Origin: Methanonatronarchaeales archaeon
Lineage (GTDB): Archaea; Halobacteriota; Methanonatronarchaeia; JAANXF01
Assembly (NCBI GenBank): GCA_018263395.1
Contig: JAANXF010000013.1
Location: forward strand, 1 to 64,000
Length of the DNA: 64,000 nt
Direction of reading: 5' to 3'
Shown: positions 1 through 64,000 of the stretch, one piece after another
Layout of the letters: every line of letters starts with the position of its first letter
Numbering within the stretch: the first letter of the stretch is position 1
Notes under the pieces: generated by a model
Seen by the model: the letters and a program-made list of their open reading frames with translations, nothing else
Database searches by the model: none
Told to the model about the DNA's origin: nothing
Translations under genes and position numbers: made by a program

Positions 1-55
1 GGAAAATGCCTCGGGAAAGACTAATGTTTACCGCTTACCAACAGGCAGGCCGGTG

Positions 56-126
56 GCGCCGATGGTCTAGCGGTATGACTCAGCCTTGCCAAGGCTGTAG
101 CCCGGGTTCAAATCCCGGTCGGCGCA
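56..126 (+). tRNA. tRNA-Gly (anticodon GCC)
   Basis: A full cloverleaf can be drawn. The 7-bp acceptor pairs GCGCCGA with TCGGCGC and the discriminator base is A. The anticodon stem CAGCC/GGCTG encloses the loop TTGCCAA, giving anticodon GCC. The T arm is CCGGG/CCCGG around TTCAAAT. CCA is not encoded. It forms the left edge of an AT-richer accessory stretch, a common place for integration. Confidence 0.95.
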
Positions 127-304
127 TGCCCATAAAAGGTTTTATTCGTAAAATCCGTATTAGATGGTGGAAACCCCGCTCGTCGTCTGATACCTTCATA
201 TTCTCTTCACCTCTTCAATTTTTGGGTAACGAAGATCTTCTTCGTTTGCTGCATAATTTTCAAAGACTGAGATTCCGATACCGACCTAGAGGTTCCTGCC
301 TTTT

Positions 305-883
305 TTACTTAATAACTATCTCGTCTGGGAGATCTATGTAGTCCAGTAATCCTTTCTTCCTGTTTTCCTTCAGGTATTTCAGTATTACCTCCATCCTCTC
401 AGTTGAGAGCTCCCCGTTTACTACGAGGCTGGCTAGGTGGGCGCGGGCCTTTTCCGGGTCCGTTGGGATAGTTCCGCGCCGGGTCTGTTCCTCCAGTTGC
501 TTTATCTCCTCTCTGAGCCTCCCTAGCTCAAGTCTGTGGGAGAATTTCCACTGTTGCTTCCCTATTTCTCCGTCCGGATTTCTTTCTCTTGCTGCGTAGA
601 TGTAGCCCGACTTGAGCTGGATGGGCAGTTTTTTGAAGCTCTCCTCTGAAACGGGTTTTTCGAGGTCGGAGAAGCCTTTCACGGTCTTCCAGGACCGGGT
701 TCCCTGTTTCCGGTGCACTACCTCGTACCTCACGCTTGACGACTCACGTATTCTCCGCTTCAACCCTTTGATCGCTCTGGTGACCGGTCCTTGGGATCTG
801 CTGCATCCCTTCCTGCGATGCCCTCCCAGTGCCTGCTTGGAGTCGAACCCATCACCGCAATCTTTGCAGGTGTACCCTGTCAT
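305..883 (-). CDS. C2H2-like zinc-finger protein with coiled-coil C-terminus
   Basis: The track ORF starts further upstream, but the ATG giving MTGYTCKDC is the more sensible start because the finger begins there. The finger reads CKDCGDGFDSKQALGGH followed by HRRKGC, so the ligands are C-x2-C-x12-H-x4-C, a CCHC variant of the C2H2 fold. A basic linker follows, and after about residue 125 there is a charged helical region (LEEQTRRG). It may bind DNA or RNA; no target can be named. It is AT-richer than the core genes and lies alone after tRNA-Gly, consistent with an acquired gene. Single short fingers of this kind are frequent in archaeal plasmids and viruses (family knowledge), so an element origin is plausible but not shown. 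Confidence 0.7.
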   Translation of the reverse strand: MTGYTCKDCGDGFDSKQALGGHRRKGCSRSQGPVTRAIKGLKRRIRESSSVRYEVVHRKQGTRSWKTVKGFSDLEKPVSEESFKKLPIQLKSGYIYAARERNPDGEIGKQQWKFSHRLELGRLREEIKQLEEQTRRGTIPTDPEKARAHLASLVVNGELSTERMEVILKYLKENRKKGLLDYIDLPDEIVIK

Positions 884-1468
884 CCGGTAGTAGAGGTACA
901 CAGGGAAAGAAGTTAAAATGTTTCCTGGGTCTTCCCCTCTCCCCGAACCTTGTAACCCGGGTCTTGGTGTGTGGAGGCGGGTCGCCATGTGGTGCTCGTA
1001 GCACCGCTTCGCCGCTAACTAAGCACCACTAACCCATCGGCTCTCCGCCGCTTCCCTCCCGGTTAAGCACCACTACCCCGCCACCGGCTTACCACCTCCA
1101 AGAAGGCCTAAGCCTTCCAGCTCCTGAAAGGCCTAAACCACTCTAGATTCGGCGAATCAATTCAAGGTCCGAACTCCTCATCACGGGTCCATAGCGACAG
1201 CAGCCTCATAGTCTCCGTCCCCGGCAGTCGGTCCAAGGAGATTTTTCGCATGAATTTCGGAGCAGCCGAGTCTCGTGAAGAGGCAGTGTACGGGGCGAGT
1301 AGGCCGGGGTACCCCTCGCCATCGATGATCAGCCAGCGAGAGGTCGAGGTGTGGATACGACGCACGAAAGAGCTCGGTATCCGTCGGGTGTGACCGCTTC
1401 GAAATACTCTCGGCCAGTCTATTGCCAATTAGATATCTCACTGCTAAGCGATAGGGAGCTTATAAGTG
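884..1468. other. Intergenic stretch with short direct repeat
   Basis: No convincing gene. Two overlapping minus-strand ORFs (1162-1428 and 1181-1441) have no recognisable motif and compete for the same DNA. The unit TAAGCACCACTA occurs near 1020 and 1064, about 44 bases apart, and related TAGCACCGC is at about 1000. The right part (1430-1468) is AT-rich and may hold the end of the lipoprotein transcript. Confidence 0.4.
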
Positions 1469-3343
1469 CTAACCGATAGGGAAAGTATATTCAATTTTTT
1501 TCTCTTTTCCATTTCCGTAGAACACGCGATATTTGGCCCTCGCTTCGCCGTCGCTATTTATCGAATTAGCATCGTCGTATCCTATAGTAAACTCTACATG
1601 TTCGGTTGAACGTTCACCAGATCCAAGATCGCCAACACTTTTCTCTAAATAGTTGTGGCCGTTGATTTCAATCCGCTCTCCCCCTAATGTAAAGAGCTCA
1701 AGCCTGACCTGGACATCCTCCGCCGTCTGCTCCCCTGTATTCGTAATTGAGGATTCCCCCCATACTGAAACTGAAAAGACGTTTAAGCTGTAATCTACAT
1801 TGTTTATGCCTAGGTCGAAGTCTGGAGGTTTCGGGGTTCTGCTCGCTTCTGCCTCTTCTTTCTCTTCCTTTTTTATTTCTGCGGCTGGTACTTTGGCTGA
1901 AAGTCCCTCGAATTCTAGTGGTTCGATATCCGGGTTCTGGGGAGGTTTATAGGAGAGACTGACTTCACGGATATCTATTTGAGCAGGGCTTGAGATGGAG
2001 ACACTGGATGGGGCACCATTTTTGTTGCTGGTAGCTGATTTGAATTTATCGTAGAGAAAACTTGAGATGCGGAGTAAGGGGTTTGACTGTATCTTCTCCT
2101 GAATCCTTTTCGCCTCATCTTGGGCCTCTATTTGTGCCTCTTCCGATAGCTGTATAGACTCGCTGTACTCTCCTGTCTGTAGTTTTTCCTTGGCTAGTTG
2201 AAGGGTGTTCGCCGGTTTCGAGATGTCGGCATCTACGAAAAGTGTTGATTCAGATTCCGCTTTGGCTATTTCGGATTCCGCACTAGTTATGCTATCCAGA
2301 GCGTCTAGAGCTGCATCTACTTCCTCTGACGCCTGCTCTAGCTCTTTTTTAGGGCTTCTGTCATGGGTGAGGTCTTCGGATGCCTTATCGAGGGTTTCTT
2401 CGAGGGATACGAGCGTCAGGTTGTACTTGTTGGATACGGTTTGAGTGAATCCACGGTACTTGGATATCTGTTCGGTCTGTTGTGCCTGTAGAAGGGATTG
2501 TTCGACGGCTCCGTACTCTCCGATATTTAGGCTTTGATGGGCTTTGTCGATGAAAGGTTTGGATGGTGCGGAGGTCAATCGGCTTTCAATCGTTTCAATC
2601 TCGTTTCTGGCCTCGGCATTCTTCCCTGCTGTAACGGCCTTCTCCTGGATGTTTCCAGATTTCTCGATTACTTTTTTGGCTTCATTACTTACCGTGTCGA
2701 ATTGGCGGTTCTGTAGGGAGTCTAAACCGTTATCAATCCCTTCTTTCGCTACCTGAAGCTGGTTTTGGAGGGTAGTGGTATCGGCCCCTGCCTGTTTAGC
2801 AGAGGAGACGTAGGCCGCAGCGATTTGGTACTCTTCGTTTGATTTTTGGAGTTCCTGCTTCGCCTCCTCGATGGCCGTTTCGTACGCCTGCTCCAGCTCT
2901 TGTTTGGATTTCGTGAGGGACCTGTTTACGGAGTTGGCTTTACTTATGACGTCTTCTGATAGTGATAGGGCGCTTAGGTAATCTCCTCTGGAGAGTGAGC
3001 TGTTGATTTTGGTAACTTTTCCTTCGAGTTGTTTAAGGTTCTCCGATGCTGCACCTAGGGTGCTGGAGGGAGTTGAGATATCGACTCCTCTACTGTCGGC
3101 TATCTCGACCTCTCTCACGAGGTGGTCTGCCCTCTGGTTGAGTGTGTATAGGAGGTCTTTCGCTTCCTTTGCACTCTCCTTCGCATCGTCTTTGTAGGGG
3201 CTAGGTGTGGGGCTGGGGGTAGGAGTGGGAGTGAAGGTCTGGTTCTCGTCGACCCCTCCGTCCCCAACACATCCCGAAGTCGATAGGAGTCCGGATATTA
3301 AAAGAAGGGCTAATGCCCATTCTTTCTTCAGTAGTCTACCCAT
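1469..3343 (-). CDS. Secreted coiled-coil lipoprotein with C-terminal beta domain
   Basis: The 624-residue protein begins with basic residues, a hydrophobic stretch and the lipobox-like STSGC, so it should be exported and lipid-anchored at Cys25. A Thr/Pro/Ser spacer (TPTPTPSPTPSP) follows. Residues of about 50 to 430 are long charged helices rich in A, E, K, Q and S, typical of an extended coiled coil. The last 120 residues (from about LGINNVDYSLNVF) look like a CARDB or FxLYD-type beta sandwich of the sort that shapes surface complexes. It lies 28 bases downstream of another surface protein gene on the same strand and the two probably form an operon. I do not recognise a named family for the whole protein. 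Composition is AT-richer than in the core genes. Confidence 0.85.
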   Translation of the reverse strand: MGRLLKKEWALALLLISGLLSTSGCVGDGGVDENQTFTPTPTPSPTPSPYKDDAKESAKEAKDLLYTLNQRADHLVREVEIADSRGVDISTPSSTLGAASENLKQLEGKVTKINSSLSRGDYLSALSLSEDVISKANSVNRSLTKSKQELEQAYETAIEEAKQELQKSNEEYQIAAAYVSSAKQAGADTTTLQNQLQVAKEGIDNGLDSLQNRQFDTVSNEAKKVIEKSGNIQEKAVTAGKNAEARNEIETIESRLTSAPSKPFIDKAHQSLNIGEYGAVEQSLLQAQQTEQISKYRGFTQTVSNKYNLTLVSLEETLDKASEDLTHDRSPKKELEQASEEVDAALDALDSITSAESEIAKAESESTLFVDADISKPANTLQLAKEKLQTGEYSESIQLSEEAQIEAQDEAKRIQEKIQSNPLLRISSFLYDKFKSATSNKNGAPSSVSISSPAQIDIREVSLSYKPPQNPDIEPLEFEGLSAKVPAAEIKKEEKEEAEASRTPKPPDFDLGINNVDYSLNVFSVSVWGESSITNTGEQTAEDVQVRLELFTLGGERIEINGHNYLEKSVGDLGSGERSTEHVEFTIGYDDANSINSDGEARAKYRVFYGNGKEKKIEYTFPIG

Positions 3344-3371
3344 CCATGGGTTAGATTCGATCCTTGGGCGT

Positions 3372-4061
3372 TTATTTAAATCTCTCCCTTAAGAGGTAGG
3401 CAAGCCCGATTAGTGCGGTGGAGCTGGTTATACCTAGGAATCCGGGGCTTTGTAGTTCCTCCAGCAGTACTCTTAGGACTACTTTTGTAACTGCCACAAT
3501 TACTTCTTCCTCCCAGCCCTGGGGACTGATTTCGCCAGGTCTTCCTCCGTTAACAGGTGCTTTGGCTTTAATCTCTGTGGTGTAGGTGGTTGGAGGTGCG
3601 TTCTCCGGTACCCGGAAGGTTATTGGGGCTTCTATCGGGGGAACCATGTCCTCCGTGATGAAGTAGTCGTAACTGGATGTTCTTGACTGTCCTAGTCCTT
3701 CCGCTTTGAGCTCTATTTTGACTGGGCCGGTCCAATCAACTGGTTCCCAGTCCAGCGTAACGTGGTACGTGACCTGTTCGCCGCCGATGGCCTCTATCTC
3801 CTTTGGCTCAACTGTGATGTCGAGTTCTTGAAGTTTCGAAATGGGTTTAGGAACTTCAGGGGTGTTAGTCGGAACCCTAATTGTGGGAACCTCTGTAGGA
3901 ACTTCAGGGGTGTTAGTCGGAACCCTGAATGAGGGTGATGTCGTCATGTCGACTTTCTGGCCAGCTTCCAGGACGGAGGGTACCTGGATCTCTCTGGTGG
4001 TCTGTGCTCCGGTGGCTGGTGTTATCCTTATTATGGCGGGGTCGCCGGGGGTTTTCTGCAC
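3372..4061 (-). CDS. Membrane-anchored surface protein, possibly 5'-truncated
   Basis: 229 residues. Residues 45 to 72 hold two copies of RVPTNTPEVP separated by TEVPTI, which looks like an extracellular spacer. A beta-rich domain (about 75 to 185) resembles archaeal immunoglobulin-like surface domains. A hydrophobic segment (GITSSTALIGLAYLL) and a basic tail (RERFK) make a C-terminal membrane anchor. There is no signal peptide, which is odd for such a protein. The GTG start is directly preceded by an in-frame TAG, so the 5' end may have been lost or frameshifted. It is upstream of the lipoprotein gene on the same strand. Confidence 0.65.
   Translation of the reverse strand: MQKTPGDPAIIRITPATGAQTTREIQVPSVLEAGQKVDMTTSPSFRVPTNTPEVPTEVPTIRVPTNTPEVPKPISKLQELDITVEPKEIEAIGGEQVTYHVTLDWEPVDWTGPVKIELKAEGLGQSRTSSYDYFITEDMVPPIEAPITFRVPENAPPTTYTTEIKAKAPVNGGRPGEISPQGWEEEVIVAVTKVVLRVLLEELQSPGFLGITSSTALIGLAYLLRERFK
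3848..3926. repeat. 31-bp direct repeat inside surface-protein gene
   Basis: TAGGAACTTCAGGGGTGTTA and the following bases occur identically at 3848-3878 and 3896-3926. The repeat encodes the duplicated RVPTNTPEVP spacer. Nucleotide-level identity implies a recent duplication. Confidence 0.85.
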
Positions 4062-4281
4062 CTACACCCCTCTTTCGGGGCGGCGAAACACCGGGTGACC
4101 CAGGTTTTATCGCTGTGCGGCGCCGCGTTTTTTCGGGAAAAGCTCCCGCGCGTCGTAATATAAGCTATGTGTCAAATTCTTCAATTTCCCTGTTTTCCTT
4201 GATTTTCCTCGATACATAGGGTCACGCGTGAGACTATAAGGTACGTGTCCAGGTCTTCCAAACCTTTCAAACCTTCCGTGA

Positions 4282-4728
4282 TCGTCAAAGGATGAGCTGG
4301 ACGAGCTGGATATACTGAACAGCACCCTGGCGGACTACGAGGACCTCAGGGAGGAGGTCCGCGGCATGGAGGCGGGGAGGGAGAAGGCGGAGCTGCGTAT
4401 GGAGCTGACGGAGAAGGAGCTGCAGAGGCAGTACCAGCGCGAGCTCTCCTCGAAGCAACAGATGAGCGACTACGCCACGGTCGAGGTCCGGATAAGGCAG
4501 CGAAAGTCCGTCGCCGTCACGCCCGACAACGTCTGGAACCGCGTGAAGGAGCGCGTTAAGCGGATGCTCGACAACCTCGTCACCATTGCCATAGAGACCT
4601 TCGCCGGAGGAATCGAGCTACTCTTCCGAACAGTCCAGGCCATAATCTACCTCGCCATAATCGCCGTACCGGTCGCCGCGGCCTACAGGCTCGGGCGGGA
4701 GGTCTACAGGCGGTACGGGGAGGGGTGA
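4282..4728 (+). pseudogene. DUF4349-like membrane protein, 5'-truncated
   Basis: In the frame of the track ORF the coding pattern runs upstream to an in-frame TGA at 4279, with DELDELDILNSTLADYEDL before the first ATG. The sequence has the late features of DUF4349 proteins: a charged coiled coil, the DYATVEVRIRQRK strand, and a C-terminal hydrophobic segment (IIYLAIIAVPVAAAY) before a basic tail. DUF4349 proteins normally have an N-terminal signal or TM and a longer domain, all missing here. The base composition switches to GC-rich exactly where the reading frame begins (about 4290), so the 5' part was probably removed by the event that installed the island on the left. Confidence 0.6.
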
Positions 4729-4734
4729 GTCGGG

Positions 4735-5388
4735 TTGGGCGAACTCGTCGTGTACTGTGCGGATGTCGGGTCGATAAAAAGCGGTAATTTCGGGTGGGCA
4801 AGAGAGGGACCGGATACTTCTGGACAAAGCGAAATCGAGGATAATTCCAGTGACATCGACACCCTTGTTGAAGGTGTCGTAAGCGACCTGAACGAGGGTC
4901 GAAAGGTCGCGCTCGGGTTCGAGTGCCCGCTCTACGTCCCGGTGCGTGATGAGCCTGAGGACCTTACATCCCAGCGTGAGGAGGAAGAGGGGTCAGGGAG
5001 GCCTTGGTCTGCTGGAGCAGGGGCCGCGGTCCTCGGAGTTGGTCTCGTCGAGGCGAGGTATGTTCTTGATAAGGTTTGGAATGCTGTACCTGATGATGTC
5101 GAGCCGCACCTGAAATTAGAGCTGTTCCAAGATTCTGAGGGTCCGAGCATGTTGCTTTGGGAAGCGATGGTCACTGGAGATGCGAAGTCCGGTTCGGAAG
5201 AACATGGGCACGTGGAGGATGCCCGTACCGCTGTCGATGAATTCCTCAACACTTACCCTGACTTAGACCTATCCGAGGAGGATGCGAGGGAAGGTGTCCA
5301 CTCTCTCATTGGGAGCGTTCTAATGCGAACAGGGTGGACACAGAATCAGCGCTTTCTGGAGCAGCCCTGTCCGTTCGTCAAACCTTGA
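4735..5388 (+). CDS. Predicted RNase H-like protein (DUF429-type), uncharacterised
   Basis: 217 residues from a TTG start 6 bases after the DUF4349 remnant. The N-terminus VYCADVGSIKSGNFGWAR gives a beta strand carrying an Asp followed by a turn, as in RNase H-fold nucleases of the DUF429 kind. GFECPLYVPV supplies a second acidic strand, and LWEAMV and EDARTAVDEF continue the fold. A hydrolase or nuclease role is inference from the fold only. It is slightly less GC-rich than the oxidoreductase that follows convergently. Confidence 0.65.
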   Translation: MGELVVYCADVGSIKSGNFGWAREGPDTSGQSEIEDNSSDIDTLVEGVVSDLNEGRKVALGFECPLYVPVRDEPEDLTSQREEEEGSGRPWSAGAGAAVLGVGLVEARYVLDKVWNAVPDDVEPHLKLELFQDSEGPSMLLWEAMVTGDAKSGSEEHGHVEDARTAVDEFLNTYPDLDLSEEDAREGVHSLIGSVLMRTGWTQNQRFLEQPCPFVKP

Positions 5389-5397
5389 CCTGGGCGA

Positions 5398-6345
5398 CTA
5401 GACGAACTCCGGCGCCACCTCGTCGATGAACCGCTCGATGGTCTCCCCATCGTTCCCCGGGACGCGGAAGATGTAGAGGTCCGCGCCGAGGTCCCGGAAA
5501 TCCTCGACGGTGGCGGCCACGTGCTCCGGTGTACCTACGGCTCCGCGGTACTCGTCCCTCGCCGGAACCGGAGCGGCTCTGTCGCTCATCATAGCCTCGT
5601 AGGCGTCGTGTGCCTCGTCCTCGGTGTCCCGTATCACCGCGACGTTGGCGACGGTCTTCTCGATGTCGTCGTAGTTCCGACCCACGTCGTCGCAGTGCTC
5701 CTGCAGTACGGAGAGCTTGTGGGCGTACTCCTCCGGGTGCGAGAAGACGTTCCACGCGTCCGCCTCTTTGGCCGTCGCTTTTAGGGTCAGCTGCTCCCCT
5801 CCACCGCCCACGAGGACCGGGGGGTGCGGGTCCTGCACCGGTTTCGGGGAGAGCACCAGGTCCTCGACGGAGTAGTGCTCCCCGTCGTAGCTCACCGGGT
5901 TCTCCGCGGTCCACGTCTCTTTGATGAGGCGGACGGCGTCCTCCATCTGCGATATGCGGGTGGCGTCGTCGGGGTACTCTATGCCGTAGCCCTCGTACTC
6001 GTCCTGGAACCAGCCCGCGCCGATGCCGAGGACGGCCCGGCCACCCGAGATGTGGTCGAGGTCGGTGACGAGCTTGCCGAGCAGCGCCGGGTTGCGGTAG
6101 TGGACGCAGGTGACGAGGGCCCCGAGCCTCATCTCCTGCGTCAGGGCGGCGACGGCGGGAAGCATCGAGTAGCAGGTGAAGAAGTGGTCATCAGGCTGCC
6201 CGACGTACGGAATCTGCCAGAGGTGGTCCATGAGGCTGAACCAGTCGAAGCCGGCGGCCTCGACGCGGTGCGCCGTCTCTCTCACCGACTCCAGCATATC
6301 CGTCCCGGTGTCCTCGAAGGAGGTGTAGTGGTAGCCGAAGTTCAT
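5398..6345 (-). CDS. Luciferase-like (LLM) F420- or flavin-dependent oxidoreductase
   Basis: From the preferred start MNFGYHYTSFED the protein has 315 residues, the usual size for the bacterial luciferase-like TIM-barrel family. Hallmarks are LESVRETAHRVEAAGFDWF, the SLMDHLW loop, the strand LGALVTCVHYRNPALLGK, and GRAVLGIGAGWF. Many archaeal members use coenzyme F420, and this window carries cofD and cofE, so F420 use is plausible. The substrate cannot be told. The longer track start MGPARFIAAMNF lacks any family similarity in its first nine residues. It is transcribed alone toward the RNase H-like gene. Confidence 0.9.
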   Translation of the reverse strand: MNFGYHYTSFEDTGTDMLESVRETAHRVEAAGFDWFSLMDHLWQIPYVGQPDDHFFTCYSMLPAVAALTQEMRLGALVTCVHYRNPALLGKLVTDLDHISGGRAVLGIGAGWFQDEYEGYGIEYPDDATRISQMEDAVRLIKETWTAENPVSYDGEHYSVEDLVLSPKPVQDPHPPVLVGGGGEQLTLKATAKEADAWNVFSHPEEYAHKLSVLQEHCDDVGRNYDDIEKTVANVAVIRDTEDEAHDAYEAMMSDRAAPVPARDEYRGAVGTPEHVAATVEDFRDLGADLYIFRVPGNDGETIERFIDEVAPEFV

Positions 6346-6383
6346 CGCGGCAATGAATCTAGCCGGGCCCAATACAAGGGTTC

Positions 6384-6539
6384 TGGGTCCGACCGGTCGA
6401 AGCCTTCAGCTTCTTGTCTGCAGGCCCCTGAGTGGGTCCGACCGGATTACGAACTGCCCCGGGCCGAGCGTAAGCGAGGGCCGAGGGGTGTAGAATCCGG
6501 AGGACGCACGGAGCGAAGCGGAGTGGGTCCGACCGGATT
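6384..6539. repeat. Partial copies of the tRNA-Val 3' end (att-like)
   Basis: GAGTGGGTCCGACCGGATT covers the 3' end of tRNA-Val at 6521-6539 and is repeated exactly at 6430-6448. A shorter copy, TGGGTCCGACCGG, is at 6384-6396. Direct repeats of a tRNA 3' end next to the gene are what integration and excision leave behind. Confidence 0.75.
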
Positions 6540-6597
6540 CGAACCGGTGATCCTCGCCGTGTAAAGGCGATGTCATGACCGACTAGACCACGGACCC
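6524..6597 (-). tRNA. tRNA-Val (anticodon TAC)
   Basis: On the minus strand the acceptor GGGTCCG pairs with CGGACCC, discriminator A. The anticodon stem TCGCC/GGCGA encloses TTTACAC, anticodon TAC. The T arm is ACCGG/CCGGT around TTCGAAT. CCA is not encoded. Confidence 0.95.
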
Positions 6598-6639
6598 CGT
6601 GTACCATATTCTCCGTCGGTCGGTAAAGTCTGTTCCGGG

Positions 6640-6798
6640 TCAGGGCTCCAGGTAGTTCGCGGTGTGTCCGCAGACGGTGCAGCGGGACGTCTTCTTGTCC
6701 TCGCAGACGTGTACGACGTGCAGCGTCTCGTCTCCGCAGTCCGGGCAGTGCGCGACCACCTCCTCCTCTCTGCAGGTATCAGTACCGTGCTTATCCAT
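6640..6798 (-). CDS. 52-residue zinc-ribbon protein
   Basis: Too short for the supplied track. The minus strand reads MDKHGTDTCREEEVVAHC and continues to NYLEP before a TGA at 6640-6642. Two CxxC knuckles (CPDC and CTVC, with a further Cys between them) make a rubredoxin-like zinc ribbon. The start lies 2 bases after the stop of the thioredoxin reductase gene, so the two are almost certainly co-transcribed. A redox or regulatory partnership with the reductase is inference. Confidence 0.75.
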   Translation of the reverse strand: MDKHGTDTCREEEVVAHCPDCGDETLHVVHVCEDKKTSRCTVCGHTANYLEP

Positions 6799-6800
6799 CC

Positions 6801-7700
6801 TCACTCCTCCAGGTAGTTCATGGCCGAAATTGCGGCGGATGCTCCGTCCCCGACGGCGGTGGCGGCCTGCTTCATTCCTCCGGCGACGTCCCCGGCGGCG
6901 AAGAACCCGTCGACCGGGGTCTCCATCGAGGGCCTATCGACGCAGACGTAGCCTCTGCCCGTCAGCTCCGCGCCGACGTCGTCGGCGAGCTTGCCCCTGG
7001 GCTCCCTGCCGAACTCCACGAAGACGCCGTCCACCTCGACGCTCCGGTTCTCGCCTCCCGCCTCGAAGTCGAACGCCTCCAGCGAGTCCTCGCCCCTTAG
7101 CGCGGTCGGCTCGACGCCGAGGAACACCTCCACGTTTCCGGCCTCCTCCAGCCGCCTCTCGTATACCCTCTCCGAGCGAAGGGACTCCTCGGTCGATAGC
7201 AGGTATACCCTGGACGCGACCTCCTTCAGCTGGATGGCGGCCTTGGCGGCCCCGTTTCCGAAGCCGACCACCGCTACCGGCTCGTCCCTGTGGGTGGGGC
7301 CGTCGCAGTAGGCGCATAAGGAGAGCCCCCTGTGCTCGAACCGCTCCTCTCCCTCTATCCCTATCGAGCGCGGCTCCGCCCCCGTCGCCAGTATCACCGC
7401 CCGGGCGTCACGGCTCCCCGTCTCCGTATCCAGCGTGAATCCGTCTTCCCTCGACAGCCCCTCGACCCTCGTATCCACGGTCTCAGCACCGTATTGCCGG
7501 GCCTGCTCCAGCATCTCCTCGGCGAGGTCCAGACCCAGCACGCCGTCAGGGTACCCCGGAAAGTTATCGAAGGTCCCTCCCCTCGCCAGCTGGGAGTCGT
7601 ACGCGTCGCCGAAGACCGCCGTCTCCCGGTTTCCCCTGGCCGCGTATACCGCTGCGGTGAGTCCGGCGGGGCCGGCGCCGATGATGGCGACGTCCAGCAC
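6801..7700 (-). CDS. Thioredoxin reductase-like FAD/NAD(P) disulfide reductase
   Basis: 299 residues, normal for low-molecular-weight thioredoxin reductases. The FAD-binding GAGPAGLTAAVYAAR is at the N-terminus, the redox CAYC (CAYCDGP) in the middle, the NAD(P) site VVGFGNGAAKAA next, and the second FAD motif FAAGDVAGG near the end. The protein should pass electrons from NAD(P)H via FAD to a small disulfide protein such as thioredoxin or glutaredoxin. The NAD(P) motif is a less usual GxGNGxA form, so the pyridine donor is uncertain. It heads a two-gene unit with the downstream zinc ribbon. Confidence 0.92.
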   Translation of the reverse strand: MLDVAIIGAGPAGLTAAVYAARGNRETAVFGDAYDSQLARGGTFDNFPGYPDGVLGLDLAEEMLEQARQYGAETVDTRVEGLSREDGFTLDTETGSRDARAVILATGAEPRSIGIEGEERFEHRGLSLCAYCDGPTHRDEPVAVVGFGNGAAKAAIQLKEVASRVYLLSTEESLRSERVYERRLEEAGNVEVFLGVEPTALRGEDSLEAFDFEAGGENRSVEVDGVFVEFGREPRGKLADDVGAELTGRGYVCVDRPSMETPVDGFFAAGDVAGGMKQAATAVGDGASAAISAMNYLEE

Positions 7701-7772
7701 GCTTCGAGTTATCTTCGTGGAGGGGAAAAGGTTTGCGGCAGCCTTTTAGAACTGTGGAGGTATAAGACTCCG

Positions 7773-7846
<74 letters not shown>

Positions 7847-7932
7847 CTCCGCGGTGTAGGGAGGTAATGCGTGGTGCGTGGGGCCGTACGGCTGGACAAA
7901 CGCTTTACCCGTGTGGTGTAAGAATCTCTATC

Positions 7933-8438
7933 GTGATAGTAGGGGACGTTCTCTCGGGGCTCTACGCCGGTGCCGTCGCTGCGTTTCCCAGACTGTTGGC
8001 GGCACTCGCGGTGCTCGCCGTCTCCTACCCCCTGGTCCTCCTCGCCTCGTCGTCGGTTAGGAGGGGACTGGTCACGGCGGGGCGGCACGAGGACGTCGCG
8101 GGTCTCGCCGCACTCCTCGTCAGGCTGTTCCTGTTCCACTCGGCTGCGCTGGCGGTTCTGGCGGTTCTCGGATCTCGCCGCTTCTCTTGGCACCGCCGTC
8201 GGCTTCGTGGGGCTGGGGGTATCATTATGCCCTGAAGGGCGTGATAGGTGACGTTGTGGCGGGTGTCTACCTGCTCAGAGACCCGGACTTCTCAGTGGGT
8301 GACCGCATCGTCACGGGGGAGGGCTTCGGCGAGGTGGTGGACGTGGACCTGAGGAAGACCCGCATCCGCACGGAGGACGGGGACCTGCTCGTCGTTTCGA
8401 ACTCGTCGGTCGACAAGAAGTGGACACGGAAGGAGTAA
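7933..8438 (+). pseudogene. Small MscS-type mechanosensitive channel, two frameshifts
   Basis: Three reading frames must be joined to give one protein. The first part (VIVGDVLSGLYAG..) has three hydrophobic helices. After GGA at 8170-8172 one extra T moves the frame to LAASLGTAVGFVGLGVS, and after TCA at 8222-8224 a second extra T moves it to YALKGVIGDVVAGVYLL. The last part has the MscS pore-lining helix and the start of the beta domain (DPDFSVGDRIVTGEGFGEVVDVDLRKTRI). The protein would relieve osmotic pressure. It is shorter than E. coli MscS. Either two single-base insertions have inactivated it or these are sequencing errors. Confidence 0.75.
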
Positions 8439-8475
8439 TCGCCCAGTTTTTAAGCGCTGAGGGTAAGTTACACGT

Positions 8476-8745
8476 ATGCCTCGCATCAGAATCGAGTACG
8501 ACAGGGAGACCTGCATCGGTGCCTTTGTCTGCGTAGACCAGGACCCTGACCACTTCGAGCCGGATAACGGAAAGGCCGTCCTCGTCGGGGGTAAACGGGA
8601 TGACGGGGTGTACGTGCTGGAGAACGACGTGGACGGTGACGGGATGGAGAGGGCGGTCATGGCCGCAAAAGGCTGCCCGGTGGACGCGATAAACGTCAGG
8701 GACGTGGATTCCGGAGAGGACCTGTACTGGGGCTTCGAGCACTGA
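8476..8745 (+). CDS. Ferredoxin with a 3Fe-4S-type cysteine pattern
   Basis: 89 residues. The N-terminal cluster motif reads CIGAFVC, so the middle Cys of the classical CxxCxxC is replaced by Ala, and the last ligand is in GCPVDAI. Three ligands predict a [3Fe-4S] cluster rather than [4Fe-4S]. The protein is highly acidic (many D and E), with an inserted acidic loop in the centre, as in haloarchaeal ferredoxins. It should carry single electrons; the partner is unknown. It stands alone, downstream of the broken MscS gene. Confidence 0.85.
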   Translation: MPRIRIEYDRETCIGAFVCVDQDPDHFEPDNGKAVLVGGKRDDGVYVLENDVDGDGMERAVMAAKGCPVDAINVRDVDSGEDLYWGFEH

Positions 8746-8862
8746 GAGGGCGACCTGAGTCCCGGTCCCCCGCCGCAAACCGCCCCCGGCAGACCTCTAA
8801 GGATAACTCTCGGTGCCACCCGTTTCGACGGCTTCGCGGCGTCCCCGAGAAGGCCAACTAAG

Positions 8863-10215
8863 CTAGTTACCCAGCCCTTTAAGCGGCGCAGGTATCCGTC
8901 CGCCCCTGCCCACGAACTTTCCGGGAGAGGCGTGGGCGACCTCCATCACCGGCGCTCCACCCAGAAGCCCCCCTACCTCTACACGGTCGCCGGGTTCCCT
9001 CCCGGGAACCGGGATCAGGCGGGCTGCGGTGGTCTTCCCGTTGACCACCCCTATGGCGCATTCGTCCGCTATGATTCCGCTGAGGGTGTCGGGCGACGTG
9101 TCGCCGGGTAGGGGAACCATGTCGAGACCCACGCTGCAGACCGAGGTCATCGCCTCCAGCTTCTCGACCGAGAGAACACCCCTCTCCACTGCTCGAGCCA
9201 TGCCGGAGTCCTCGCTAACCGGGATGAAGCTGCCTGACAGCCCTCCCACCGACGAACTGGCCATCGCGCCCCCTCTCTTGACGGCGTCCGTCAGAAGGGC
9301 GAGTGCGGCCGTGCTTCCGGGGCAGCCCACGCTCTCGAGCCCCATTGCCTCTAGGATCTCCGCGACCGAGTCCCCCGCCGCGGGAGTCGGTGCGAGGGAG
9401 AGGTCGACAATCCCGAACTCCACGCCCAGCCCCTTCGCAACCTCCCTGCCGACGAGCTCGCCCGCCCTCGTTATCTTGAATGCGGTCCTCTTCACTGACT
9501 CCGCCATCCCCTGGAGGGAGGCGTCCTCCCCTATCGCCGACATGATTGTGCCGGGCCCGGAGACCCCGACGTTAATCACCGTCGAGGGCTCGGCATGTCC
9601 GTGGAAGGCCCCCGCCATAAACGGGTTGTCCTGGGGCGCGTTCGCGAAGACCACGAGCCGGGCGCACGCGGTCCAGTCCAGCTCCGAGACCTCCTTCACC
9701 ACGTCGCCTGCCCTGCTAACGGCGTCCACGTTCACACCCGAGGCCGTGGAGGCCACGTTGAGCGAGGAGCAGAGCCTCTCCGTGGCCTCCAGGGCCCGGG
9801 GCACGGCCCTGAACAGCAGTTCGTCTCCGCTGGAAAAACCTTTCTCCACCTGGGCCGTGAAGCCGCCGATGAAGTCCACGCCCACCTCCGATGCCGCGGA
9901 GTCCACCGCCTCCGCGAGCGCCACGGCGTCGTCGACGGAGGGGTCGCTCCAGGCCTCCATCACCTCGGAGAGGGGGGTAACGGCTATCCGTCTGTTGACT
10001 ATCGGGACGCCGTACCGCATCTCCGCGGCGTCGGATTCATTCACCAGCCCGGAGGCGGCTTCAATCAGGAGCTCCCGGGCACTCTCGCGGGTCCTCTCCG
10101 GGTCCCGTGACGCGCATCCGCCCAGGTCCACCCCGAGAGTCACCGTCCTGACGTCGAGGTTCTCCACCTCCAGCATCCTCAGTGTCTCAAGGACCTCCTC
10201 TTCGGTGTAAATCAT
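8863..10215 (-). CDS. UPF0210 (PFL-like fold) protein
   Basis: About 450 residues, the usual size for UPF0210, a conserved family with a pyruvate-formate-lyase-like fold and no settled function. Recognisable stretches are IYTEEEVLETLRMLEVENLD at the start, RTVTLGVDLGGCA, INVGVSGPG, and GGAMASSSVGGLSGSFIPVSED. The start was placed at MIYTEEE rather than four codons upstream. In most bacteria and many archaea the gene is next to an ACT-domain protein (UPF0237). Here that ACT gene is 1.7 kb away on the other strand, beyond tbp. Confidence 0.93.
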   Translation of the reverse strand: MIYTEEEVLETLRMLEVENLDVRTVTLGVDLGGCASRDPERTRESARELLIEAASGLVNESDAAEMRYGVPIVNRRIAVTPLSEVMEAWSDPSVDDAVALAEAVDSAASEVGVDFIGGFTAQVEKGFSSGDELLFRAVPRALEATERLCSSLNVASTASGVNVDAVSRAGDVVKEVSELDWTACARLVVFANAPQDNPFMAGAFHGHAEPSTVINVGVSGPGTIMSAIGEDASLQGMAESVKRTAFKITRAGELVGREVAKGLGVEFGIVDLSLAPTPAAGDSVAEILEAMGLESVGCPGSTAALALLTDAVKRGGAMASSSVGGLSGSFIPVSEDSGMARAVERGVLSVEKLEAMTSVCSVGLDMVPLPGDTSPDTLSGIIADECAIGVVNGKTTAARLIPVPGREPGDRVEVGGLLGGAPVMEVAHASPGKFVGRGGRIPAPLKGLGN

Positions 10216-10287
10216 GCCTGAAACCATTCTCCTTCCGTGGCCTAAGTTTTCCCCTGGAAAGTGGGAGTTCTGCCACGAGGGAGGGTA

Positions 10288-10296
10288 TTTATAAGC
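10288..10296 (+). promoter_or_regulatory. TATA box of tbp
   Basis: ATTTATAAG lies about 35 bases before the tbp start, in an otherwise GC-rich intergenic region. This spacing fits an archaeal TATA box with a short leader. Confidence 0.6.
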
Positions 10297-10328
10297 CTTA
10301 AGGACCTTTTAAGTACTCGTGATAAGGC

Positions 10329-10886
10329 ATGGCGGGGACTGAAAGCACAATCAAGATTGAGAACGTCGTCGCGTCCACGTCGCTCGACATGGACCTCGAC
10401 CTGGAGAGACTGAACGCTGAGCTGGTCGGAGCGGAGTACAAGCAGGAGAAGTTCCCGGGGGTGGTGTACAGGTTGACGGAGCCCAAGACCGCCGCGCTAA
10501 TTTTCGCATCGGGCAAGGTCGTTTTCACGGGCGCAAAGAGCGTCGACGACGTCGAAACCGCCGTAGGCAAGGTCCTCGACAAGATGAGGGGCGCCGGCGT
10601 AGACATCGAGGGGAAACCCGAGATTACGGTCCAGAACATCGTGGCCTCCGCGGACCTCGGGAGACCTCTCGACCTGAACGCAATAGCGATCGGACTGGGC
10701 CTGGAGAACGTGGAGTACGAGCCGGAGCAGTTCCCCGGACTCGTCTACAGGCTCCAGGACCCGAAGGTCGTGCTCCTGCTCTTCGGCAGCGGCAAGGTCG
10801 TGTGCACGGGCGGAAAGACTCCCGAGGACAGCCGCAGGGGAGTGGAAAAGGTCAGGGGAGAACTGGAGGACCTCCGACTCCTGTAA
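10329..10886 (+). CDS. tbp: TATA-box-binding protein
   Basis: 185 residues in two direct repeats of the TBP saddle: [21 protein letters not shown] with [18 protein letters not shown], and [21 protein letters not shown] with [18 protein letters not shown]. Each repeat keeps the SGKVV.TG strand that meets the minor groove. It recruits RNA polymerase with TFB to TATA boxes. It is very acidic, as in halophile TBPs. It is followed 12 bases later by the tRNA methyltransferase gene on the same strand. Confidence 0.97.
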
Positions 10887-10898
10887 TTCCCGTAATAG

Positions 10899-11891
10899 TT
10901 GGAGCGCGGAAGCAGGGAGCCTCGGGAAAGCGGCGAGTGCGGCGGCACGTACGTATTCGAGCTCTCCGGCGAGAACGAGGAGCTGGCGGCAGCGGAGGTC
11001 AGGGCGGTAGCAGAGGCGGAGGGACTTCCCTTCGAACCGGTCGCGAGGTACCCGGGGCTACTCCTCGCAGAGACGGGGCCGGCGGAGCCGTTCCGGCGCC
11101 TCGGGACGGGCCACAGGGTGCTCCGCCTCGTGGACTCGGTGGAGAGACCGGAGGAGTTCGAGACCGGGCTGGAGCTTTCCGAGAGCTTCAGTGTACGGGC
11201 GAAAAGGATGAGGGGAGGCCGGAGGGACCTGTCCCCGATAGACGTGGAGCGCGAGATCGGGTCCGTGCTGGTGGACGCGGGGGGAACGGTGGACCTGGAG
11301 TCCCCGGAGAGAAAGTTCCGCGCGGTCCTCAGCAGGGAGGAGCTATTCGTGGGGGAGGAGCTGCTCGAGTTGGACCGCTCCTTCGCCGGAAAGCGCCCCC
11401 ACCAGAGACCCTTCTTCCACCCCGGCGCCGTGGAGCCCGTCACCGCGAGGGCCATGGTAAACCTCGCGAGGGCAGGAGGGGACCTCCTTAACCCCATGTG
11501 CGGAAACGGCTCCCTCCTGATAGAGGCCGCCAAGGTGGGCGCCAAGCCGTTCGGCCTGGACGCGGACCCGGCGATGGTTAACGGCACGCTACTGAACGTG
11601 GAGGAGGAGGGATTCGCCGCCGCGGTCGTCACCGGCGACGCCCGGAGCCTGCCGTTCCGTGACGACCGCTTCGACTCGGCGGTGGCGGACCCGCCCTACG
11701 GCCGCTCAGTAAAGGTCTACGGCGAGGACGTATACGGGCGCTCAATGGAGGGGATGGAAAGGGTGTTAAGGCCGGGGGGTTATATGGTTGTCGCCGCACC
11801 GCGCCCCCTGGACGGCGCGGACGAGCGCTACGAGCAGAGGGTTCACCGAAGCCTGACCAGGTACGTAAACGTTTTCAGGTGTCACGAATGA
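10899..11891 (+). CDS. tRNA (guanine-10-N2) methyltransferase, THUMP type
   Basis: 330 residues from a TTG start. The N-terminal half carries a THUMP-like RNA-binding region (to about residue 150). The C-terminal half is a Rossmann methyltransferase with [16 protein letters not shown] for SAM binding and the catalytic DPPYG ([10 protein letters not shown]), the signature of N2-guanine methylation. Archaeal Trm-G10 makes m2G or m2,2G at position 10 of tRNA. The stop overlaps the next start (ATGA), so it is translationally coupled to the ACT-domain gene. Confidence 0.88.
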
Positions 11892-12163
11892 GCGACGTCG
11901 TCGTCATAACGGTAACGGGGTCGGACCACCCGGGTATAGTCGCAGGGTTCACTGTTGTCCTGGCAGAGGTGGACGCCAACATCCTCGACATCGCACAGAC
12001 CGTGGAGCGCGGCATATTCACCATGCTTCTCTTCGCCGACCTCGGGGAGGCCGACGTGTCCCTCGAGGAGCTTCAGGACGCGCTTCGCGAGGAGGCGGAG
12101 CGCCAGGGGGTCAGGGCGACCGCTCAGCACGAGGACCTTTTCAGGGAGATGCACCGTGTGTGA
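11888..12163 (+). CDS. ACT-domain regulatory protein (UPF0237)
   Basis: 91 residues. [24 protein letters not shown] followed by [19 protein letters not shown] is the UPF0237 signature, a stand-alone ACT domain expected to bind an amino acid and dimerise. The start was set at the ATG overlapping the previous stop rather than three codons earlier. The family usually sits beside UPF0210, which is present but separated in this window. A few hundred bases downstream is threonine synthase, which may be chance. Confidence 0.88.
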
Positions 12164-12308
12164 CCCCGGCACCGCACACCCCCTGCAGCGCCAGCCCGCA
12201 GCCTCCGACGTTGTTCCTCCCTCGCCGGCGTGGACGAATTTTGGCACCGAGGTAACCGTTTTTCTTCCGGGAAAAGGGCTTCAATACATGGAAACACAAT
12301 AAGAGGCG

Positions 12309-13502
12309 ATGGCCTTCCTGCGCTGCACTGGATGCGACGGGGTATTCGACGCGGACCGGCCGCTCCACACCTGTCCGGAGTGCGACTCGCTGCTCGAGGT
12401 GCGGTACGGGGAGCTGCCGGCCCTGGACCTTTCCGACCCCTCCCCCGAATCGGTGTGGAGGTACCGCGACCACCTTCCGGTGGAGCCACTGGTAACCCTG
12501 GATGAGGGCGGCACCCCGCTGTACAGTGCCGAAGGGCTCGCGGAATGGGTAGGACTCGAGAACCTGCACGTGAAACACGAGGGGATGAACCCCACGGGCT
12601 CGTTCAAGGACCGCGGAATGACCGTCGGGGTCTCCAAGGCCCTTCAGCTCGGGGTCCCGAGGATCGCCTGTGCATCCACGGGCAACACGAGCGCTGCGAT
12701 GGCCGCTTACGGCGCGAGGGCCGGCGTCGACAGCTACGTCCTGCTTCCCGCGGGAAAGGTGGCCCTCGGAAAGGTCTCCCAGGCGCTTATTCACGGCGCT
12801 AGAGTCGTGGCCGTAAGGGGCAACTTCGACGACGCGCTCCGGCTCGTCAGAGAGGTCTGCTCCTCCGACGAAATGTACCTGCTGAACTCGGTCAACCCGT
12901 TCAGGCTCGAGGGGCAGAAAACCGTCGCATTCGAATCCGTCTCCGAACTCGGAAAGGCCCCGGACCGCTTCGTGTTCCCGGTGGGCAACGCGGGAAACAT
13001 CTCGGCAGCCTTCAAGGGGCTCAGGGAGTGGCTCGACCTGGGCATGATAGAGGAACTCCCGAGAATGACCGGTGTCCAGACCGAGGGGGCCAGACCACTG
13101 GTCGACGCCTACGAATCGGGAGCCGACGACGTCACTCCGGAGACCGACCCCGAGACCCTGGCAACCGCCATAAGGATAGGTAACCCGGTTAACGGCAGGA
13201 GGGCCCTCCAGGCTATCAGGGAGAGCGGGGGCACTGCCCTCGCGGTCACGGACGACGAGACCGTTGAGGCCCAGAGGAAGCTGGCATCCCTCGAGGGCAT
13301 CGGCGCCGAGCCGGCTTCCGCCGCAAGCGTCGCGGGGCTGAAGAAGATGGTGGAGCGGGGCGTGGTGGAAACCGACGAAACCGTCGTCTGCGTCGCGACC
13401 GGGAACCTCCTGAAGGACCCCGAAGAGGCCGTCGAGGTATCCCCCGCACCTGTGGAGACGGCGGCAGAGCTCGGCGCGGTGAAGCACGCAGTAGGTCTGT
13501 AG
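12309..13502 (+). CDS. thrC: Threonine synthase
   Basis: 397 residues. It begins with a zinc-ribbon-like CTGCDG/CPECDS pair, as in archaeal threonine synthases. The PLP lysine is in NPTGSFKDRGM, the phosphate loop is PVGNAGNISAAF, and ASTGNTSAAMAAY is the glycine-rich substrate region. It converts O-phosphohomoserine to threonine with PLP. An AT-rich patch 20-40 bases upstream (CTTCAATACATGG) may be the TATA region. Monocistronic by layout. Confidence 0.95.
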   Translation: MAFLRCTGCDGVFDADRPLHTCPECDSLLEVRYGELPALDLSDPSPESVWRYRDHLPVEPLVTLDEGGTPLYSAEGLAEWVGLENLHVKHEGMNPTGSFKDRGMTVGVSKALQLGVPRIACASTGNTSAAMAAYGARAGVDSYVLLPAGKVALGKVSQALIHGARVVAVRGNFDDALRLVREVCSSDEMYLLNSVNPFRLEGQKTVAFESVSELGKAPDRFVFPVGNAGNISAAFKGLREWLDLGMIEELPRMTGVQTEGARPLVDAYESGADDVTPETDPETLATAIRIGNPVNGRRALQAIRESGGTALAVTDDETVEAQRKLASLEGIGAEPASAASVAGLKKMVERGVVETDETVVCVATGNLLKDPEEAVEVSPAPVETAAELGAVKHAVGL

Positions 13503-13543
13503 GGCAGGCGGGCGTGGCCGGTGCGGTTCGGCCGCAGGTGCAG

Positions 13544-14161
13544 CTAGGGGTTCACCGTCGCGGACTCCCACCCACCGTCGCCCAGCATGGTTGCAGCTCC
13601 GCAGACGGGGTGCTCGAAGTCCAGCGGTTCCTCGAAAAGCGCCTCAGCTGCCTCGGCCGCGCTCTCGACCTCCATTTCGTAAACGTCTCCTGGGAGGTCG
13701 TTCCTCCCGTACGTGGCGACCATCGCTGCCTCGCCGTGCGAACCCTCGAACTCCCTCACGATTACGGCGTCTCTCCGGGCGATGCCGAGGTAAACAGAGC
13801 CACGGCTCACGGCCGCGGCCACCCGTGGCGTGTCGTATTCGTCCTTCTCGTAGTCGAGGCTCAGCAGCGACAGGGCGAGGGCGTCTCTTGGAGGGTACCC
13901 CATCCCGATTTTCTCCGCGGCCGGGTCTGTGTGGGAGCCGTTCGCCAGCACCGCGGTGTCTCCGGCGATGCGGACGCAGTTATAGGATACGTAGGGGTTC
14001 CTGAAGACGTCCTCCCCGTGTCCACTCCTCGGCACGACGCTTATCCCCCTCTCCGTCTCCACGGCCCTCCTGTCGGGGAACGAGCGGGAGGAGACGCGAT
14101 ACGCCCCGAAGGGCCTTCCCCCGGGGGAGACGCCCGCGACCACGAACCTTCCGACGTACAT
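13544..14161 (-). CDS. purO: Archaeal IMP cyclohydrolase
   Basis: 205 residues, normal for PurO. YVGRFVVAGVSPGGRPFGAY, YRVSSRSFPDR, and NPYVSYNCVRI are family signatures, and GSHTDP and GMGYPPRDALA lie in the active-site half. It closes the inosine ring from FAICAR in the last step of archaeal purine synthesis, replacing the C-terminal function of bacterial PurH. It is divergent from the rhodanese gene, with 74 bases between the starts. Confidence 0.94.
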   Translation of the reverse strand: MYVGRFVVAGVSPGGRPFGAYRVSSRSFPDRRAVETERGISVVPRSGHGEDVFRNPYVSYNCVRIAGDTAVLANGSHTDPAAEKIGMGYPPRDALALSLLSLDYEKDEYDTPRVAAAVSRGSVYLGIARRDAVIVREFEGSHGEAAMVATYGRNDLPGDVYEMEVESAAEAAEALFEEPLDFEHPVCGAATMLGDGGWESATVNP

Positions 14162-14235
14162 AATGTCTCTATCTCGTCCCCCGAAAAAGGATTTGCCGAT
14201 AAACGCTTTTGTGCGAACGACGCAATATTCTAGCT

Positions 14236-14643
14236 ATGCGAAGGGGTTACGTGCTCATATCTGCGGCGCTGCTGCTCTTCATAGGGTACTCGGCCTTCCA
14301 GTACTCTGAGGTCGGCCCAGCCGGCTACGGGGACGTGACGCCCGAGAAGGCGTACGGTATAATTCAGGAGCAGGACCCGGTGGTACTGGACGTAAGGACC
14401 CGTGCCGAGTACCGGCGGGGCCACGTACCGGGAGCGATCAACGTACCGGTGGAGAGCCCGAACGAGCTGAAGGAGAGGTGGAGCGAGGTCCCAGAGGGAC
14501 GCCCCGTAGTCGTTTACTGCCGCTCCGGGCGCCGCAGCGCCGTCGCCTCGGAGCTGCTCACGGAGAAGGGGTACGGTCAGGTCTACAACATCCTGGGCGG
14601 AATCGACCGCTGGGCCGCGGAGGGGTACCCGATCAGGAGGTGA
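14236..14643 (+). CDS. Membrane-anchored rhodanese-domain protein
   Basis: 135 residues. An N-terminal hydrophobic segment (YVLISAALLLFIGYSAF) acts as an anchor or signal. The rhodanese domain follows, with LDVRTRAEYRRGHVPGAINVP and the active-site loop VVYCRSGRRSA carrying the catalytic Cys. Single-domain rhodaneses move sulfane sulfur. The reading start is the ATG before the hydrophobic segment; the track ORF begins nine codons earlier. Its end overlaps the end of the convergent DPH6-like gene by 11 bases. Confidence 0.9.
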   Translation: MRRGYVLISAALLLFIGYSAFQYSEVGPAGYGDVTPEKAYGIIQEQDPVVLDVRTRAEYRRGHVPGAINVPVESPNELKERWSEVPEGRPVVVYCRSGRRSAVASELLTEKGYGQVYNILGGIDRWAAEGYPIRR

Positions 14644-15310
14644 CCAGCCGCGCCTCCTTCACCACCAGCTCCGAGGACGAACCGCTCTCGACGACGCGGC
14701 TCTCGACGACGTGCAGCCGTCCGTCGAAAATGGGCGACTCGAGCACGAGTGTCTCGTACTCCCCTCCTTCCCCCGCGACGTGGACCCCGTACTTCTCGTT
14801 GAGTTCCACGAGTTCCGCGATCGTTTCCCCGTCTATCTCCCTGCCGAGCCACTCCTCTCCTAGACCCATGGCGGCGACCTTCACCACGACGACGTGCATA
14901 CCGGAGTCCACCATATCCCTCAGGAGGCCGGGTCCCTCTCTGCCCCAGAGAGGGTTGATGGACTCCAGCCCCAGCTCTCCGCACAGCTCCTCGACCCTGG
15001 ACCTCTGGTACTCGCTTTCCACCGCGCCCGTTACGACCCCCTCGACCCCGAGCTCGAGCAGCCGCTCGAGCAGGAAACGAAGGTCCCCCAGCTCCTCCTC
15101 CCTCGCGGCCCCGGTTTCCCTGACCACGAGTGCCCGGTCTGTCGCCCTTGCGAAGAGCCCCAGCAGTGCCCGGCTGGGCCTGTGAAACATCCAGGAGTCC
15201 CGCCTCCGAGGAACCACGGCTCCCAGTGCAATCACGTCGTGCTCCTCCGACGCCAGCTGCATCGCGTAGGTCGAGTCCTTCCCGGTACTGATCAGGGCCG
15301 CCACCCTCAA
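14633..15310 (-). CDS. Diphthine-ammonia ligase family (DPH6-like) ATPase
   Basis: 225 residues from a TTG start placed directly before RVAALISTGKDSTYA, the PP-loop. GAVESEYQRSRVEELC and the GEGGEYETLVLE motif near the C-terminus are hallmarks of the MJ0570/DPH6 family. These enzymes amidate diphthine on elongation factor 2. The longer track ORF has no family similarity before the PP-loop. The TTG start overlaps a TGA ending a small membrane-protein ORF, suggesting coupling. Confidence 0.88.
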   Translation of the reverse strand: MRVAALISTGKDSTYAMQLASEEHDVIALGAVVPRRRDSWMFHRPSRALLGLFARATDRALVVRETGAAREEELGDLRFLLERLLELGVEGVVTGAVESEYQRSRVEELCGELGLESINPLWGREGPGLLRDMVDSGMHVVVVKVAAMGLGEEWLGREIDGETIAELVELNEKYGVHVAGEGGEYETLVLESPIFDGRLHVVESRVVESGSSSELVVKEARLVTS

Positions 15311-15495
15311 ACCGACCCAGCCTCCGTTACACCGGGAGAAACCCCGCCGGGTGCCATCCCCACCGTCGACGCCGGTATCCCGGGGACTCGATGGGTCCCG
15401 GCCACAACCCCGTACACAAAGCCGCTCACGGTTCCCCACGCCATCGGGGTAACACGTTTAAGCACGGGTTCACCGGCAACGTTGCCCTCACCCAT
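15307..15495 (-). CDS. Small putative membrane protein
   Basis: Up to 62 residues, with one moderately hydrophobic segment (MAWGTVSGFVYGVVAG). The stop codon overlaps the TTG start of the DPH6-like gene as TTGA, a pattern typical of coupled real genes. No family recognised. The true start could be any of several GTG/ATG codons, for example the one at MAWGT. Support is limited to context and hydrophobicity. Confidence 0.4.
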   Translation of the reverse strand: MGEGNVAGEPVLKRVTPMAWGTVSGFVYGVVAGTHRVPGIPASTVGMAPGGVSPGVTEAGSV

Positions 15496-15584
15496 GCCGC
15501 GTGGATACCGCGCCCGCCCCCTGTCATCGTCGCCGCGTGGCCCCGGCTCCGGTTGAGAGGCGTTCGCAGGAGACGGAGCGGTCC

Positions 15585-17156
15585 TCAGCGGTCCCCCCTC
15601 TTCCTGAAGAGCTTCCCGATCAGGCCGCCGCCCTCCCGGGAGCTGCCGTCTGAGCCCGCGTCGCCCCTGGAGCCCCTATCGACGCGCTTCCCTTCCCCAC
15701 CGCCTCCACTTCCCCCCTGGGGCTCGTCGGGCAGATCGAGCCCACCGTCGCCGTGAAGGCTGCGCCTCACCCTCACGTCGACGAGGACCGGACGCTCCAC
15801 GTTCGTGGACACCATCAGGGCCGACCCGGACGGCAGCCTGCTCACCTCGTCCTCCATGTCGGCAGTCAGGCCCTCGACCCCGCTGGCCAGTGCCTTCAGG
15901 TCGTTCGGGTTCGTCACCTTCAGTATTATCTGCGTGTTGCACTGCGACAGCACGTTCTTGTCCACCTTTGCGGGACGCTGGGAAACCACGCACAGTCCCA
16001 TTCCGAACTTCCTTCCCTCGGATGCGACCGTCCTGAGTACGTCGCTGCTTGCCACCTTGCCGAAACCCCTCTCCGGCACGAAGTTGTGTGCCTCCTCGAG
16101 AAACATCATCACCGGGGGAACCTCGCCCCTCTTCCGGGCCTCGAAAACGTTTCTCGCGGTCCTGGCGACGATTATCGGCTGCATCTCGGGCTCCACCCCC
16201 CTCATGTCCAGGACCGAGCACCTCCCCTCGCGGACGAGCTCCTCCACCGGCGTGGGAGAAGCAGAGAGCACGTCGAGGTCGCGGAGGTACTCCAGCGAGT
16301 TTATGAGGTTCCACTTGGACTTGGAGCGGTTATCCTCCGCCCGCTCAATCACGTCCTCCACGTCGTACTCCAGCCCCTCCTCCCGTAGCTCCTTTATCGC
16401 CTTGTACAGCACCCCGACCTGCGTATTGGTGAGGCTCGTCGGCACCAGCTCCTTCAGTTCTCTGGGCCCAAGGTTCAAACCGTTCATGCGGAACGTCTCT
16501 CCCTCCAGGCCGGTCGGCGAGAAGACGTGCACCCCGGGATACCCCCTCGGTTCCACGCCGTACCGCTCCATCAGGTCCCTCTCTCCCTTTCTGCTATTTG
16601 GACTTCGCAGGGAGCCGTACTCGCCGTGGGGGTCGATGACGAGAATCGGCACTCCGCTCTCCATCAGCTCCTCCATGAGGACCCCGGCGGCGTAGGACTT
16701 CCCGCTCCCGGTTCTGGCCAGTATGGAGCAGTGCTTCTTTACGAGGGAGGCTGCTTCCAGCCTGACCGGGATATCCGTGTTCTCCAGGAGGCCGAGGTAC
16801 AGGGAGCCCTCCCCCAGCCCCAGAACCCCCTCCAGAAGCTCTTCGTCAGCCGGGTACACCCTGTCGCCTGGACTGAGCGGGGACCTCGGGGGCCTCAGTA
16901 CGCCCCTCTCGTCCCTGCTTCCTATCGTGACCGCTGATGCACTCACCACCTCCTCGGACGTCTCGATGCTCAGGTCGTCGAGGCTCTGCGAGTCGTTCTT
17001 GCGCTCCACGTCCGTGACCCTCGCCAGCACCCAGTAACCCTCCGGGTGCCACGCCTTCACGTAGTCCGTTCCGTGTACCTTCGACGGCTCCGTAACGACG
17101 AAGTCGAATCTAGCCGTGGAGCTAACGCCGAAAACGACGCCGACGGAGCCCTTCAT
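15585..17156 (-). CDS. herA: HerA-type bipolar DNA translocase
   Basis: 523 residues. A small N-terminal beta-barrel (HAS) domain (VGVVFGVSSTARFDFVV) precedes the ATPase. Walker A is RTGSGKSYAAG, Walker B is VLVIDPHGEYG, and FLEEAHNFVPE and VVSQRPAKVDKNVLSQ are the conserved later motifs. HerA hexamers work with the NurA nuclease, and often Mre11-Rad50, to resect DNA ends. Those partners are not in this window. The tail after about residue 465 is Gly/Arg-rich. Its ATG overlaps the stop of the AMP phosphorylase gene by one base (TAATG). Confidence 0.93.
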   Translation of the reverse strand: MKGSVGVVFGVSSTARFDFVVTEPSKVHGTDYVKAWHPEGYWVLARVTDVERKNDSQSLDDLSIETSEEVVSASAVTIGSRDERGVLRPPRSPLSPGDRVYPADEELLEGVLGLGEGSLYLGLLENTDIPVRLEAASLVKKHCSILARTGSGKSYAAGVLMEELMESGVPILVIDPHGEYGSLRSPNSRKGERDLMERYGVEPRGYPGVHVFSPTGLEGETFRMNGLNLGPRELKELVPTSLTNTQVGVLYKAIKELREEGLEYDVEDVIERAEDNRSKSKWNLINSLEYLRDLDVLSASPTPVEELVREGRCSVLDMRGVEPEMQPIIVARTARNVFEARKRGEVPPVMMFLEEAHNFVPERGFGKVASSDVLRTVASEGRKFGMGLCVVSQRPAKVDKNVLSQCNTQIILKVTNPNDLKALASGVEGLTADMEDEVSRLPSGSALMVSTNVERPVLVDVRVRRSLHGDGGLDLPDEPQGGSGGGGEGKRVDRGSRGDAGSDGSSREGGGLIGKLFRKRGDR

Positions 17157-18661
17157 TATAACCTGCCACTCTCCTCGAACCGCTCCAGGACCATCCCCTT
17201 CAGCCGGTACGGCGGTTTAGTCTTGAAAAGCCTCCTGGCCTCCTCGAGCTTGACCTCCGACTCGGAGAAGATGGTTACGACTGACTCGCCGGCGTCCACC
17301 TCGTCCCCGACCTTCTTGTGGAGCAGCAGCCCCGCGCCGCTGTCCCTCGGGGCTCCGGCGGCCCTTGCGACGCCGACTATCTGCCTGTTGTCCAGGGAGG
17401 TGACGTAGCCTCCCTTCTCGGCCTCGGCCGCCCACCTGTGCTCCCCGGGCTCCAGTTCCTCCGAGGAGACCTCCGGGTCTCCCCCCTGGGCACGGATTAT
17501 GTCCCGGAGTTTGTCCAGGGCCGCTCCACTCCTCAATGCCTCCTCTGCGGAGTTGCTGCCCCTCCCGTTCACCGCGATTCCGGCCATCTCCAGCAGCACC
17601 CCGGCGACTTCGCAGCTCTTCTCGACCAGGCTCCTCGGGTGCTCCCCGCCCTCGAGCACGCGAAGCGCCTCCCGGGCCTCAAGGACCGGCCCCACCGCCC
17701 TTCCGACCGGAGAGGCCCCGTAGCTGGTCACGCACTGAACGTCCATCCCCATGCGTCTGCCGAGCTGTATGAAGTCCATGGCCAGAGTGGGGGCATCGTC
17801 CTCGTTCTCCAGCTTGGTGCCGGAGCCGACCGGGAGGTCGATAACCACCTTGTCGGCACCCACTGCCATCTTCTTGGAAAGGACGCTGGCCAGCAGCTGG
17901 GGTCTCGGGTCAAGCGACAGGGGGTACTCGATTTCTATAATGTTGTCGTCCGCCGGCGCTATACTGGTGGCGCCTCCCCACGCTATCGTTCCCCCGACCT
18001 CCGTAGCGATCCTCTTTATGTCGTCCACGCCGAACCCGACCGGCGCCAGGACCTCCATGACGTCCGCCGTGCCCGCGGCACCCGTGATGGCGCGCGAAGA
18101 GGTTTTCGGAATCGTCAGTCCTGCCGAGGCCACTATCGGTACCACGAGCAGAGTTATCTTGTTGCCGGGAACCCCCCCTATCGAGTGCTTATCGACGATC
18201 GGGCCCTCTTCGAACTCGATTCGTTCACCGGACTCGACCATCGCCTCCACCATCCACTGCACCTCGTCGTAATCCATGTCCCGCATGTAGGACGAGCAGA
18301 CGAATGCTGTTGTCTCTATTCGGGAGAGCCTGTTGAGGGAAACGTCCTCGATTATGGCCTTCACCTCCCCTCGCTCCAGCTTGAAGCCGTCCATCTTTTT
18401 CCGAATGTAGTCGACGCTCCTGGGTCTGGATACCGGCTTGACGTCGACCTCCCGGGGCAGTTCCGCCCCGCCGACCACACCGACCTCTCCCGGACTGACC
18501 ATTCCCCGGGTAACCTCGGCCACGGCGACTACCGACTCTCCGTCCCCCCTGAGCATCAGACGGTCCCCCGGCCTGACCAGCAGGTCCCTCGCGTCCTCCT
18601 CGTTCAGGATTGCCTCGAGCCCCTGCACCTCCAGGTCGAAAAACCTCGTATTAAGCCTCAA
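17156..18661 (-). CDS. deoA: AMP phosphorylase (archaeal DeoA)
   Basis: 501 residues, the archaeal length, with an extra N-terminal domain of about 85 residues ahead of the thymidine-phosphorylase core. Core motifs are VDKHSIGGVPGNKITLL, KTSSRAITGAAGTADVMEVL, and DLPVGSGTKL. It splits AMP with phosphate to adenine and ribose-1,5-bisphosphate, the first step of the archaeal nucleoside-monophosphate pathway that feeds type III RuBisCO. The other enzymes (E2b2 isomerase, RuBisCO) are not in this window. It is the first gene of a two-gene unit with herA. Confidence 0.95.
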   Translation of the reverse strand: MRLNTRFFDLEVQGLEAILNEEDARDLLVRPGDRLMLRGDGESVVAVAEVTRGMVSPGEVGVVGGAELPREVDVKPVSRPRSVDYIRKKMDGFKLERGEVKAIIEDVSLNRLSRIETTAFVCSSYMRDMDYDEVQWMVEAMVESGERIEFEEGPIVDKHSIGGVPGNKITLLVVPIVASAGLTIPKTSSRAITGAAGTADVMEVLAPVGFGVDDIKRIATEVGGTIAWGGATSIAPADDNIIEIEYPLSLDPRPQLLASVLSKKMAVGADKVVIDLPVGSGTKLENEDDAPTLAMDFIQLGRRMGMDVQCVTSYGASPVGRAVGPVLEAREALRVLEGGEHPRSLVEKSCEVAGVLLEMAGIAVNGRGSNSAEEALRSGAALDKLRDIIRAQGGDPEVSSEELEPGEHRWAAEAEKGGYVTSLDNRQIVGVARAAGAPRDSGAGLLLHKKVGDEVDAGESVVTIFSESEVKLEEARRLFKTKPPYRLKGMVLERFEESGRL

Positions 18662-18858
18662 ACCACCCCCGCCTCCTGCCCGCCCCCGAACCTTCCGCCG
18701 CAGCCATCCGACATGTAAACGTCCGACCAGTAACTGAGTTGGGCCTCCCCTTCCTTAGTAATATCGACAGGGCCCGTGGGAGCTCCTGTGTCCCCTCGCA
18801 GGGGCAGACAGTTTACCCAACCGTCCAGGGCCATCAGAATCGTGACCGGCACGTCCGG

Positions 18859-19638
18859 TTAACGCTTCCTCCTGAACATGAAGGACAGCAGGATTATCAG
18901 CACGCCCGCCGTGGTCATGGCTGCTGTAAAAATCGCGGCCGGCCCGTCCACGTATCTATCTGCCTCCGGGGTCTGGTACTGATTAAGCGAAGAGAAGACC
19001 ACGTTGACGTTGCCCTGGGTATCCTCGAAAATCGAGGAGACCTTCCCCGTAAGAATCGTGTACTCGGTGCCCTTTACGACCCGGCTGTACACGATTACGT
19101 CACCCTCGGCGACCTCGTAACGCCCCAGGGGAATGGAGCTCTTCACCAGCGATACCTTCACCGCGTCCCCGGACCTCGACGACTTCAGGGAGTAACCATC
19201 TTCGAGCTCCCGTGGCTCCCCGCTTCCGACCCTGAACCCTTCCTCCTGCAGCAGCGGGCTCGGGTACGGCCGGATCGGGTCCCGGTACTGCTCCACCTCT
19301 ATTCCGGCTACGTAGACGCCGCGATCCGACTCCCGGATGTATCTCAGGGAGATCCTGAGCACGACGTCGTCCCCCCTCTCGACTGTGCGCTCCTCCCCCT
19401 CCTCCATGATGAGTTCATCCAGTGGCCTGAACGAGTCGTCATGAACCATTACGCCGGCGGCGTCGAGGTCCTTCTTGATCCAGCCGAGCTCGATGGAGTA
19501 CCCCTGCTGTAACTCGATGCTGTCCCCGCTCTTCAGGCTGCGGTCCCTGTAATCTATCAGCTCATCCGCCTGGACGGGGACAGCGAGCACCAGCACCAGC
19601 AGCAGGACCGGCAGCGCCTTACGCATCCGTCTATCCAT
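18859..19638 (-). CDS. Exported membrane-anchored protein, S-layer-duplication-like
   Basis: 259 residues. A signal peptide (ALPVLLLVLVLAVPVQA) and a C-terminal membrane helix (IFTAAMTTAGVLIILLSFMF) followed by RRKR enclose an extracellular beta-rich domain. The phrases SGDSIELQQGYSIEL and PRELEDGYSLKSS look like two related halves, as in archaeal S-layer-related domains. No enzyme motif. It lies 25 bases downstream of the presenilin-like protease gene on the same strand, so the two may be co-transcribed. Confidence 0.8.
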   Translation of the reverse strand: MDRRMRKALPVLLLVLVLAVPVQADELIDYRDRSLKSGDSIELQQGYSIELGWIKKDLDAAGVMVHDDSFRPLDELIMEEGEERTVERGDDVVLRISLRYIRESDRGVYVAGIEVEQYRDPIRPYPSPLLQEEGFRVGSGEPRELEDGYSLKSSRSGDAVKVSLVKSSIPLGRYEVAEGDVIVYSRVVKGTEYTILTGKVSSIFEDTQGNVNVVFSSLNQYQTPEADRYVDGPAAIFTAAMTTAGVLIILLSFMFRRKR

Positions 19639-19663
19639 CTCTCCCAGAATATTTACGCTTGAC

Positions 19664-20725
19664 TTAAATTAGCATTAGCGGGGCCCCGATGTACAGGGAC
19701 GCGGCGACGTACCCCGCAATTGCGCCCCCGTTGAGGGACGGAAGGCCGGCCTGGGGCTTACCACTCGACACGAAGTAAGAGAGAACGAGGAAGCCCACCG
19801 TGCTCCCCACCAGGGAACCCACAGCCTGGGCCGGAAGGCCGAACGTGTAACCGCTCACTGTGAGTATCCCCGGCATTATTACGTCCCCCAGGCCCATGAA
19901 GTAAGCCCCCCGGTCGTCCTCAGCCACGGCCTCCGCCGTCAGGAAGGAGTAACCCCTCTTCGCCGGAACCACGAACATGACGGGCAGCTTCATCTTCATC
20001 GCCGAGTCCGCCAGACTCAACATGTGCCTGGTTCGGTAGACCGCGATTGCGTCGTAAACCGCCAGCCCCGCGAGCAGCAGAAGCACAGGAAAAACCTCCA
20101 GCGAGACACCGAGAATCGCCGTGATCCCTATGGCAACCAGCAGCCCCACCGAGTCGATGACGTACCACTCCGGGTAGAGCATGGCTGCCGAGGTGCATAG
20201 GGCCGCCAGGACTAGTGCCCCGATACCCGGTGCTGCGAACCCTGCTAGCAGGAGAAGCCCCCACCCTGCGTAGTAGATTGCGGATAACAATGCTATCCCA
20301 AAAATTTCCTTGAGGAGTATACTATTCAGGTCTTCTGGATGGAGAACTGCCCCTACTGCGAATCCTATAAAAATCACGACAGAAATCGAGACCGCTGCGA
20401 GAGATGAGAGACTGCCGAAAAATGCCGGAAGTAATGTTGAAAGCGATATGAGTGAGATGGTGGAGGGAATCAGCGCGATTACAAAAATGAAGATGGCTTT
20501 TGTAATTAGGCGTTGGGGGTTTAGTCGGGCGATTACCAGCAGGAACGCGGTGAACAGCAGTATCAGTCCGAGGTAAATCGCGGAGTTAACCGGAGACGAC
20601 GGGTCCTCCACGGCCTGCACTCCGGCGGAGTGCAGCGGCCCCGCGGCCGCCAGCGCACCCAGCTGGCACGCCACCAGGATCACGCCCATCGCGAGGAAGG
20701 AGTAACGGCGTTCCACGGCCTTCAA
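19664..20725 (-). CDS. Presenilin-like (A22) intramembrane aspartic protease
   Basis: 353 residues with about nine hydrophobic segments. The two catalytic aspartates are visible as YDAIAVY and GLGDVIMPG, the YD and GxGD motifs of presenilin and signal peptide peptidase. The third motif, normally PAL, appears as LPSLNGGA. Archaeal members cut transmembrane helices. A central stretch (about 20280-20560) is noticeably AT-richer than the rest of the gene. Adjacent to a single-pass surface protein, a possible substrate (inference). Confidence 0.88.
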   Translation of the reverse strand: MKAVERRYSFLAMGVILVACQLGALAAAGPLHSAGVQAVEDPSSPVNSAIYLGLILLFTAFLLVIARLNPQRLITKAIFIFVIALIPSTISLISLSTLLPAFFGSLSSLAAVSISVVIFIGFAVGAVLHPEDLNSILLKEIFGIALLSAIYYAGWGLLLLAGFAAPGIGALVLAALCTSAAMLYPEWYVIDSVGLLVAIGITAILGVSLEVFPVLLLLAGLAVYDAIAVYRTRHMLSLADSAMKMKLPVMFVVPAKRGYSFLTAEAVAEDDRGAYFMGLGDVIMPGILTVSGYTFGLPAQAVGSLVGSTVGFLVLSYFVSSGKPQAGLPSLNGGAIAGYVAASLYIGAPLMLI

Positions 20726-20797
20726 TGAGCCGCCGCGCTGTTAGCTTTTCCGGGTCTGGGGAACCTTTTTAACTCGGCCAGTCAAAATGCAGGCAGT

Positions 20798-21148
20798 ATG
20801 GCGGGCCTGATGGAGACGAGGGACCTCATCTTTGCCGCCGTCATGGTTCTCTCGGTCGTGGTGTTCTCCTACTCCTGGCTCGCGGAGTTCTGGGGAAGCT
20901 TCAACACCCTCGTGATGCTGTCCGCCGTCCTCATGATGGGCAGCCTCGCCCTCCTGCTTCTCAGCCTGACGGTCCAGCTACACCAGTTCAGGAACAGCAT
21001 AGAGGACAGGGAGCGCTCCCTCCGCGTCTCCGTTCAGAGCGTGGAGAGGACCGTTGACGAGCGGCTGAACACGATGAACAGGAGCGTCGAGAGGCAGCTG
21101 GAGAGACTGTCGGAGCAGGCCTCAAAGCTGGAGAGGAGACGCTTCTAG
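20798..21148 (+). CDS. Two-helix membrane protein with coiled-coil tail
   Basis: 116 residues. Two hydrophobic helices (IFAAVMVLSVVVFSYSW and LVMLSAVLMMGSLALLLL) are followed by a charged helical tail with heptad character (VERTVDERLNTMNRSVERQL). No named family. A TATA-like TTTTTAACT is about 30 bases before the ATG. It ends 4 bases inside the end of the next, convergent gene. Confidence 0.75.
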   Translation: MAGLMETRDLIFAAVMVLSVVVFSYSWLAEFWGSFNTLVMLSAVLMMGSLALLLLSLTVQLHQFRNSIEDRERSLRVSVQSVERTVDERLNTMNRSVERQLERLSEQASKLERRRF

Positions 21149-21417
21149 AGGGAGACTAGGTCCGTTAGCTCCTCGACCAGCCGCTCCGCCTCGTCCATGT
21201 CCCTGACCCCCCTTGCGTCGAAGTCGCCGTCGCCGTAAAGGGTGACCTCAACTTCGCCTATCTTGAGCCTCGCGACGCCGAGGCCCGGTGAGCAGGTCGC
21301 GTTTTCCGGAAGTTCGTCGGCCAGCCGACCGAGGTCGACCTCCGACCCGAGCTCCCCGTGAACGGTGTAGCGGTCCGGCTCGTCGACGCAGGGCCTGATC
21401 ATCTCCACCACCGCCAT
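21145..21417 (-). CDS. Small protein resembling one half of a TBP fold
   Basis: 90 residues from an ATG. It reads RYTVHGELGSEVDLGRLADELP, then PGLGVARLKIGEVEVTLYG, then DGDFDARGVRDMDEAERLVEEL. The order of strands and the motif LYGDGDFDARG line up by eye with a TBP repeat ([12 protein letters not shown], then the DSRRGVEKV helix). That would make it a single-lobe relative. Sequence identity is low and the DNA-contacting residues are not kept, so DNA binding is not implied. No named family recognised. Confidence 0.6.
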   Translation of the reverse strand: MAVVEMIRPCVDEPDRYTVHGELGSEVDLGRLADELPENATCSPGLGVARLKIGEVEVTLYGDGDFDARGVRDMDEAERLVEELTDLVSL

Positions 21418-21667
21418 GGCCCGGTATTGCGCTCGACCAAAGTTATCCCTGTCGGGAGGGCGTGTGACGTCCCCTCAGCCCCGTCGTCGCCCTGCCAGAC
21501 TCTACCCGGTTACGCCTCTACGGCCCCGCACCAAACCCGCCGCCCCCGTCCCGCTCGGCCACTCGCTGGCACGGCCGAGGTGGTGTGGCACTGCCAGTAC
21601 AGATTAAAAAAATTTTGTATAAAATAGTCCAAGCAAAGTGCGGCGGTGGCCGGAACGGTCTGCGACC

Positions 21668-22834
21668 CTACCTATACAGGTGCTCGTCCAGCTGTTTTTC
21701 GAGAAACTCGGCCGGTACGTCCGGCAGCGACAGCAGCGTCGTGGTCCCCCGCTCACCCTCCCCGGAGAGGTCTGCGTCCACCGCGCCCACCCTGTCCAAA
21801 TCCTTAACGTAGTGCCAGAACTGCGTGTGCTTCCTCGGCTTCACGCCGTGATTCTCACACTCCCGGCTGTAAGCCTCCTTTACCTCCCCGGTGGTGAGGT
21901 ACGCCCTGTCACTCCTCCGGAGGAGTCTCGCGACGGCGAGGAGAACCAGCAGCCTGTTGTCGTCCAGACCGTCCAGCACCTCCTTGCGAAACTCCGGATG
22001 GGTCTCGCCCTTGGCGTACCTCGCGTGTTCCGGGACGACTCGCTCCGCCACCTCGTCGTCCGCCTTCTTGCCCGACTTCCACAGAAGCTCTATGGCGAAC
22101 CTGGCGTTTCCCCAGTCCGACGCCACGTCGGAAATGAGCTCTACGGCCTCAGGGGACACCCTGTCCGGATAGAAGGCGAGCTCGACCCTCTGCCCCAGTA
22201 TGTCACGCAGCTCGTCCCTCGAGTACGGCCCCAGCTCCACGACGTTGCTGCGCAGGGTGCTCCTCGTCGACTCGTCCAGCTGGTCCCGGAAGGACAGGTC
22301 CCTCGTGACGTAGATGAGGGATATCCGGCTCTCCGACGTGTCGTCGGCCATGCGGGACAGGCTGTAGATGAGGTCTCCCCCGTTCTTCCCCATCAGGCAA
22401 TCCACCTCGTCGAGCGCGAGGAAGAGGTAGCGATCCCTGCGCCGAAGTATGCGCGAAAGGGAGTCGATCATCTCCTCCACCGAGTACCCCCTCTTGGGGT
22501 GCCCGGAGTCGAAACTCTGGAGGACCCTGTAAACCGCGAGACTCGCCGTGTTGTGCCTGCGGCAGTTAACGTGGACGTAATCGAACTCCCTCCTCTCCCG
22601 CACCATCACGCCGAACCTGCGTGTCACGGCCGTCTTTCCTGAGCCCACCCGCCCGGTGACCAGGGCGCTCTGAGAGGCCCCGACCCGGTTCTCCAAGACG
22701 GTCCTGAATATCCTCGCGAGTCGGCGGAGGTGCTCCTCCCTGTGAGGAAGCTTCGAGGGAACGTAGTCGAAATCGAGCTTCGACTCGTCTCTGAAAACAG
22801 AGGGCCTCCCAAGCTCCTCGTCCAGGAGACTCAT
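21668..22834 (-). CDS. Orc1/Cdc6 replication initiator
   Basis: 388 residues, the usual archaeal size. Walker A is GRVGSGKTAVTR, Walker B is LFLALDEVDCL, and sensor 1 follows in SLIYVTRDLSF. A C-terminal winged helix is present (LTTGEVKEAYSRECENHG, with TQFWHYVKDLDRVG). It binds origins and loads MCM. The minus-strand sequence after its stop has a T-run (ATTTTTTTAA at about 21604-21616), a likely terminator. The upstream region has repeats around the TATA box, described separately. Confidence 0.95.
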   Translation of the reverse strand: MSLLDEELGRPSVFRDESKLDFDYVPSKLPHREEHLRRLARIFRTVLENRVGASQSALVTGRVGSGKTAVTRRFGVMVRERREFDYVHVNCRRHNTASLAVYRVLQSFDSGHPKRGYSVEEMIDSLSRILRRRDRYLFLALDEVDCLMGKNGGDLIYSLSRMADDTSESRISLIYVTRDLSFRDQLDESTRSTLRSNVVELGPYSRDELRDILGQRVELAFYPDRVSPEAVELISDVASDWGNARFAIELLWKSGKKADDEVAERVVPEHARYAKGETHPEFRKEVLDGLDDNRLLVLLAVARLLRRSDRAYLTTGEVKEAYSRECENHGVKPRKHTQFWHYVKDLDRVGAVDADLSGEGERGTTTLLSLPDVPAEFLEKQLDEHLYR

Positions 22835-22840
22835 CGACAG

Positions 22841-22879
22841 TACTTTCGGTCACCGCGGCCTAAATACTTTCGGCCACCG
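22841..22879 (-). promoter_or_regulatory. orc1/cdc6 promoter with flanking 15-bp repeats
   Basis: On the plus strand TACTTTCGGTCACCG (22841-22855) and TACTTTCGGCCACCG (22865-22879) are direct repeats 24 bases apart. On the minus strand AAAGTATTTAGG between them is a TATA box about 30 bases before the cdc6 ATG. The repeats could be initiator or repressor sites. A 10-bp palindrome CCTGTACAGG lies at 22940-22949. Confidence 0.5.
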
Positions 22880-23033
22880 ACTTCAGAGGTTAGAGGGGGT
22901 TATCTATCTCTGGGTAATCGCCTCACCGTTTTACCCTCCCCTGTACAGGTGGTCCCCGATGCACTGTCCGATTTTTGGAAGAGAAAAGGGTGAATCAAAC
23001 CGTGGCTAAATCTGACGGTCTGACGGGTCGAAG

Positions 23034-23231
23034 CTACCCGAAGGCCGTTATGAACCTGTACATCGTGTAACCGCTCAGGGCCACGAGAACCGCCCCCGCT
23101 CCGAGGGGCAGAGCGCCCCTCTCGCTCCCTCTCCTGCGGAGGACGAAGCCCGTGACCAGAAGCACCACCCCCGCGAGGAGGAGTGCCAGAGACGTCAGCA
23201 CCGTTCCGAACGTCAGTGAGAGCACCGGCAC
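23034..23231 (-). CDS. Small two-helix membrane protein
   Basis: 65 residues with two hydrophobic helices (LALLLAGVVLLVTGFVL and LGAGAVLVALSGYTMY) joined by a basic loop (RRRGSERG). No family recognised. It lies alone between the cdc6 upstream region and the divergent PHP gene. Codon use and hydrophobicity pattern support it as real. Confidence 0.6.
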   Translation of the reverse strand: MPVLSLTFGTVLTSLALLLAGVVLLVTGFVLRRRGSERGALPLGAGAVLVALSGYTMYRFITAFG

Positions 23232-23313
23232 GGGAGAGGCTTATCCGCGGCACCTATTAACGTCTGCCCGGTAAACCGTAAAGGCCCTCTTGCCTCGACT
23301 ATAATGTACGCCG

Positions 23314-23979
23314 GTGCTAAAGGCCGACCTCCACATCCACTCCACGTTCTCCAGGGACTCCGACAGCACCCCCCGCGAGATAGTGGATGCGGCGCTAGAG
23401 CGCTCGCTGGACGCAATCGCGGTGACGGACCACGACTCGCTGGAGGGGAGCAGGGCGACAGCGACCGCGGCGGAGGAGGCCGGGGCTGACCTCCTCGTCG
23501 TGCCGGGGCAGGAGGCCTCTACGATGAGGGGGCACGTGCTGGTCCTCGGACCCGACGAGCCCACGCCCCGGAAGAGCAGAGTGGACCGGCTTATCGAGTG
23601 GACCCACGAGAGGGGAGGAATCTGCGTGGCTCCCCACCCCTTTCAGCGGTACAGGCACGGGATAGGGAAAGGCCTCCTCTACGCCGCGGAACCCATGGAC
23701 GGCGTGGAGGTCTGCAACTCCCGGCACATCCTGCCGCTGGGTGACAGGCGCGCTGAGAAGCTCGCGAACCGGTACGGCTACCCCCGTCTCGGTGGAAGCG
23801 ACGCCCACATACCGGAGATGGTGGGCAGGGTGTACACCCTCGTGGACGCCGAGCCCTCGATAGAGGGAGTGCTGGACGCCGTGCGGGAAGGCAGGACCGA
23901 GGTTAGGCGGGGACGCACGCCGACAGTTCTTTTCGCCAAACAGCTGCTGGGGACGCTGAGGAGCCGATTCACGGCCTGA
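23314..23979 (+). CDS. PHP-domain phosphoesterase
   Basis: 221 residues from a GTG start. Metal-binding motifs of the PHP family are in order: DLHIHSTFSRDS, VTDHDSLEG, GQEAST, APHPFQ, and GGSDAHIPEMVG. Stand-alone archaeal members are metal-dependent phosphoesterases of uncertain substrate. The TATA-like CTATAATG is about 15-20 bases upstream. Its end overlaps the end of the convergent DmrX-like gene by 11 bases. Confidence 0.9.
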   Translation: MLKADLHIHSTFSRDSDSTPREIVDAALERSLDAIAVTDHDSLEGSRATATAAEEAGADLLVVPGQEASTMRGHVLVLGPDEPTPRKSRVDRLIEWTHERGGICVAPHPFQRYRHGIGKGLLYAAEPMDGVEVCNSRHILPLGDRRAEKLANRYGYPRLGGSDAHIPEMVGRVYTLVDAEPSIEGVLDAVREGRTEVRRGRTPTVLFAKQLLGTLRSRFTA

Positions 23980-24709
23980 AGTCGGCCGGCTCCTCGATTA
24001 CCTTCACGCCCTCGAAACCGGCGACGATTTCCGCGTTCTCCCTGTCGACCCCCCGGACGTAGGTCCTCACCTCCTGCCCACCCACGACTGCTCCGTATCC
24101 ACAGGGCCGGACCTCCCCTACGTCCTTGACGACGCTCTCACCCGGAGCCACGGGCTCCACGCACAGGCCGCACGCCGTGCACCTCTCGAGGACTATCTGC
24201 GTCCCGGCGGACCTGTCGAAGGCGTCCACCGGGCACACATCGGCGGGTGGACAGTCCTCGCACTCGACGCAGAGCTCCCGCCTGACGCGGTAGGGCGTCT
24301 CCGACACCGAGTCCTCCAGGTCCACCGGAACCACGAATGCCGGGACGCGGGACTTCCCGGCCTGTGCGAAGCAGTTCGTCACCAGCGAGTCGGATACGCC
24401 GTGCGCCATCTTCGCCAGCGTGTTGGACGTGCAGGGCGAGACGACCAGGAGGTCGTACTTCCCCAGGGCTAACCTCCCGGCCTTCGAGTGGCTCCTCCCC
24501 GCCTCGCTCTCACGAAGTAGCTCGTTCAGATAACCCCCTCCGAGGACGGAATCCAGCCTCTCCCCCAATCCGTACATCTTCAGCACCTCCTCCGCGGCAC
24601 CCGAGAGAAAAACCGTCACGTCGTGGTTCACCGAGAGCTCCTCAATACGTTCCACGGACTCCTCCAGCAGGTGTCCCGCGCCGGTGATGCCCCAGGCGAC
24701 GCTGCTCAT
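23969..24709 (-). CDS. DmrX-like flavoprotein with ferredoxin domain
   Basis: 246 residues. The first 150 form a flavodoxin-like flavoprotein domain (GAGHLLEESVERIEEL, LLVVSPCTSNTLAKMAHG). A ferredoxin-like domain follows with CVECEDCPPADVCPVDAF and CTACGLCVEP. This arrangement matches archaeal dihydromethanopterin reductase (acceptor) DmrX and related archaeoflavoproteins. DmrX completes tetrahydromethanopterin or sarcinapterin synthesis. The second cluster has fewer classical ligands, so the cluster count is uncertain. It is the last gene of a six-gene overlapping operon, and its ATG overlaps the DUF447 stop. Confidence 0.82.
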   Translation of the reverse strand: MSSVAWGITGAGHLLEESVERIEELSVNHDVTVFLSGAAEEVLKMYGLGERLDSVLGGGYLNELLRESEAGRSHSKAGRLALGKYDLLVVSPCTSNTLAKMAHGVSDSLVTNCFAQAGKSRVPAFVVPVDLEDSVSETPYRVRRELCVECEDCPPADVCPVDAFDRSAGTQIVLERCTACGLCVEPVAPGESVVKDVGEVRPCGYGAVVGGQEVRTYVRGVDRENAEIVAGFEGVKVIEEPADFRP

Positions 24710-25299
24710 CGCAGCGCCTCCCTGATTATTTCGACGGCCTCCCTGGCCCGGTCACCGCCCAGCCTCTCGACGCGGGACGCCTCCAGCTCCAACCTCCTCC
24801 GCAGCTCGGCCGCCTTTTCGTCCAGGCCGCGCTCCTCCGCCACCGCTGCCCGTGACGCGTGAACGGCCGCCGAAATCGCGGCGCAGGCCCCACGGGAGAG
24901 TGTCACGGGCTCACCGCTCCCCTCGAAGGCTTCCCCTATCTCCACGGTGAAAACGGTCAGCTCCGACTCCCCGAGCTCGTCGTCCACCGACGAATCCCGC
25001 TGATCCAAAACCTCGAAGGGCGCGTACCACTCGGCCGACGCCAGCCTGGTCGGCCGCTCCCGAAGCTCGACCCCTTCTCCCAGAGACGCCACGGCGATGG
25101 TGACGGGGTCCCTCGTCACGTTCAGGACGCCCTCACCGGTTCTCTTCAGGTTCCTCCTCGTCGAGCCCTCGAAGACCCTGAGCAAGAACGCCCCGTCCCT
25201 CTCGATCAGCCCCATGGGGGCAGCGTTTCCGCCGCCCGGACCGTCCGTGGTGACCACGACCTCCGACACCCCGTTCTGCACGAACCTCACGGTCTCCAC
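24706..25299 (-). CDS. DUF447 family protein (flavin-reductase-like fold)
   Basis: 197 residues from a GTG start. VTTDGPGGGNAAPMGLIERDG near the N-terminus and LKRTGEGVLNVTRDPVTIA are typical of DUF447, a split-barrel, flavin-reductase-like family. Homologues occur in archaea and in the H4MPT gene clusters of methylotrophic bacteria (recalled family knowledge). The start overlaps the CitG-like gene by 13 bases. A role in C1-carrier cofactor synthesis is inference from context. Confidence 0.85.
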   Translation of the reverse strand: METVRFVQNGVSEVVVTTDGPGGGNAAPMGLIERDGAFLLRVFEGSTRRNLKRTGEGVLNVTRDPVTIAVASLGEGVELRERPTRLASAEWYAPFEVLDQRDSSVDDELGESELTVFTVEIGEAFEGSGEPVTLSRGACAAISAAVHASRAAVAEERGLDEKAAELRRRLELEASRVERLGGDRAREAVEIIREALR

Positions 25300-26123
25300 C
25301 CCTCGAGCAGGTTAACGAAAATTGCGGCACCGAGTATGTCCGCCGAACTCCCCGGGTTCACGCCCGCGTAATTCATCTCCCTGTCCAGCTCCCGGACGAA
25401 CTCCGCGTCGAACCCGGAGTCCGCCACCTCCCCGAACCTCTCCCTGTACCTCCTGTACGCCTCCTCGCCGTGTCTCTTCCGGATGAAGGAGTCCCCCTTC
25501 GCAGCGACCTTCACGAAGGTATTCACCGCCGCCTCGTTAAATCCCCTGTCCTCCAGCTGCTCCGAGAGGAACCTCGACGCACCCCTGGTCCTGGGAAACC
25601 CGTCGACCAGTTCGCGCGCCACGTCGTCCCCTCTCGACGTTTCCATGAGCTCCGAAAAACGTAGCCCTCTACCCCTTATCTCCTCCTCCACCCCCTCAGA
25701 GTAGACGTCCAGCGACGCCCTCTCCCCCAGACCACCGACCCCGGCCTCCCGCAGAGCCCTCACGTACAGCACGGAGTCCTCTACACCGGCCTCCTCCACC
25801 GCCCGGGACGCGCCCCCGAAACCGGTCCCCGGAAACCCCGTCGCCAGCGGGACGAGGAGCGTGAGGGCACCAAAGTGCGTGTTGCCTCCGGACTGCGCCC
25901 CGGTGAAGCTCCTCACGCCCATCAGGACCGCCTCCCCGAGGGACAGCTTTCCGGAAGCCGCTCCCTCCACCGCCGGACCCACCGCCACTGCCGACGCCAG
26001 GAAGTGCTCGAACCCGGTGTCGGGAAAGTCGTGGCACCTGTCGACGGAGCCGGGCTTCGGAGTAACGGATACCTCCAGTGCCAGCGCCGTCTGAGCCAGT
26101 CCACCGACCCCGTCACGACCCAT
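25287..26123 (-). CDS. CitG/MdcB-like triphosphoribosyl-dephospho-CoA synthase family
   Basis: 278 residues from MGRDGVGGLAQ, which overlaps the preceding stop; the track ORF extends too far upstream. TPKPGSVDRCHDF and AQSGGNTHFGALTLLVPLA are signatures of the CitG/MdcB family, which joins ATP and dephospho-CoA to make the citrate or malonate lyase prosthetic group precursor. No lyase is nearby. In archaea and C1 bacteria the family sits with DUF447 and C1-carrier genes, so its real substrate is probably another nucleotide or pterin compound (inference). Confidence 0.87.
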   Translation of the reverse strand: MGRDGVGGLAQTALALEVSVTPKPGSVDRCHDFPDTGFEHFLASAVAVGPAVEGAASGKLSLGEAVLMGVRSFTGAQSGGNTHFGALTLLVPLATGFPGTGFGGASRAVEEAGVEDSVLYVRALREAGVGGLGERASLDVYSEGVEEEIRGRGLRFSELMETSRGDDVARELVDGFPRTRGASRFLSEQLEDRGFNEAAVNTFVKVAAKGDSFIRKRHGEEAYRRYRERFGEVADSGFDAEFVRELDREMNYAGVNPGSSADILGAAIFVNLLEGWRP

Positions 26124-26841
26124 CGATAACCACCTCCCCCCTGGGCTCCAGCGCCTCGGCCAGCTTCGCGAAGAGCGACGGCTCCGTGAGTGCGGGTCTC
26201 GCGGCCGAAACCACGTCGGCCCCGGCATCCATCATCGCCTCTGCGTCCTCCACTCCCCTTACGGAGTTGTTACCGAGGATTACGCCGTCGAAGTTCTCCC
26301 TCGTGACTCTGATGGCGTCCAGGTCGTAACCCCCAGGGCCCACGGCGTCGACGTGCAGGAAGTGCGGCTCCACGGACGCGGCGAGCTCGCCGTCGTCCAC
26401 GACGTTGGCCCTCGTCTTCACCCCCACGACACCTCCAGCCACCTTCACCGAATCGACCCAGGAGGACAGCCCCTCCGGGTCCAGGAGAAGGGCCTCGCCC
26501 GCCCCCACCTCCACCATCTCGGGTTGCCGGCAGTGCGCGTTAATCTCCACCGCGACCCCCCCGTCGGCCAGACGGAGCAGCGGCTCGACGGAGACGGAGC
26601 GAGCGTTCACGACGCACGGAACCCCACTGGACGAGGCCTCATCGGCCAACCCCTCGATAGTGACCCCGCCGAACTCGTCGCGGCCGCGCTTCGCTATCTC
26701 CCTCGACGCCCTCCGGGTCGGTCCGTCGAGGGAGTACCCCCCGACGCAGGCCATCCCGATGCCCGGAACGGTCTCCGCGAACCCGGGATCCGTCACACCG
26801 GCAACTGAGGCCAGCGCGACCCTCCCCACCCTCATAGCCAT
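26113..26841 (-). CDS. nifR3-related archaeal TIM-barrel protein
   Basis: 242 residues. ASVAGVTDPGF at the start resembles the opening of dihydrouridine synthases, and VAVEINAHCRQPEM and GVILGNNSVRGVEDAEAMM follow as in the flavin-binding barrel. The protein is shorter than a true tRNA dihydrouridine synthase and lacks its C-terminal helical domain, matching the archaeal nifR3-related group mostly seen in methanogens. Substrate unknown. It overlaps cofD by 10 bases and the CitG-like gene by 11, so it belongs to the cofactor operon. Confidence 0.8.
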   Translation of the reverse strand: MAMRVGRVALASVAGVTDPGFAETVPGIGMACVGGYSLDGPTRRASREIAKRGRDEFGGVTIEGLADEASSSGVPCVVNARSVSVEPLLRLADGGVAVEINAHCRQPEMVEVGAGEALLLDPEGLSSWVDSVKVAGGVVGVKTRANVVDDGELAASVEPHFLHVDAVGPGGYDLDAIRVTRENFDGVILGNNSVRGVEDAEAMMDAGADVVSAARPALTEPSLFAKLAEALEPRGEVVIDGS

Positions 26842-27722
26842 CCCTCGCCCTCCAGCAGCTCCATCAGCTCCGAGGCGAACCGCTCCTCGTCCTCCCCGAC
26901 CCGCATCAGGGTATCCAGCCCCACGTCGCCGTACCCGTCCCTCACGTCCGTCACGAAGAGGTTCAGCAGGCCGCCGTAGAACTCCTCCACCCCGCGGCTC
27001 GTCGCCCCGAACCCCTCCACCTCCAGGAGCCTCCCCGCCGGACCGCTCACCGGCCCGTCACCGATAATCGGGGACACCGCCGCGACCCGCTTGTCAGAAA
27101 GCGCGTCCCGGACACCCTCCAGCCCGAGGACGGGTCCGATGCTCGTGACCGGGTTGCTGGGCCCGATGACGACGACACTCTCCCGCTCCAGGTTCCTGAG
27201 TAAACCCGGGGACGGGTCCGCACACTCCAGGCCCTCGAACTCCACCCCCTCCACCTCCGGCTCCCCTCCCTCCCTGACCCAGAACTCTTGGAAGTGAAGC
27301 GTGCCCGAGGGCGTCCGCACGAGCGTCGCCACCTCGTCGTCCGTCATCGGCACCACGTCAGTCTCGACGCCGAGCCTTCCGCACACCTCGTCAGTTGCCT
27401 CCGAAAGCGTGTGGCCTTCCGACATCAGCTCGGAGCGCAGTACGTGAGTGGCCCGGTCCCTGTCGCCTATCCGCATGTACTCACCTGAACCCAGCTCCCG
27501 CAGCCTATCGTGTGTCTCGAAGGAGTCGCCCCTCACGCCCCACAGGTCGCCGTCCAGCACGCCCGCCAGGCCGTACACGACGGAGTCCAGGTCGGGACAG
27601 ACCAGGTTCCCGGATACCTCCAGGTCGTCCGCCGTGTTCACCGCGACGGAGAAGTCGGCACCGATTGAAGCGAGCCCCCTCACCAGCTTAACGGTCCCGG
27701 TGCCGCCGGAGAGAACCAGCAA
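26832..27722 (-). CDS. cofD: 2-phospho-L-lactate transferase (F420 synthesis)
   Basis: 296 residues from a TTG start. LVLSGGTGTVKLVRGLASI, VNTADDLEVSGNLVCPDLDSV, and GPSNPVTSIGPVLGLEGVRDAL are diagnostic of CofD. It transfers the lactyl phosphate moiety to Fo, giving F420-0. The start is 4 bases beyond the cofE stop, and its end overlaps the TIM-barrel gene. Confidence 0.96.
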   Translation of the reverse strand: MLVLSGGTGTVKLVRGLASIGADFSVAVNTADDLEVSGNLVCPDLDSVVYGLAGVLDGDLWGVRGDSFETHDRLRELGSGEYMRIGDRDRATHVLRSELMSEGHTLSEATDEVCGRLGVETDVVPMTDDEVATLVRTPSGTLHFQEFWVREGGEPEVEGVEFEGLECADPSPGLLRNLERESVVVIGPSNPVTSIGPVLGLEGVRDALSDKRVAAVSPIIGDGPVSGPAGRLLEVEGFGATSRGVEEFYGGLLNLFVTDVRDGYGDVGLDTLMRVGEDEERFASELMELLEGEGWL

Positions 27723-27725
27723 GCG

Positions 27726-28442
27726 TCACCACCTCCCCGGCGAGAAGAGCCTGTCGGCGCGCTGCCTACCTATCGACGATACCGTACCGTCCCCCCCGAA
27801 CTCCAGCCCGCTAACCACCGCGGCTGGAACCCCCCTGGCGGACTCCCCGAAGAGCAGGTTTGCAGCCGAGGCCAGCTCGTCAGCAATGCACTGTACGCTG
27901 CCCTCCAGTTCCCTGCCGAAAAGGTCCTCCTCGCCGACGTGTGACGCCAGGGGCTCTAGGCCCGCGCAGCCGATGGCCACACCCACGGCGCCCTCCCTGA
28001 ACGGCCGCCCGGCGCTGTCCGAGACCACAACGCCGGAGTCGACGCCGAGCGCCTCCCTCAGGCGGCGGGCAGACGCGTCCGGGTCCTCCGGAAGCAGCGT
28101 CACGGTCCCCTCGGGGATATTGGAGGCATCCACCCCGGCGTTGGCGCAGATTCTGCCGTCAACCTCCGTTATGACGGTGTGGGGCGCCGTCGCCAGCACC
28201 TCGCCCTCGTCCAGAATCACCTGACAGAGTGCCGGGTCCTTGCCCGTCTCCCCCGCCAGCTCAACCGCCTCCCCGGAGACCTCCACCCCGGAGAGCTCGA
28301 CGACCCTTCCCTCTGCCCTCGAAACCACGGACTGCGCCACCACCAGGACGTCTCCGCCACCCACCTCGCCCCGCAGCATCTCGCCCAGGTCGTCACCCTC
28401 GTTCACGATGGGAAGCTTGATTCCCAGGACGGAGTACCTCAT
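27726..28442 (-). CDS. cofE: F420-0:gamma-glutamyl ligase
   Basis: From MRYSVLGIKLPIVNEGDDL the protein has 238 residues, right for CofE; a second Met four codons upstream (28454) is also possible. The 459-residue track ORF runs on through non-coding DNA upstream. Family motifs are VAQSVVSRAEGRVVEL, ICANAGVDASNIPEG, and VVSDSAGRPFREGAVG. It adds glutamates to F420-0. First gene of the cofE-cofD-barrel-CitG-DUF447-DmrX operon. Confidence 0.95.
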   Translation of the reverse strand: MRYSVLGIKLPIVNEGDDLGEMLRGEVGGGDVLVVAQSVVSRAEGRVVELSGVEVSGEAVELAGETGKDPALCQVILDEGEVLATAPHTVITEVDGRICANAGVDASNIPEGTVTLLPEDPDASARRLREALGVDSGVVVSDSAGRPFREGAVGVAIGCAGLEPLASHVGEEDLFGRELEGSVQCIADELASAANLLFGESARGVPAAVVSGLEFGGDGTVSSIGRQRADRLFSPGRW

Positions 28443-28630
28443 CACGACATCCATCGGTCCGGGAAAAGAAGGGGTTAACGGCGCGGCCGAAACGACGTAA
28501 CCCCCCTCCCACCGGAGTGCGGCGGGACCGGTCGGGGAGGGCGAAGAGGGTACCCGGCACCTTTGCCGACGCAACGACGGGGACGGAGGGCGGCTCAACC
28601 GGGTGGAAGAATACCCGCGCCTCGGGGGCC

Positions 28631-29656
28631 TCATACCCCCGGCAGAAGCGCGGTCACGTCCGCCGCCTCCACCACCAGCCAGAGGACGAAAAGGCCGTAC
28701 AGCGCGAACAGCGCGTAGGCCTCCGCGTGGCTCAGGCTCAGGTCGGTTCGGAGCAGCGCAAACACCACGACGGTGAACAGCACCAGCGCGGCGAACAGCG
28801 GCAGGGAGGAGGAGAAGTTCACCACAGCGCCGCCCGCCACCACGACGCCCGCCGGCACCGCGACCAGAAGGTCGAAGGTGTTGGACCCGAAGACGTTTCC
28901 GAGGGCCGTTACGCCCTCCTCCCGCCGCGCCGCCCTCACAGAGACGAAGGCGTCCGGCAAAGAGGTACCGACCGCCACGACCGTGGCCCCCCACAGGAAC
29001 GCCGCCACGCCGAACAGCTCTCCAAGCGCAATGGCCGATCGGACCAGACCCTCCACCGCCACAAGGATGACGACCAGGGCCACGGCCAGCCAGAACCACG
29101 CCCACAGGACCGACGGCGCCGGCACGCGCTCCACCGTCGCCTCCCGCACGTCCTGGTGCTGCGTGAAGACGTACACGACGTACAGCCCGAGCGGCACCGC
29201 AGCCAGCAGCGGAGACACCTCCCCCAGCAACGCGCCGTCACCCTCCACAGGTCTATAGATGACGGCGAGGGCGAACGTGATGATGAGCGCGGAGACCGCC
29301 AGCAAGTAGAACTGCGCCTCCTTGTACACGATGTCCCGGTTCGCCTCCACCCCTCGCTGCTCCCCCGCCAGCGCGGCGAGAGCCGGGATGACGAGTACGT
29401 TGAAAATCGCCGACCCCACGATGACGCCGACCCCGAGGTCGAACTCGCCGTGGAGCAGCGTCGAAAGTACGGCGGCGGAAAACTCCGGGAAGCTGGAGCC
29501 GATGGCCAGCACCACCGTCCCCCGCACCGCCAGCGGCAGCCCGTAGTGGTCGGAGAGAACCTCGGCGCTACGTTCCAGCCGCTCGCTACCCGTCCACGTC
29601 ACGCCGGTCGCCACGGCGGCCACGGCTAACCAGAAAAACGCATTTGAAAGGCTCAA
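28631..29656 (-). CDS. CaCA-family sodium/calcium exchanger
   Basis: 341 residues with about ten hydrophobic helices in two inverted halves. The alpha repeats are GSSFPEFSAAV with VGSAIFNVLV, and GTSLPDAFVSV with GNVFGSNTFDLL, the ion-binding motifs of the family. It exchanges Ca2+ or another cation for Na+ or H+ across the membrane. It stands alone, with 176 bases between its end and cofE. Confidence 0.92.
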   Translation of the reverse strand: MSLSNAFFWLAVAAVATGVTWTGSERLERSAEVLSDHYGLPLAVRGTVVLAIGSSFPEFSAAVLSTLLHGEFDLGVGVIVGSAIFNVLVIPALAALAGEQRGVEANRDIVYKEAQFYLLAVSALIITFALAVIYRPVEGDGALLGEVSPLLAAVPLGLYVVYVFTQHQDVREATVERVPAPSVLWAWFWLAVALVVILVAVEGLVRSAIALGELFGVAAFLWGATVVAVGTSLPDAFVSVRAARREEGVTALGNVFGSNTFDLLVAVPAGVVVAGGAVVNFSSSLPLFAALVLFTVVVFALLRTDLSLSHAEAYALFALYGLFVLWLVVEAADVTALLPGV

Positions 29657-29800
29657 GTGGACCGGTTATTTAGGCCACACGCTCAAAAACCTTGAGAACC
29701 CGTGAGCCAGGGCGGCAGCCCGTTAACGAGTGAACACCCGTACCGGCACAGGGGCGGAACCACCACCCCTTAAGTCTCCTCGACAGCTATTCCCAACAGA

Positions 29801-30943
29801 ATGGGCCTCGTCAAGGACCCCGTGCACGGCTTCATCGAGCTTTCGTCGCTGGCCGAACGCCTCGTAGACACGCCGGAGGTGCAGCGCCTCCGCAGAATAA
29901 AGCAGCTCGGCCTCGCGAACCTGGTCTACCCGGGAGCGAACCACACCCGCTTTGAGCACTCCCTCGGCACGTACCACCTGGCCGACGTGCTGTGCCGCGG
30001 CCTCGGAATCGACAGCGACGAGGTCAGGGCCGCCGCGGTGCTGCACGACGTCGGCCACGGCCCCCTGTCGCACGTCTCGGACGAGAGCGTGAAGGAGCAC
30101 GGCGGCCCGTCGCACGAGGAGGCCGCCCGGGAAATCGTCACGAGGGGCCGGCTAGCGGAGGTCCTGGAGGAAGAGGGCCTCGACCCGGGAGGCGTCGCCG
30201 ACCTGTTCCACGGCGAGGGCAGGTACGGCGAGGTCGTCTCCAGCGAGCTGGACGTCGACAGGATGGACTACCTCGCCCGCGACGCCCACTACACCGGCGC
30301 GGCCTACGGCGTCACGGACTACGAGCGGCTGATGCACCAGCTCGCACTGGTCGATGACGAGCTGGTGGTAACGGAGGGCGGCTTCGAGGCCGCCGAGTCC
30401 CTGCTGCTGTCCAGGTTCCTGATGCAGCCCACGGTCTACAGGCACCACGTCTCCCGCATAGCGAAGGCGATGGTGAAGGAGGCGGTCTCCGACGCCATCG
30501 AGAACGGCCCGCTCTCGCCCCTGGAGCTTCGCCGTATGGACGACTGCGGGTTCTTCGCGGCGATGACGGAGCTCGGCGGTCTGCAGGGGGACACGGCGCG
30601 ACGCGTGACGGAGAGACGCCTCTACAAGAGGGCGCTCTGGAAACCCCTCTCGGGCCGCCTGGAGGAGGCGCTCGGAGACGCCGGAGAGGTGAGGAGAGAG
30701 GTCGCGTACGCCGCCGACGTCGAGCCCCGCCGCGTACTCCTGGACCCTCCGCCGTCCCCCGAGATGGAGGAGCTGTCGCTCAAGGTTGAGTCGGGCGGCG
30801 ACGTGGTCCCCATGTCTGAGGCCTCCGGCGTCGTGGCTATGCTTAAGGAGGCTCAGAGGGAGAGCTGGATGCTGGGCGTCTACTGCCCGGCGGAGGACGT
30901 GGAAGTTGTCGGAGAAGCGGCGGAGAGAGTCCTCGGGGACTGA
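29801..30943 (+). CDS. HD-domain phosphohydrolase (dNTPase/SAMHD1-like)
   Basis: 380 residues. DPVHGFIELSSLAERLVDTPEVQRL and LRRIKQLGLANLVYPGANHTRFEHS are family openings. The metal site is H(RFEHSLG)..HD(VLHDVGHGPLSH)..D(LDVDRMDYLARD). Family members hydrolyse dNTPs or other phosphorylated nucleotides. The UbiX start lies inside its last 38 bases in another frame, so the two are coupled. Confidence 0.92.
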   Translation: MGLVKDPVHGFIELSSLAERLVDTPEVQRLRRIKQLGLANLVYPGANHTRFEHSLGTYHLADVLCRGLGIDSDEVRAAAVLHDVGHGPLSHVSDESVKEHGGPSHEEAAREIVTRGRLAEVLEEEGLDPGGVADLFHGEGRYGEVVSSELDVDRMDYLARDAHYTGAAYGVTDYERLMHQLALVDDELVVTEGGFEAAESLLLSRFLMQPTVYRHHVSRIAKAMVKEAVSDAIENGPLSPLELRRMDDCGFFAAMTELGGLQGDTARRVTERRLYKRALWKPLSGRLEEALGDAGEVRREVAYAADVEPRRVLLDPPPSPEMEELSLKVESGGDVVPMSEASGVVAMLKEAQRESWMLGVYCPAEDVEVVGEAAERVLGD

Positions 30944-31493
30944 GCGTTTAATCGTCGCCATCACGGGGGCCAGCGGCATCGCCTACGGAGCCCGTCTCCT
31001 GAAGGTCCTGGAGAACGAGGTCGAGACCCACCTCGTCCTCACCAGGGCCGCGGAGAAGGTCATGGGAATCGAGACCGACCTCGAACCGGACGACCTCGCG
31101 GACCTGGCCGACCAGACCCACTCCCCCGACGACATAGCGGCCCCGATCGCCTCCGGCTCCTTTCCCGGCGACGCCATGGTCGTCGCGCCCTGCAGCATGA
31201 AGACCCTCTCCGCCATCGCCCACGGCTACGCCGACAATCTCGTCACGCGGGCCGCCGACGTAAACCTCAAGGAAAATCGTCCACTCGTACTCGTTCCGCG
31301 GGAGGCCCCGCTGAACGACGTGCACCTCGAAAACATGCTCACCGTTTCCCGGGGCGGCGCCACGGTGCTCCCCGCCTCCCCCGGCTTCTACCACGGACCC
31401 GAGACGGTGGAGGACCTCGTCGACTTCGTCGTCGGACGCGTCCTCGACACCCTCGAAATGCAGCACGACCTCTACGAGAGGTGGAAAGGGTGA
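30906..31493 (+). CDS. ubiX: UbiX-type flavin prenyltransferase
   Basis: 195 residues from the TTG giving MSEKRRRESSG; other in-frame starts lie further inside the HD gene. LIVAITGASGIAYGARLL is the UbiX signature, and VVAPCSMKTLSAIAHGYADNL is the flavin site. It makes prenylated FMN from FMN and dimethylallyl phosphate. The stop overlaps the UbiD start (GTGA). Prenylated FMN is the cofactor of UbiD, so the pair forms a functional unit. Confidence 0.93.
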   Translation: MSEKRRRESSGTERLIVAITGASGIAYGARLLKVLENEVETHLVLTRAAEKVMGIETDLEPDDLADLADQTHSPDDIAAPIASGSFPGDAMVVAPCSMKTLSAIAHGYADNLVTRAADVNLKENRPLVLVPREAPLNDVHLENMLTVSRGGATVLPASPGFYHGPETVEDLVDFVVGRVLDTLEMQHDLYERWKG

Positions 31494-32779
31494 CCACGCC
31501 GATGCGCCGCTTCCTGGACAGCGTCGACCACTACGATGTGGAGCGCGAGGTCTCACCGCGCTTCGAGATGCCGGCGGTGGCGGCGGAGGCCGAGAAACCC
31601 GTCGTGTTTCGAAACGTGGAGGGCTCGGACCACGGAGCCGTCTTCAACCTCGCCGGCACCAGGCACCTACTCGCCCACAGCATGGGGTGCGCCCCGGAGG
31701 ACACCACGGAGTGCCTACTCCACGCGATGGAGAAGCCGGGCGAGGTGCACGTCGAGGACCAGAGAGACGGCTGGCGAGAGGACCTCTCCATCCACGACCT
31801 CCCCGTCGCCACGCACTTCGAGAGGGACGGCGGCCCCTACCTAACCGCCGGCGTCGTGGTCGCGGAGCTCGACGGCGAACGCAACGCCTCCATCCACCGC
31901 ATGATGGTCCGGGACGACGGAAATCTGGGGATACGGGTCGTGCCCCGGCACCTCCGCCGCATGTTCGAGGAGTCCGAGCGCCGCGGCGAGGACCTCCGCG
32001 TCGGGGTCGCTCTCGGCCTCGAACCCGCCACCCTGCTCGCCGTCTCCACCCGCGTCCCGTACGGCTTCGACGAGTTCGGACTCGCCGCCGGCCTCCTGGA
32101 CCGCGAGTTCGACCTGGAAAGGACGCCGGGCGGCGCCCACGTCCCGCGGTGCGAGATCGCGCTCGACGCCCGGATACTCGCCGACGTCCGGGAGCCCGAG
32201 GCCCCGTTCGTAGACATCACCGGCACCTACGACGAGGTCCGGCAGGAACCGGTTATCGAGATCGACGCCATCCGCGCCCCGGAGGACGCCCTCTACCAGG
32301 GCATCGTGCCCGCCGGACGGGAGCACGCCCTGCTCATGGGGACGCCGTACGAGTCCGTCATATACCGCAGCGCCTCCAACTCCGGGGACGTGCTGGACGT
32401 CGCCATGACGCCGGGGAGCCGCAACTACCTCGGCTGCGTCGTGAAGATGCGAACCGGCACCGGCGACCCCACCAACGTCGGCATAGCCGCCCTCTCAGCC
32501 CACCCGAGCATGAAGCATGTCACCGTCGTCTCCGAGGACGTCGACGTCTACTCCGCCCAGGACGTGGAGTACAGCGTCTCCACCCGGTTCCGCGCCGACC
32601 GCGATCTCACCGTCATCGACGACGTGAAGGCCTCCAGCCTCGACCCCCGCAAGGACGAAGACGGCAAGACCGGCAAGATGATAGTCGACGCCACCGTCAA
32701 GGGCGACGACCCCAGCAGGTTCAAGGAGGAGAGCATGCCGGGGCAGGGGGATGTTGAGTTGGGGGAGTACGTGGAGTAA
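31490..32779 (+). CDS. UbiD-family decarboxylase, probable anhydromevalonate phosphate decarboxylase
   Basis: 429 residues from a GTG overlapping the ubiX stop; ATG at 31502 is an alternative. UbiD signatures include EKPVVFRNVEG, NASIHRMMVRDDGNLGIRV, and VTVVSEDVDVYSAQDVEYSVSTRFRAD, with YLGCVVKM between. It needs prenylated FMN. Because the window also holds both subunits of phosphomevalonate dehydratase, the likely reaction is decarboxylation of trans-anhydromevalonate phosphate to isopentenyl phosphate in the archaeal mevalonate pathway. That assignment is inference; another aromatic or enoic acid substrate is possible. Confidence 0.88.
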   Translation: MTTPMRRFLDSVDHYDVEREVSPRFEMPAVAAEAEKPVVFRNVEGSDHGAVFNLAGTRHLLAHSMGCAPEDTTECLLHAMEKPGEVHVEDQRDGWREDLSIHDLPVATHFERDGGPYLTAGVVVAELDGERNASIHRMMVRDDGNLGIRVVPRHLRRMFEESERRGEDLRVGVALGLEPATLLAVSTRVPYGFDEFGLAAGLLDREFDLERTPGGAHVPRCEIALDARILADVREPEAPFVDITGTYDEVRQEPVIEIDAIRAPEDALYQGIVPAGREHALLMGTPYESVIYRSASNSGDVLDVAMTPGSRNYLGCVVKMRTGTGDPTNVGIAALSAHPSMKHVTVVSEDVDVYSAQDVEYSVSTRFRADRDLTVIDDVKASSLDPRKDEDGKTGKMIVDATVKGDDPSRFKEESMPGQGDVELGEYVE

Positions 32780-32787
32780 GCTGTTAG

Positions 32788-33735
32788 TTAGAGCCTTTGG
32801 ATACGGTCGTAGAATACTTCGTGGAATCTCTCACCGTGTTCTAATAACCAGTTGAGGTACTCTTCCCAATTGTTTTTGTTGGTAATGTCTGCATGCCTAG
32901 TGGCCAAAATTTTACTACGTTCTTTTCCGGACCGTGTTTCTTCTGGCTCGTTCCAAGATAGATTCTCCTTGAATTCCGCATCTATCTCATCCTTTTCCTC
33001 CGCTAACTGCCAATACGCCTCGGCGTCATCAGGAATGATTAGTGAAGTTCGTATTTCTTCATCTCTAGAGTTGATACTGAATGTGAGCTTAAATCCGGTT
33101 TTTCCTATTGGGTTGTTATACCAGTGTTGTGGCTTAGGTTTTCGCGCACTTAATGCTGTACTGCGTTCTTCTATAATATCTCTAAATTCGGTCCAGAACT
33201 CTTCCTGTAACTTTTTTGTTTCAGTAAGTTCGCCCTTAGACCTTTGAGCTTTTTCTTTCCATTCGCTGGGCTCTGCGACAGGATTTAATCGTACGGCTGG
33301 CTTGGACTCGCCTATTCGCCAAACCTCTAAACGGATTGCAAATAAGTCAACACCTTCTCTACTACTCTCGTTCAACCATTGTACAGCATCGCGGTGCTCA
33401 TCGTGAAACCTAGGAGATATCCAAGCAATTATGTCGGCATCAACTCCCGAAGCATACGCTATGGCCTTTCCAAGGTGGTCGTGGTTTGAGGTGTTTAGCT
33501 GGTTTTCGATGACGACTTTACGATTATCATCTACCACTTCAGCCAAGATGTCGACATTGTATCGCCCAACGCTTTTCTCTTCCTCAATAATTTCGAGGTC
33601 TAATCCCAGTGCATCCTCTAGGTCAGATGTGCCCTCTTTACGTATCTCGTCGGCCAGCCAAGGTGTGAAATCTTGAGCTTCATGCTTCCAGTAATTACGG
33701 ACCTCTTGGGATTTGAGGGAGGCGAATTCAGGCAC
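32788..33735 (-). CDS. DUF4268 protein with PD-(D/E)XK-like N-terminus
   Basis: 315 residues. The N-terminal part has the layout of a restriction-endonuclease fold: VDILAEVVDDNRKVVIENQ gives the D...ExQ pair, followed by the helix GKAIAYASG. The C-terminal part is the DUF4268 domain (LQEEFWTEFRDIIEE, PQHWYNNPIG). Such proteins are frequent near restriction and mobile genes. The gene is clearly AT-richer than its neighbours and interrupts the MVA-related region, so it is a recent arrival. DNA cleavage is not proven. Confidence 0.85.
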   Translation of the reverse strand: MPEFASLKSQEVRNYWKHEAQDFTPWLADEIRKEGTSDLEDALGLDLEIIEEEKSVGRYNVDILAEVVDDNRKVVIENQLNTSNHDHLGKAIAYASGVDADIIAWISPRFHDEHRDAVQWLNESSREGVDLFAIRLEVWRIGESKPAVRLNPVAEPSEWKEKAQRSKGELTETKKLQEEFWTEFRDIIEERSTALSARKPKPQHWYNNPIGKTGFKLTFSINSRDEEIRTSLIIPDDAEAYWQLAEEKDEIDAEFKENLSWNEPEETRSGKERSKILATRHADITNKNNWEEYLNWLLEHGERFHEVFYDRIQRL

Positions 33736-33849
33736 TTAAGAAGAATTTAGATATGGTTTTATAAAGATTAGGAGTGTCGTGATGAACCATATCTGATTGG
33801 CTCTCTGGCTTATTAGGAGGTCTCCGTCGACGTAGTCGTGGGTCGTCAT
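33736..33849 (-). pseudogene. Short ORF coupled to DUF5678, probably truncated
   Basis: The minus strand reads MTTHDYVDGDLLISQRANQ and then turns into AT-rich hydrophobic residues before TAA. Its ATG overlaps the stop of the DUF5678 gene (ATGA), so it was the second gene of that pair. DUF5678 is often followed by a partner gene. The composition change within it suggests that the 3' end was replaced when the DUF4268 segment inserted. Confidence 0.35.
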
Positions 33850-34100
33850 CGGATCCGTACGACTTCGGGCGATGACCCTACCTTTCGAAGGTAGACATTG
33901 GTTTCGGGCCTTGTGGAGGCTGTCTCCTTTACGACCTCCCGGTGCTCGCCGACGCAGATGACGTCCTCCGCTTCGAGGTCGATGGCGACGACTTCGCCCA
34001 GATGCTCTGCCTCGAGTTCCTCCCGGAATCTCGCGTAGACCTCCTCCCCTTTTTCCCTGTCGTGTTTGAGTTCCTCCGAGGCGTAGAAATCCATCGTCAC
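33846..34100 (-). CDS. DUF5678-domain protein
   Basis: 84 residues. The helix ELKHDREKGEEVYARFREELEAEHLGEVVAIDL followed by EDVICVGEHREVVKETAS resembles the DUF5678 family, short archaeal and bacterial proteins in toxin-antitoxin-like pairs. Only general similarity is visible. It lies in a small accessory cluster with a nucleotidyltransferase and VapBC. Confidence 0.6.
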   Translation of the reverse strand: MTMDFYASEELKHDREKGEEVYARFREELEAEHLGEVVAIDLEAEDVICVGEHREVVKETASTRPETNVYLRKVGSSPEVVRIR

Positions 34101-34148
34101 TACATGGATGCACCTGATTAATAATGTGGCCTTTCTGAGCTGGACGGG

Positions 34149-34211
34149 TTAGGGGTTGCTTTCGTCGATCTCTTTCGCCTCGTCGAGGAATCTCTCAGCT
34201 TTTCTGTCCAT
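34149..34211 (-). pseudogene. Truncated partner of the nucleotidyltransferase (HEPN-like start)
   Basis: Twenty codons, MDRKAERFLDEAKEIDESNP, then TAA. The ATG overlaps the last codons of the nucleotidyltransferase gene, as in MNT/HEPN pairs, and KAERFLDEAKE resembles the first helix of HEPN or DUF86 partners. The rest of the partner is absent. Confidence 0.4.
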
Positions 34212-34875
34212 CGAGGACTCCCTGCGTTACGTCGTCGAGGTCTCCTTTCAGGGCGATGCCTTCCATGAGGATGTCGCGCATTTTCGGGCCGTAGTTCTGT
34301 ACGCCTTTCCGGCTCTTGACCATCGTCTGGAACACGTATCTTTCCCCGCCGAACCGCCTGTTTTCCACGTTCTTCCTCGCGTCCTGGACCTCTTGCCGGG
34401 TCGCCGGGTCGACCGTTTCGTAGATCAGCAGGAGGTCGATGTCGCTCCTCCGGTCGGCCGCTCCCCTGGCGACGCTTCCGAAGAGCACGACGGTCTCGGG
34501 CTCGACGTTCCTCTCGGCCAGCTCGTCGAGGAATCCGTACACGGGTGCTCTGTACTCCTCCTGAGGGATTTTGAGGATTGGTTCTCGTGGGCTCTCGACC
34601 CGTTTCTGGTTGATCCGTATCAGCCGCCGCCTGCCCTCCCGCCTTTCCCGGATCAGGTCCAGGTCATTCAGGAGCCTGAGCGCCACATCCACGGTCTCTC
34701 CCCCGTGGCCGGAGATCTCCCGCAGCTCCGTGACCGTGAACTCCTCGTTGAGGTTCTTTACGAGGAGGGTCAGAACGTCCTGCATCGCCTGGTTTCGGAA
34801 CACTCGGTCCGTCGGCAACGGGAGCGTGAGTTCGATCGACACACAGTTTTCGTCAATCATGCTGACAATAGTCAA
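34195..34875 (-). CDS. Nucleotidyltransferase with N-terminal winged helix
   Basis: 226 residues. Residues 25 to 80 are a winged-helix DNA-binding region (MQDVLTLLVKNLNEEFTVTELREISG). The nucleotidyltransferase core is VVLFGSVARGAADRRSDIDLLLI, with the GSxxRG and DxD motifs intact. Such genes act as antitoxin-type MNT enzymes with HEPN RNases, or as stand-alone regulators. Only a stub of the partner remains. It is part of the accessory segment between UbiD and the dehydratase genes. Confidence 0.85.
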   Translation of the reverse strand: MTIVSMIDENCVSIELTLPLPTDRVFRNQAMQDVLTLLVKNLNEEFTVTELREISGHGGETVDVALRLLNDLDLIRERREGRRRLIRINQKRVESPREPILKIPQEEYRAPVYGFLDELAERNVEPETVVLFGSVARGAADRRSDIDLLLIYETVDPATRQEVQDARKNVENRRFGGERYVFQTMVKSRKGVQNYGPKMRDILMEGIALKGDLDDVTQGVLDGQKS

Positions 34876-35008
34876 TAATGATGACGATACTTAACTCTTC
34901 GTCCTGTCGGTTGAGCAGTCGAGTGGCGGATAGATATGTCTCACAAATTCGTGGACGATTTCTCTCCCCTCTTTACTCCTCCTCGACGTGTTCTCCGCAG
35001 ATAACGCA

Positions 35009-35401
35009 TTATTCGAAAGCGGCGTCGATACCGACTTTGTCGAAGTCGGAGTCGTTGGTGTAACTCTTGTCGCAGTCGAGTCGTTCGGCGGTTACGAGGT
35101 GGAGGGCGTCCTCCATGTCGAATCCTGCCTCAGCTACCAGCTCGTCGGCTCGAAGGTAGTCATTCATCGTTAGCTCTGCGACGGTGAGGTGTTTGAGGTC
35201 GTCCAGGAGCTCCAGCATCGTCTCCCGGTCGTAGTTCTCGGCCTCGTTCTTCAGGACGACGTGGATTATCCACGGAGTGAGGGCTGAAGTGGCGGCTCGC
35301 TCCCCTCCCTCGATACGTCCCACGATTTCTCTGGCCGTATCGCCGAACTCCGGGTGGTCGATGAGCCAGTAGATCAGGACGTTTACATCGACGTATTTCA
35401 A
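35009..35401 (-). CDS. vapC: VapC-type PIN-domain toxin
   Basis: 130 residues. The PIN acidic residues are in YVDVNVLIYWL, near KNEAENYD, and in DMEDALHLVTAE and TNDSDF. PIN toxins of this kind cut tRNA or rRNA. The ATG overlaps the antitoxin stop (ATGA), the standard antitoxin-toxin order. Active-site residues look intact. Confidence 0.88.
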   Translation of the reverse strand: MKYVDVNVLIYWLIDHPEFGDTAREIVGRIEGGERAATSALTPWIIHVVLKNEAENYDRETMLELLDDLKHLTVAELTMNDYLRADELVAEAGFDMEDALHLVTAERLDCDKSYTNDSDFDKVGIDAAFE

Positions 35402-35643
35402 GCGTCGGCCTCTTTTTGGGTGTACTCCTCCGTTTTCTCGTCGATCTCCTCCGCCGAGAGCGGTGGCGCCCTGAAGGCGCCTCTGCCTCTTTCCGCGACG
35501 GGCTCTGTTCTCTCGATGACGAGGTGTCCCTCCTCTACGTGGGCCTCTACGAACGCTCCCTCCTCTACGTGGGCCTCCCGACGTAACTCGACCGGGAGGT
35601 AGATTCTCCCCTGCTCGTCAACCTTGACTCTGGCCTTCCCCAT
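35398..35643 (-). CDS. vapB: AbrB/SpoVT-type antitoxin
   Basis: 81 residues from MGKARVKVDEQGRIYLP, the swapped-hairpin DNA-binding fold. MLGIM four codons upstream (35655) is an alternative start. EAHVEEG occurs twice in a row (residues about 23 to 37), from a short nucleotide duplication (CTCCTCTACGTGGGCCT), an odd insertion near the fold's core. The tail (EEIDEKTEEYTQK) would wrap the toxin. Confidence 0.85.
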   Translation of the reverse strand: MGKARVKVDEQGRIYLPVELRREAHVEEGAFVEAHVEEGHLVIERTEPVAERGRGAFRAPPLSAEEIDEKTEEYTQKEADA

Positions 35644-35755
35644 GATTCCAAGCATGGATGTTTTTCCATAAACTTATAATTTACCAAAAGTTCTAACTAT
35701 GGTAACGGCCGGGACGCTTGGAAAACTTGTGGCGAACCCGTATTTGTATGTTCCG

Positions 35756-37132
35756 TCACCTCCCCTCAACGAACACCGGCCCCTCCCCGAGCTCCAGCTC
35801 CTCCGCTGTCGTCTCCGTCTCCGTGCCGTCAACCTCCGTCACGGTGACGGGGCCGGAGAGTTCTGCCGGGGCTTCGGAGCTGCCCCACAGGACGTAGACT
35901 TCCCGCCCCTCCACCGTGAATTTGTAGGCGCCCTCCTCCAGCTTCTCCACTGCCGTGAATTCGTCGAGTTTCTCCACCATCGTGCCGTAGGCGTGGTACG
36001 GGACCTGCTTCTCTCCCCGGAGGAGCAGAGAGGTCTCGAGGTCACCGGGGGACTTCGTGAGGCCGACGTAGACTATTTTCTGGGCACCAGCGGCGTAGGC
36101 CCGGACGAAGCTCTTCGTGATGTAGTCCGCCCATTCCTCGGGGGAGAGCCGGTCCCTGCCGAGGGCCCGGGCGGAGTACTGGGCCTCTGTCACCCAGAAC
36201 GGCTTTTCCACGTCGTTCTCGTCGAGGAAGGTGGCGTACTTCGAGGCGTAGAGATCGTAGGACTCCAGGCCGATGGAGTGGACGTTGGCGATGTCGAAAT
36301 ACTGGGCGCCGCCGAGGTCGTAGACCTCTTCCCAGAAGTCGGCGGTCTCGTGCTCGGCGGAGGCGGCGCCGCCCTGCACCACGGTGGCGTCCGGGTCGGC
36401 TGCCTCCACGGCTCCATGGGTGGCGCGAAGAATCTCGAAATAGTCCGGCGGTGTCCCGGTGAAGAATGTTAGCTCTTCCTGCATGGATGGCTCGTTGGAG
36501 ACCTCCCAGTACCTCACCGGGTACTTCAGGCCCGGCATGTCGTCCACGCCATCGCCGTCGTACCGCTCCACCGCCCTGCGTACGAACTCGCGGTAGGCCT
36601 CCAGGTCGCACGGCGGCCCGCGGTATCTGCCTAGCTCCCGGAACTCCCGGGCCCGGTCCTCCGGTAGGGGGGTCCGGCACCGGGACTGGTCCCATTCGGC
36701 GTAGGGCCAGAGCGTGACGATGAGGTTGAAGCCGTGGCCCTGCGCCTCCTTTACAGCGCGGTCCGTCCGGCTCCAGTCGTATTGTCCGGGCTCCCGCTCC
36801 ACCTCGCCCCAAATGAACGCGCCGGGATGGGGCCGGGACCATCGGGCGCCGAGATCAGCGGCCTCTCCGTACGCATCCTCCGGATGCATGAAGCCGAAAT
36901 GAGAGTCCTCACCGGGAAGGGTGGTGCTCACCCCCGAGGGCTGTGTGTCCTCCGGCGGTCTCTCCGTCTCCGGAAGCGGGGAACCGATTGGCGAGCTCTC
37001 CGGAGATGTGTCTCGTTCTCCGGGCGTCACGTCGGGGCCGGAGTCGGTGGTGCATCCCGCCACTAGGACGAGGAGGGCCACCGCGAGAACGACAGCGACG
37101 AGGCGAGAGGTTCGGTGTCTGGCCACGGACAC
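35756..37132 (-). CDS. Lipoprotein glycoside hydrolase, clan GH-A-like
   Basis: About 458 residues from GTG (VSVARHRTS). The signal peptide ends with a lipobox-like LVLVAGC. A Pro/Ser/Thr linker follows, then a TIM-barrel hydrolase. The acid/base glutamate is in RYWEVSNEPS and the nucleophile in FWVTEAQYS, the spacing of clan A (GH39, GH5, GH53-like). It would act on polysaccharide outside the cell. GTATG..TAAGCTTAATTAG upstream is a likely TATA region. It lies at the right edge of the accessory segment; substrate unknown. Confidence 0.8.
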   Translation of the reverse strand: MSVARHRTSRLVAVVLAVALLVLVAGCTTDSGPDVTPGERDTSPESSPIGSPLPETERPPEDTQPSGVSTTLPGEDSHFGFMHPEDAYGEAADLGARWSRPHPGAFIWGEVEREPGQYDWSRTDRAVKEAQGHGFNLIVTLWPYAEWDQSRCRTPLPEDRAREFRELGRYRGPPCDLEAYREFVRRAVERYDGDGVDDMPGLKYPVRYWEVSNEPSMQEELTFFTGTPPDYFEILRATHGAVEAADPDATVVQGGAASAEHETADFWEEVYDLGGAQYFDIANVHSIGLESYDLYASKYATFLDENDVEKPFWVTEAQYSARALGRDRLSPEEWADYITKSFVRAYAAGAQKIVYVGLTKSPGDLETSLLLRGEKQVPYHAYGTMVEKLDEFTAVEKLEEGAYKFTVEGREVYVLWGSSEAPAELSGPVTVTEVDGTETETTAEELELGEGPVFVEGR

Positions 37133-37215
37133 ACTTCTAATTAAGCTTACATAAGCGTATCTGAGGTGGTCATGGTCGTCAACCATTTACTCCTCAGGGA
37201 AGAGGTAGACGGAAG

Positions 37216-38367
37216 TTGCACCTCACGCGCGAGGAGGAGTCGGTCCTCGACGGAGAGCAGGGTCCCGGGGCCGCAAAGTGCATGGAGATTCTGGCGGCGC
37301 TGGGAGACGTCTACGGAGCGGACCGTTTGATACCGGTGGAGTCGGTACAGGTCGCCGGCGTCTCATACCGAACCGTGGGGGAGGCCGGGCTGGAGTTCCT
37401 CGAGGACCTCGCGGCCAGCGGCGCCTCGGCCACGGTGCCGTCCAGGCTGAACCCTGCCGGGATGGACCTGGAGCGCTGGAGGGAGATGGGGGTCCCGGCG
37501 GGTTTCGCGGAGAGGCAGCTCCGCGTCGTCGAGGCCTACCGCTCCATCGGGGTCGAGCCGGCCTGCACCTGCACCCCCTACTACCTGGAGGAGCCCGGGC
37601 TCGGCGACCACCTCGCGTGGAGCGAGTCCTCCGCAGTCAGCCACTCCAACTCCGTCCTCGGCGCCCGCACGAACAGGGAGGGGGGACCCAGCGCCCTGGC
37701 CGCCGCCGTGGTCGGGAGGACGCCGAACTACGGACTGCACCTCGACGAGAACCGGGTTCCGGACGTCAGGGTCGAGACGGGTTACGAGCCCGAGGGGACG
37801 GCGGGCTACGGGGCGCTCGGCGTGGCGGCCGGCGAGGCCCTGGGAAACCGGGTCCCGGTCCTTGACCTGGGGTCGCCGAGCCGGGACGAGCTGAAGTCAC
37901 TCGGAGCCGCCATGGCGTCCACCGGCTCCGTCGCGCTCTACCACGTCGAGGGCGTCACTCCGGAGGTGGGCTCCATGGAGTACGAGGTCGAGGAGACCAT
38001 CCGCGTGGAGGAGCCGGAGCTGGAGGTCGGGGACGACGTCGACCTCGTCGCCCTAGGATGCCCCCACCTCAGTGGCGAAGAACTGCGGCGCGCCGCGGAG
38101 GGCCTGGAGGAGGTCTCGACGCCCATTTGGCTCTTCGTCTCCGCCGCGGTGAGGGGGCTTAACCCGGAGGCCGCGGAGATGCTGGAGGGGGCCGGGGCCC
38201 GGGTGTTCACAGACACCTGCATGGTGGTGTCGCCGCTGGACGAAATGGGTTACCGCAGGGTACTCGTGGACAGCGGCAAGGCCTACACATATCTCCCCGG
38301 GCTAACCGGCGTCGAGGCCCGGTTCGCGTCGACGGAGAGGTGCCTGGAGGTTGCCGCAGGTGGCTGA
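37216..38367 (+). CDS. Phosphomevalonate dehydratase large subunit (aconitase X)
   Basis: 383 residues from a TTG start. LTREEESVLDGEQGPGAAKCMEIL and ACTCTPYYLEEP are aconitase-X signatures, with cysteines for an iron-sulfur cluster at ACTCTP and GCPHLSGEEL and TDTCMVV. SESSAVSHSNSVLGARTNREGG is the substrate loop. Archaeal members dehydrate (R)-5-phosphomevalonate to trans-anhydromevalonate phosphate. The small-subunit gene overlaps the end. Confidence 0.93.
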   Translation: MHLTREEESVLDGEQGPGAAKCMEILAALGDVYGADRLIPVESVQVAGVSYRTVGEAGLEFLEDLAASGASATVPSRLNPAGMDLERWREMGVPAGFAERQLRVVEAYRSIGVEPACTCTPYYLEEPGLGDHLAWSESSAVSHSNSVLGARTNREGGPSALAAAVVGRTPNYGLHLDENRVPDVRVETGYEPEGTAGYGALGVAAGEALGNRVPVLDLGSPSRDELKSLGAAMASTGSVALYHVEGVTPEVGSMEYEVEETIRVEEPELEVGDDVDLVALGCPHLSGEELRRAAEGLEEVSTPIWLFVSAAVRGLNPEAAEMLEGAGARVFTDTCMVVSPLDEMGYRRVLVDSGKAYTYLPGLTGVEARFASTERCLEVAAGG

Positions 38368-38758
38368 AATCCTTAGGGGAAGGGGACTCTCCCGGGGCGT
38401 CGCGAAGGGCGAGCTCCTGCTTGCGACCGATGCCCTCTCATTCCTCGGCGGCGTCGACCCGGAGACCGGCGTCATAGTGGAGAGGGGGCACGACGCGGAG
38501 GGGCGCAGCGTCGCGGACAGGGTACTGGCGTTTCCCCGGGGCAAGGGCTCCACGGTCGGGTCGTACGTCCTGTACCAGCTGGAGAGGAACGGAGTCGCTC
38601 CCGCCGCCGTTATAAACGAGGAGTCCGAGGCCATCGTGGCCGTCGGCGCCGTGATGGCCGGCATCCCGCTCGTGGACGGCGTCGCACTCTCGGACCTGGT
38701 GGACGGCTCGAGCGTGAGGGTCGACGGCTCATCCGGCACCGTCGAGGTCCTGGGTTAG
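38360..38758 (+). CDS. Phosphomevalonate dehydratase small subunit (AcnX swivel)
   Basis: 132 residues from a GTG inside the end of the large-subunit gene; TTG at 38351 is an alternative. GRGLSRGVAKGELLLATDALSFLGGVDPETG and FPRGKGSTVGSYVLYQL are the swivel-domain signatures, including the swivelling PxGKGST loop. It pairs with the large subunit. Together with the UbiD/UbiX genes 6 kb away it supplies the archaeal route to isopentenyl phosphate. Confidence 0.93.
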   Translation: MAEILRGRGLSRGVAKGELLLATDALSFLGGVDPETGVIVERGHDAEGRSVADRVLAFPRGKGSTVGSYVLYQLERNGVAPAAVINEESEAIVAVGAVMAGIPLVDGVALSDLVDGSSVRVDGSSGTVEVLG

Positions 38759-38797
38759 ATGGGGAACCTTCTTTTCCGGCCGCACTGATTAACCGGC

Positions 38798-39436
38798 ATG
38801 AACCTCCTCCTCCTGACGGACGTCCACGGCGCAGTCGACCGGCTGGAGAGAATCATCGAGACCGCCGGAGAGGTGGATTACGTTCTGCTGGCCGGCGACC
38901 TGACCGACTTCGGGCCTCCCGGGGTGGCGGAGGAGGTCGTAGACGTGCTGCAGGAGGCGGCGCCGGTCCTCGCGGTTCCGGGGAACTGCGACCCGGACGG
39001 GGTGGACGACGTCCTGGAGGAGAGGGGGGTCCAAGTCGACGGCAGAATCGCGCGGATGGACGGGTACCAGGTGGCGGGTCTTGGGGGCTCCAACCCGACG
39101 CCGTTCAACACGGACAGGGAGTTCACGGAGGAGGAGCTCGCGGAGAGGCTGGAGGTAGCGTCGGACGCCGAGGACCCGTGGATACTGGTGACCCACGCGC
39201 CCCCGAAGAACAGCCTCGACCTGACCCAGGGGGCCCACGTCGGCAGCAGCGCCGTCTTCGACGCCGTGGAGAGGAGGGCCCCCGTCCTGGTGGCCACGGG
39301 CCACGTCCACGAGTCGAGGGGCGACATGTTCCTCGGAGGCTCCCTCGTGGTGAACCCCGGTCCGGCGATGAGCGGCAGGGGAGCCGTGGTGACGCTGAAC
39401 GGGGATCCCGAGGTCAGGTACCTTAAGGTAAAGTAG
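38798..39436 (+). CDS. Calcineurin-like metallophosphoesterase (YfcE/MJ0936-like)
   Basis: 212 residues. Metal-binding motifs are in order: LTDVHGAVDRL, LLAGDLTDFGP, VPGNCDPDG, VTHAPPKN, and ATGHVHES. Small archaeal enzymes of this type hydrolyse phosphodiesters or nucleotides. It follows the dehydratase genes by 39 bases on the same strand, with a likely shared or adjacent promoter. Confidence 0.9.
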   Translation: MNLLLLTDVHGAVDRLERIIETAGEVDYVLLAGDLTDFGPPGVAEEVVDVLQEAAPVLAVPGNCDPDGVDDVLEERGVQVDGRIARMDGYQVAGLGGSNPTPFNTDREFTEEELAERLEVASDAEDPWILVTHAPPKNSLDLTQGAHVGSSAVFDAVERRAPVLVATGHVHESRGDMFLGGSLVVNPGPAMSGRGAVVTLNGDPEVRYLKVK

Positions 39437-39439
39437 GGC

Positions 39440-39946
39440 CTATCCCTCGAACAGGAGCTCCAGGTAGGACCTCCGCTCGAAACGCTCCGCACCCATATCG
39501 ACGAGCAGTTCCCTGAGCCGGTCCCGCAGGTACTCCAGCTCCTCCTCCGGGCCCCCCGTCTCGGCCTCGACGTAGACGGGCAGCCCCTCCACCCGGTCCA
39601 CCGTTACGGTGAACCCCTCGACCTCGAAGACCGCCCTCCTCTTCACGACGGCGGGAAGGGGCTCGAAGCCCAGTCGCTCCAGCACTTCGGCGACTTCGAC
39701 CCCGGCCGGGGTCTCGACCTCCAGTCGGCTCTTGCTCTCCGCGTCAATTTTTGGGCCCTTGTAGGCGAGGAGAAGGGAGCCGTCCTCCTCCCTGACCCTG
39801 AGGGCTTCGTCGGTTTCGCCGAAGTCCCAGCAGGGATGTGCGTAGTACATGTCGACCTGTTTTTTCTCAAAAATCCTCTCTCCCCTCTCCCTGACGTTCC
39901 TCAGCAGCTCGTCGGTCGCCTCGGCCTTCACCTCTATCTCCAGCAT
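39440..39946 (-). CDS. CYTH-domain (CyaB-like) phosphohydrolase
   Basis: 168 residues. It opens with EIEVKAE, the ExExK motif of the CYTH family, followed by the beta-barrel strands with alternating charged residues (LRVREEDGSLLLAYKGPK, SRLEVETPAG, KRRAVFEV, VTVDRVEGLPVYVEAE). Archaeal members hydrolyse triphosphates. Convergent with the phosphoesterase gene, 3 bases apart. Confidence 0.9.
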   Translation of the reverse strand: MLEIEVKAEATDELLRNVRERGERIFEKKQVDMYYAHPCWDFGETDEALRVREEDGSLLLAYKGPKIDAESKSRLEVETPAGVEVAEVLERLGFEPLPAVVKRRAVFEVEGFTVTVDRVEGLPVYVEAETGGPEEELEYLRDRLRELLVDMGAERFERRSYLELLFEG

Positions 39947-40012
39947 CCGGTTTAAGCTGACGCCCCCTTCGGAAAACTATTTGGAGGACCTGACCGAAAG
40001 AGGGCAGCACGC

Positions 40013-40771
40013 ATGGAGAATGGCGACTTCGTGAGGGTTTCGTTTACCGGTAGAGTGAAGGACGGACCCGTTTTCGAGACAACCGACGAGGAGGTGGCCG
40101 AGGAGGAGGGAATCTTCGACGAGGACAAGGAGTACGGCCCCAGGGTCGTGGTCCTGGGCCAGAACACCCTTCTCCCCGGACTGGAGAAGGCCATTCTGGA
40201 GGCGGAGGTGGAGGACTCCGGCGAGGCAGAGATTCCTCCCGAGGAGGCGTTCGGTGAGCGCAGGGAGGCGGCCGTCATCTCCTTATCGAAGCGGGAGTAC
40301 GACTCCAGGTTCGACCAGCCAGCGAGGCGAGGCACCCGGGTCGAGATGGAGGGAAACACCGGCACGATAATATCCACTGTCGGGGGACACGTCAGGATCG
40401 ACTTCAACCACCCCCTCGCCGGGGAGACCGTGGTTTACGAGTACGAGGTTCTCGAGGAGGTGGAGGACCCCGTCGAAAAGGTGGAGTCCGCTCTGGAAAA
40501 CTCCACAGGCAGCCCGGGCAGCGAGTTCGACATCGAGTTCGAGGACGGAGCCCTGGAGATTCGGCCCCCTATGCCGGAGTTTCCAAAACAGGGATGGCTG
40601 CTCGGCAAGGGCCGCATGGCGGACACCATTCTCTCTGCCATCGACGTGGACGAGGTCAGGTTCGTCGAGTCGTTCCGGAGCCCCGAGGCTTCCGGAGATG
40701 CCGAGGAGACGGTGGATGAGCCCGCCGAACCCGAGGCAGAGGCCCCCGACGAGGGCCCCGGAGAGGAATAG
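40013..40771 (+). CDS. FKBP-type (SlyD-like) peptidyl-prolyl isomerase
   Basis: 252 residues. The FKBP core is FVRVSFTGRVKDGPVFETT and GQNTLLPGLEKAILEAEVEDSGEAEIPPEEAFGER, with the flap domain inserted (GTRVEMEGNTGTIISTVGG) as in SlyD. A C-terminal domain of about 90 residues follows, as in archaeal long FKBPs, then a very acidic tail (EPAEPEAEAPDEGPGEE). It catalyses proline isomerisation and acts as a chaperone. Confidence 0.92.
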   Translation: MENGDFVRVSFTGRVKDGPVFETTDEEVAEEEGIFDEDKEYGPRVVVLGQNTLLPGLEKAILEAEVEDSGEAEIPPEEAFGERREAAVISLSKREYDSRFDQPARRGTRVEMEGNTGTIISTVGGHVRIDFNHPLAGETVVYEYEVLEEVEDPVEKVESALENSTGSPGSEFDIEFEDGALEIRPPMPEFPKQGWLLGKGRMADTILSAIDVDEVRFVESFRSPEASGDAEETVDEPAEPEAEAPDEGPGEE

Positions 40772-40775
40772 TCCC

Positions 40776-41213
40776 CTACTCTCCCCGCAGCTTCACGACC
40801 TGGAGGTCGATACCCAGCGGGCAGTCCGATTTGGTTGAACCAACGACGTCCTCGATTACCAGCTTCCGGCCGTCGACGCCGCCAGGGTGACAGATGGTCC
40901 ACACCTCGCAGTCGTCCGTGCACCCGTTCGGCGGAGAGACGGAAACCCTGGAGCCCCTGACGGCCTTCTTTGACGGGACCGCCGCCTCGATCGCGGTCTC
41001 CTCGACCTCAACTGCGTTCACACCGCCCTCGTGCAGTGGGCACTTCTGAACCCTTCCGTCCCTCAGGCCGACCACCCTGTACCGCCTGCCCGCCACGAGG
41101 GCTCCGCACGTCCTGCGCAGGGAACAAGAATAGCACTGCTCCTGTGTGCCCTCGAAAACGAACTCCTCACCCTCTCTCGCGTTCAGCTTTCCTATGAGAG
41201 TAACCCTGGACAT
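40776..41213 (-). CDS. UPF0179 Cys-rich protein
   Basis: 145 residues. QCYSCSLRRTCGALVAGRRYRVV and KCPLHEGGVNAVEVEE match UPF0179, an archaeal family with conserved cysteines likely to bind metal. Further Cys pairs are CTDDCEVWTIC and SDCPLG. No function is known. Its ATG follows the egsA stop directly, so the two are co-transcribed. Confidence 0.88.
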   Translation of the reverse strand: MSRVTLIGKLNAREGEEFVFEGTQEQCYSCSLRRTCGALVAGRRYRVVGLRDGRVQKCPLHEGGVNAVEVEETAIEAAVPSKKAVRGSRVSVSPPNGCTDDCEVWTICHPGGVDGRKLVIEDVVGSTKSDCPLGIDLQVVKLRGE

Positions 41214-42248
41214 CTATATCACACCGGTATCCTCGGCGACCCTCTCGGCCGCCTCCCTCGTTATTCCATCGCTCCCCAATATTGTATACCTCCCGGGCCG
41301 GACGGAGTGGGCGGTGGTCAGGGCATCCAAGAGGACGTCCCCGTCGACCCCGAGTCCCTCGGCGTCCAGCGGGGCTCCCAGTGTCTCCAGGGCGTCCCTG
41401 ATCGTTTCCCAGTCACCGTTGTGGAGGTACATCGTCAGGATCGAGCCCACCCCGCACTGCTCGCCGTGAAGCGCGGCGCCGGGGGCTATGGAATCCAGCA
41501 CGTGACTGAACATGTGCTCCGCCCCGCTCGCAGGCCTCGACGACCCGGCTATCGACATGGCGACACCGCTGCTTATCAATCCCTTCATCACGACCTTGAC
41601 TGATTCCTCCAGCCCGGGCCGAATCGAGGACGCGTTCTCGACCATTATGGTGGCCGTCATCTCGGACAGCGTCGAGGCGTAACCGCTCCTGTAATCACCC
41701 CTGAGGCGCTCAGCCAGGCTCCAGTCCAGCACAGCCGTCTTGTTGGACACTATGTCCGCGCAGCCGGAACACATCAGCCTCTCCGGCGTGTCCGCTATGA
41801 CGGACGTGTCCGCCACGACCGCGAGAGGCGCGTCTGCCGAGACGCTCTTCGACGAACCGCCTCCCCGCAGCGAGGCCCTGTTGGACGCCACGCCGTCGTG
41901 TGAAGCGGCGGTCGGGACGCTGAGGAACGGTACCCCGGTGCGGCTGGCACCGAGCTTCGCGGTGTCGATGGAGCGGCCGCCGCCGACGCCCACCAAGAAG
42001 TCGGCGTCCAGCCCGGAGACGGCCTCCACCGTCGCCTCGTCCACGCTGTCCGAAACCTCGACCTCTACCGAGAAGCCCCCCTCCGAAAGCACCTCCGCGA
42101 CCCGGTCGCCGGCGACGCGACGGGTAGTGGGTCCGGTAACGACGCCCGCCGATCCCTCCAGCCCTATGTCCAGCGCCACGGAGGCCACCCGGTCGAGCGC
42201 GTCCCTGCCTACTACGACGCTTCGGGGAAGCTGCATCTCGCGGGTCAC
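41214..42248 (-). CDS. egsA: sn-Glycerol-1-phosphate dehydrogenase
   Basis: 344 residues. VVTGPTTRRVAGDRV is the start of the nucleotide-binding domain, GVGGGRSIDTAKL the pyrophosphate loop, and PTAASHDGVASNRASL the archaeal signature. Metal ligands are provided by CSGCADIVSN..D and later His residues (AEHMFSHVLD, ALHGEQ). It reduces dihydroxyacetone phosphate to G1P, the backbone of archaeal lipids. The ATTCCTTATAGG-type AT patch upstream (about 42280) may hold the TATA box. Confidence 0.95.
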   Translation of the reverse strand: MTREMQLPRSVVVGRDALDRVASVALDIGLEGSAGVVTGPTTRRVAGDRVAEVLSEGGFSVEVEVSDSVDEATVEAVSGLDADFLVGVGGGRSIDTAKLGASRTGVPFLSVPTAASHDGVASNRASLRGGGSSKSVSADAPLAVVADTSVIADTPERLMCSGCADIVSNKTAVLDWSLAERLRGDYRSGYASTLSEMTATIMVENASSIRPGLEESVKVVMKGLISSGVAMSIAGSSRPASGAEHMFSHVLDSIAPGAALHGEQCGVGSILTMYLHNGDWETIRDALETLGAPLDAEGLGVDGDVLLDALTTAHSVRPGRYTILGSDGITREAAERVAEDTGVI

Positions 42249-42385
42249 CGTAATCGTTTAAAAAGCTACCTCTGAATCCTTATAGGTAGCGCATCCCCCC
42301 GTATGGAGGTCTCGAACGGCGGCCACCTCCCCGCCGGGGGCCTCCCCGTCAACCTTATAGCCCTCACGGACCACTCTACGCAGGT

Positions 42386-42644
42386 GGGGTCGTGGCCTAG
42401 TCCGGAAGGGCGACGGGCTCCAGCGGTACGCACCGCTTCGAAGAAGCGGGTGCTAAACCGGCCTGCCCACGCGGCAGCCCGGGATGATGAAGAACGGGTA
42501 AACCGAGCCGGGTCAGCGCAACCCGAGCGATGACGACCCGTTGGAGCACTGAACCGGTATCGGTTCAGTCCGTAGAAACCGTCAGGTTTCGAACTCTGAA
42601 CCGGAGACACCCGTTAATCGTGGGTTCAAATCCCATCGACCCCA
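42386..42644 (+). tRNA. tRNA-Trp (anticodon CCA) with 185-nt intron
   Basis: The exons give acceptor GGGGTCG/CGACCCC with discriminator A, the anticodon CCA at 42420-42422 followed by G37, and the 3' exon from A38 at 42609 with CCCGT pairing ACGGG. The T arm is GTGGG/CCCAT around TTCAAAT. The intron (about 42424-42608) lies at the canonical position after nucleotide 37 and holds a box C/D guide RNA. Confidence 0.92.
42484..42552 (+). ncRNA. Box C/D 2'-O-methylation guide in the tRNA-Trp intron
   Basis: Box C ATGATGA is at 42484-42490, box D' CCGA at 42503-42506, box C' ATGACGA at 42530-42536, and box D CTGA at 42549-42552. Upstream of box D, TTGGAGC pairs with GCTCCA(G) of the anticodon loop; the fifth base from box D faces C34. 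Upstream of D', AACGGGT pairs with ACCCGTT of the 3' exon and the fifth base faces C39. Positions 34 and 39 are the known targets of the haloarchaeal tRNA-Trp intron guide. Confidence 0.85.
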
Positions 42645-43079
42645 TGCCCAAAAAACGCCTGAAACCTCCGTGCTGAGGAACGGATCCACTCCGTAGCTCG
42701 GCCTCCCGTAGAACCGTGTCCCCTGGATTCAGCTATACTCCACTTCGCCTACCGTCCCCCAGAGTGTCTCCACGTCCCTCCACGGGCTCCGTGGCCTTTC
42801 CGTCCCTGACCGTAAGTCTGGGCACACCTCGCCCCCTCTCCGGTTCACGAGGCCCGCCGTGCGGAGGCCCCCGGAGGCGCCCAACCGGCTCCGCCCCCTC
42901 CCCGCGCACCGTCAACCAGCGGACAGGAGCGGGGTACCCCGGAATCCGGGGCCTCCTACGGCTTCGAGGGCCACCCCGATGGGCCGACCCGGCGGGGTCG
43001 CCGGCCCCGCGACCGGACGCGTCCTCGTGCAGATGGACCGGGGCCAGATATAATGTGACGGGCTCCTAATCAGTCGGCA
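42645..43079. other. Non-coding GC-rich stretch
   Basis: No gene supported; the ORFs in the track here are shadows without family features. The right end holds the TATA box of the ABC operon. Confidence 0.5.
43048..43055 (+). promoter_or_regulatory. TATA box of the ABC transporter operon
   Basis: GATATAAT is about 28 bases before the GTG start, implying a nearly leaderless transcript. Confidence 0.55.
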
Positions 43080-43943
43080 GTGATTGTGGCTGATAACCTC
43101 GGCAAGGCCTACGACGGCTTCGCCGCGGTAGACGGCGTATCCTTCTCGGTGGAGGAGGGTGAGATTTTCGGCATCGTTGGGCCGAACGGAGCCGGAAAGA
43201 CCACCACGCTGAAGATGCTCGCGGGCCTCCTCGAGCCGTCCTCGGGCGGGGCGGAGGTCGCCGGCCTGGACATTTCCGACCCCGAGATGAGGCGCCACAT
43301 AGGCTTTCTGCCCGAGGAGACCCCTCTCTACGAGAACATGACGCCCGCCTCCTACCTCGGCTTCTTCGCCGACCTGTACGGCGTCCCTCCCTCCGTGGCG
43401 GCCGAACGGGCAGAGGACCTGCTGGACTCGCTGGACCTCGAGCACAGGGACCGCCGACTGGGCGACATGTCGAAGGGGATGAAGCAGAAGGTCGCCATCG
43501 CCCGCTCCCTCATAAACGACCCGGAAGTACTGATATACGACGAGCCGACGAGCGGACTGGACCCGGTGACGACCAAGGAGGTCCACCGGTTCGTGAGGGA
43601 CCTCGGCGACGGGGGGAGGTCCGTGGTCTTCAGTGCCCACAACCTGTTCCACGTCGAGCACCTGAGCGACCGGGTCGCCGTGATGCGGGAAGGACGGGTG
43701 GCGGCGGAGGACACCGTCGAGGGGTTAAGGGACAGTTTTGGCCAAACCCAGTACCGGGTACACGTGACCGTGGAGCTGCCGGGAGCCGAGCCCGGGGACG
43801 GCGACTACGTACTGGTGGTCGAGGACATGGAGGGCGTGGAGGCCGTCAGGAGCGAGGCGGAGTCCCTCGGAGGGAGGGTGGCGGACATACGGACGATGGA
43901 ACAGTCCCTCGAGGACATCTTCCTCTCGATAATCGAGAGATGA
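43080..43943 (+). CDS. ABC transporter ATP-binding protein
   Basis: 287 residues from a GTG start. Walker A is GPNGAGKTTTL, the signature is MSKGMKQKVAIAR (a shortened LSGGQ variant), Walker B is VLIYDEPTSGLDP, and the switch is FSAHN. The subfamily is that of ABC-2 exporters (NatA-like). Stop and the next start overlap (ATGA), so it is the first gene of a three-gene exporter operon with two permeases. Confidence 0.93.
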   Translation: MIVADNLGKAYDGFAAVDGVSFSVEEGEIFGIVGPNGAGKTTTLKMLAGLLEPSSGGAEVAGLDISDPEMRRHIGFLPEETPLYENMTPASYLGFFADLYGVPPSVAAERAEDLLDSLDLEHRDRRLGDMSKGMKQKVAIARSLINDPEVLIYDEPTSGLDPVTTKEVHRFVRDLGDGGRSVVFSAHNLFHVEHLSDRVAVMREGRVAAEDTVEGLRDSFGQTQYRVHVTVELPGAEPGDGDYVLVVEDMEGVEAVRSEAESLGGRVADIRTMEQSLEDIFLSIIER

Positions 43944-45695
43944 ACTGGAGACGGGTCCTCAGGATAGCTCGCTGGGAAATCGGCAGCGTCGCGGGCGAGG
44001 TGGACAGGAAGACCGTTCTGATACTGCTCGCCGTACTGCTGGCCCTCGCACCCGTTACGTCCAACTTGGCACGGGGTCTGGACCATGAGGAAGGGCTCTA
44101 CCGCGTCGGCGTTTCCCGGGACAGTCCCTACCACCCCGTGGTATCCTCCTCGACCACGTTCACAGCCGAGGACCCGAACGAGGCCGCGCTGCGCCGGGGA
44201 GATATTGACCTCCTGGTTACGGACGGGGCTACGGCCCCGGACACCGAGAAGGGAAGGGCCGCCCTCAGGGCTTTCCGGGAGGCCGTCCAGGCTTACAACG
44301 ACGGCTCGATGGCGGGGGAGCCCAATTCGTACGCGGCCTTCCCTGTCAGGGTCGACCTGATATACGTGGAGAGGAGGGGGGTTCAGGAGGTGGTCAGCCC
44401 GGGCGTGGAGCCTCCACCCGGTCCAGAGCAGCGAGAGCGCGTTTCGCCCGGCGACTCCGCCGGGGGGCCAGCCACAGGGACGCCGGAGGACTCGGGGGGG
44501 CGAGGCGGGGTCCTACCCGGCCCTCAGACGGGGGCTCGGCGGGGACCAGGTCGGCCTCAGCTCCCCGGCCTCGATTCAGCCGCCTTTTCCGTTCAAGTCC
44601 CTGGTACTGGCGTTCCTCTTCGTCATTCCAATGAACTTCGTTATGCAGGTATACTCGTCCTCGATAGTGGGGGAAAGGATAGACAGGAGGGGCGAGCTCC
44701 TGCTGGTTTCCCCGGCGTCCAGGGTCGAGATAGTCGCCGGAAAGACTCTGCCCTACGTCGCCACGGTCCTCCTCATCGCGGCTGCAACGGCGGCGCTGGT
44801 CGGCGGCGGAGCCCTGACGCTTGCGGCGGTTCTGCCGATCGCCCTGGCATTCGTCTCCACGTCCTTCGTCGCCGGTCTCCTCGCCCGGTCGTTCAAGGAG
44901 CTGACCTTCGTGATGGTGGCGGTAAGCGTCTTCGTAACGACGTACCTGTTCGTCCCGGCCGTCTTCACCGACATCCACCCTGTGGCCGCGATTTCTCCGG
45001 TGACCATGGTGGTTCACGACCTGAGGGGTGAGGCGGTTCCCCTGGGGGACTACCTGTTCTCCACCGGGCCGCTGTACCTCGTTTCCGCAGTCCTGTTCGC
45101 CCTCGGGACGGAGATCTACAGGGAGGAAGACCTTTTCACACAGAAGCCGCTTCCGGGGAAGGTTATGGACGCCGTGCAGGGCCAGATACGCGGCCGCATC
45201 AGCATGGCCAAGCTCTCGATTCTCTTTATACCGTTCGTATTCGCCACCGAGCTCCTGGGCATCTCGATCCTCTTCGCCATGCCGCTCCGCCTGGCGCTGC
45301 CGGTCCTCCTCGTCGCCCTGGCCATTATCGAGGAGTTCGCGAAGAGCGTACACGTGTACACTGCGCTTTCACGGAACGTGTTCGACTCCTCGTTAAAGAC
45401 AGCACTCTCCCTGGGAGGGCTATCCGGTCTCGGCTTCTTCGCCGGGGAGAAGCTCACCCTAGCCACGACGCTCGTGGGCCTGAACGTCCAGGTGGACCTC
45501 GGCAGGGCGGCGTTCCAGTCCCTCGACTCCCCCCTCGCTCTCCTCGTCCTGGCGCCTCTGGTCCTCCACGTCTCAACGGCCTGTGTATCCGCACTCGGGG
45601 CGCGGGCTGGAAGGACGCGTTACGCCGCCGCGCTGCTGGCGGCCTCTGCTATCCACGCGTCCTACAACTTCGCGGTGGTGGGGCTCATTGGGTAA
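43940..45695 (+). pseudogene. ABC-2 permease joined to PrsW-like protease domain, frameshifted
   Basis: Two track ORFs make one gene if one base is removed near the G7 run at 44494-44500. The first part has the N-terminal helix (VLILLAVLLALAPVT) and a large outside domain. After the frameshift the reading resumes with PALRRGLGGDQVGLSSPA and FPFKSLVLAFLFVIP, then the other ABC-2 helices. From about 45200 a second membrane domain starts with PrsW features: EEFAKSV (EExxK), LGFFAGEKL, a His in VLHVSTAC, and AIHASYNF. It would form the exporter's pore and also cut membrane proteins. The homopolymer may be an error, a mutation or a phase-variable switch. Confidence 0.7.
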
Positions 45696-46743
45696 CCGGC
45701 TCGTGATTTTCAGGAAGGAGCTGAGGTCGGTGCTCGATGAGAAAACCATCGTGCTGGCCATAACGATACAGCTCTTCATCGCCGCGTTCTCCTCGTTCCT
45801 CGTCATCGGGCTCGTGGCCATGTACGACCCGGCGTCGGTAAGGGGGGGAGGCCTCAAGGTCGGCGTGGCGGGGGACGGCTCCCCGGAGACGTCGGAGGTG
45901 GCGGCGTCTCTGGGGGTAGAGGTCGACGGATACGGCTCATACGACGAGGCTGTTGAGGCCTTCCGGGCAGGAGAGGTCGACGCAGTGCTTTACGCCGAGC
46001 GTAACGGCGTGGTGAACGTCACCGCCGTCGCCCCGGAATCGAGCCTGCAGACGACCCGCAGGGTGGTTCAGCTGAGGGAGATTCTACGGGAGCTGGAGCG
46101 GAGAGAGCGGTTGCGGCGATCGGACGGCCTGGACAGTCCCCCGCTACCCGTTCCGGAGGCGCCGAGGTCCAGCCCGTTCTTCGGATTCACGTACACCGTC
46201 CTCATACCCATCCTCATGTTTCTACCTGTTTTTATCAGCGGCTCCATCACCTCGGACTCTGTTACCGAGGAGGTCGAGAGGGGGACCCTGGAGCTGCTCA
46301 GGGTCACGCCCACCTCGGACGTCGAAATCGTCGAGGGGAAGATGCTGGCGTACGGCGTCCTCGCTCCACTGCAGGCCGGTCTCTGGATGGTGCTTCTGAA
46401 CGTCAACGGTGTCCCGGTCCGGGAAGCGCCGGCCGTCCTGTCCCTGGTCGCTGCCCTGACCGTCGTCGCGGTGGTGCTCGGTGCGCTGCTGGCCCTGGTA
46501 TTCGGAGACAGGCGGCGCTCGCAGATGATGTACTCGCTCGTTGTAATACTCGTCTTCGGGGCCGCTGCGGTGGCGGCCAACCCGATGAACGCCGTCGCCC
46601 GTCTCGCCGTGGGGAGCTCCTCGGCGGAGGTGTACCTCGTGGTGGCTGGTTACTTGGTGGCCGCGCTGACGGTAGCCGCGGGCCTGAGGTGGTATATGGG
46701 CAACGGCGTCGCCGGGTTACGGCGATGGGGGCGGACGGGCTGA
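45688..46743 (+). CDS. ABC-2 type permease
   Basis: 351 residues from a TTG overlapping the previous stop. An N-terminal helix (IVLAITIQLFIAAFSSFLVIG), an extracellular domain (GGLKVGVAGDGSPETSEV), then five helices from PILMFLPVFISGSITSDSV. EEVERGTLELLRVTPTSDVEIVEGK is the typical ABC-2 (NatB-like) cytoplasmic loop. It completes the exporter with the ATPase and the protease-linked permease. Confidence 0.88.
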   Translation: MGNRLVIFRKELRSVLDEKTIVLAITIQLFIAAFSSFLVIGLVAMYDPASVRGGGLKVGVAGDGSPETSEVAASLGVEVDGYGSYDEAVEAFRAGEVDAVLYAERNGVVNVTAVAPESSLQTTRRVVQLREILRELERRERLRRSDGLDSPPLPVPEAPRSSPFFGFTYTVLIPILMFLPVFISGSITSDSVTEEVERGTLELLRVTPTSDVEIVEGKMLAYGVLAPLQAGLWMVLLNVNGVPVREAPAVLSLVAALTVVAVVLGALLALVFGDRRRSQMMYSLVVILVFGAAAVAANPMNAVARLAVGSSSAEVYLVVAGYLVAALTVAAGLRWYMGNGVAGLRRWGRTG

Positions 46744-46830
46744 AGGCCGCCGAACGGGCCGGGCCGGTGTCGAAGTCCTCGACCGGCGACGGGGCCGGGT
46801 AGCGGTGCCCCATCGCCGACGGTGGGGGAC

Positions 46831-48651
46831 CTATCTCTCGGTCGAGCCGTCCTCCGACCCGGCCCTTCTCAGCTCCACCTCGAAGACGGCTCCCTCAGGT
46901 TCGTTGTCCCTGACCCGGACGTCACCGCCGTACCTCTCCGTCGTCGTGTGTGCGAGGTACAGCCCCACCCCGATTCCAGGGCTCTCCAGGCCTTTCTCGT
47001 CCTTTCCGAATATCTGGTCCTTTTCGTCGTCAGGAACCCCTGGACCGTTATCGGCCACCGAAACGACGACCGTATCCTCTCTCTCCTCCGCAGAGACCTC
47101 CACGATGGGCTCCTCCCTGTCGTTGTGCTGAACCGCGTTGTTCAGCAGGTTCCTGAACACGGATGACAGCATACCGTCGGCCTCCACCTCTAAGTCGGGC
47201 AGTTCCCGTACCTCGAAGTCGGCTATGGCGAATCTGTCCTCCGCCCTTTCGACCTCATCCTCGACGACGCCTCTAACGTTCACGGGGTGAAGCCCCGTCC
47301 GGATGCTCATCATCTCCTCCGCCACGTCCCTGGCGTTCTTCGTCACCTCCAGGATGTCGCAGGTGGTTTCCACTACGTGTTCGAGGGCCTCCTCTCCCTA
47401 CTCCGACACCTCCCCTTCAGCACCTCTCCCCAACCGGTCAGGGACTGGACGTCGTTCCTTATGTCGTGACGTACTATGCGGTTCAGCAGCTCCAGCATCT
47501 CCCTCTCCTACGCCATTCCCTCCAGTCGCCTATGCTCCATAACGACGCCCAACTGCTCCGCGGCACCCGAAACGAGTTCAAGCTGGCGCCTCTGCGCCTC
47601 CGCGGACCGGGACATGAACAAGACGAGAACGGCTACCACCTCTCCTTCCACAGTTATGGGGACCCCTCCTGCGGCCTTTAACCCGGCGACCCGGGCCGCC
47701 GTCGCGCGTGGAGATAGTTCCTCTGGCTCGCTGGAGATATCGGGTATCCACTCCGGCTCCCCTGTGGACCATACCTTCCAGGCAGCCCCTCCCCGGAGCC
47801 AAGGGCGTGGCCCCCCATCCTTACAAAGTCCTCCAGTTCGGTTCCCTCGCAACCCGTCGCGCCGAGCTCGATTACGGATTCACCGGAGGGTAACCAGACT
47901 TCCCCGTAGCGCCAGCCATCAAGTCTGCATACCTCCCGGAGAAACCCCTCAAGAGCCGCGTCGATGTCCGGAGCGGCCACCATCGCCTTCGTGATTCTAG
48001 CAGGGACTGCGTCTCTCTCCGGCCCTCCTTTTGGGACGTGACGTCCCTGAGAACGCCCCTTACACCGACGATCTCACCCTCCCGCAGTATAGGGACGGGT
48101 TTAACCTCCACGTAGACAGTCTCCCCGTCGGCCCTCCTCACCTCTCTCTCGACGCTCTCGGGGAGCGCCTCACCCTTCAACGTCCTCTTGAAACCCACGG
48201 CCACGTCCTCGACCTTATCGATGGGAAGGAATTCCAGGAAGCTCCGGCCCACCAGCTCCTCCGGGGACTCCACGCCGAAGATGTCCGCCAGTGCCCCATT
48301 CGCGAAGGTAATTATACCGTTCCTGTCGTTTTCGAAGACGCCGTCGTTAAGTCCACTGACCAGTTCGCGATACCTCTCCTCGGACCGCCGAAGAGCCTCC
48401 CTCGACTCGCGGAGCGCCTTCTCCCGCCCCCTCATCGGACGGAAGAACAGGATATAGAGCGACGGGAAAACGAGGACGCCCAGCACGAGGCCGTCGAGGA
48501 CGCCGACGGAAATCAGGGGTAAAGGCGGAAGCAGGGGGAGGACCACCGTCATCACGATTACCTCCATGAGGATCGTCGACGCCAGGAGGACCACCAGGAG
48601 GCGAACCGGAGGGGAGAGACTTCTTCTCCCCGGGCCCTTCCCTTCAGCCAT
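46831..48651 (-). pseudogene. Membrane PAS-GAF sensor histidine kinase, frameshifted
   Basis: Reading from MAEGKGPGRRSL there are two TM helices, a PAS domain (YRELVSGLNDGVFEND..), then a frame change at about 48000 to a GAF domain (IDAALEGFLREVCRLDGWRYGEVWL), another at about 47788 (GLPG then KVWSTGEPEWIPD), and a third near 47420. The H-box is LLNRIVRHDIRND and the ATPase has FRNLLNNAVQHND and VADNGPGVP. Two in-frame TAG codons also lie between MA and EREML and between VSE and GEE, where Glu would be expected. Three frameshifts and two nonsense codons make it a pseudogene, of the haloarchaeal PAS/GAF-kinase type. Confidence 0.8.
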
Positions 48652-48926
48652 AGCTACGCCGCCCTCCGCGCCTTGAGCCAGAAGACGGCTCCCCAGGGCC
48701 CCTCGTACCCCCGTCTTGAGCCTTTCCGCCACTGAGGCCTCCACCGGTGACCACGGAACCTCCGCGAAGCTTCAGGTAACAACGACCCGGGGAGCTGCGG
48801 CGGCCCGCGCTCCACGGCCGATGAGGGGATTCGGTTATCAATCGATCAGTTCACCCACGTGTTACCGATTTAAGTATAGATAACTAAATACCTCATTATT
48901 CGACGGTTAGGACCGATTAATGAAGT

Positions 48927-49124
48927 TCACCGGGAGAAAATCGTCGGGGGACGCAGCTTCCCCGACGCCAGCATCCGAGGAGTTGCTGCGAAGAAACCCA
49001 GCCGTTGCCTGTCGATTCGGCGGTTAATGGCCAGCGCCAGCGGGGCGTCCGTCGCCAGCACGAGGTCGTGGTCACTGACCTCGGAGTACAGAGAGTCAAT
49101 AGATTTGGCTCGGCGGAGAGGCAC
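48927..49124 (-). pseudogene. N-terminal fragment of a haloarchaeal-type conserved protein
   Basis: 65 residues, MPLRRAKSIDSLYSEVSD then HDLVLATDAPLALAINRR and GFFAATPRMLASG. The opening resembles, from memory, the start of long halophile proteins related to the AddB/helicase-nuclease group. Everything after about 60 residues is missing. Confidence 0.4.
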
Positions 49125-49207
49125 GGGTGGAAATCGGTTAAGGGAGTAAAAGGTGTGTCGAAGCGGAGAGGTTGGAATAGCTCTGATTAATCATCACATA
49201 GTCTGTT

Positions 49208-49675
49208 TTAAAGTTCGTTACGGACGAAGCCCACGATTGCGTTATCGATTATTTTTGTCTCACTCGTGTTCATCCCTTCGCTGAGATAAGTGTTGAAGAA
49301 GCTTTCGCATGCTGATCCGATTTCTACAAAACGTGGGTAAATTTCCATGAATACGGTTTTACCTCCCTGATTTAAGGCGGTTCCTCTGTTGTTGTAGAAG
49401 AACTTTAGGGTGTACTGTCCATCGATTGGAGGCACTAGTTTCGGTAAGAGATGGTGGAGGGCTTTTGAACCGGCCACTATCTTGGTTTCTCCGACGCCGA
49501 TCTCTAAGCTCCTGATTATGTCCCAGAGCTGTTCGGCTATGTCGTTTACTTCGTTTTCCTCTATTTTGCTGATGTGTTGAGTTTGGACCCTTCGCAGTTT
49601 TTCCTCTTGATTCCTGAAACTCTGTTTTATGCTGGAGGTCGTTTCAAAAACCGTGAAGATGGGGGCGTTCCTCAC
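49208..49675 (-). CDS. Uncharacterised AT-rich accessory protein
   Basis: 155 residues. ALHHLLPKLVPPIDGQYTLKFFYNN is the most conserved-looking segment and resembles a family often found in accessory islands (SK.LHHLLPDLIPPIDREYT-like), whose function is unknown to me. The gene is much AT-richer than its neighbours and is followed by no partner. Probably horizontally acquired. Confidence 0.7.
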   Translation of the reverse strand: MRNAPIFTVFETTSSIKQSFRNQEEKLRRVQTQHISKIEENEVNDIAEQLWDIIRSLEIGVGETKIVAGSKALHHLLPKLVPPIDGQYTLKFFYNNRGTALNQGGKTVFMEIYPRFVEIGSACESFFNTYLSEGMNTSETKIIDNAIVGFVRNEL

Positions 49676-49803
49676 GCCCGGTCAGATGAGAAAGGTTCAC
49701 TGGATTGATCCTCTCAGCCCTTTTTGAAATGAGCTCAAAACATGGAGGAAAAGTGGTTTACGGGAAGACCTGAAAATCTCTACCGAGCCGAAGGGGGGTA
49801 CCG

Positions 49804-50181
49804 ATGTCCAGGATAAACCTGTTCCTGATAGGTGGACGATGGCTCTTCAAACACTACCTCCGAGACGAGGTATTCGAAGAGCTCTCCCACTACTACGTCA
49901 GATCCAGGTACCGGTTCGAGGTGCCGGAGCAGGAACTCGCAGAGGTCAGGGACCTACTGGAACGCGAAGGATACGAACCCGTCCTGATCCGGGACCCGGA
50001 ACCCTTCTCCGTCACCAAACCGGCGTACACCGAAATGAAGGAAATCGTGAAGAAAAGCGTCCACAAAGAGCCAAGGGGAAACCTCGTCCTGTTCGTAATG
50101 AAGGACGAAGCCTCGGTGGAGCAGGCCGAGTACCTGGGCGCGAAACGGGTGAGCGAAAAGGAGGAAACCGGTAACCTCTAG
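49804..50181 (+). CDS. Hypothetical protein
   Basis: 125 residues, MSRINLFLIGGRWLFKHYLR then EVFEELSHYYVRSRYRFEV. Alternating alpha and beta segments, no membrane helix, no signal, and no recognised motif. Composition is less GC-rich than core genes. A good Shine-Dalgarno-like GGGGGGTACC precedes the ATG. Confidence 0.65.
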   Translation: MSRINLFLIGGRWLFKHYLRDEVFEELSHYYVRSRYRFEVPEQELAEVRDLLEREGYEPVLIRDPEPFSVTKPAYTEMKEIVKKSVHKEPRGNLVLFVMKDEASVEQAEYLGAKRVSEKEETGNL

Positions 50182-50208
50182 AAGGGCCACCGCTACCTGG
50201 GCCGCTCC

Positions 50209-50876
50209 TTATTCCAGTCCTCTCAGCTCTACGCCGACACCATTCTGTCCACAGACCCATTCCATAGCCGGATCCGGAACATTGCAGAGGGCAACTGACC
50301 GGTCGACTTTGGACCCGTAGTGCCTCTTAAACATGTCTCTCCCGGCGACGACTTGGCCGAAAACGGGGCGGTTGACTTTCCTTTTGGCCTCTATCAGCTC
50401 CACAAACCCTTCTTCAACCACCTCCTTGACCTCGGCCTCGCTCCTGAACGGCACAATGTCGTCCTCATCGTACCCGTTATTCTCAGGGCATCGATGTATC
50501 TTGGCCTGGAACCCGGCGGCCACGTCTCCGGGTCTCCTGAGCCACCTACAGGTACGTCAAGAAAAATTATCCCACCGACTTCCCGCCAGTAGTCATGGAT
50601 GAGGCAGTCTTCAAGGGTGGAGGGCTCCCAATCCGTCTCCCTGTCCCTATCTGGCCGCGAGGTAGGCCTTAAAGGCAGAGAGCGACCGGGCACCTCCACT
50701 GCACCCCAGTCCTCGTCTTTCCTAGAAACGTCCCTCAACCATTTCGTCCTTGAATCGTTTGGAAGCGGGTTTCCGAGACCGCGCCCAACTTTCTCAATCG
50801 CGTCCTCGGCATCTTCGGCCTCAACCTCCCAGGCCACTTTCCAGACCTCCGGCTTCTCAACGACGAACATCGGCAT
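50209..50876 (-). pseudogene. PD-(D/E)XK-like hypothetical protein, frameshifted
   Basis: The first frame (MPMFVVEKPEVWKVAWEVE..) continues as WREVGGIIFLDVPVGG and SRPRYIDALRI, then switches at about 50480 to the second frame, PENNGYDEDDIVPFRSEAEVKE and VELIEAKRKVNRPVFGQV. The segment D(ALRI)...ELIEAK matches the D..ExK core of restriction-endonuclease folds. A single-base change separates the two halves. A degraded accessory nuclease is the best reading. Confidence 0.6.
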
Positions 50877-51086
50877 GGAGAAGCCTCAATACGGGGAAAG
50901 GTCAAATTTTTGGCCCCGATGCAGCCCCCGCAGGGTGCCTCCCAGCACCTCAGGATGGTTATCTATCGATAAAGAGGCCCGTCTCCGGTTAACCTCGGTA
51001 CCGTTGGCTAGCTGTACGAGGAGGACTGGTGCCGGGCCCGTGGCTTATTCCTCGGAAGCGAGAAGTTAGATGGCCTGAAGCTCTTT

Positions 51087-51503
51087 TTATATTAATCTCT
51101 CTCTGTAACGAACGTCCAGAAGTTCGCCCGCGCAATCGGGGCAGTGCAGAGCTATGTCGGTCGTCGACACGACGCCGACCGGTCTCTCGCCCTCCGTGAC
51201 GGCTACGTGCTTAACTCCCTTGCTTCTGACAGTGTTGATAGCTTCACCCACGCTCTGAGAGGACTCGATGGTGACGAGCACCTCCGTCACGTAGGAAGAG
51301 ACGGTTTCCTCCCTCAAATCGCCGTCCCGGTAAACCAGGGCCTCCACTATGTCGTGCCTCGTGATTATGCCCACCGGTCTATCTCCGTCAAAAACCAATA
51401 GGGACCCGACCCCGCTGTCGAGGAGTTTCTTCGCCCCCTCCACCAGCGAAGAGTCTACGGAGATCCTCTCCACCGGGCTACTCATTATGCCTCTCACACT
51501 CAT
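51087..51503 (-). CDS. CBS-domain pair protein with C-terminal Cys pair
   Basis: 138 residues. Two CBS domains are visible: GIMSSPVERISVDSSLVEGAK to PVGIITRHDIVEA, and VSSYVTEVLVTIESSQSVGEA to PVGVVSTTDIALH. The tail is HCPDCAGELLDV, a single CxxC. CBS pairs usually sense adenosine nucleotides. An AT-rich patch (TAATAAATG) precedes the start. Confidence 0.88.
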   Translation of the reverse strand: MSVRGIMSSPVERISVDSSLVEGAKKLLDSGVGSLLVFDGDRPVGIITRHDIVEALVYRDGDLREETVSSYVTEVLVTIESSQSVGEAINTVRSKGVKHVAVTEGERPVGVVSTTDIALHCPDCAGELLDVRYRERLI

Positions 51504-51705
51504 CCTAAAACGAGATGTAGAGCGGTGTCCTTAATAAATGTTTGGAAAGGAATGGCCCTAACACCGTATCCTAGGGATGTCGAGGCCTCATCCTACATAT
51601 ACGTAGCTGCAGAGGCTCCCGGGTGAAGCCACCCCCGCCAGTACTTTCGCTCCCCCGCCTCTCCACTTCCCGTTTAAGGTTCCTACCGGTCAAGGATTAA
51701 CCGTC

Positions 51706-51951
51706 TTGCCCGAACGTGGATGCAGCTTCTGCGGCGAAGAGAAGGACGCGGTGAGGAGGATGTACTTCGTGAGGCCCCCGCTTTTCGAGGGCAAAGAGGT
51801 GTACTGCTGCAACTGCACGCCGGAAAACGTGAAGAAGTGGTTGAAGAGGGAGGCCCCTCCCCTATGCGAGACCTGTGGAGAGGTGGAGGCCGAGGTCTCG
51901 ATCCGGGACGGAGCCGTCACCACGAGGTTCTGCCGCAGCTACGTCCCTTGA
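51706..51951 (+). CDS. Cys-rich zinc-binding protein
   Basis: 81 residues from TTG. Four knuckles CSFC, YCCNC, CETC and a lone FCRS suggest two small zinc-ribbon-like sites. No family recognised. Flanked by CBS protein and a DUF5658-like gene. Confidence 0.6.
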   Translation: MPERGCSFCGEEKDAVRRMYFVRPPLFEGKEVYCCNCTPENVKKWLKREAPPLCETCGEVEAEVSIRDGAVTTRFCRSYVP

Positions 51952-51958
51952 ACCAGTC

Positions 51959-52198
51959 TCACCCTATACCGGGGGCGTAGTGCCACTCTGTCGCGATGAA
52001 CAGCAGGGCAGCGAGCGGTGTGGCGAGGATGGGGCATGGACCGATGCCGAAGACCTCCATGAGGTGCCGCTGGAAAGGGTTGACCTCCGCCTGGAGCCTG
52101 TACGTCTTCACGATGTGTACCGTGGTCGCCACGTCTCCGAGCGACACGGCGACGAGGTAGGTCTCCAGGAGTTCCGGCAGTTGCTTCGGCAGCTTCAC
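51959..52198 (-). CDS. Small DUF5658-like membrane protein
   Basis: 79 residues. LGDVATTVHIVKTYRLQAEVNPFQRHL is the DUF5658-style motif (DxxTT..G....EANP..R), with a hydrophobic segment (LATPLAALLFIATEW) after it. The C-terminus may be incomplete. Confidence 0.5.
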   Translation of the reverse strand: MKLPKQLPELLETYLVAVSLGDVATTVHIVKTYRLQAEVNPFQRHLMEVFGIGPCPILATPLAALLFIATEWHYAPGIG

Positions 52199-52200
52199 GT

Positions 52201-52350
52201 CAAGAGAAGAAAAGGGGGTCGGGGTTGTACAGCCCTATCCGTTCTGCGTGTTTGGTGACGGTGTTGTAAATGCCGTTACCTTGGAGGCGGGTGGAAACGG
52301 TGTTGGAGAACGTGTAGAGGAGAAAAGATTTCTGGACAAAGCCTCTCCTT
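52201..52350 (-). pseudogene. Tyrosine recombinase (XerC/D-like) remnant
   Basis: Too short for the ORF track. The minus strand reads RLQGNGIYNTVTKHAERIGL and YNPDP before TGA at 52201. This is the conserved segment just ahead of the catalytic HxxR of archaeal integrases (R..GIY..VTK.AE..GLH.P). Everything downstream, including the catalytic region, is gone. Confidence 0.5.
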
Positions 52351-52442
52351 AGAGATTACACCGCAGGGACACAGGAGGTGGTTACAATGCACCACCCGTT
52401 TTATAGGGGGTGAGTTATAAGATGGGTTTGGTGCGTTTCACG

Positions 52443-54134
52443 ATGCGAGGGGCCGGCGATGCAGATGGCCGCAAAGTTGCCCTGGTCGTTTTAGGGTTAT
52501 TTTTATTGGCGGCTTTTTCGTGGGTAGGATACGTCTACTTCGTCGACGTCCAGAAACCCGCCATCGGCGTTATAGAACTACGAGGGGTCATATGGGAGGG
52601 AAAGGCCGATCAGGTCGCCAGTACGGTCAACTATACCATGCAGAACGAGGATATCGAAGGGGTAGTGGTAGTCGTGGACTCCCCTGGAGGTGGGGTCTCT
52701 GCCATCGAACGGATACACGGAAGCTTACTCCGCCTCAAAGAGGAGAAACCCTTGGTGGCATCTGTCGAAGGATTAGCGGCCTCCGGTGGGTACTACAGCG
52801 CGGTTTCCTCGGATTACGTCTTTGCCCAGCCCTCCTCGTTTATAGGAAGCATAGGCGTCATATCCACCGTTCCTCAGGGTGCGGAACCTGCGGAAGGGAT
52901 CCTTGATACGGGGCCCTACAAATCGCAGGGCTTCCCTATATCTGAAACTCCTAAGACGACGGAGAAGGTCCTCGGAAACTTTCTTGACGCCGTCAAGGAC
53001 GGGCGGGGGGAGCGCCTGAACGTCTCGGAAGAGAAGCTGAAACAGGGCTCTCTCCACCTCGCACCCGAGGCCGAAAGGATGGGGTTAGTGGACGAAACCG
53101 GTTTCTCAAAAGACGCCGTAAAGAGGGCCGCCGACCTCGCGGGAGTGGATGACTACCGGGTAGTCTCGGTGAACAAGGCGGTGAAGCAACAGGAGTCAGG
53201 GGATGGTACCCCGCTGCGGAACGACTCCTCTGAACTGACGGAGTGGCCCCATATCACCGAGGAACAGCTTCGAGAGATGGACCCCTCGTCCTACTTTTAC
53301 TATCTATACGTTCCACCCGACCAGAATCCGCTGCAGGATACACCACCTGAACTGGTGCCACCAGGTGAAGACGAGGCAGCGAGCCCGATGCCGGCTCTTG
53401 AGGGAGAGGCACCGGAAAACGTGGCGCTGCTGGATATGGCCCACGGAAACAACTTCGAGCCGGAAGAGCTCCAGCCATTGATCAACAGGCTCGTCTCAAG
53501 GGGATTTGTAGTAAGGGCGTATAACGGAGGCGGTCTGGGCCCGAAACTGGATAAAGTGGACAGCTTCTTCGTAGCCAACACCGCGGAGGGCTTCACTAAT
53601 GAGGAGGTCAACGCCGTAGACGCGTTCGTGAAGGAAGGGGGAAGACTTCTCATGGTAAACGACCCAACGAGGTCTGGACCTACCGAGGTCAACGGCCTCG
53701 CGACGAATTTCAATGTCTCCTTCTCGTCGGGGTACCTCTACGACATGGAGGATAACTACGGAGTCTACAGAAACATCTACGTCACGGAGTTCCAGGGTTC
53801 GCTATCCGGGACCGGGCGTCTGATGCTCCCGACCGCCGCTCACGTAGAGGTCAACGCCAGTTCGGTAGACGCGGCCTTCACCGACACGGAGACCGTTCAC
53901 TCAGCGACCCGGTCCCGGGGAGAGTACTCACCGGTGGTTCGGACCGGCGACGTGATGGCCATAGGTGACTGGTCATTCGCGACTTACCCGTGGCTGAACC
54001 TGGAGAACAACTCGGACCTCCTCGACGAGACTGCGGATTTCCTCGGCGAGCCACTCGAGCGCACCTCCAACCGGACCGGACCCTCTCCTGTACACCCGTC
54101 TCTCAACGATTCGGCTCTCGATGGCGATCAATGA
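52443..54134 (+). CDS. S49 (SppA-like) peptidase with DUF4350-like C-terminus
   Basis: The ATG giving MRGAGDADGRKVALV is preferred because TTTTATAGG at 52399-52407 would be a TATA box for a transcript starting near 52430; GTG at 52410 is only 3 bases from it. One TM helix (VALVVLGLFLLAAFSWVGY) leads to the S49 core with VVVVDSPGGGVSA and the nucleophile serine in ASGGYYSA, and a lysine in TGPYKSQG. After an acidic linker there is a second domain, VALLDMAHGNNFEPEEL to FVKEGGRLLMVNDP, which looks like DUF4350. It would degrade membrane peptides. Confidence 0.82.
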   Translation: MRGAGDADGRKVALVVLGLFLLAAFSWVGYVYFVDVQKPAIGVIELRGVIWEGKADQVASTVNYTMQNEDIEGVVVVVDSPGGGVSAIERIHGSLLRLKEEKPLVASVEGLAASGGYYSAVSSDYVFAQPSSFIGSIGVISTVPQGAEPAEGILDTGPYKSQGFPISETPKTTEKVLGNFLDAVKDGRGERLNVSEEKLKQGSLHLAPEAERMGLVDETGFSKDAVKRAADLAGVDDYRVVSVNKAVKQQESGDGTPLRNDSSELTEWPHITEEQLREMDPSSYFYYLYVPPDQNPLQDTPPELVPPGEDEAASPMPALEGEAPENVALLDMAHGNNFEPEELQPLINRLVSRGFVVRAYNGGGLGPKLDKVDSFFVANTAEGFTNEEVNAVDAFVKEGGRLLMVNDPTRSGPTEVNGLATNFNVSFSSGYLYDMEDNYGVYRNIYVTEFQGSLSGTGRLMLPTAAHVEVNASSVDAAFTDTETVHSATRSRGEYSPVVRTGDVMAIGDWSFATYPWLNLENNSDLLDETADFLGEPLERTSNRTGPSPVHPSLNDSALDGDQ

Positions 54135-54552
54135 GGTTATTTCGAAGAGTTTTATAGCGGTTTTCCGTACAAAAAAAGCCCCCCCGAGCCACCTATACCC
54201 ATATTACTCACGACGGGCGTTGTCGTTAGTCAAAGACGACGTCCTCACCTGGGGCATAACCACTTCTGGAGTCCTATGTGGAGCCTTGTGACCCATTATT
54301 TCTCAAGAGGAGCATTGAACCGTTTATAGGTACGCCCGAGCCGGCATTAACCGATGAGAGGGTGACCACAGAACCACCCCGAACGGAGAAATGCATCCAT
54401 ATAGATGTGGAACTAGATAGAAATATTCCTAACAAGCTTCTATATGCGGTTCTACCACACATAACTGATTAACTCCATTAGTTCCGGCGGGGCCTCTTCC
54501 CTCCTCGTTAAGCCGGTCAATCCATGGGGTCAGAACTCTTCTTCGCCCCCTT
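54135..54552. other. AT-rich gap, nothing supported
   Basis: An ORF at 54278-54472 has no recognisable features. AT-rich segments and an A7 run (54171-54177) are present. Confidence 0.4.
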
Positions 54553-54802
54553 ATGGGTCAAACCGCACCGAGCTACCGACAAACGGTCGAGGAGTTGTCG
54601 AGGGAGCTGAAGGACTTCCGTAACGGCCTCCGCGACCGAGACAGGGAGGCCTTCGACGAGCTGGTGGAGACAGCGAGGGAGTTCAGTCGACGCGGGGCAC
54701 AACGGAGGCCTCCTCGACCCGGCGCAGGCCATACTGCTGTCCATGCTGATCGGAGTCGAGAGACACGTGGAGATTTTGGAGGAGGGGTTTCACGATGGAT
54801 GA
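54553..54802 (+). pseudogene. DUF8156-like small protein, frameshifted
   Basis: MGQTAPSYRQTVEELSRE and RDREAFDELVETAREFSR resemble haloarchaeal DUF8156 proteins (MGRTNPTYR... D..AFD.L...AR). Near 54700 a one-base shift is needed to continue as HNGGLLDPAQAILLSMLIGV and ERHVEILEE to the TGA at 54800. Confidence 0.5.
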
Positions 54803-55021
54803 ACGCAACACTTAACTAATTCCTCATACGGTATGCCGAGGGATATCACCAAAGTGCCGGACGACCCCGGCCTTCGACCGTAAGCCGTGCTCCTCTTTTA
54901 TACTCGTCGACTTTCTCCCACAGATCCTCCGGAAAGGAAAGGTTGGTCGGATGCATCCCGGAGAAACCTTCGTCTCAGTACCTTGGACTTGGATAACCTT
55001 GTACAGGGCTTGTACAAGATA

Positions 55022-55094
55022 GGCCGGGACCGAGAATCGAACCCGGGTCGCAGCCTCCACAGGGCTGTAGGATAACCACTACCCCACCCCGGCC
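55022..55094 (-). tRNA. tRNA-His (anticodon GTG)
   Basis: On the minus strand G-1 pairs C73, the identity feature of tRNA-His. The acceptor is GCCGGGG/TCCCGGC, the anticodon loop CTGTGGA lies between CAGCC and GGCTG, and the T arm is CCGGG/CTCGG around TTCGATT. Confidence 0.93.
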
Positions 55095-55219
55095 ACTTCG
55101 GTAGGGATTCCCCTTTCTCGTCGGCGGTAAAGAAGGTTGTGGAGTGAAACAGGTGCGTCGCCGGGGCCTCTACCGCGGAAGTGAAAGGATATGACGGCTC
55201 GGCGACACACTCTTGCGAC

Positions 55220-55933
55220 ATGGAGCTCGACGGCAGTACGGCGCTGGTTACCGGAGGTTCCCGGGGCGTGGGGAGGGCGACCTGTGTCGCTCTCGCGGAG
55301 CGGGGCTGTGACGTGGCGGTGAACGCGAGGAGGGACGGTGCGGGTGCGGAGGAGACCGCCTCGCTCTGCGGGGAGGAGGGAGTGGACGCCTCGGTGCACC
55401 TCTTCGACGTGTCTGACTTCGACGCGGTGGGGAGGGGCGTCGAGGAGGTGGAGCGGTCAGTGGGCCCCCTCGACGTACTGGTCAACAATGCGGGCGTGGC
55501 CTCCTTTCTGTCCCTGGAGGAGACCTCCGAGGAGGACTGGGACCGCTCAATCGCGGTGAACCTGAAGGGCTCGTTCAACCTGTGCAGACGCGTGCTTCCC
55601 GGCATGAAGGAGCGCAGGTCCGGACGAATCGTCAACGTCGCCTCGACGGCGACCAGGGGCTCGGTCTCGCCGGGGTACGCGGCGGCCAAGACGGGGTTGC
55701 TAGGGCTGACCAGGTTCCTCGCCCGGGAGGGCGTCCCGGAGATTCTCGTCAACGCCGTGTCGCCCGGCCCGACCCGGACCGAGATGACCGCCGGCCTCCA
55801 CGAAGAGATGGCGGAGCACGTGCCGGCCGGGAGGATCGCGGAGCCGGGAGAAATCGCGTCAGCTATAGTCTTCGTGGCCGGACACGACTTCATCAGCGGG
55901 GAGAACCTGGTCGTCGGTGGAGGCCTGCGTTGA
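55220..55933 (+). CDS. Short-chain dehydrogenase/reductase (FabG-like)
   Basis: 237 residues from MELDGSTALVTGG. TGGSRGVGRAT is the NAD(P) loop, NNAGV the structural motif, and S(ASTATRG), YAAAKTG give the catalytic Ser-Tyr-Lys. Substrate cannot be told. The 13 residues of the longer track ORF are not family-like. 100 bases before ahbA on the same strand. Confidence 0.9.
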   Translation: MELDGSTALVTGGSRGVGRATCVALAERGCDVAVNARRDGAGAEETASLCGEEGVDASVHLFDVSDFDAVGRGVEEVERSVGPLDVLVNNAGVASFLSLEETSEEDWDRSIAVNLKGSFNLCRRVLPGMKERRSGRIVNVASTATRGSVSPGYAAAKTGLLGLTRFLAREGVPEILVNAVSPGPTRTEMTAGLHEEMAEHVPAGRIAEPGEIASAIVFVAGHDFISGENLVVGGGLR

Positions 55934-56033
55934 TTCCTCCCTATCGGCGGTTTGATGCGTCGGCGGGAGGCGGGACATGCTCCGTGAAGCGTCCCGGGAA
56001 GAAATTAAGCCGCTGAAACTCCATCTATGCCCG

Positions 56034-56519
56034 ATGAGCGAGCTCGCAACTGAGGACAAACTCATCCTGGACAGGCTCCAGTCCGATTTTCCACTCACGA
56101 GCAGGCCGTTCGACACGCTGGGCGAGGAGGTGGGCATCGAGGGCCCGGAGGTGCTGAGGCGCGTCAGGAACCTGAGTGAGGAGGGCTACATCCGGCGGCT
56201 CGCACCGGTCCTATCCTCCCGGAAAATAGGATACGGCGCCGCCGCACTCGTGGCCGTCCGCGTGGACGGGGACAGGATCGAGGAAACTGCAGACTTTATC
56301 TCCCGGTACAGCGGCGTAACGCACAACTACGAGCGAGCGGCACCGGGGTACAACCTCTGGTTCACCCTGCACGCCCGAGACGGCGACGAACTGGAGAGGG
56401 TAATAGACGAGGTGAGGGAGAACACTCCAGCAGAGGAGGTTCTGCCGCTCCCCGCCACGAGGGTTTTCGGGATAGGGGTCAGATTCGACATAGAGGGGGG
56501 CGTGGATGACGACCGGTAG
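56034..56519 (+). CDS. ahbA: Sirohaem decarboxylase subunit AhbA
   Basis: 161 residues from MSELATEDKLILD; the longer track ORF is not family-like before this. An Lrp/AsnC-like winged helix (FDTLGEEVGIEGPEVLRRVRNLSEEGYIRRLAPVL) leads to a ferredoxin-like ligand domain with THNYERAAPGYNLWFTL, the active-site His and Tyr region. With AhbB it converts sirohaem to didecarboxysirohaem in the archaeal haem route. Confidence 0.92.
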   Translation: MSELATEDKLILDRLQSDFPLTSRPFDTLGEEVGIEGPEVLRRVRNLSEEGYIRRLAPVLSSRKIGYGAAALVAVRVDGDRIEETADFISRYSGVTHNYERAAPGYNLWFTLHARDGDELERVIDEVRENTPAEEVLPLPATRVFGIGVRFDIEGGVDDDR

Positions 56520-57003
56520 CATGACCGATGGCGGCCTGTGCAGGGGGGACGAGGAACTTTTAATGGAGGTTCAGGACGGCATACCCTTGGTGGAAGAACC
56601 CTGGAGGGAGGTCGGGGAACGCCTCGGGATGTCCGAGGGCGACGTTGTCGAGAGGCTGGAGAGACTCATGGACGATGGCGTGATTCGGCGGATAGGTGCC
56701 TCCATCGTTCACCACTCCGTGGGGTACGAGTTCAACGCCATGGGGGTATGGAAGGTGCCGGAGGAGGAGGCCGAGGGGGTAGGGAAAAAGATGACGAGCT
56801 TCGACTTCGTGACCCACTGCTACGAGCGACCGGTTTTCCCCGGCAGGTGGGAGTACAACCTGTTCACGATGGTTCACGGCCGGTCGAGGGAGGAGTGCGA
56901 GGAGAAAATCGAGAAACTTGCCGAGGCGACCGGCGTGGAGGATTACGAAATGATTTACTCGACCCGGGAGTTCAAGAAGACGGGAGTGAAGCTTCCGGAA
57001 TGA
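56506..57003 (+). CDS. ahbB: Sirohaem decarboxylase subunit AhbB
   Basis: 165 residues, overlapping ahbA by 14 bases (ATG at 56521 would leave a one-base gap). GDVVERLERLMDDGVIRRIGASIVHHSVGYEFNAMGVWKV and THCYERPVFPGRWEYNLFTM are AhbB signatures. It forms the decarboxylase with AhbA. Its stop overlaps the next start (ATGA). Confidence 0.92.
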   Translation: MTTGSMTDGGLCRGDEELLMEVQDGIPLVEEPWREVGERLGMSEGDVVERLERLMDDGVIRRIGASIVHHSVGYEFNAMGVWKVPEEEAEGVGKKMTSFDFVTHCYERPVFPGRWEYNLFTMVHGRSREECEEKIEKLAEATGVEDYEMIYSTREFKKTGVKLPE

Positions 57004-57620
57004 TACCCCTGGTGCACGACCTGACCGGTAAAAAGGTCGTTATATTCGGTGGAGGCGACGTCGGTGAGCGCAAGGCCAGGTTCTTCGAGGGAGAGTGCGA
57101 AGTGGTCGTGGTGAGCAGGGACTTCAATGAGGGGCTGATGGACCTGGACGTCGAGCTCCTGAGGGGGGACGTCGAGGGGAGCTACGCGGAGCTCCTGGAC
57201 GGCGCGTTCCTGGCGGTGCCGGCCACCTCGAACAGGGTCCTCAACGCCGAGATAGAGGTGGAGGCAGGGGCGAGGGGCGTCCTCGTCAACAGGGTCGACG
57301 GGCCCGGGGAGGTGATCGTCCCGAGCGTGGTCGACTTCGAAGACTTCGCGGTGTCGATAACGACCTTCGGGGAGAGCCCCGCGACCTCCAAGTTCATAAG
57401 AGAGAGGATAGAGGAAATTCTGGGGGAGGAGTATCGGGGAATGGTAGAGATACAGAGGAGGGCGAGGGACTTACTGAAGGGGGAGGTCGAGGAGCAGATG
57501 GAGAGGGGCCGTGCCCTCGCCGAGGTGATGGAGGACGAGGAGGTCTGGTCACTCCTTAGGGAGGGGAGAACCGAAGACGCGTGGAGAAGGGGCAAGGAGG
57601 TTCTCAGGGTTGCCGTTTGA
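57000..57620 (+). CDS. Precorrin-2 dehydrogenase / sirohydrochlorin ferrochelatase-like protein
   Basis: 206 residues from MIPLVHDLTGKKVVIFGGGDVGERKARF, the NAD-binding start of the MET8/CysG-B family. Conserved steps follow: LAVPATSNRVLNAEI, VNRVDGPGEVIVPSVV, and ISIT-like SITTFGESPATSKFIRERIEE. It oxidises precorrin-2 to sirohydrochlorin with NAD and may insert iron to give sirohaem. The substrate for AhbAB is thereby made in the same operon. Confidence 0.92.
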   Translation: MIPLVHDLTGKKVVIFGGGDVGERKARFFEGECEVVVVSRDFNEGLMDLDVELLRGDVEGSYAELLDGAFLAVPATSNRVLNAEIEVEAGARGVLVNRVDGPGEVIVPSVVDFEDFAVSITTFGESPATSKFIRERIEEILGEEYRGMVEIQRRARDLLKGEVEEQMERGRALAEVMEDEEVWSLLREGRTEDAWRRGKEVLRVAV

Positions 57621-58881
57621 GAGCGTACTCGGGTTGCACGTGACCCACAAGTGGTGCGAAGTGGACGAGCTGGAGGCAGCGTCAACCGGCGACACCGAGT
57701 CGGCGCTGTCCCACCTGATGGAGCACGACTCTGTGAGGGAGTGCGTCGTGATGGAGACGTGTAACAGGGTGGAGATATACGTCTACGCGGAAGACAAGGA
57801 GGAGGGCAGGAAGGTCCTTCTGGACTTCGCGGAGCACAACATGGACCTGAACGTGGAGCGCTCGATACAGTTCACGAGCGGCGAGGAGGCTCTTCGACAC
57901 CTGATGGAGGTCTCCTCCGGTATAGACTCCATGGTGGTAGGCGAGGACCAGATACTGGGCCAGGTCAGGGAGGCGTACGAGCTCGCGAAAAAGAGAGGCA
58001 CCGTGCACAAGTTTCTGGACCTGGCGTTCACGAAGGCGATAAACGTCGGCAAGAAGGTGCGCACCGAGACGGGTATAAACAGGGGGGCGGTATCCGTGGG
58101 AACGGTCAGCGTGGACATGGCCGAGGAGGTCCTGGGGAGCCTCGAGGGCCGGGACATACTCGTGATAGGGGCGGGCGAGATGGCGACCAGCGTCGTCAAG
58201 TGCCTCGCGGAGAAGGCGCCGGGAAGAATCACTGTCGCAAACAGGACCCTGTCGAGGGCCGAGGAGCTGGCCCGGCAGGCCGCCGGCAGTGGAGTGAAGT
58301 TCTCACGCTTCACGGAGTTCCTCCCCGATGCCGACCTCGTCATAAGCGCCACCGGGGCTCCCCACCCGATAATAGAGAAGGAGGACCTGGAGGGCGTGGA
58401 GCGCACCTTGAAGCTGCTCATACTGGACATCTCCAACCCGAGGGACGTGTCCACGGACGTGGAGGAGCTGCCCGGCATAACCAGAATCGACCTGGACGGC
58501 CTGGAGGCCGTGACCACCGAGAACAGGAGGAGGCGCCGATCAGAGGCCAAGAAGGTGGAGGGAATGATCGAGCAGGAGCTCGACCTCCTCCTCCGGGGGT
58601 TCGAGGAGAAACAGGTGGATAACCTCGTCGGGCACCTGCACATGAGGGCCGCCAGAATCAGAGAGAGGGAGCTGAAGAAGGCCCTTCAGCGACTCGGGGA
58701 AGAGGACGAGCTGAGCGACCGTCAGGTCCGCATAATCGACGACATGTCGAGATCCGTGCTGGGCAGCCTGCTGGCGGACCCCACGGGCGAAATCAAGAGA
58801 GCAGCGAGGGAGGATGACGAGGAGTTCCTGTCCGCCGTCAGGAGGATGTTCCGTCTGGAGCAGCCGGTGATCAGCAGATGA
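57610..58881 (+). CDS. hemA: Glutamyl-tRNA reductase
   Basis: 423 residues from a TTG start. The catalytic cysteine is in VVMETCNRVEIY, followed by EDQILGQVREAY, GAVSVGTVSVDMAE, the NADPH loop LVIGAGEMATSVVKCL, and a dimerisation tail. It makes glutamate-1-semialdehyde from Glu-tRNA, the entry to tetrapyrroles. It overlaps both neighbours by a few bases. Confidence 0.96.
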   Translation: MPFESVLGLHVTHKWCEVDELEAASTGDTESALSHLMEHDSVRECVVMETCNRVEIYVYAEDKEEGRKVLLDFAEHNMDLNVERSIQFTSGEEALRHLMEVSSGIDSMVVGEDQILGQVREAYELAKKRGTVHKFLDLAFTKAINVGKKVRTETGINRGAVSVGTVSVDMAEEVLGSLEGRDILVIGAGEMATSVVKCLAEKAPGRITVANRTLSRAEELARQAAGSGVKFSRFTEFLPDADLVISATGAPHPIIEKEDLEGVERTLKLLILDISNPRDVSTDVEELPGITRIDLDGLEAVTTENRRRRRSEAKKVEGMIEQELDLLLRGFEEKQVDNLVGHLHMRAARIRERELKKALQRLGEEDELSDRQVRIIDDMSRSVLGSLLADPTGEIKRAAREDDEEFLSAVRRMFRLEQPVISR

Positions 58882-59636
58882 GGCTCGCTATCTTTCGGCC
58901 CGAGCGCCTCCTGCGGCGGTCGATCGATTACTGCGAGTCAAGGGGCTTCGAAGTCCTGGCAGCTCCCTCTATAGAGCTCTACCCGCGGAGCGATGCGATG
59001 AGGGAGTTCCTGTCGGAGGTCAGGGAGGGGGACCCGGATATCGTCGTGTTGACGAGCCAGAACTCCATACGAATGCTTCGGGACGAGCTGGGCGACGAGG
59101 TGGTCGACGAGCTGAGGGGAAGGACGGTCGCGGCGATAGGTACGAAGACCCTGAGGTCCCTTGAGGAGAGGGACATCGAGGTGGACATCGTGCCGGAAAC
59201 CTTCTCCTCGACCGGTCTGGTGGAGGCCCTGCGGCCTCACGAGGGTAGCTGCGTCCTGGTGGCGAGGAGCGACAGGGGCGACGAGCGTTTGCTCGAGGCC
59301 GGGGACTTCCTGGAATTGAGGGAGTTCAAGATTTACGAGGTCGGGCTTCCGAGGGACACCTCCCCGATACGGGAGGTCCAGGACCGCGCGGTTCGGGGCG
59401 AGGTGGACGCCTTCGCGTTCACGAGCACCATGACGGTCAGGAACTTTCTGAGGGTCGCGGATGAGGGCGGCAGGGTGGACGAGGTCAGGCGGGCACTCTC
59501 CGACTCGGTCGTGGCGGCGCTCGGCAGACCGACAGAGGAGACACTGGAGTCCCTCGGGGTGGAGGTGGACGTCGTTCCCGAGAGGTACACCTTCGAGGGC
59601 CTCGTGGACGCCATCGAGGGCCTGCCCGCCGCCTGA
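58878..59636 (+). CDS. hemD: Uroporphyrinogen-III synthase
   Basis: 252 residues. Two Rossmann-like halves are visible (VVLTSQNSIRMLRDEL and FAFTSTMTVRNFLRV), with AAIGTKTLRSL and VAALGRPTEETLESLGVEVDVVPERYTFEGLVDAI, typical of HemD. It cyclises hydroxymethylbilane with inversion of ring D. The start overlaps the hemA stop (ATGA). Confidence 0.92.
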   Translation: MRLAIFRPERLLRRSIDYCESRGFEVLAAPSIELYPRSDAMREFLSEVREGDPDIVVLTSQNSIRMLRDELGDEVVDELRGRTVAAIGTKTLRSLEERDIEVDIVPETFSSTGLVEALRPHEGSCVLVARSDRGDERLLEAGDFLELREFKIYEVGLPRDTSPIREVQDRAVRGEVDAFAFTSTMTVRNFLRVADEGGRVDEVRRALSDSVVAALGRPTEETLESLGVEVDVVPERYTFEGLVDAIEGLPAA

Positions 59637-59670
59637 AGATTTAACAAGGTTCGAGGGGGAGTCTCTTGTC

Positions 59671-60570
59671 ATGAATCGGCGAAGGCGGAGCCTGGTGGTT
59701 ATCGCGTTGATACTGGGAGGGATAGCGATCTCCCTGGTCGCGGGTTACAGCTACAGCCAGAACGTGGCCTGGGCCGGCGACGAGGTTCACGTGGTATACC
59801 TCCAGGGCCAGATGGCGACGGCGACCGTGCCCGGCGGCCTGGGCGTCGTATCGTCTGAAACCATCTCGGGCCACATCAGGGACTCCGCTGATTCCGGAGC
59901 GGCCGCGATCGTGCTCAGGGTGAATAGCCCCGGGGGGACTCCGGCGGCGGCCCAGGAGGTCGTGGACGCCGTCGAGTACGCCAGGTCGAAGGAGGTGCCC
60001 GTGGTGGCCTCGATGGGGGACATCGGCGCGTCAGCCGCCTACTACGCCGCGTCTGAAACCGACCGCATAGTTGCGAATCCCGACACCATGACCGGGAGCA
60101 TAGGCGTCATCTGGCTCTTCGAGAACTCCTCGGCCAAGTTTCGGAAGGAGGGCACCAACTACACCATCGTGAAGTCGGGTGAATTCAAGGACATGGGTTA
60201 CCCGCAGGTGGGGCTCACGGAGGAAGAGGAGGAGTACGCCCAGGGCGTGGTCGACGCCGCGCACTCCAGGTTCGTCGAGCAGGTCGCGGAGGGGCGAAAC
60301 CTGCCCAGGGACGAGGTGGAGAGCGTGTCGGACGGAAGGGTGTACACGGGCCGTGATGCCCTCGAACTCGGCCTCGTAGACGAGATGGGGACCCTCGACG
60401 CCGCGATAGAGGCGGCCGAGGAGCTCTCGGGCGTCGAGGACGCCGAGGTGAGGTACGTCAACCGCCCCTCCCTCGTGAAGCTGCTCCTGGGCGAGGGCGG
60501 CGGCGTCGGGTTTGCGGAGGTGCTCGGGTACCTGGAGCCCTACGGAAAGCTCCTTTCCGTGGCCGGCTGA
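59671..60570 (+). CDS. sppA: S49 signal-peptide-peptidase (SppA)
   Basis: 299 residues from MNRRRRSLVVIALILGG, a basic start and TM helix. NSPGGTPAAAQEV and the catalytic Ser in GASAAYYAASE with Lys in VKSGEFKDMG are intact. It is the second S49 peptidase in 7 kb, shorter than the first and without extra domain. It follows hemD by 34 bases. Confidence 0.93.
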   Translation: MNRRRRSLVVIALILGGIAISLVAGYSYSQNVAWAGDEVHVVYLQGQMATATVPGGLGVVSSETISGHIRDSADSGAAAIVLRVNSPGGTPAAAQEVVDAVEYARSKEVPVVASMGDIGASAAYYAASETDRIVANPDTMTGSIGVIWLFENSSAKFRKEGTNYTIVKSGEFKDMGYPQVGLTEEEEEYAQGVVDAAHSRFVEQVAEGRNLPRDEVESVSDGRVYTGRDALELGLVDEMGTLDAAIEAAEELSGVEDAEVRYVNRPSLVKLLLGEGGGVGFAEVLGYLEPYGKLLSVAG

Positions 60571-60658
60571 GGCAGCCCGGTAACCATAATTATTAATCGT
60601 GATAGATTTCCGAAACCTTTAATACTGTACCGCCTCAACGAAGTCACAGGTGACGTGG

Positions 60659-61027
60659 ATGAACAGGTACTTCTCGAGGCGGAGAATCACGAAGGAGGAC
60701 ATGCCGTCTACCACCCGCTTCCAGATCAAGGGCGGAGAGGGGGAACTGCACACTCTCATAGCCAGCGAGCGGGCCCGGGTAAAGAGGAGCGAGGTCACGG
60801 AGATACCCATAGAGCCGGTCTCTGTCCCCCTGAACAGGCTGATCGTGCCCTGCGGATACGTGCGGCACCCCCTGGGCAACACGGTGTCAGTTGGCGAGGA
60901 GGAGGTCAAGGACGTGGATCAGAAGAGGTACATCCAGCACGTGGCGTTCCTGCCCTTCAAGTACGGGGAGGTGCAGGAGGAAGATATCGTGGGGGTGGTC
61001 GACTTCATCCCCATTGAGAGCGCGTAG
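60659..61027 (+). CDS. DUF22-like archaeal protein (tentative)
   Basis: 122 residues from MNRYFSRRRI; GTG at 60650 is an alternative. EIPIEPVSVPLNRLIVPCGYVRHPLGNTVSVGE is highly conserved-looking and resembles DUF22, small beta-rich archaeal proteins of unknown role. TTTAATACT about 30-40 bases upstream is a TATA candidate. Confidence 0.65.
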   Translation: MNRYFSRRRITKEDMPSTTRFQIKGGEGELHTLIASERARVKRSEVTEIPIEPVSVPLNRLIVPCGYVRHPLGNTVSVGEEEVKDVDQKRYIQHVAFLPFKYGEVQEEDIVGVVDFIPIESA

Positions 61028-61435
61028 AGCTCTCTCCCGCCCCTTTATTAACAGGGGGAGAGGGGGCCCAGTCACCGGCGAGATTTACGTGGAGCACGGC
61101 TCACGGTTCCGCTCACGACCGGACCCGCCGGACAGGAAACGCGAACTGGAGAAAAAACACCCCATTTCCCCACGTTCTCTCGAGTACGGCCCCGTAGTGA
61201 AACGGCTCCAAGTCGAGACCGTACACCCCCGCTGGGAACCGCGACGCGGCCCGTGGCCCGGGAGGGGTATCCGTCGCCGCAGCAGAAGCCCCTGTCCGGC
61301 TGACCCGTGTTTCGAAACCTTTCCCGTGACGCGTGCCCGTCTCGCCGGAGCCCCAACGCGTTACTCCTCTCCCTGCTCCCTCGCCACCCTTCTGCCCCCG
61401 GCGCGGCTCGACGCCGTGGTTACTATCCGTATCCC
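61028..61435. other. Intergenic GC-rich gap
   Basis: Apart from the stem-loop at 61032-61062 no gene is supported. ORFs crossing here have proline/arginine-rich composition and no motif. Confidence 0.4.
61032..61062. terminator. Stem-loop after the DUF22-like gene
   Basis: CTCTCCC at 61032-61038 pairs with GGGAGAG at 61056-61062 around a loop containing TTTATTAA. It lies directly after the TAG. Archaeal terminators do not need hairpins, so this is tentative. Confidence 0.3.
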
Positions 61436-62062
61436 CTACACCGATGCCCCGCTCTTGAGAAGTGCCTTCAGGTTTTCCCTGTCGTCCACGCGCGTGACGC
61501 CGAACCTGAGGGTGCCGCCGCCCCGGGTACCCCTCGCGGAGATCGCCGCAGGGATAATCCTCTTCACGTTCGGGTGATGCGCAACCTCGATCAGGAGTTT
61601 CGTGCCGTCGCCTCCACCGACCACTGAGATGTGTGACCCGCCGAACTTGCTTCCTGGCGAGGCCTCGACCTCGTCCAGGGGCGCCGCGCCGGACAGCTCC
61701 GCCTTCACGCCCCCGAAGAGGTCACCGCACAGCCGTACGACTTCGAGGGAGGTTATCGACCTCAGCTCCTTAACCGCGTCCCTCGGTCCCCCGACGTACA
61801 CCCTGTCGGGTCTCCTGCGGTACAGCAGCTCCTCGACCAGTGAGACGTGGTTGCGGAAGGCCACCTGCCGCTCCCTTCTCTCCTCCCTCCGATACGACGC
61901 CGGGACCCTCTCTGCGGCGACCCGCTCCCCGTCCAGGTAGAACCTCACGTCCGCGAGGTCCTCCCCGAAAAGGACGGCCGCCGCCTCCGCGTTCCTCTCC
62001 CCGCAGACGAGGCAGAGGTCCCCGGGCCGCTCCAGCGGAAAGCCGCAGAAGGAACAGTTCAC
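61436..62062 (-). CDS. Zinc-ribbon protein, DUF2103/COG4031-like
   Basis: 208 residues. CSFCGFPLERPGDLCLVCGERNAE is a clear zinc ribbon. The C-terminal KFGGSHISVVGGGDGTKLLIEVAHHPNVKRIIPAAIS and GGTLRFGVTRVDD resembles the DUF2103 predicted metal-binding family. Function unknown. The 285 bases between it and bioY hold no supported gene. Confidence 0.7.
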   Translation of the reverse strand: MNCSFCGFPLERPGDLCLVCGERNAEAAAVLFGEDLADVRFYLDGERVAAERVPASYRREERRERQVAFRNHVSLVEELLYRRRPDRVYVGGPRDAVKELRSITSLEVVRLCGDLFGGVKAELSGAAPLDEVEASPGSKFGGSHISVVGGGDGTKLLIEVAHHPNVKRIIPAAISARGTRGGGTLRFGVTRVDDRENLKALLKSGASV

Positions 62063-62347
62063 CGGCTACACCCCTCGCATACCGTTTCACTGCCGTATCT
62101 CATCTATGTTATCCCGTTGTACGGAGTTCGGGCCTCCCAAGAATCCGCCCCGGCGCCGTGAAACCCACTTTTTTTTCCGGCTGCTCGATTTTCTCCGCGC
62201 CAGACCTCCCAGAGTTCGCGGGGTCCACAACCCGTGGATACGGTCACCTCCCCGAAGCCGGAGTGCTTCCGCCGAGCCGCCCCGTCCAGTTCACGGCGGG
62301 GGTCGTCGGACCCGAGGAGAGCCCGGAAGGGGGGTCCTGACCTTTTG

Positions 62348-62989
62348 CTATCGTCTCTCCGCGCCGTACCTCTCCTTGGGAAGGAGGGCCGTGGCGACGG
62401 CGGAGACCCCGAGCGCCTTTGCGACGTCCACGCCTATAAATGGAAGTACGCCGAGCAGGAAGGCCCTCTCCAGACCCAGGCCCACGCCATATGCCAGCCA
62501 GAGTGCCCCGCAGGCGTAGATCACCGCTACGCCGAGCAGGAAAGTCGGAACGAGGAACCGGGCCCTCCTGGCCTCGACGCTTGAATCGACTATCCATCCG
62601 ATGAGGAACGCGGCCAGCACGAAGCCGACTATGTAGCCGCCGGTTGCCCCGAAAATCACCTCGAGGCCTCCACTCGAGAAAATCGCCTCCCCCTCTCCCG
62701 GCGCGAACCACGGGATCCACGCCGCGCCGACGGCGGTGTAGACCACCTGGCTCAGGCCGCCCCAGGTCCCGCCGAGCACGACGGCACTGAGAAGCACGGC
62801 AAAGACCTGTCCCGTCACCGGGACCGGCGTGAATGGCAGGTAGAGCCTGACCTGTGCCGCCAGGCCCGTCAGGGCGGCGAACCCGACAGCCAGCCCGACC
62901 TTGTGCACCAGCTCAGCCTCGTACCTCCAGCTGTAGAAATCGCGACGCGCCCTCCTGTAACTCTCGACGACTTCTCCCGACATGTACAC
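62348..62989 (-). CDS. bioY: BioY-type biotin transporter substrate component
   Basis: 213 residues, six helices. LPFTPVPVTGQVFAVLLSAVVLGGTWGGLSQVVY is the BioY signature. The soluble N-terminal 30 residues are unusual in length. BioY usually works with BioMN or the ECF ATPase module; neither is in this window, although solo BioY can import biotin. No biotin synthesis genes are seen nearby. Confidence 0.92.
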   Translation of the reverse strand: MYMSGEVVESYRRARRDFYSWRYEAELVHKVGLAVGFAALTGLAAQVRLYLPFTPVPVTGQVFAVLLSAVVLGGTWGGLSQVVYTAVGAAWIPWFAPGEGEAIFSSGGLEVIFGATGGYIVGFVLAAFLIGWIVDSSVEARRARFLVPTFLLGVAVIYACGALWLAYGVGLGLERAFLLGVLPFIGVDVAKALGVSAVATALLPKERYGAERR

Positions 62990-63016
62990 ACCCGTAAACC
63001 TGGTTGAGATAAAAGT

Positions 63017-63205
63017 TTACGAGAGCGGTATTAAGCCTTTCTCCAGCAGAACCCCACTCGAGACGTAGTACACGATCAGGGCGTAACCGAGCAACAGCAC
63101 GGCGAGGCTTATACGGTACACCCAGGTAAAAAGCGCTATCTGCACCCCCGGTTCACCGAGCCTCTTCCCTGCAGCGCCGGCCAAATCGTCGAGGGACATC
63201 CTCAC
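63017..63205 (-). CDS. Small single-TM membrane protein
   Basis: 62 residues from GTG (63205); ATG at 63199 is an alternative. VQIALFTWVYRISLAVLLLGYALIVYYVSSG is one strong hydrophobic helix. AGAATAAAC about 20-30 bases upstream may be a TATA box. Downstream of atpD. No family recognised. Confidence 0.5.
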   Translation of the reverse strand: MRMSLDDLAGAAGKRLGEPGVQIALFTWVYRISLAVLLLGYALIVYYVSSGVLLEKGLIPLS

Positions 63206-63298
63206 GAAGACGCGTTTCTCCCCGTACTCATAGAGCGTCGAGTTTATTCTCCCGCGTTGCCCGGCTCCCCGCAGCGCCGCTCCACGGGTTACGGGGCC

Positions 63299-63913
63299 TC
63301 ACTCCTTTGCCCTCTTGATTCGGAAGATGGTCTCCCTCTCCATCTCCTCCAGACGGAAGTCGATGTAGTCCCTGGCCCCCTCGAGCTCGGGGATCACGTT
63401 GTACTCCAGGGCGTTCACCCTCCTCTTCGTCTTCTCTATTTCTTCCAGAAGCCGGTTCACCGCGGCGTTGATCTCTGCGGCCTCTATTATAGAGTTCATC
63501 AGGTTCTCGTAGGCCGTCACTGCTTCGTCTATCTTGCTGCTGGTTCCCATGACGCCGTACCCCCTCTCCATCAGGGGCTTCGACACGTCTTCGGCCTCCA
63601 TCTCCGGCACCCGTAGACCCATAACGTTCTTCATCTTCATGAAGAACCTGGGCCTCTTCTGTGCCGCGTAGGCCGTCGACTTCAGCTCTATGTCGCCCTC
63701 AACCGCCCTGGCCACGTTCAGCTTCCTCTGGGCATCCACGTACTCTTCCGTCAGCTGGGAACGCGCTCCCTTCGCCTTATCGAGGATTTTCTGGAACTCC
63801 AGGATCAGGCCGTCCCTCTTCATCTCGAGGAGGCCGTGCCCCCTCTTGGATAGCTCTATGCGGTCCTCGATTTCGAACAGGTTGGACCGGGTCGGCTTGA
63901 CGTCCTGCGTCAT
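63299..63913 (-). CDS. atpD: A-type ATP synthase subunit D
   Basis: 204 residues from MTQDVKPTRSNLFEI; the longer track ORF is not family-like before that. PTRSNLFEIEDRIELSKRGHGLLEMKRDGLI is the subunit D signature, and the rest is a long antiparallel coiled coil (RLLEEIEKTKRRVNALEYNVIPEL). It is the rotor shaft of the A1 part. The ATG overlaps the atpB stop, the normal archaeal order. Confidence 0.96.
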   Translation of the reverse strand: MTQDVKPTRSNLFEIEDRIELSKRGHGLLEMKRDGLILEFQKILDKAKGARSQLTEEYVDAQRKLNVARAVEGDIELKSTAYAAQKRPRFFMKMKNVMGLRVPEMEAEDVSKPLMERGYGVMGTSSKIDEAVTAYENLMNSIIEAAEINAAVNRLLEEIEKTKRRVNALEYNVIPELEGARDYIDFRLEEMERETIFRIKRAKE

Positions 63914-64000
63914 CTGGATTCCGGATGATACCTCTCTATGTGCTCCTCGTCGATTCTGATGAGTTCGTCGACCGGCAGCATGGAGAGGAGGTCCCACCCC
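63910..64000 (-). CDS. atpB: A-type ATP synthase subunit B, C-terminal end (partial)
   Basis: The minus strand reads GWDLLSMLPVDELIRI and then DEEHIERYHPESR and TGA, the typical end of subunit B (W.LLS.LP..EL.RI...YI.KYHP). The rest lies outside the window. The TGA overlaps the atpD ATG. Confidence 0.85.
   Translation of the reverse strand, partial: GWDLLSMLPVDELIRIDEEHIERYHPESR

Follow-up and report, generated by a model that had tools for sequence, protein, structure and literature searches.

Why should an SppA-like protease in an archaeal genome continue, within one reading frame, into a domain of the DUF4350 type, and is this combination the oddity of a single genome or a wider module with a role of its own? 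The gene that raises the question lies in the window, by which we mean the whole stretch of 64,000 nucleotides from a Methanonatronarchaeales archaeon that was analyzed here. Its reading frame is intact from an open GTG at 52410 to a stop ending at 54134 on the forward strand, with alternative ATG starts at 52422 and 52443; the likeliest start is the ATG at 52422, which is preceded by a GGGGGTGA stretch. Residues are numbered on P0001, the 563-aa protein counted from the ATG at 52443, and the features discussed below are collected in Table 1.

Table 1. Features of the fusion gene and of the downstream genes discussed in the text.
Feature	Position	Strand	Remarks
S49-GIFT fusion gene	52410..54134	+	574 aa if GTG 52410 is the start
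Single N-terminal transmembrane helix (predicted)	52473..52541	+	by hydropathy, about residues 11-33; helix 6-33 in the model
S49 (SppA-like) protease domain	52560..53168	+	residues 40-242; PF01343 and model match to SppA
Predicted catalytic Ser114 (ASGGYY)	52782..52784	+	59/59 in alignment A10
Predicted catalytic Lys160 (TGPYK)	52920..52922	+	59/59 in alignment A10
Conserved strand in the tail that follows S49	53298..53318	+	residues 286-292, YYLYVP region; model strand 285-288
Linker to the GIFT domain, partly disordered, without transmembrane helix	53319..53417	+	pLDDT < 50 at 299-315
C-terminal GIFT (DUF4350/ABC_transp_aux-like) domain	53418..54062	+	residues 326-540
D331-x2-H334-x-N336 motif	53433..53450	+	alignment A10
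Invariant N523	54009..54011	+	59/59 rows of alignment A10
AhbA-like siroheme decarboxylase subunit	55977-56519		
AhbB siroheme decarboxylase subunit	56506-57003		
Siroheme synthase N-terminal domain	56997-57620		
HemA	57610-58881		
Uroporphyrinogen-III synthase-like gene	58878-59636		end overlaps earliest candidate starts of ordinary SppA
Second, ordinary SppA, not in the module	59593..60570	+	TIGR00706 190.4 bits (cut-off 155.45); solo-SppA group in the tree

A sequence-only reading of this DNA had proposed that an S49 peptidase and a DUF4350-type domain are joined in one protein, and profile searches bear this out. The N-terminal half matches PF01343 (Peptidase_S49) well above the cut-off (6.2e-20; 72.2 bits against 24.9) and holds the Ser/Lys dyad of the family as S114 and K160, while the score against the SppA equivalog TIGR00706 is 108.5 bits, below the cut-off of 155.45. 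The C-terminal half does match DUF4350 (PF14258; 2.6e-4), although at 21.8 bits this lies under the Pfam cut-off of 30.4, and it also matches ABC_transp_aux (PF09822; 3.1e-5), again under the cut-off (34.7). The DUF4350 match is not a chance one, given that stand-alone homologues pass the same cut-off (L002 and L005, with 30.7 and 34.6 bits), that AlphaFold2 is confident in this region and that the nearest folds in the PDB are the GIFT domains of IFT52. Likewise, the IFT52_GIFT profile (PF23355) gives 13.7 bits with the window protein, below its cut-off of 27.2, and 32.7 bits with one homologue, L051. The fusion of an S49 protease to a domain of the DUF4350/ABC_transp_aux/GIFT superfamily is real.

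Structure prediction gives the C-terminal domain a more definite identity. The AlphaFold2 model of the whole protein (mean pLDDT 87.8, pTM 0.77) retrieves SppA first and the N-terminal domains of IFT52 next in Foldseek, with the S49 part matching Bacillus subtilis SppA (4kwb/3rst) at E of about 1e-16. Modeled alone (pLDDT 84.3), the C-terminal domain finds IFT52 as its best match (5fms/5fmr; E 1.5e-10 to 1.3e-8, TM about 0.65-0.78), followed by Wbp1 of the oligosaccharyltransferase (6c26), site-one protease (9csd, 8uw8), glycosidases and, remotely, amidotransferases. Since a sequence profile (A9) also reaches IFT52, at 5.2e-7, the model and the profile together identify the C-terminal part as a GIFT domain with the fold of IFT52 and Wbp1. 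In a viral structure library the top matches were S49/ClpP-like proteins, and no fusion to GIFT was recognized among them. The earlier assignment to a class I amidotransferase-type domain did not survive: the entire 563-aa protein lacks cysteine, leaving none for a Cys-His-Glu triad, and amidotransferases come up only remotely in the fold comparison, ranked behind IFT52 and Wbp1.

The new domain carries its own conserved residues. In alignment A10, in which Ser114 and Lys160 are invariant (59/59), D331 and H334 are each found in 58/58 and N336 in 57/58 of the rows with a residue there, and N523 is present in all 59, so that the D-x2-H-x-N plus N motif is kept about as strictly as the predicted catalytic Ser and Lys. 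Conservation on a par with the protease dyad could be taken to mean that the GIFT domain is an enzyme in its own right acting through these residues. We regard this as very unlikely, considering that no cysteine is available for amidotransferase chemistry, that IFT52 and Wbp1, the nearest folds, are non-catalytic, and that the motif is absent from some paralogues. The latter are haloarchaeal GIFT partners (L041, L042, and L046), in which ligand binding would therefore be non-essential or different. A second conserved element is the Y-x-Y-x2-P tail that follows the S49 domain (Y287 in 90%, Y289 in 95%, and P292 in 92% of rows). B. subtilis SppA keeps its own C-terminus in the active site (title of 4kwb), and by this analogy the tail may be a lead.

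How widespread is the combination? In a first comparison with 40 relatives, the S49 match of two genomes was immediately succeeded by another ORF that matched the C-terminal domain, and these stand-alone proteins pass the DUF4350 cut-off. Within the window's phylum, 59 strong matches (at least 111 bits with a profile of the C-terminal domain) comprise the window's fusion and 58 separate genes, and all 58 of the latter lie directly downstream of an S49 gene, usually overlapping it. The weaker matches examined in this phylum (L081-L085, L167, and L168) have no S49 gene beside them, and in the window's class, from which three genomes were sampled, the domain is absent from the other two. In the Bathyarchaeota phylum, which we take to be Thermoproteota in GTDB, a match occurs in 64 of 300 genomes, and every checked locus at about 65 bits or more (49/49) is a fusion. 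All four strong, complete loci of the Chloroflexota sample are pairs, one further strong locus ends at a contig end, and the weak matches fetched from this sample lack S49. A scan of named species genomes found S49 linked to the domain at 17/17 loci, as pairs in Methanophagales, Methanosarcinales, Methanoperedens, Methanocellales, Haloplanus, Chloroflexi, and Nealsonbacteria, and as fusions in Hecatellales, Bathyarchaeota, and Nitrososphaerales, the Nitrososphaerales fusion having a frameshifted S49 region. The bacterial cases are gene pairs. Many of the Bathyarchaeota-phylum fusions (ORFs of 715-790 aa; for example L089 538-2787 and L065 2371-4305) have about 200 extra aa after the GIFT domain, a region that gave no Pfam match in L089, the one tested, and some genomes hold two S49-GIFT pairs (e.g., G098, G274, and G940).

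These gene arrangements show a near-obligate linkage of the GIFT subfamily to an S49 subfamily dedicated to it, in Archaea and in some bacteria alike. A one-off fusion or a sequencing artifact is ruled out by the occurrence of the same fusion in many independent genomes, and the fusion is not peculiar to the window's genome either: it is the sole fused case among the 59 strong matches of its own phylum, yet fusion is the usual form in the Bathyarchaeota phylum. The sequence-only statement that SppA does not normally carry such a domain thus holds for ordinary SppA, but not for the combination as such, which is widespread. The S49-GIFT module is real and conserved, and it is more notable as a widespread unannotated pair or fusion than as an oddity of one genome. 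No description of it was found in the open-access papers searched, and the SppA passages of a review of archaeal membrane proteases name no GIFT-type partner. What had been a poorly annotated “S49 peptidase” gene and an equally poorly annotated “DUF4350 protein” gene of archaea become one module with a testable role, and DUF4350/GIFT proteins gain a concrete partner.

The window also allows the module to be compared with an SppA of the usual kind. The second SppA about 5.5 kb downstream, already taken for an ordinary one in the sequence-only reading, passes the equivalog cut-off, and the specialization proposed there for the fusion relative to it agrees with the S49 tree, in which GIFT-linked S49s stand apart from solo SppAs (SH-aLRT 99). 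The fusion is like known SppA proteins (B. subtilis SppA 3rst and 4kwb; Thermococcus kodakarensis SppA) in its one N-terminal anchor, outward S49 domain, Ser/Lys dyad, and fold, but differs in belonging to a separate subfamily, in scoring below the TIGR00706 cut-off and in its near-obligate link to GIFT. The distances of the S49 and GIFT halves correlate at 0.88, a level that shared descent by itself would produce as well. The window's fusion groups with the Bathyarchaeota-phylum fusions (SH-aLRT 94 in the concatenated tree, 95 with S49 alone), and a clade of this fusion with the halophile pairs is not rejected by the AU test (p 0.41), so the window's fusion may stem from inheritance, from transfer or from an independent event. 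Contamination of the contig was judged unlikely because the second SppA falls among S49s from the window's own phylum.

Gene geometry bears on where the two domains lie. We surveyed 78 pair loci and 54 fused loci, with some redundancy in each set. The two genes of every pair share a strand, with a median spacing of -4 nt between the S49 stop and the partner's first Met, and each GIFT partner has an N-terminal hydrophobic segment ahead of the domain. Conversely, none of the 54 fused loci has a transmembrane-like segment in the linker, whereas the N-terminal anchor was found in 51/54 within the stretch examined. As the partner has its own anchor in pairs and the fused linkers have none, topology is preserved: the fusion drops the second anchor and still leaves S49 and GIFT on one side of the membrane. 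By this predicted topology the window protein is extracytoplasmic.

The occurrence of S49 and GIFT as fused or adjacent partners across Archaea and some bacteria suggests that together they probably form one regulated surface protease. With slightly better than even confidence, we propose by analogy with known systems that the protease is SppA-like and extracytoplasmic and that the GIFT domain controls either its activity or the access of substrates to it. The window protein would be a membrane-anchored, outward-facing SppA-type serine protease covalently joined to a GIFT domain, the counterpart of the separate membrane-anchored partner that the next gene encodes in related organisms. The GIFT domain may pack on or beside the oligomeric protease and could set which substrates reach it and when, perhaps through the docking of a partner, a metal or a glycan in the conserved pocket, much as the GIFT subdomain does in site-one protease or as SppI controls SppA in Bacillus. 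Likely substrates would be membrane-linked or exported proteins and peptides, while the ordinary SppA would take care of routine signal-peptide clearance.

Site-one protease (S1P/MBTPS1) is likewise a membrane-anchored extracytoplasmic serine protease with GIFT C-terminal to the protease. It has a subtilisin (S8) domain, a P-like domain, prodomains, and a C-terminal anchor, in contrast to the S49 domain and N-terminal anchor of the window protein, and the architectural likeness is therefore convergent. Protease-GIFT architectures have arisen on two unrelated protease folds, S49 here and S8 in site-one protease. In the latter, the GIFT subdomain contacts the protease subdomain and stabilizes the oxyanion-hole residue; it also holds a putative calcium in an acidic pocket close to where the two meet, and may regulate access (PMC11231238). 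A stronger form of our proposal, tentative and rather doubtful, would make the module a prokaryotic counterpart of site-one protease, in which S49 is gated by GIFT and the D-H-N...N pocket binds a metal or ligand, providing regulated surface proteolysis beside a housekeeping SppA. Genetic and biochemical work is made easier by the motif and by the presence of the pair in haloarchaea that can be cultured, among them Haloplanus ruber.

SppA-SppI of B. subtilis likewise consists of an S49 protease and a membrane partner from the same operon. To our knowledge, SppI is not a GIFT protein and is unrelated in sequence to the GIFT partner, and we know of no SppA-SppI fusion. SppI binds SppA and inhibits it, the two forming a membrane complex encoded by one operon (PMC7568657). 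The GIFT partner gene also lies directly after S49, which raises the alternative that GIFT, as partner or as domain, acts as an inhibitor and holds the protease inactive until stress is signaled. Besides the lack of relationship to SppI, a permanent covalent fusion is no less suited to a regulatory or docking part built into the protein than to an inhibitor that can dissociate, and we consider this alternative quite improbable.

Alternatively, GIFT may chiefly serve as an anchor that binds glycans or the S-layer and so brings the protease to glycosylated proteins of the surface, with no control over the active site. Sugar binding has been proposed for GIFT domains (PMC7226087). The presence of Wbp1 and several glycosidases among the fold matches and the extracytoplasmic topology of the protein are also in its favor. 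However, IFT52, the nearest fold, works in protein complexes, and the module is common to very different envelopes (Chloroflexi, ANME archaea, and haloarchaea), and we think a role purely as an anchor unlikely, control by GIFT being the preferred reading.

The sequence-only reading had also suggested a surface or secretion system, a suggestion that the neighborhood does not favor. The fusion gene is flanked by a CBS-domain gene on the other strand on one side and by tRNA-His, an SDR gene, and a heme/siroheme cluster on the other, and no secretion or surface-structure genes were recognized among these neighbors. The heme/siroheme cluster (55977-60570) runs into the ordinary SppA. DUF4350 proteins (arCOG01314) are predicted to form a secretion complex with vWA and AAA+ proteins, and they share with the window module the domain superfamily, membrane anchoring, and an extracellular location (PMC5898192). 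This account does not mention S49, however, and arCOG01314 has a C-terminal anchor and vWA/AAA+ neighbors where the window module has an N-terminal anchor and an S49 neighbor. Among the families searched, in a subset of window ORFs, no vWA or AAA+ gene adjoins the fusion gene, and neighbors of the module vary between genomes with no obvious conserved neighborhood. That the module is part of such a system therefore seems extremely unlikely.

A few individual neighborhoods are worth recording. At one Methanoperedens locus (L061 408-3762), the S49-GIFT pair is immediately preceded by NfeD and Band_7/SPFH genes, a possible link of the module to NfeD-stomatin systems; no second NfeD/Band_7 case was seen among the loci compared, and relatives of these two genes are absent from the window. 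The NfeD protease PH1510 with the stomatin PH1511 likewise combines a membrane protease of the ClpP fold with a membrane partner of its own, whereas the window module has neither the NfeD C-terminal domain nor a stomatin. In two Chloroflexi genomes (L054 2655-4025 and L066 3870-5015), a DUF5666+DUF4382 protein is encoded directly downstream of the pair.
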